NCBI GenBank assembly: GCA_023807065.1
Contig: JAJJLU010000072.1
Span: 1 to 18,184 of the forward strand
Reading direction: 5' to 3'
DNA length: 18,184 bases
Source of the DNA: Isotricha intestinalis
Taxonomy: Eukaryota > Ciliophora > Litostomatea > Vestibuliferida > Isotrichidae
This document shows, piece by piece, positions 1 through 18,184 of this stretch; the first letter of the stretch is position 1; each line of letters starts with the position of its first letter. Position numbers and translations under genes: made by a program. The notes beneath the pieces are model-generated. The model saw only the letters and a list, made by a program, of their open reading frames with translations, was not told the origin of the DNA and searched no databases.

Positions 1-25
1 CAATCCCCAATCCCCAATCCCCATT
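1..25. repeat. Left telomere, CCCCAAT repeats
   Basis: The window opens with about three tandem copies of the 7-nt unit CCCCAAT, written as CAATCCCC units, followed directly by unique AT-rich sequence. It is the C-rich strand, as expected at the left end of a chromosome. The same unit in complementary form closes the window on the right. The unit differs from the TTGGGG, TTTGGG and TTTTGGGG telomeres of the best-studied ciliates by an added A. Confidence 0.95.
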
Positions 26-202
26 ACAATTATATAATGACATTTAAAAAAGTTTATTTTTTTTATTAATAAAATTTCACATAATTTTGTTATAAAAAAA
101 AACCAATAATTGTTCAAGTATGATATAAATAAATGATTTAAATATTATATAGAAAGAAAGAATTATTTTTTTTTAATTATAAAACTTAATTTATTTTTAA
201 AT
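26..202. other. Left subtelomeric spacer
   Basis: A very AT-rich stretch between the telomere and the stop codon of the kinase gene. It has no open frame, no RNA gene and no repeat that I can see. It presumably holds the 3' untranslated end of the minus-strand kinase. The short length shows how close coding sequence runs to the chromosome end. Confidence 0.5.
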
Positions 203-1995
203 TTATAAAGGTAAAGGAGATTTAATTTTAATAAAAGGAACAGAACTTGTTTTTTTTAATGAGGATTTTTTTTTATCCTTTGATATTATTTCCGATTTTG
301 ACGAATGAAATTTATTTTTACTTCTTTCAATAATTGGAAGAGGAACTGATAGTCTTTTTGTTCTTGCTTTTTTACAAATTGAACAATTGCTATCAAATGA
401 TTCTTCTTCTTCTTCTTCTTCTTCTTCTTCTTCTTTTTTTTCTTCTTGTTTTTTTTTTTCTGATTTTTTTTCTTCTTCTTCTTTTTTTTCTATATTATTA
501 TTGATTCCTAATTTAAACTTATATGAACTATGATTTTCAATACTTCTTGAAGTAAATTGATCTTTATTTGAATAACTATCAATTCTTTTTTTTAATAATA
601 TATCTTTATTATTTTCATTCTTTTTTTCAAAATGAGGTTCCCAACTATTATCATAATCTCCTCTTGCAATTTTACTTTTTAATTTTTGATATTTTAATAT
701 TTTATAATCAAAATAAGACTTTAATAAATCTTCATATTTACTATTACCTTCATAATAATTATTTTTAAAAGGTAAATTTGGTAATTGCTCTTCATTTTTC
801 TGAATTAAATATCTAATTTTATTTAATTCTTTTTGACTAATAATATTATTAATTTCAAAAGGATTTTTCAAACAAATATTATTTATATTTTTAAACAAAG
901 CAATATAAGTAAAATTCCTGAAAAAATTTTGATTAGCAAAATATAAATTTCCCTCAACTTTTGCATATTTCATTTTAGTGTTTGAGCCAATATAATTTTT
1001 TTTAGAGCAAAATTCTCTATCATAAATTTCATCATCAAAACAATATTTAACTTTACTATAATCTAAAACTTCTTTCCAAGGAGAAGTTTCTTTTTGTTCA
1101 TAAATTAATTTCCAATTCATATCTTCAAATAAAAAATGTTCTTCTAATTCCTTAATACCTTTTTTAAATCCAATTCTTTTATAAGTATTTCTTTCTAATA
1201 AAGAATTAATGAAATTACATAATGTTTCACTATAAAGAGAATTTTCATACAATCTTATTTTTTTAAATAATATTAATTCTTTTAAATCTTTTTTATTTTT
1301 TCCAACAAAAGGCTTTTTTCTATAAATTAATTCAAAACAAACAACACCTAAACTATAAAAATCAGAATAATATTTTTGTTTTTTACCAAATAAACATTCA
1401 GGTGACATATATTCTGGAGTTCCGCTTATATCATAAATTTCATCATTATTTATTTTTGCTATTGAAAAATCAGTTAATTTTGCATAACCATTTTCATCAA
1501 AAATTATATTTTCTGGTTTTATATCTCTATGAACAATTCCATTTGAATGAATATAATCTAAAGCAAATACTAAATTTGTTAATAAAAATTTTATTTGTTT
1601 TTCTGTTATTGTATATTTATAATGATCTAAATGATATCTTAAATCTCCTCCTTTAATTAATTCTAATAAAAAATATATATAGTTAAAATCTTGGAATGAT
1701 GCTATTAAATTTACTATAAATTTGTTTTGGAGTTTGGATAAAAAGTTTCTTTCGGATAATATATTTGAAACTGAATTATATGCTAATATTTTTACTTTGG
1801 ATATTTGCTTTAATGCAAAAGGATATTTTGTCTTTTTATGATAGACTTTCCATACTCTTCCAAATCCTCCTCTTCCTATTATATATAATATTTCAAATTG
1901 GGACGTTGATACTAATTATTGACTATTATTTTTTTTTTACTTTTTTCGTTTTCAATTGATGAGATAAATGAGTTATTTAATGGATTTTGTCCCAT
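203..1995 (-). CDS. Ser/Thr protein kinase, AGC group, STK32/YANK-like
   Basis: Model: complement(join(203..1911,1941..1995)), 587 residues. Exon 1 starts MGQNPLNNSF. Removing the 29-nt intron gives a complete kinase domain at about residues 24-290. Visible are the glycine loop G31-x-G-x-x-G36, K53 in FALK, helix-C E72, HRD at 146-148, N153, D166-F-S in place of DFG, and SPE at 188-190. The stretch LIASFQD...LLELIKGGDLRYHL and the non-Gly residue after D-F match the YANK/STK32 family of AGC kinases. Those carry DFN and a myristoylated MG start; MGQ here is only a weak acceptor. The tail of roughly 300 residues is Lys/Glu-rich, with a near-pure Glu run from a GAA repeat. Without exon 1 there is no in-frame ATG before M187, which would cut off most of the kinase core, so the spliced model is needed. 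Family fairly sure; substrate unknown. Confidence 0.88.
401..434. repeat. (TTC)n trinucleotide repeat inside the kinase tail
   Basis: About eleven tandem TTC units on the plus strand encode a run of glutamates in the C-terminal tail of the minus-strand kinase. The run is prone to length variation. Because the unit is 3 nt, changes in length stay in frame. Confidence 0.9.
1912..1940 (-). other. 29-nt intron in the kinase gene
   Basis: On the minus strand this reads GTAAAA...AATTAG. It contains an in-frame stop (1916-1918), and its removal joins codons ..GAA AAA A|TA TCA.. in phase 1 to restore the frame into the glycine loop. Size and ends (GTAAAA donor, TTAG acceptor) match the introns of the micro-exon gene at 16780-17505, an independent example of this genome's intron type. 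Confidence 0.85.
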
Positions 1996-2280
1996 TATTT
2001 CAATTTTTTTAATATTTATAAAATAAATGTAATGATTAATTTTATAAATTTATATGAATAAAATAAAGTATTATATTTTGAATATTTATTAAAAAGAAAA
2101 ATGTTTTGTTTTTTATAATATTTAATTATGATATATTTATTAAATTACATTTATTTTATAATTTCAACTTTTTTCTTTTTTTTTAAATATGTAAATATAT
2201 AAATAATAAAAGATTAAATCAATTTATTAATGTTAAGAAGTAATTTAATAATAAATTGATAAAATTTTAGTTATCATATA
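1996..2280. other. AT-rich spacer upstream of the kinase
   Basis: Nearly pure A/T spacer that must contain the minus-strand promoter of the kinase. I see no open frame, RNA gene or recognisable motif in it. Confidence 0.4.
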
Positions 2281-2840
2281 GCCAATTCTACTATTAGTCA
2301 TTCAGAAATTGCAAAAAATTATTAATTATGTTATTTACAATAATTTCTTGATTTTATAGATCAGTTTTATCAATTTTATTCACATCTATTATAATATTAT
2401 TATTCTGAATCATAATAATTCGATTTTTTAATTCTTTTAATAAAAAAACATCACATCCTTAGATGAATTGATAATGTTATTAGAAATATTATTAGGAGCT
2501 TCAGAATTTTAGACTTTTAATTGTTTATGAAGATATATTTATTAAAAATTGAAATGGTGAAGAAATTTTGGTTTTTGAAAGTAAAAAAGAAATTCATTCT
2601 GATTGACTCACTTTTTGAATTTATTAATATGATTATATTATTATTTAGATTTAATGATATTTAGGAATTAATTAGATAAAATTATTTAAAGTTCTATTTG
2701 GTTTGTTTTATGTATTTTTGAATATTTTGATTCTCTAAAATTCAACAAAAAGCTGTGAAATATCTTCTTTACAAATTATTGTAGAAAAAATGAACAATAG
2801 ATAGATCTTATTTTCAATGAGTTTTTTTTATTTTATTTTT
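2281..2840 (+). pseudogene. Probable decayed protein gene, product not recognised
   Basis: No intact frame exists here, but the stretch is less AT-extreme than the true spacers and reads like protein in three successive plus-strand frames. From 2281 the frame reads IANSTISHSEIAKNY, then several stops lie between protein-like runs such as FLDFIDQFYQFYSHLL. From 2450 a shifted frame reads ITSLDELIMLLEILLGASEF. From 2523 a third frame reads YEDIFIKN and NGEEILVFESKKEIHSD. Most interruptions are TAA or TAG where a Gln codon would fit, or TGA where Trp would fit. This is what C-to-T or G-to-A decay of CAA, CAG and TGG would leave. No family recognised. AT-rich sequence gives protein-like noise, so confidence is modest. 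Confidence 0.35.
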
Positions 2841-3186
2841 CTTTGTTCTTTGATTAAAAGTCTTTAAATATTTACTTTATCTTATTTTTTGAAATTTCTT
2901 TTAATTTGAAAATAATATTTAAAAATTTCAATAATCTAATTTTCGGATTTATTTAATTTTATATTCATAAAAATATTAATATATCATCAAATTTCAAAGG
3001 AATTCGAAATGTTATAACCATATATTATAATATATGACTAATCTAATTTTTATAAAAAGAAAGATTTCAAAGTTGATCAATAAAAATGAAGATACTACTT
3101 TTATTCTTATTTGAAGTATAATAAAATATAAATATGTTTAACGATTAATACTATTTATAAATTATAATTTAATTTTTTAAATAAGA
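2841..3186. other. Spacer before the 3187 gene, perhaps the tail of the decayed gene
   Basis: AT-rich sequence with a few short plus-strand open stretches broken by TAA and TGA, for example around 2960-3035. It may continue the decayed gene to its left and must hold the promoter of the gene starting at 3187. Nothing else seen. Confidence 0.3.
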
Positions 3187-4965
3187 ATGATGAATAAACC
3201 AAATCATAAAAATTTTCCAAAAGATAACTTGAAAAAAGACAATTTTTCTTTTTCAAATGATTCTGAAATCATATCAAAAATAATTATTGAAAAAATAATT
3301 AGTTTATCAATAAATAAAATATTTACAAATATACTTTTCAATAATGAAAATTTTTCAAAATATTTAATGACGTATTTAAGAAAATCAATTGATCCTCTTC
3401 TCAGATTAAAATATATGAATTATGATAAAGATGATTTATATGAAGGAGATAAAAATTGGTGTGATATAATAGAACCTAAAAAAATAAAAAAGGATGTATA
3501 TACTTTAAATATTGTGAAAAAGGAAGAACGTTTAAATAATAGTGCAATTAATGAAATTATAGAATCAAATTTTCATTTATCAAATGATTCAAAAACTAAA
3601 ATAAATAAATCATCATCATTCAAAATGAATAATTATAATGATAACTCTGAAATAAAAAAAGAAAAAAAAAAATTAAATTTAAGTATGCCTTCTTATAAAA
3701 TCCAAGATATAATAATTAGACAAGAACCAAAAGAAATTAAAATTTTAAGAGAAAAATTTGAAATAGAATTAAAGGAGAAAAAAAAGCAATTACTTGAAAA
3801 TACAGATTCAAAAAAAAGAGTAAGTCAAAAAAATAAAATAAGGAAATACACAAATGAAAACCAAATAGATTTTAATAAATATTCATTTGATCCAAATGGA
3901 AAAATAATTAGAATTAAAGGAATAAATAATAAAAATTTAATAAAAGAATTTGGAAATGTTATACCTAAAAGTACATTTATTCAAAATATAAAACAAAAAG
4001 AAGATGATTTTTATTCATATTATATTAATCATAAAGATGAAATAAAAGTAGAAACAGTTTCTGCGAAAATTGATTCAAATTCAAATAACAAATTAAAAAA
4101 AGAAATTAAATTATTCAAAAATTATATTAAAACAAAATTTATACCAGTAAAACAAATACAAGGTCCACTTAAAGCAATTTGTCCTCCAGCAGGAGATAAT
4201 TTTAATATATTTCAACCTGAAATTGGAGTAAATATTAAAAATAATGATAAAAGAGAAAAAATTGGAAGTAAACAATATTCTAAATTATTTAAAAGATATT
4301 CTCTTGGAGAATTTTATGATATATATGATGAAACTTCTAATATTAATAAAAATAAAATTAAATATCATGAAGAAAATATAAAAAATGATATTAAAGATCT
4401 TTCTTTAAATTTATCTTCTATATCTAAAAGTTCATATAAGAAAAGTAATTCACTTATTGGTGGAAAAAGTACTTTAAATTCAATTGAAAAAGGAACAAAG
4501 AATTCTTCTTCAGGATATATAAATATTAATCAAAATGTTTTAAAAGATAATTCTATATTATTTGATACAATTGATTCTCTTGATTTGGTTCCTGAAGTTG
4601 ACAATAAATTATCATATTTAAAAAAAGAAAAAAATATTTTTAAACAAAGAATATCTAACTTAAATATGAAAAATTATTATCAAAGAAAAAATTCTTTTAA
4701 TAATTCAAGAAATACTAAAATATTTAGTAGAAATAGTTCAATGGATTTAATAGATAGATTTAATAAAAGTTTAGTACAAGATAAAGGACAAGTATTTGAA
4801 AAGAAATATAAAAAATATATTGGAGAAATGGATTCAAATTCATTTTTTTTACCAGGAATAAAACAACCAAAAATTCCAAATTATTATCAAATAAAAAAAA
4901 AACAAAATGGAGTTTTGAATAAAAGCCTAATTCCTTTGAGAGTAAAATCTAAAAAGATAAAATAA
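3187..4965 (+). CDS. Uncharacterised Lys/Asn/Ser-rich protein, 592 residues
   Basis: I do not recognise this protein. It starts with two adjacent ATG codons, so the true start may be residue 2. Residues about 25-75 are helical and hydrophobic-patterned (SEIISKIIIEKIISL...). They are followed by a conserved-looking motif W91-C-D-I-I-E-P97 with nearby KKD. A charged helix rich in Lys and Glu lies near residues 180-208. Around 233-246 sits FDPNGKIIRIKGI, which looks like a short ordered motif. The rest is polar low-complexity sequence with many Ser, Asn and Lys, likely disordered. There is no signal peptide or membrane segment. It is most likely an intracellular structural or scaffold protein, but function is unknown. 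It converges with the minus-strand membrane protein, leaving a 79-nt shared 3' spacer. Confidence 0.8.
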   Translation: MMNKPNHKNFPKDNLKKDNFSFSNDSEIISKIIIEKIISLSINKIFTNILFNNENFSKYLMTYLRKSIDPLLRLKYMNYDKDDLYEGDKNWCDIIEPKKIKKDVYTLNIVKKEERLNNSAINEIIESNFHLSNDSKTKINKSSSFKMNNYNDNSEIKKEKKKLNLSMPSYKIQDIIIRQEPKEIKILREKFEIELKEKKKQLLENTDSKKRVSQKNKIRKYTNENQIDFNKYSFDPNGKIIRIKGINNKNLIKEFGNVIPKSTFIQNIKQKEDDFYSYYINHKDEIKVETVSAKIDSNSNNKLKKEIKLFKNYIKTKFIPVKQIQGPLKAICPPAGDNFNIFQPEIGVNIKNNDKREKIGSKQYSKLFKRYSLGEFYDIYDETSNINKNKIKYHEENIKNDIKDLSLNLSSISKSSYKKSNSLIGGKSTLNSIEKGTKNSSSGYININQNVLKDNSILFDTIDSLDLVPEVDNKLSYLKKEKNIFKQRISNLNMKNYYQRKNSFNNSRNTKIFSRNSSMDLIDRFNKSLVQDKGQVFEKKYKKYIGEMDSNSFFLPGIKQPKIPNYYQIKKKQNGVLNKSLIPLRVKSKKIK

Positions 4966-5044
4966 ATATTTTTGAGTAAAACTCTTTTAATAAATATACA
5001 AAAATTACAATATATTAATTTTATAAATAATTAACTATTTTTAT

Positions 5045-5926
5045 TTACAAATTTTGAACAGAATCATTTTCATTTTCAATATAATGACTATCCAAATGAT
5101 TTTGCTCATTATGAATTGTTCTAGAATTTATTTCACTATTATTTTTTCTTTTTATTATTTCATATATAGAAAAATCAATAATAAAACTAAATATACAAGG
5201 TAATAATATTGAACAGGAATTATAAAAAGAATAAAAAAGTGATAAAAATGTTAAACAAAATCCTAAAAAATAACACAATAAAATAATTTTATTCATTAAA
5301 TCTTTTGTTCTAATTAATTTCCTCATAAATAATAAAATAAAAATTACAATTGAAATAAAAACTAATCCATAAAATTCTTGATGATAATATTGAAAAGAAC
5401 CAACAATAATACTAACAACAAACATATTAAAATAAAATAAATGAATATGTTTTCTTAAAGGAAATAAATTACTACTTACAAAAACAATTTGACAATAAAT
5501 ATAATCAAAAGCAATTATTTGATATAAAAGTAAAAATTTTTCATATATAAAACTATGAAAAGAATTTAAGTCTTTAAAAAATAATCTAAAACAAAATTTT
5601 AATAAAACTTCAATTTCTTTGGTTATATCTAAAACAAATATATGATTTGTATATAAGTAACATGTTGTTATTAAAATAAATTGAAAAAATAATATTGTTC
5701 TTAAAATATGAATTTCAATACTTCTTTTTGTGTTTGAACTTCCTCCTCCTCCATAATAAAAATAATATGAAAAAATAGAAAAAAATAAGAAACTTCCTAA
5801 AGAAAAAGATATCATTAAAGCATCATATAAGATACATTCTAGAAATATATTATTATATCCAAAATAAGAATAATATTGAGTAAAAGATATTTTATCTAGT
5901 GTAAATATAGTCTCGTCTTGAGACAT
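5045..5926 (-). CDS. Multi-pass membrane protein with about seven TM helices
   Basis: A 293-residue hydrophobic protein. Hydrophobic segments appear at about residues 34-58, 72-93, 130-152, 160-179, 184-202, 211-233 and 237-256. A Gly-rich loop (GGGGSS) follows the first, and a hydrophilic tail of roughly 37 residues (258-293) is rich in Asn, Glu and His. Seven helices with a short N-terminus and polar C-tail would suit a receptor-like topology, but I see no family motif and no ligand-binding signature. It could equally be an unclassified transporter-like or lipid-membrane protein. The start ATG is the only one that keeps the polar N-terminus, and the stop is TAA. It shares a 173-nt divergent spacer with the coiled-coil/LRR gene. 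Confidence 0.75.
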   Translation of the reverse strand: MSQDETIFTLDKISFTQYYSYFGYNNIFLECILYDALMISFSLGSFLFFSIFSYYFYYGGGGSSNTKRSIEIHILRTILFFQFILITTCYLYTNHIFVLDITKEIEVLLKFCFRLFFKDLNSFHSFIYEKFLLLYQIIAFDYIYCQIVFVSSNLFPLRKHIHLFYFNMFVVSIIVGSFQYYHQEFYGLVFISIVIFILLFMRKLIRTKDLMNKIILLCYFLGFCLTFLSLFYSFYNSCSILLPCIFSFIIDFSIYEIIKRKNNSEINSRTIHNEQNHLDSHYIENENDSVQNL

Positions 5927-6099
5927 ATTTTAAATATTCCAAAAAATAAATTATAAAATTTTTAATTATGAGAATAAATATTTATTTAATATTAAGTTTT
6001 TGGATAATAAATACTTGTTTAAAGATATAATTTAATAGTTATAAAAACCTCAAATTAAGTTTATTAAAAAAAGAAATAATAAAAAAATATAATATAGAA
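5927..6099. promoter_or_regulatory. Divergent promoter spacer
   Basis: A 173-nt AT-rich spacer between two divergently read genes, so it must carry both start regions. It shows no distinct motif beyond A/T runs. The call rests on gene orientation only. Confidence 0.4.
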
Positions 6100-7644
6100 A
6101 TGGGTGACAGAGAAAAAGATAGAAGAATAATGAACTTACAAACAGAACTTCAAAATTATATGGATAAAAATAAAAATTTAAATCAAAATAATGAAAAACT
6201 GATACAAGAAATTGAAACATTAAAAAAAGAAAACATTGAATTAAAATCAAAAACCCAAGGAAACTTGAATAAAGAGTTAAATCAAAGAATAATGAGATTA
6301 CAAAATCAAATACAAGAAATGTTACGTAAAAAAGAAGAGACAGAATCAGAACTTGAGAATTTAAAAAAAATTGCTCAAACAAAAGAAAAAGATAAGAGAA
6401 TAATGAATTTACAAAATGAATTAATGGAATCTAAGAATAAAATTCAAAAAGAAAAAGAAGAAAAAAATAATTTAGAAATTGAAATAAATAATTTAATACA
6501 AAAACTTGAGAATGTTAATAAAAAACCTACTATAAAAATTCCTAATCAAAATTGTATTATTGCAGAATATAAAATTTTAAAAGAAGATTTAAACAAAAAA
6601 GAAATCCAAATATTAAATTATAACCAATTTGATAAATCAACAAATAAGAAGGAAATAGAAGATAATTGTGAAATATATATAAATGATCAGAAAAAACCTT
6701 TTTCATTTACATATAAATTTGAAAAAGAAGGAATCCACAAAATAAAATTTGTATTTAAAAAAAAAATAATAAATGCAAGTTTAATGTTTTATTATTGCGT
6801 AAATTTATTTTCTGTTGATTTATCAGATTTTGATGCAAGTGAAGTAATAGATATGATGGGAATGTTTAATAATTGTTCATCATTAACTTCAATTAATTTT
6901 AATGGTATAAATACAAATAAATTAAAAGATATGACAGCAATGTTTGAATCATGTTCTTCATTAAAAAAAATAGATTTTTCAACATTTTCAACAAAGAATG
7001 TAAGAGGAATGAGTGGTTTATTTTCAAGTTGTTTAAAATTAACAGATTTAAATTTATCTAATTTTGATACTCAAAATGTTACTGATATGACTTCAATGTT
7101 TAATCAATGTGAATCTTTAAAACAAATAAATATTTCTAATTTTAATACTAAAAATGTTAGAGAAATGACTGCAATGTTTCAATTATGTACTTCTTTAACA
7201 AATTTAAATTTATATAATTTTAATACTGAAAAAGTTGAAAATATGAATAATATGTTTTCTCAATGTTCTAAATTACAAGTATTAGATTTATCTGATTTTA
7301 AAACTCCAAATCTTATTAATATTGATGAGATGTTTCAATTATGTTCTAATTTAAAATATATTGATTTATCTAATTTTATTACAAATAATGTTACAACTAT
7401 GGAAGGTACTTTTAAAGGATGTTCTTCTTTGATTATTTTAGACTTATCAAATTTTGAAACTGGAAAAGTTAAAAATATGAAGCAGACTTTTTATGCATGT
7501 TCTTCATTGAATCTTTTAAATTTAAAAGGTTTCAATACTTCTTATGTTGAAATTTTAGATGAGGAAACTTTTGGAAAAATCCAAAATAGTTGCAATGTCC
7601 AAACCAATGATTTTAGAATAAATAGTATTTTGCATTTATATTAA
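6100..7644 (+). CDS. Coiled-coil protein with DUF285/BspA-type leucine-rich repeats
   Basis: A 514-residue protein in two parts. Residues 1-142 form a charged coiled coil with the heptad-like core RIM(N/R)LQ repeated three times (about 9-14, 63-68 and 100-105). Residues 143-228 look like a beta-rich linker (CEIYINDQ...FTYKFEKEGIHKIKFVF). From M229 there are ten tandem 26-residue repeats of the pattern MFxxCSSLxxLDLSNFxTxxVxxM, the signature of DUF285 leucine-rich repeats. An incomplete eleventh ends at residue 514. This family is known from bacterial surface proteins and is expanded in Entamoeba, Trichomonas and ciliates. No signal peptide or membrane anchor is visible, so this copy is probably intracellular and used for protein binding, with the coiled coil giving oligomers. 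The partner is unknown. Confidence 0.88.
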   Translation: MGDREKDRRIMNLQTELQNYMDKNKNLNQNNEKLIQEIETLKKENIELKSKTQGNLNKELNQRIMRLQNQIQEMLRKKEETESELENLKKIAQTKEKDKRIMNLQNELMESKNKIQKEKEEKNNLEIEINNLIQKLENVNKKPTIKIPNQNCIIAEYKILKEDLNKKEIQILNYNQFDKSTNKKEIEDNCEIYINDQKKPFSFTYKFEKEGIHKIKFVFKKKIINASLMFYYCVNLFSVDLSDFDASEVIDMMGMFNNCSSLTSINFNGINTNKLKDMTAMFESCSSLKKIDFSTFSTKNVRGMSGLFSSCLKLTDLNLSNFDTQNVTDMTSMFNQCESLKQINISNFNTKNVREMTAMFQLCTSLTNLNLYNFNTEKVENMNNMFSQCSKLQVLDLSDFKTPNLINIDEMFQLCSNLKYIDLSNFITNNVTTMEGTFKGCSSLIILDLSNFETGKVKNMKQTFYACSSLNLLNLKGFNTSYVEILDEETFGKIQNSCNVQTNDFRINSILHLY

Positions 7645-7968
7645 AAATTGATTTAATATTATCTTTAAAATTAATAAAAATTAGTAACTTAAATTTTTGA
7701 TATATTATATATAAAATAAAAAGCTAAGTCAATATTTATTTTCCAATTCTTAAATTTACATTAAAATTTGAATGAAGTGTTTTTTAGATAAAGATTTTAA
7801 AATCTTATAGTTTTTTTGGTTCTTTCGATACTTTATTTTTTTATTTTTAAAAAAAATATTTTTTTTTTGTTGTATTTGTTTTTAATTAGATTACCTTAAA
7901 AAATAAAAATAATATATTTCTAAATATTAAGTGAATTAATAATTAATTTTTATTTAAAATAATTTAAA
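7645..7968. other. Spacer between the LRR gene and the ORC3-like gene
   Basis: 324 nt of AT-rich sequence with long T runs near 7840-7870. No open frame, intron-like series or RNA gene is seen. It should hold the 3' end of the LRR gene and the promoter of the ORC3-like gene. Confidence 0.4.
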
Positions 7969-9978
7969 ATGTTCTCCGCCAAATCATCTTTACTTCCCTC
8001 ATTCAAAAATTTTCAAAATTTAAATACATTAATTATCACTCCTCCAAAATTAAATTTAAAGAATAATAAAATGGATATTGATGATGAATACAATAAAAAT
8101 TCAAAAGGATTTATATTAAACAATTCTCAATATCAAGAAAAAATAAAAGATCAACTAAGAAAAACATTTTTTGCTTATTATAAACAATTTGAAGAAGTAT
8201 GTACAAATATAATGGATTCAAAATATCACAAAATTTATGAGCAAATATATCAATTTTGTACCCGAGAATATAATAAAGAATATTTAAATTGTTTGATTCT
8301 AAACACAGACCAAAATAATAGTAGTTTCTTTCAAGGATTGGCTAAATTTTTAAAAAAAAAAGATTTAAATTCTATTGATACTTCTACAATATTTAGACCT
8401 AAAGGAGAAATTGCATTTAAAGACATTAAAAAATTACTATCTGATTTAAATATGGATAATTTAACTCTTGAATTAGAAGAAAAAAATAAACAAAAAACAA
8501 GACTTTTAATTGTGGGAGAACTTCATAAAATTGATAATATAAGTTTATCATTATTTCTTTCTAGATTAATAGATTATCAAAAACAAGAAAAACCACAATT
8601 TAATTATATTATTATTTTTGATTCTGCTTTTGATCCAAGATTTGTTTTTGATAAAATTAGAAGTAATTTTCTTTCTAAAATGATTTTTTATTCTGTTGAA
8701 ATTGATTCAAGTAAAAATGTTTATCAAGAAATATTATATGATGTTATTTATTCAAAAAATTTAAGTTTATTTATTCCTAATTCAGATAATGCTAAATTCA
8801 TAGTTGATATTATTAATAAGCATCAAATTAGTATTCAATCTTTTAAATATTATTTCAAATTATTAATTTTTCAATTTTTTCTAATGCATAATTGGGATGA
8901 TGATGAATATTTAATTTTTGATCCTTTATTAAAAGGAAAAGAAACTGAAGAAGAAATTATAAATTTTTTTCAAAATAAATTAAAATATATTTATGGTGAT
9001 TATGGTTATAGATATGATAAAAAAGATATAAATAATTTATTGAATTTATATAAAAATCAAATAAATAATAAAAGAATGTTTTTTAAATTTTATGAATGTT
9101 TTGAAATTTTTTTATCTAAATTAAATGAAAATTCAAATAAGATACAATTATTTAATAAATATCAATTTTTTTTTGAATTTTTACAATACGGAGAAGAATC
9201 ATTAAATATTAATGAAACTAATGAAAAAAGAGCAAATATTTTTATTTCATATTTAAAAAAATTTCCTCAAGAAGAATTAATCACATCTTTAAAAAATAAT
9301 TTCCTTCCAATTTTTAAAGAAGTTTTAAATAAAATAGAACCATTTTTAAATGAAAATGAAATTCAAAAATCAAAACAATTTTCCAGTGAAATAAATAAAA
9401 TATTAAATGTAAAGGAAGATGCATCTTTATTAAAAGATTATAATATTCATATAATAGAGATTAAATCTTTTTTAAGAGCTTTAATGGATTCTTTTAATTG
9501 TTTTTCTTCGATTAATAATTATGATCAAGAAGAAATATCAAAGAAAAAAAATAGAAAATGGATAAATAATTATTTAAATTACTTAAATTTTCGTCAAATT
9601 GTTAATCCATATTTATTGCAAGAAAATATGAATAGTATTATAATTGATATATGTAAGAAAAATACTAATCAATTAATTAAATTGAATATTAATGTTGAAG
9701 ATTTTAATTTTCAAAATACTATTTGTGCTTATATTAAATGCTTTATGAGATTAGGAAGTAGTTTTAAAATTAAACTTTTTTTTGCTGAATTTTTAGATGA
9801 ATTACAAATACAAATCAATAAAGAAAAATCTCAAATAAAAAAAATAGAAAAAGCAAAATATATTTTTTTCTATTTATCTTATTGGTTTGTGATTAATGGC
9901 TTTTTTAATAAAAGAAAAGGTAACAATGAATTATTCACTAAAAATTATTATAATATTTCTAATTATTTTAATTCTTAA
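7969..9978 (+). CDS. ORC3: Origin recognition complex subunit 3-like protein
   Basis: A 669-residue protein that matches ORC3 in order and spacing of recognisable blocks. After a disordered N-terminus, residues about 55-330 resemble the ORC3 AAA-like region. They hold a Walker-B-like strand near 179-192 (LLIVGELHKID), then FSKMIFYSVEIDSSKNVYQEILYD. The stretch HQISIQSFKYYFKLLIFQFF corresponds to the conserved ORC3 SVQNFIKGLKLSLLEHF segment. No Walker A P-loop is visible, as is usual for ORC3. The C-terminal 120 residues resemble the winged-helix end (KYIFFYLSYWFVINGFF). In the nucleus ORC3 acts as a structural subunit of the six-protein complex that marks replication origins. Sequence is divergent, so the call rests on motif resemblance, not a search. 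Confidence 0.78.
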   Translation: MFSAKSSLLPSFKNFQNLNTLIITPPKLNLKNNKMDIDDEYNKNSKGFILNNSQYQEKIKDQLRKTFFAYYKQFEEVCTNIMDSKYHKIYEQIYQFCTREYNKEYLNCLILNTDQNNSSFFQGLAKFLKKKDLNSIDTSTIFRPKGEIAFKDIKKLLSDLNMDNLTLELEEKNKQKTRLLIVGELHKIDNISLSLFLSRLIDYQKQEKPQFNYIIIFDSAFDPRFVFDKIRSNFLSKMIFYSVEIDSSKNVYQEILYDVIYSKNLSLFIPNSDNAKFIVDIINKHQISIQSFKYYFKLLIFQFFLMHNWDDDEYLIFDPLLKGKETEEEIINFFQNKLKYIYGDYGYRYDKKDINNLLNLYKNQINNKRMFFKFYECFEIFLSKLNENSNKIQLFNKYQFFFEFLQYGEESLNINETNEKRANIFISYLKKFPQEELITSLKNNFLPIFKEVLNKIEPFLNENEIQKSKQFSSEINKILNVKEDASLLKDYNIHIIEIKSFLRALMDSFNCFSSINNYDQEEISKKKNRKWINNYLNYLNFRQIVNPYLLQENMNSIIIDICKKNTNQLIKLNINVEDFNFQNTICAYIKCFMRLGSSFKIKLFFAEFLDELQIQINKEKSQIKKIEKAKYIFFYLSYWFVINGFFNKRKGNNELFTKNYYNISNYFNS

Positions 9979-10057
9979 TTTTAATATAATTATAAGTTTA
10001 TCCTTTTAAAAAAGAGTTAAGCTTTAGTTCATTTATAATTTTTTGTTGATAATCAAA

Positions 10058-12142
10058 ATGGAAACTAAAAATTCAGAAGAATCAATGATTAAAAGGGGTT
10101 GTTCTGAAATTAATAATGAAAATACTGAAGATTCATTATTTAGAGAAGAAGAAATTCAATCATTATTTGATAAAACAATTAAAAAATGTTATACCGAAGA
10201 AATTTTAAATGAATTAGTCAATGAAGAAAATAAAATGACTTTAGAATTTTTTGCAGGAACTGAAATGGATTGTATTAGGACACTAAACAACCTTTATAAA
10301 AATAATGAAAAAAAAAAATTTTTTAAAGATTTAATTTATGAAACAATATTTGAGATTTTTAAAACTTATAAAGGAATAAAGAAAAAAACAATGGAAATAA
10401 TAGAAAAAATAGACAAATTTAATACAAATTATTTTAAAGGAAGTGAAGATGAATCAAAAGAAAAATATATTGCAAAATTAAAAAAAGAATTATGTTGTAA
10501 CATGATTCCTAAATTTTTAATAAGAGAAAAATTAAAATTAATAAAGCATCTTATAGCAATGAGAAATTATGAAAAAAATTTAAATGAAACTATTGAAACA
10601 GACTTATCTATAAAAAATCTCATTTATTTTTATAATTCCATATGTTTTCTCAAAAATGAAGAATATCCATTATTATCTGATTCAGACAAAATCTTTCAAC
10701 TAACAGAAATAACTTTTCCTTTTGATAATATATTAAATAATAATGATCAAAACCACAACTTATATTTTAAAAAATTACTTTTTCAAATTTTTATTTTATC
10801 AAATGCTCAGATTATTAAAACTAACAATTATGTAAGGATTATTTTTAAAAATAATTACCCAAAAATTCTTTCAATTTTTTCACAATCATATCCAATTAAT
10901 CACATTTATCAACATTTTATTTTTATTCCTGTAAACCAAGTAAATGAAAATCTTCAATTAAATATTCAAATATTAGAAAATTATATAAAAACAAATGAAC
11001 AATATTATTTTATTATAGCTTCATTTTTTTATTTAATTACAAACGAAATTAAAGATATTGAAGATAATCATATTCATAATAAATATAAATTTAATTTTTT
11101 ATTAGATAACACAATTCATAATTTACAAAAATATTCAAAGCAAATTAAATTTGATATAAAATCAATGATAGCATATTTAGATTATTATCAAATAAAGCAA
11201 GAATTTACTTTAAAACAAATAAATAAACATTATAGATTTAATGATATAGAAAAAATATTAAATGATGATAATAATAATGATTTATTGAAAAAAAGATTTA
11301 TATCAATATCCAATAAAATAAAAGAAGAATATCCAATAAATACACTTAGTACATTACTAATTAATAGAATAACTAATTATTTTAAGTCAAATTCAAACGA
11401 TCAAACAAAACAAAAAATTGAATTAATACCTTATTCAAAAAATTATTATTCTAGTCAAATAACATTATTAATTTCAGGTTTTGGATCAGAATCTGATGTT
11501 CATGGGTTGGAATGGAAAAAATTAATATATTCAATGAGAAGACATATGTTTTATTTTTTTCAATGGCCAGGAGATTCATTGAAGAAAAAATTATTTAATA
11601 TCATTCCAAAGCAAAATCCTCTTGAATTTTTATCTTTTTTATATTCATTTTTTGATCCACTTCCTAATATCTTTTTGTCAGCTAAAAAAAAAGCAAAATA
11701 TTCAGGTATTATTTTAGCTTTGATTATTGCTTCACAACAATTTTTTGGAAATTGCCAAATTAATTTAATTGGTTTTAGTCTTGGTGCTCATGTAATTAAA
11801 TGTTGTTTAAAGGAATTACATTCTTTAAAAATTAATCAAAAATTTATAAATAATGTTATGTTTATTGCAGGAGCTACTCATATAAAAAAAGATAATGAAA
11901 ATTGGGAAAATATTTTTAATGAAGTTGTTACTGGAAGAATTATTAATTGTTATTCTGAATATGATTATATTCTGAAATATTTATATCAACCTTGTGTTGA
12001 TAAAACACCTATTGGTGGAAGAGAATTAATTATTGGAAATAATTGTGAAAGAATTGAAAATTATAATATGACTTCTTTAAAAATAGGTCATCTTGATTAT
12101 AGAAATCATTTTGATAAAATTCTTCCCATGGTTAACTTTTAA
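10058..12142 (+). CDS. DUF726/TMCO4-like alpha/beta-hydrolase
   Basis: A 694-residue protein starting at ATG 10058. The frame stays open a few codons further back, but only with a TTG, so ATG is chosen. The first 400 residues are helical and poorly conserved. The C-terminal third is a DUF726 hydrolase domain: ISGFGSESDVHG at about 472-483, FQWPGDS, then a hydrophobic helix (about 547-565) leading into G572-F-S574-L-G576. That is the GxSxG nucleophile elbow. D636 in YSEYDY and H678 in GHLDYR fit the other two members of a Ser-Asp-His triad. The family includes animal TMCO4 and yeast Mil1. They are membrane-associated, with a lipase-like fold and unclear substrate. ORC3-like gene ends 79 nt upstream in the same direction. 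Confidence 0.85.
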   Translation: METKNSEESMIKRGCSEINNENTEDSLFREEEIQSLFDKTIKKCYTEEILNELVNEENKMTLEFFAGTEMDCIRTLNNLYKNNEKKKFFKDLIYETIFEIFKTYKGIKKKTMEIIEKIDKFNTNYFKGSEDESKEKYIAKLKKELCCNMIPKFLIREKLKLIKHLIAMRNYEKNLNETIETDLSIKNLIYFYNSICFLKNEEYPLLSDSDKIFQLTEITFPFDNILNNNDQNHNLYFKKLLFQIFILSNAQIIKTNNYVRIIFKNNYPKILSIFSQSYPINHIYQHFIFIPVNQVNENLQLNIQILENYIKTNEQYYFIIASFFYLITNEIKDIEDNHIHNKYKFNFLLDNTIHNLQKYSKQIKFDIKSMIAYLDYYQIKQEFTLKQINKHYRFNDIEKILNDDNNNDLLKKRFISISNKIKEEYPINTLSTLLINRITNYFKSNSNDQTKQKIELIPYSKNYYSSQITLLISGFGSESDVHGLEWKKLIYSMRRHMFYFFQWPGDSLKKKLFNIIPKQNPLEFLSFLYSFFDPLPNIFLSAKKKAKYSGIILALIIASQQFFGNCQINLIGFSLGAHVIKCCLKELHSLKINQKFINNVMFIAGATHIKKDNENWENIFNEVVTGRIINCYSEYDYILKYLYQPCVDKTPIGGRELIIGNNCERIENYNMTSLKIGHLDYRNHFDKILPMVNF

Positions 12143-12284
12143 ATTATTATGTAAAGAATAAATTTATATATTTATCAAAGAATATATTAAATATAATGGT
12201 TTAAAAATATTTTTTAAAATATTAAATAATAAAATACTTTAAATCATTTAAATCCTAAAATTAAAACAAATAATATATAAAAAC

Positions 12285-13349
12285 ATGGAAAAAAAAACCG
12301 ATTTTAAAAAAATGACAACTAAACAAAAATATGACTTCATTTGGAATGTATTTTTTTGCATTCTTTTAATTCCAACATCAATAGGGATTTACTTTTTATT
12401 TAGAGACACAAAAAAATTTATAAAAGATTTAAAAGCTTTAAATCCATCATATAAATTTCCAGAAATATCAGATTTAAAATTAGTATTATTAATTCTTCCA
12501 ATAATAATTACATTAAAAATAATATTTGAAAGTTTATTTATGCATATTACACCATATATCATAAAAAAAAAATATAAAGATCCTAATGATGAGAAAAATT
12601 ACCTCTTAGGAAAAATATATATAAGAAAATTATCAAGTCACTTATTTAAAGGATTATATTATTTTTTAATAACTATATTTGGATATTTTGTTTTAAAAGA
12701 TTTAGATTATTTCCCAAAATCACTTTTAGGTAAAGGATATATGCCAAATATGTTTTTAAAAGGTTATCCAAATTCATATTATCATTTAAAACCAAAATTT
12801 TTTGATTTATATTATATGATTTGTTTATCTTATTTTTCAACAGATTTAGTTTGGTTACTTTTTGTTTATGAAAGACAAAGTGATTTCATTAATATGTTAC
12901 TTCATCATATTTGCACTTTAAGTTTAATAATTTTTTCTTATATAACAAATTATTCTAATATTGGATCAATTGTTTTATTTCTACATAATGAAACAGATAT
13001 TTTTGTTCATATTGTAAGATTACTTCTTCAAACTGATGCATATGAATTTTTCAAAGATTTTTTTGGTGTTTTTTTAACAATAAATTTCTTATATATTAGA
13101 TTATATGTTTTTGGAGATGCAATATATACTTGTTATCATTATATAACTTGGGATAATGGTTGGACAACATTTTGTTTAATTTTATTTTTAACTTTCTTAT
13201 ATTTTATGCATGTTAATTGGGCTTTAATGCTTTGTCAAAAAGCATTTATTCTTGCTTTAGGAACAAGTATTACTGATACTACAAATTATGATAGTGTTTT
13301 AAAAAAAAAAGGAAAAGCTGTTGATGAACCAGAAAAAAAGACAAATTAA
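12285..13349 (+). CDS. TLC-domain protein, ceramide-synthase-like (LAG1/CerS)
   Basis: A 354-residue membrane protein with hydrophobic segments at about 18-40, 62-90, 118-137, 173-195, 202-220, 258-282 and 293-325. The Lag1 motif is clear: H207-H208-I-C-T-L...F-S-Y-I-T-N-Y..G..VL.LH234-N-E-T-D238. This indicates ceramide synthase activity, joining a fatty acyl-CoA to a sphingoid base in the endoplasmic reticulum. There are departures from the family: the usual LHDxxD reads LHNETD, the Arg after SYxxN is missing, and the LExAK ending is replaced by VHIVRL. Activity is therefore not assured. The protein could instead be a more distant TLC/TRAM-type member. The C-terminus is polar and Lys-rich, but it lacks a clear KKxx retrieval signal. 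Confidence 0.82.
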   Translation: MEKKTDFKKMTTKQKYDFIWNVFFCILLIPTSIGIYFLFRDTKKFIKDLKALNPSYKFPEISDLKLVLLILPIIITLKIIFESLFMHITPYIIKKKYKDPNDEKNYLLGKIYIRKLSSHLFKGLYYFLITIFGYFVLKDLDYFPKSLLGKGYMPNMFLKGYPNSYYHLKPKFFDLYYMICLSYFSTDLVWLLFVYERQSDFINMLLHHICTLSLIIFSYITNYSNIGSIVLFLHNETDIFVHIVRLLLQTDAYEFFKDFFGVFLTINFLYIRLYVFGDAIYTCYHYITWDNGWTTFCLILFLTFLYFMHVNWALMLCQKAFILALGTSITDTTNYDSVLKKKGKAVDEPEKKTN

Positions 13350-13516
13350 TGGCATATTATATTATTTTTATTAAATAAATATTTTTATTAATTTTAATTT
13401 CATGGGATTTTAATTTGTATATAATTATATGAAGCTAAAATTCTTTAATTTTATTATTATATTTTATTGTTTAATTTTATATTTTTTCAATTTTATATTT
13501 GAATTATTTATACAAA

Positions 13517-14992
13517 ATGAAAAAGAATAAAATATTTTCAAGAAGATTTGAAACAAAAGGATTTAAAAATTTTGAAGCGTTTGATGATTTTATTCAAAAA
13601 TGTTTAGATTTATATGAAAAATGTGAGCCACTCCAAGAATATTATGATATTTCAGGAAAGTATGCGAAATATCTTTTAACTAATAACTCAACTATTCCAG
13701 ATTTAGTTATTTATAATTCCAAATTTAATAAAAATTATTGCTTTTTAGATTATTATGGTAGAGGATATAATAATTTTCCTAGAGTAAAATTTATTCTTAA
13801 TTCTAAACAAAAAAATAAAAAAAATAAAACTAAACAAGATAATAAAGATGAAAAAATCACAAATGAAAAAACAGAAATTGAAAATAAATTAGAAAATAAA
13901 GAAAAAGAAATAATAAATGAGAAAGAGAAAGAAAATAAAACTGAAAATGAGGAATTTAAAAAAGATGAAGACAAAGAAAAAAAAGAACAAGAAAAAGAAA
14001 AATTAAATGATGAAAAAAAGAAAAATTTAAATGAAGAATCAGAAGAAGAAGAAAATAAAGAAGATAATTTTGATGATGATGATTATGAAAATTTAACAAA
14101 TCCAACTCAATTTTTTACTCAAATTCAATCTAATCAAGAAAAACTAAAAAAAGAGGAAAAAAGAGAAAATATAATAGAAGATAAAAAAATAGAAAAAAAT
14201 CCAGAAATAAAAACCAAAGAAGAAAATAAAGAAATTCCAAAACCAAAAAATAATATTTTAATAAATCCAAACACTCAAAATAATATAGTTGAAGCAGAAA
14301 CAGAATCTTTAACATTTATAGAAACAAAAAAACCTAAAATAGAAAATAACAATAACACTATAATTTCCAATCAAAATAATACTAATATAAATAATAATAT
14401 TATTAATCAAAGTAAACAAAATGAAAAAAAAATACCAATGATTAATCCACAATTGAATATTCCAATGATAAATCCTTATTTATATATGCATAATCCATTT
14501 ATTCAAAATCCTAATTTATCTTTGCCTTTGAATTATAATTTAATGAATCAATTCAATTATATGAATTATCAATTAGATGATGATGATGAAGATGATGATC
14601 CAATATTTAATAATTTTAATGATGATTATTCTAGTTATAATCCTTCTATTTTCTTAGAAAAACCTGCTTTAATTGTTAAAAAAAATTTAATTGATAAACA
14701 TTGGTTTTTAATGAGAAATAATAAAGTAGTTTCTAATTTTAATTCTGTTGAGTTATTAATTTATTTAGGAGAACAAATTAGATTAGGAAATAAATTTGAA
14801 AATATGAGTATTAGTGATTATCAAACTGATTTATTCTTTAAACCTTCTAATTTGTTTGATATATTAAGAAAAAATGTTCCTAAATTACAAAGGAAATATT
14901 ATCATAAAATGATGGAATTAAATTTGAATAAAAATCAAATGATTCATCAACAATTAATCATGAATAATAAAAAGTTTAATGGAAAAAAATAA
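13517..14992 (+). CDS. Low-complexity protein with a possible GYF-like C-terminal domain
   Basis: A 491-residue protein from ATG 13517. A TTG further upstream in the same frame is ignored. Residues 1-95 look folded (FEAFDDFIQKCLDLYEKC, ...PDLVIYNSKFN). About 95-330 is a Lys/Glu/Asn-rich low-complexity region with acidic runs, and around 310-360 comes an Asn/Pro/Met stretch with a short poly-Asp. Residues about 385-455 form a second folded block with KHWFLMRNNKVVSNFNSVELLIYL and LFFKPSNLFDIL. The order Trp, turn, F-N-S-x-E-L-L helix and late F-x-P-x-x-L recalls GYF domains, which bind proline-rich peptides. Key GYF residues are not all present, so this is a suggestion only. Such proteins in other eukaryotes act in mRNA decay or splicing. 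Function here is not established. Confidence 0.75.
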   Translation: MKKNKIFSRRFETKGFKNFEAFDDFIQKCLDLYEKCEPLQEYYDISGKYAKYLLTNNSTIPDLVIYNSKFNKNYCFLDYYGRGYNNFPRVKFILNSKQKNKKNKTKQDNKDEKITNEKTEIENKLENKEKEIINEKEKENKTENEEFKKDEDKEKKEQEKEKLNDEKKKNLNEESEEEENKEDNFDDDDYENLTNPTQFFTQIQSNQEKLKKEEKRENIIEDKKIEKNPEIKTKEENKEIPKPKNNILINPNTQNNIVEAETESLTFIETKKPKIENNNNTIISNQNNTNINNNIINQSKQNEKKIPMINPQLNIPMINPYLYMHNPFIQNPNLSLPLNYNLMNQFNYMNYQLDDDDEDDDPIFNNFNDDYSSYNPSIFLEKPALIVKKNLIDKHWFLMRNNKVVSNFNSVELLIYLGEQIRLGNKFENMSISDYQTDLFFKPSNLFDILRKNVPKLQRKYYHKMMELNLNKNQMIHQQLIMNNKKFNGKK

Positions 14993-15438
14993 TAAATATT
15001 AAAAAAATAAAAATAAAAAATTAACCCTAATCTTAATTATTATTCTATAAATATAAATTTATTATTAATAAAGAGAATTAAGGATAATTTTATTTTAATC
15101 AAAAACAAAATATGAATTAAATATTTAACAATTTTAATTTTATTGTTCAATCATTAATTCATATGAGGTTTATTTGAAAGAAAAAATTGTTCTTTAATGT
15201 ATATTTCATATATTTGTTTTATCCTTTTTCAATTTTTCATTAGATAAATTAAATGAAATTTTGAATAGAAGTTAATACTCTTGTTTCTTCTATGATTCAT
15301 CATCTTCATATTTTTTGGAAGCTATTTATCTATTTTTCTATAATTTTTTAATTTTTATATTTTAATAATATAATATATTAATAAACTAGAGGTAAAATTA
15401 TAGAAAAATATATTATTGATAATAAAGATACTTACTTT
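14993..15438. other. AT-rich spacer, possibly with a minus-strand gene remnant
   Basis: No intact gene. On the minus strand a frame near 15158-15310 reads MKMMNHRRNKSINFYSKF..., one TGA, then IKQIYEIYIKEQFFLSNKPH, and continues to about 15060 after two stops. The IYxxYI...NKP spacing faintly recalls an RGS box, but this could be chance in AT-rich DNA. It may be debris of a gene whose start lies further right. The TTAACCCTAATC near 15021 is not a telomere repeat of this genome. Confidence 0.2.
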
Positions 15439-15622
15439 CTACATAAACTATAGATTATGATAATAGTATACATTATTATTAATTCTAACAGTTTTGTAAT
15501 TAGTATTGTTAAAATTGAAAAAATTGAACCCTTCTTTTAATATTATTAAAATTAATTTTCCTAAAATTATCATCTTCTATTAATTAAACAACAATAATTA
15601 CCTCTATTTTCAAATTTTTCAT
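15439..15622 (-). other. Possible tiny spliced gene or gene fragment
   Basis: A weak minus-strand model: complement(join(15439..15447,15472..15576,15602..15622)), 44 residues. The two proposed introns, of 25 nt (15577-15601, GTAATT...ATAG) and 24 nt (15448-15471, GTATAC...ATAG), match the size and ends of the convincing introns in this window. They join exons in phase 0. The 35-codon middle exon (KMIILGKLILIILKEGF...) would be open by chance now and then in such AT-rich DNA. It could be real, a fragment of the remnant to its left, or noise. Confidence 0.18.
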
Positions 15623-15880
15623 TTTTTTATCAAACAAATGATAATACATTATTGACTGAAAGAAATAAAAAATTTTTTTTGAAAATAATTATTTATTATA
15701 TTTATAAATAAAGGTATAGAAAAAGATAGTTTTCGTTTATCTTAAGAATTAATTAAAAGAAAACAATAATATATTATTTTGAATGCTAAATTTCTGTTTA
15801 ATTATAAAAACTCTTTTGATTCAATTAGAATTAAAATAATAATTTTTTAAATATTTTAAAATTAATTTAAATATTTTAAT
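15623..15880. other. Spacer upstream of the B-box gene
   Basis: AT-rich sequence before ATG 15881 that should hold its promoter. No open frame, no series of AG-NNN-GT junctions and no RNA gene are seen. Confidence 0.4.
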
Positions 15881-17797
15881 ATGTTTTCTGAAACAATAAA
15901 CCCTTTAACTGATGAACATATTTTAAAATATCCAGATTGTCCTTTTCTTCCAAAATTAGGTTTATCTCATTCAAAAGAAGGAATAGATTATATTCAATAC
16001 ACATGTTATAATAACCATCATATCCAACCAAATTTAAGTTTAAAAGATACATTAATAGAATCAAATTCAAACAGAATAACATTATCAAAATGTAAATATT
16101 GTAGAAAGGAAAAAAGATTAGAATATAATTTAGAATTTTATTATTGTTGTGAATGTGATTATTTTATATGTGAAAATTGTATGCCTTTACATTCTGATAA
16201 ATTTAATAATAATCATACTCTTGTAGCTCTTCAAAAATATATATTATTATGTAATGAACATAATCAATATCTTGATTTTTTTTGTCCTAATTGTAATAAA
16301 ACTTTATGTACAATTTGTGTTAATGAGCATCCTATAGAACATAAAATTTATAATCTTGAAACTTTTAAATTAAATGAAAAAGAAATGGAAAAATTAAAAG
16401 ATAAAATTAAAATTAGTGCAGAATTTATTAAAAAAGTTGAAGAATATTGTAGAAATACAATAAAAGAAATAGAAGATTTAATTATGATTCCTTTTCAAAA
16501 ATTTAAAGAAATGAATTTACTTGAATTAAAATTTTTAATTCAATTACTTGAAAATTATCAAAAAAAAGATAGAGAAAAAGATTTGAATTTTCAAGTTATT
16601 CAAAATTTACGTTCTTTTATGAAATTTAATGATTTAACTGAATTCAGGAAAACTATTGATAATATTTCACATCCAATTAAGAAATTTAATTTCCTATTTA
16701 AATATTTAAATTCAAATAATTGGTTAATGCCTGATACTAGTTTTGAAAAGAAAAAAAGAGAAATTGTGGAAATTCAATTGTATTTATTATAATAATATAT
16801 TATATAGTCAGTATATTTATTATTTTTATTTTTTAGTAAGTAAGAAATATTTAATATATATATTTTTTAGTTTGTAAAAAATATATTTTTATTTAAGAAA
16901 GTAAAAAAATATAGGATTATTTTTAGTTTGTAAATAATAATTTTGAATTTATTAAAAAGATAGTAAATTTGTATTCCTTATCATAGTCGGTGAATTTTTT
17001 TATAATTTTAGATTGTATTTTTCTTATTTATTCAATAGGATGTAATATTATTAAATATATAAAATAAGACAGTATTTTATATAAATAATATAATATAGTT
17101 CATTGTATTTTAAAAATTAATAAGATTAGAGGAGAGGAGTATTAAATTTTAATAAAATAGCGAGTATAAATTATTTTGATATAAATTAAGAGGGTAAGAA
17201 ATATATTTAAATCATTAGAAAGTAAAATTTTACTGAATAAATAAATAGTTATAAGTAAAAAATTATAAATTATTCTAAATAGTCAGTAAATTATAATTTA
17301 ATGATTTATTAGTGTTTCGTAAGATATAATATTATTAATTAGATTAAAGTAATTTAATTATTAACTTTCAGTGAGTAAAAATTAATTTATACTTTAGAAA
17401 GTTATTTATTTAAATAATTCTAGAATGTATATATATTTTATAAAATATAGTGAGTTCATAATTTTATTTTACTTAGACCGTATATTAATTTTATTTAATT
17501 TAAAGTAATGAAATATATATTAAGAATCATAAAGTTGTACCAAGAGGAAGAGGAATTAAAATAAACTATTATGAAGGAAAAATGTTACATTTTAATATAT
17601 ATGGAAATGAAAATATATCTCAAGATACTTTATTTAAATTAAAATTATATGAATATTTGGGACCGGCAAAAATCATTTTTGAAAAAAATGATATATTAGA
17701 GAAACATATGAATAAAATAAAAGAAAAATTTAAAGACAGTTATTATGTATTATTAGAAGATTTTTTTAATGAATTTATTGACTTTTTAAATAATTAA
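15881..17797 (+). CDS. B-box zinc-finger protein encoded by 26 exons, 24 of them micro-exons
   Basis: Model: exon 1 15881..16779, 24 micro-exons, last exon 17506..17797; 1281 coding nt, 426 residues. Exon 1 gives a Cys/His cluster (C71, C74, C89/C90, C92, C97, C100, H104, H112). A B-box2 pattern follows (C124, H127, C135, C138, C143, C146, H150, H154), then a helical coiled-coil-like region at 160-240, as in TRIM-type proteins without a RING. Residues 300-330 come entirely from micro-exons (FHNLNLYRLI...LNEKIEP). The last exon continues NEIYIKNHKVVPRGRG and ends FFNEFIDFLNN. The C-terminal domain is not recognised. If intron 1 is kept, translation stops at 16790-16792 after residue 303. The intact last-exon frame upstream of its first ATG (17582) shows it is not a separate gene. 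Function unknown; Zn-dependent protein binding likely. Confidence 0.82.
16780..17505 (+). other. Array of 25 tiny introns split by 3-, 6- and 9-nt micro-exons
   Basis: Introns: 16780-16807, 16811-16836, 16840-16870, 16874-16897, 16901-16926, 16930-16959, 16963-16986, 16990-17011, 17015-17038, 17042-17068, 17072-17098, 17105-17129, 17139-17160, 17164-17190, 17194-17218, 17222-17248, 17255-17282, 17286-17312, 17319-17342, 17349-17371, 17375-17397, 17401-17423, 17427-17450, 17454-17476, 17480-17505. Lengths are 22-31 nt, 636 nt in total. All start GT (22 of 25 GTA) and end AG (mostly TAG). The exons between are TCA, TAA, TTT, AAA, TTT, ATA, TCG, ATT, GAT, ACA, TTCATT, AGGAGAGGA, CGA, AGG, AAA, TTATAA, TCA, TGTTTC, ATTAAA, TGA, AAA, AAT, TGA, ACC. 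All introns are phase 2, and the joined 90 nt are open. Introns show no obvious sequence identity beyond their ends and AT content. Confidence 0.82.
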
Positions 17798-18154
17798 TCG
17801 ATAAATTTAATTAAAAATATATAATTATTTTTATTTAAATGATTGTATTGGTCAATTCATAAATAATAATAAATTAATTCATTTTATTGTTTTATAATCT
17901 ATTGAGTTTAATTGAATTCTAATATTTTATTTTCTAAGACTATAATTAATATATTGAATAAAGGAAATAAATAATTGTATAATAACTTTAATTCTAGATT
18001 TAATTAATCAATTAAATGAGTTTATAATTTTTGTTTTGTCAATAGTGGATTATAAATGGTATTATTTACTTTTGATATTTTAATTTTAATATTTAAATTA
18101 TTTTACTTTTTTTCATAAATTAACATTTTTTTGAAAATTATTTAATCAATGTGT
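17798..18154. other. Right subtelomeric spacer
   Basis: AT-rich sequence of 357 nt between the last stop codon and the right telomere. I see no open frame, RNA gene or repeat. It contains the 3' untranslated end of the B-box gene. Confidence 0.5.
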
Positions 18155-18184
18155 ATTGGGGATTGGGGATTGGGGATTGGGGAT
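18155..18184. repeat. Right telomere, ATTGGGG repeats
   Basis: Four tandem copies of the 7-nt unit ATTGGGG plus a partial copy run to the end of the window. This is the G-rich strand, as expected at a right chromosome end, and it is the exact complement of the left-end unit. Together they show that the window is a whole linear molecule. Confidence 0.95.

Follow-up and report, generated by a model that had tools for sequence, protein, structure and literature searches.

In the genome studied here, which is likely that of a gut ciliate, parts of at least 20 genes appear to be cut into mostly 3-nt pieces by back-to-back intron-like units of about 26 nt, and from the sequence these pieces are predicted to be joined codon by codon. 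One of these genes encodes a B-box protein on contig C72, an 18,184-bp stretch that was analysed as an entire contig and is called the window below (C-numbers denote contigs of the assembly). We hold with high confidence that 25 units in this gene would be spliced out and that the 24 micro-exons between them would supply about 31 residues, between the B-box and the C-terminal exons, to a single protein of 426 residues. The split genes with single-codon exons very probably form a class that is real and far beyond chance.

The assembly holding C72 comprises 57.3 Mb in 2,153 contigs. C72 is closed by a telomere repeat that starts 0.36 kb past the stop codon of the gene, and many of the listed contigs carry the repeat at both ends. 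Its complement, CCCCAAT, is the telomere reported for Entodinium caudatum, Muniziella cunhai and Balantidium ctenopharyngodoni in the excerpts available of those accounts, and the assembly thus has the telomere that we took as the mark of trichostome litostome ciliates. The ORFs of the window read with the standard genetic code, as is also stated for Muniziella in the available excerpt. Given the telomeres and the standard code, the most likely source of the assembly is a trichostome litostome ciliate, represented by its somatic genome.

Exon 1 of the C72 gene is identified as B-box-encoding by a match to PF00643 at 28.3 bits (cut-off 24.1; E 2e-6), and the array follows it directly (Table 1). 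The earlier note had described AG-NNN-GT junctions recurring along this array, with 25 mini-introns and spacers of 3 nt (19 cases), 6 nt (four) and 9 nt (one). A recount gave the same figures. In 1,000 dinucleotide shuffles of 16780-17505 for each spacing from 0 to 9, AG-N3-GT averaged 2.41 and never exceeded 7, against 19 observed. None of the other spacings rose above its own shuffles, the next being N6 (4 observed, mean 2.46). The same note had found the spliced reading to be free of stops, to keep phase 2 and to enter the last exon in frame; indeed, full splicing gives 426 residues ending at TAA, and retention of the array would meet a stop at 16790-16792, inside intron 1. The 90 nt of micro-exons hold no stop in frame (0/29) versus four in each of the other two frames (4/30 and 4/29). 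The micro-exons are also richer in G+C than the introns, as had been claimed (24.4% versus 4.9%, GT and AG excluded from the introns). What had been called two dozen consecutive 3-nt exons is correct for the number of micro-exons, 24, but not for an exact length of 3 nt throughout, the longest uninterrupted stretch of 3-nt spacers being 10. A frame-blind decoder, which scores splice signals, composition and intron length with no term for frame and was trained on introns beside 3-nt spacers, found exactly these 25 introns; elsewhere in the window its runs did not exceed three introns.

Table 1. Features of contig C72, with the C231 array gene for comparison. The limits of exon 1 and of introns 1 to 25 are those of the splice reading; the last column of each intron row gives the micro-exon that follows it.
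Feature	Position	Strand	Length or description	Followed by
Exon 1, B-box protein	15881-16779	+	299 codons + 2 nt; ends CAA TT|, phase 2	
B-box zinc finger, residues 123-156	16247-16348	+	PF00643 profile match	
Micro-exon array	16780-17505	+	25 predicted introns, GT..AG, 22-31 nt; 24 micro-exons (19 x 3, 4 x 6, 1 x 9 nt; 90 nt in total), phase 2	
Intron 1	16780-16807	+	28 nt	TCA 16808-16810
Intron 2	16811-16836	+	26 nt	TAA 16837-16839
Intron 3	16840-16870	+	31 nt	TTT 16871-16873
Intron 4	16874-16897	+	24 nt	AAA 16898-16900
Intron 5	16901-16926	+	26 nt	TTT 16927-16929
Intron 6	16930-16959	+	30 nt	ATA 16960-16962
Intron 7	16963-16986	+	24 nt	TCG 16987-16989
Intron 8	16990-17011	+	22 nt	ATT 17012-17014
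Intron 9	17015-17038	+	24 nt	GAT 17039-17041
Intron 10	17042-17068	+	27 nt	ACA 17069-17071
Intron 11	17072-17098	+	27 nt	TTCATT 17099-17104
Intron 12	17105-17129	+	25 nt	AGGAGAGGA 17130-17138
Intron 13	17139-17160	+	22 nt	CGA 17161-17163
Intron 14	17164-17190	+	27 nt	AGG 17191-17193
Intron 15	17194-17218	+	25 nt	AAA 17219-17221
Intron 16	17222-17248	+	27 nt	TTATAA 17249-17254
Intron 17	17255-17282	+	28 nt	TCA 17283-17285
Intron 18	17286-17312	+	27 nt	TGTTTC 17313-17318
Intron 19	17319-17342	+	24 nt	ATTAAA 17343-17348
Intron 20	17349-17371	+	23 nt	TGA 17372-17374
Intron 21	17375-17397	+	23 nt	AAA 17398-17400
Intron 22	17401-17423	+	23 nt	AAT 17424-17426
Intron 23	17427-17450	+	24 nt	TGA 17451-17453
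Intron 24	17454-17476	+	23 nt	ACC 17477-17479
Intron 25	17480-17505	+	26 nt; last of array	
Last exon, to stop TAA (17795-17797)	17506-17797	+	homologous to last exons of C545, C1561 and C570	
Telomere repeat (ATTGGGG)n	18155-18184	+	closes contig C72	
C231 array gene (L072)	659-3372		95 predicted introns by length-restricted decoding; 16 without GT, 5 without AG	

The 57-Mb genome contains 841 instances (463 + 378) of three AG-NNN-GTA junctions in succession, compared with 10 in the reversed control. The same triple signature with 4-nt spacers is absent (its own reversed control gives 3), and when the spacer is specified as TGG or as TGT, 41 and 62 places, respectively, are found, with no control matches. 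At least 53 of the 2,153 contigs were positive for the signature in one or more scans, and C545 and C570 were added by reading. The signature on C88 may be chance, since it is one match only, from the scan whose control yields 10. The shuffles, the reversed patterns and the 4-nt spacers together rule out a chance origin of the arrays.

We read 21 array regions on 20 contigs. When exons of up to 24 nt inside runs of at least five introns are counted over these regions, 704 of the 762 micro-exons returned by the frame-blind decoder are exactly 3 nt long (414/450 + 133/139 + 157/173); an intron that the decoder misses breaks the run, and the longer stretches that result fall outside the 762. It gives more than one run for each of the arrays of C231, C545, C570, C148, C1618, C1452, C1042 and C924, six in the case of C231, and decodes C174 and the first C570 array irregularly. 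On 80 viral control loci (857 kb, from both strands of the first 6 kb per locus), the same decoder gave two 4-intron runs and no 5-intron run. The pattern scan of viral contigs yielded at least 120 stretches; of 80 that are listed, 79 contain a single match each and the other contains two. Over 28 B-box paralog loci, the decoder found arrays in two, the nearest paralogs C1561 and C570, and arrays also adjoin other B-box matches, on C18, C1008, C1236, C1452 and C1618. The longest run of 3-nt exons is 38 with the frame-blind decoder (second array of C2) and 92 with a decoder restricted to exon lengths of 1, 3, 6 ... 15 nt (C231). Introns in the 15 frame-decoded arrays average 25.6 nt and range from 19 to 37 nt.

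A scan of 142 kb, covering both strands of the window and loci L011-L038 and L071, found no isolated intron flanked by 180 nt of open sequence on each side, and 2, 4 and 10 candidates when the requirement was 150, 120 and 90 nt; the scan is biased to intron-poor genes because its 28 paralog loci were found via long ORFs. The near-absence of isolated introns makes introns appear confined to arrays and suggests, for this biased sample of DNA, that they persist mainly there.

That the micro-exons are coding was central to the earlier note, and this reading is supported by several kinds of evidence: frame, codon-position composition, conservation among sister genes, the last exons of paralogs and an exon border in a related protein. 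Fifteen arrays can be anchored in frame. Read in the frame of the upstream exon, they contain no stop in 648 codons, compared with 105/654 and 33/639 in the other frames; the segmentation used lengths and was blind to codons, with array ends set by hand and two micro-exons corrected. A wrong frame is also stop-free in 3 of the 15 (C1618, C2A and C1236). G+C at the three codon positions is 0.39/0.34/0.13 for array codons, a pattern like that of seven long ORFs of the window (0.28/0.21/0.09), and 0.06 for intron bodies. The right frame has the highest codon-usage score in 14 of the 15 arrays, the exception being C545, where another frame does slightly better; the score of C94 is negative in every frame, the right one included.

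Conservation is clearest in eight genes (C18, C231, C148, C1618, C1452, C1042, C924 and C1008), whose arrays decode to W(E/G)(L/I)(R/K)-C-x2-C-x6-G-x3-P. The continuation I-C-x5-C-P-x-(C) is found in six of the seven genes for which the second part is available, C1452 deviating. Over the first 15 single-codon exons of the eight genes, amino-acid identity is 0.486 in register versus 0.057 out of register, a value reached by none of 5,000 permutations (maximum 0.152). The introns of the same genes have identities of 0.543 in register and 0.514 out, a small but real excess (0 of 1,000 permutations reach it). Thus, the codons are kept while the introns drift. From its CxxC pairs, the module encoded by these sister arrays probably binds zinc; against Pfam it has no match above cut-off, the TFIIS ribbon scoring 14.6 bits (cut-off 21) and DZR 14.7 (cut-off 27.3). 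The assembly yielded no uninterrupted C18 module in a search that had no positive control, and a regular expression for the module matched nothing in the six frames of loci L011-L080.

At 17 places, the same exon-1 end is followed by an intron, a predicted 1-nt exon (A or G), a further intron and a Cys codon; the control has no such place. The single nucleotide would complete a codon for Arg or Lys, always at the same position within the module, for example at C18:3506-3565 (minus strand), C148:21191-21254 and C1618:2860-2920. Two of the 17 places, on C748 and C870, are identical in letters. The part before the array is related between two further array genes, those of C94 and of the second C2 array (E 3e-41, with 36% identity across 287 positions); the C2 gene has a trypsin-like match (PF13365) and C94 has no Pfam match. 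The C-terminal piece of the first C2 array has two motifs in common with both genes, QFxExKxxCFxC leading into the array and CxKCxYxF leading out of it.

For C72 itself, arrays precede homologous last exons in C72, C545, C1561 and C570. The last exon of C72 is 39% identical to that of C545 (E 5e-12) and matches those of C1561 (E 2e-5) and C570 (E 4e-6), which in turn match each other at E 5e-27. In C72, C545 and C1561 the last exon follows the array in frame, and the motif (I/V)EI(Q/E/K)F stands before the array in C72, C1561 and C570. C545 additionally carries a protein kinase domain. The array peptides of C72, C545 and C1561 have no pairwise similarity by BLASTP. A homologue of residues 300-330, which the note had proposed to look for, was thus not found for C72 among the array peptides of C545 and C1561; in the sister arrays such conservation does exist. 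Since the C72 array residues match no paralog, the case for coding in C72 is built on frame, composition, conserved position and membership of the class.

The public prediction for the C72 gene, P0001, is 303 residues long. P0002, a relative 76% identical over C72 exon 1 and compared here as a predicted protein, ends at the same exon border, as expected if a P0002 intron occupies the same place. Two matches in the protein collection searched are exon-1 ORFs that stop at the donor, and no spliced or uninterrupted relative was found in that collection, nor any relative of exon 1 in prokaryote genome contigs or viral contigs. Taken together, frame, composition, sister-gene conservation, last exons and the P0002 border indicate that the micro-exons are coding; as far as sequence can tell, they are very likely joined by the ordinary spliceosome, of which U1 and U5 snRNAs were found.

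Other readings of the array were considered against the same data. The 726 nt could form one long intron, or a region skipped whole, with 16779 joined to 17506 and the micro-exons vestigial. Such a junction would keep the frame as well, all C72 micro-exons being multiples of 3, and it would suit the dissimilarity of the C72 array residues to those of the paralogs. However, vestigial codons would not remain stop-free over 648 codons in 15 arrays, nor would Cys, Gly and Pro codons be kept in register in eight genes. Moreover, 94 of the 131 predicted residues of C231 come from micro-exons, so that skipping them would leave almost no protein, and we regard this reading as very improbable. That the array is noncoding, a satellite or a 3' UTR, with the protein ending at residue 303 within intron 1, would agree with the length of P0001 and with the satellite-like, near-identical units of C275, C826, C1616 and C1705 (intron identity 0.84-0.88). 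It is contradicted by the stop-free frame, the codon composition, the conserved motif and the homologous last exons in frame past the array in C72, C545 and C1561, and its probability is, in our judgement, very low.

Ciliates remove short DNA segments, and the unit size of the arrays is near that of the shortest Paramecium IESs. The 26-nt units might accordingly be internal eliminated sequences cut from DNA, the contigs being germline or incompletely processed somatic copies. Yet the C72 telomere lies just past the stop codon and many contigs are capped by telomeres at both ends, as somatic chromosomes are; the unit boundaries are GT..AG rather than the TA repeats of IESs; and the assembly search for an uninterrupted C18 module, run without a positive control, gave no copy. 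DNA elimination is therefore highly unlikely, and it was rejected on this evidence along with the noncoding satellite and the single long intron. It is unlikely as well, though a more serious prospect, that the micro-exons are spliced with many of them optional, one array giving many protein variants through codon skipping. Skipping would never shift the frame in C72, where each of the 24 micro-exons has a length divisible by 3 and the phase is constant. Against this, some skips in phase 2 would create stops, and the conserved Cys codons of the sister arrays argue for constant inclusion there.

On the reading that we prefer, in which every micro-exon is joined, the major spliceosome would remove each array intron by intron definition, with each 22-31-nt intron recognized as a whole, since an exon of 3 nt leaves too little length for definition across the exon. 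Our preferred guess is that introns would be removed serially from the 5' side, so that a long upstream exon would always be presented. GT donors and AG acceptors bound all 25 introns of C72; in the 15 arrays, 583 of 648 introns have GT and 623 of 648 have AG. The 65 decoded introns without GT and the 25 without AG are probably in part decoding errors. The array donor is GTAAA/GTAAGA, and the non-GT donors are mostly ATAAGA, TTAAGA and GAAAGA inside regular arrays (C18, C231, C148, C1452, C924, C1008 and others). A strict AAGA may compensate for the lost GT, or some of these donors may be errors. A search for U1 and U5 snRNAs found one of each in the genome, both above cut-off: U5 at 73.2 bits with a canonical loop and U1 at 72.6 bits with a canonical 5' end. 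The C72 array would serve as a variable linker before the C-terminal domain, and the sister-gene arrays would form a module with paired cysteines.

Arrays may change length, at least in part, through duplication of intron-plus-codon units, which would add whole codons and so keep the frame. Mean intron identity is 0.84-0.88 within C1616, C1705, C826, C275 and C570, and 0.54-0.60 within C72, C94 and C231. Introns that precede equal codons are more alike than those before other codons in C826 (0.901 versus 0.863) and C570 (0.909 versus 0.856), less alike in C1616 (0.845 versus 0.882), and about equally alike in C1705, C275 and C94; the C72 values, 0.649 versus 0.557, come from six pairs only. 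With these mixed results, duplication is visible in some arrays only. A three-unit block is repeated with its codons in C570 and a longer block in C826, which indicates that unit duplication happens. In C1616, near-identical introns (0.88) surround varied codons, a pattern that fits duplication followed by fast codon change, intron conversion, or insertion of intron copies. The codons at L079 (C1616) 1-1000 spell a very hydrophobic, Trp/Phe-rich peptide.

As a tentative proposal, which we consider possible while leaning slightly against it, the arrays might represent a new gene architecture, the codon cassette. On otherwise intron-poor chromosomes, particular genes would be interrupted at almost every codon, with unbroken runs of up to 92 single-codon exons in the decoding, intron plus codon would be the unit of mutation, residues would be gained or lost without breaking the frame, and the spliceosome would act serially on 3-nt and 1-nt exons.

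The nearest described systems resemble these genes in part. In the sections available of one report, the micro-exon genes (MEGs) of Schistosoma mansoni have exons of 3-81 or 6-81 bp, mostly 15, with 10-20 per gene and introns of 100-5000 bp, and encode secreted proteins (PMC10526429). The likeness lies in runs of tiny, frame-keeping exons, most of them multiples of 3, within one gene; in contrast, 704 of 762 exons here are 3 nt and the introns are about 26 nt. The array genes carry B-box, trypsin-like or kinase parts. Drosophila homothorax has an isolated, alternatively spliced 3-nt micro-exon, of one-codon length as here but single and in no run, according to the excerpt at hand (PMC7392893). 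Likewise, the excerpt on Arabidopsis APC11 describes a constitutive 1-nt exon, shown in vivo, in that one gene, compared with 17 predicted places here (PMC4674806). Tiny spliceosomal introns, as in our arrays, occur in the macronuclear genomes of the ciliates Stentor coeruleus (PMC9505925) and Nyctotherus ovalis (PMC2633312), and the available parts of both papers do not mention runs of 3-nt exons. Introners, as described in the excerpt available, spread by inserting copies of themselves across many genes, and target-site duplications accompany some families (PMC9860276); the feature that the arrays may share with them is the presence of many near-identical introns in one genome, as inside C1616, C1705, C826 and C275. 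Among the matches listed from the open full-text literature, with subscription papers and bioRxiv outside its scope, there was no report of runs of single-codon exons. Tiny introns, 3-nt exons and 1-nt exons are each known singly; in the literature searched, a run of them is not known, and the array genes would be more finely split than any gene described there.

In well-studied organisms, the splicing machinery has difficulty with exons of less than about 50 nt, as stated in the part of the APC11 paper available (PMC4674806). If the predicted splicing is true, dozens of consecutive exons of 3 nt, together with the conserved exon of 1 nt, would mean that intron definition alone can suffice, and the arrays would be a natural test bed for neighbouring splice sites that share a 3-nt exon. 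Part of the proteome would escape standard gene finders and read aligners, as with the 303 residues of P0001 compared with 426 predicted. Confinement of introns to arrays would also bear on intron gain and loss.

Two further observations concern the contigs. The arrays of C72, C545, C1561, C174, C275, C1616, C1083, C1974 and C2033 lie less than about 2 kb from a contig end, and the near-end position of several arrays could reflect either a subtelomeric preference or assembly breakage. Elsewhere in the window, an ORF at positions 6100-7644 contains a tandemly repeated unit of about 78 nt, or 26 residues, and presumably resembles a BspA-type leucine-rich repeat protein.
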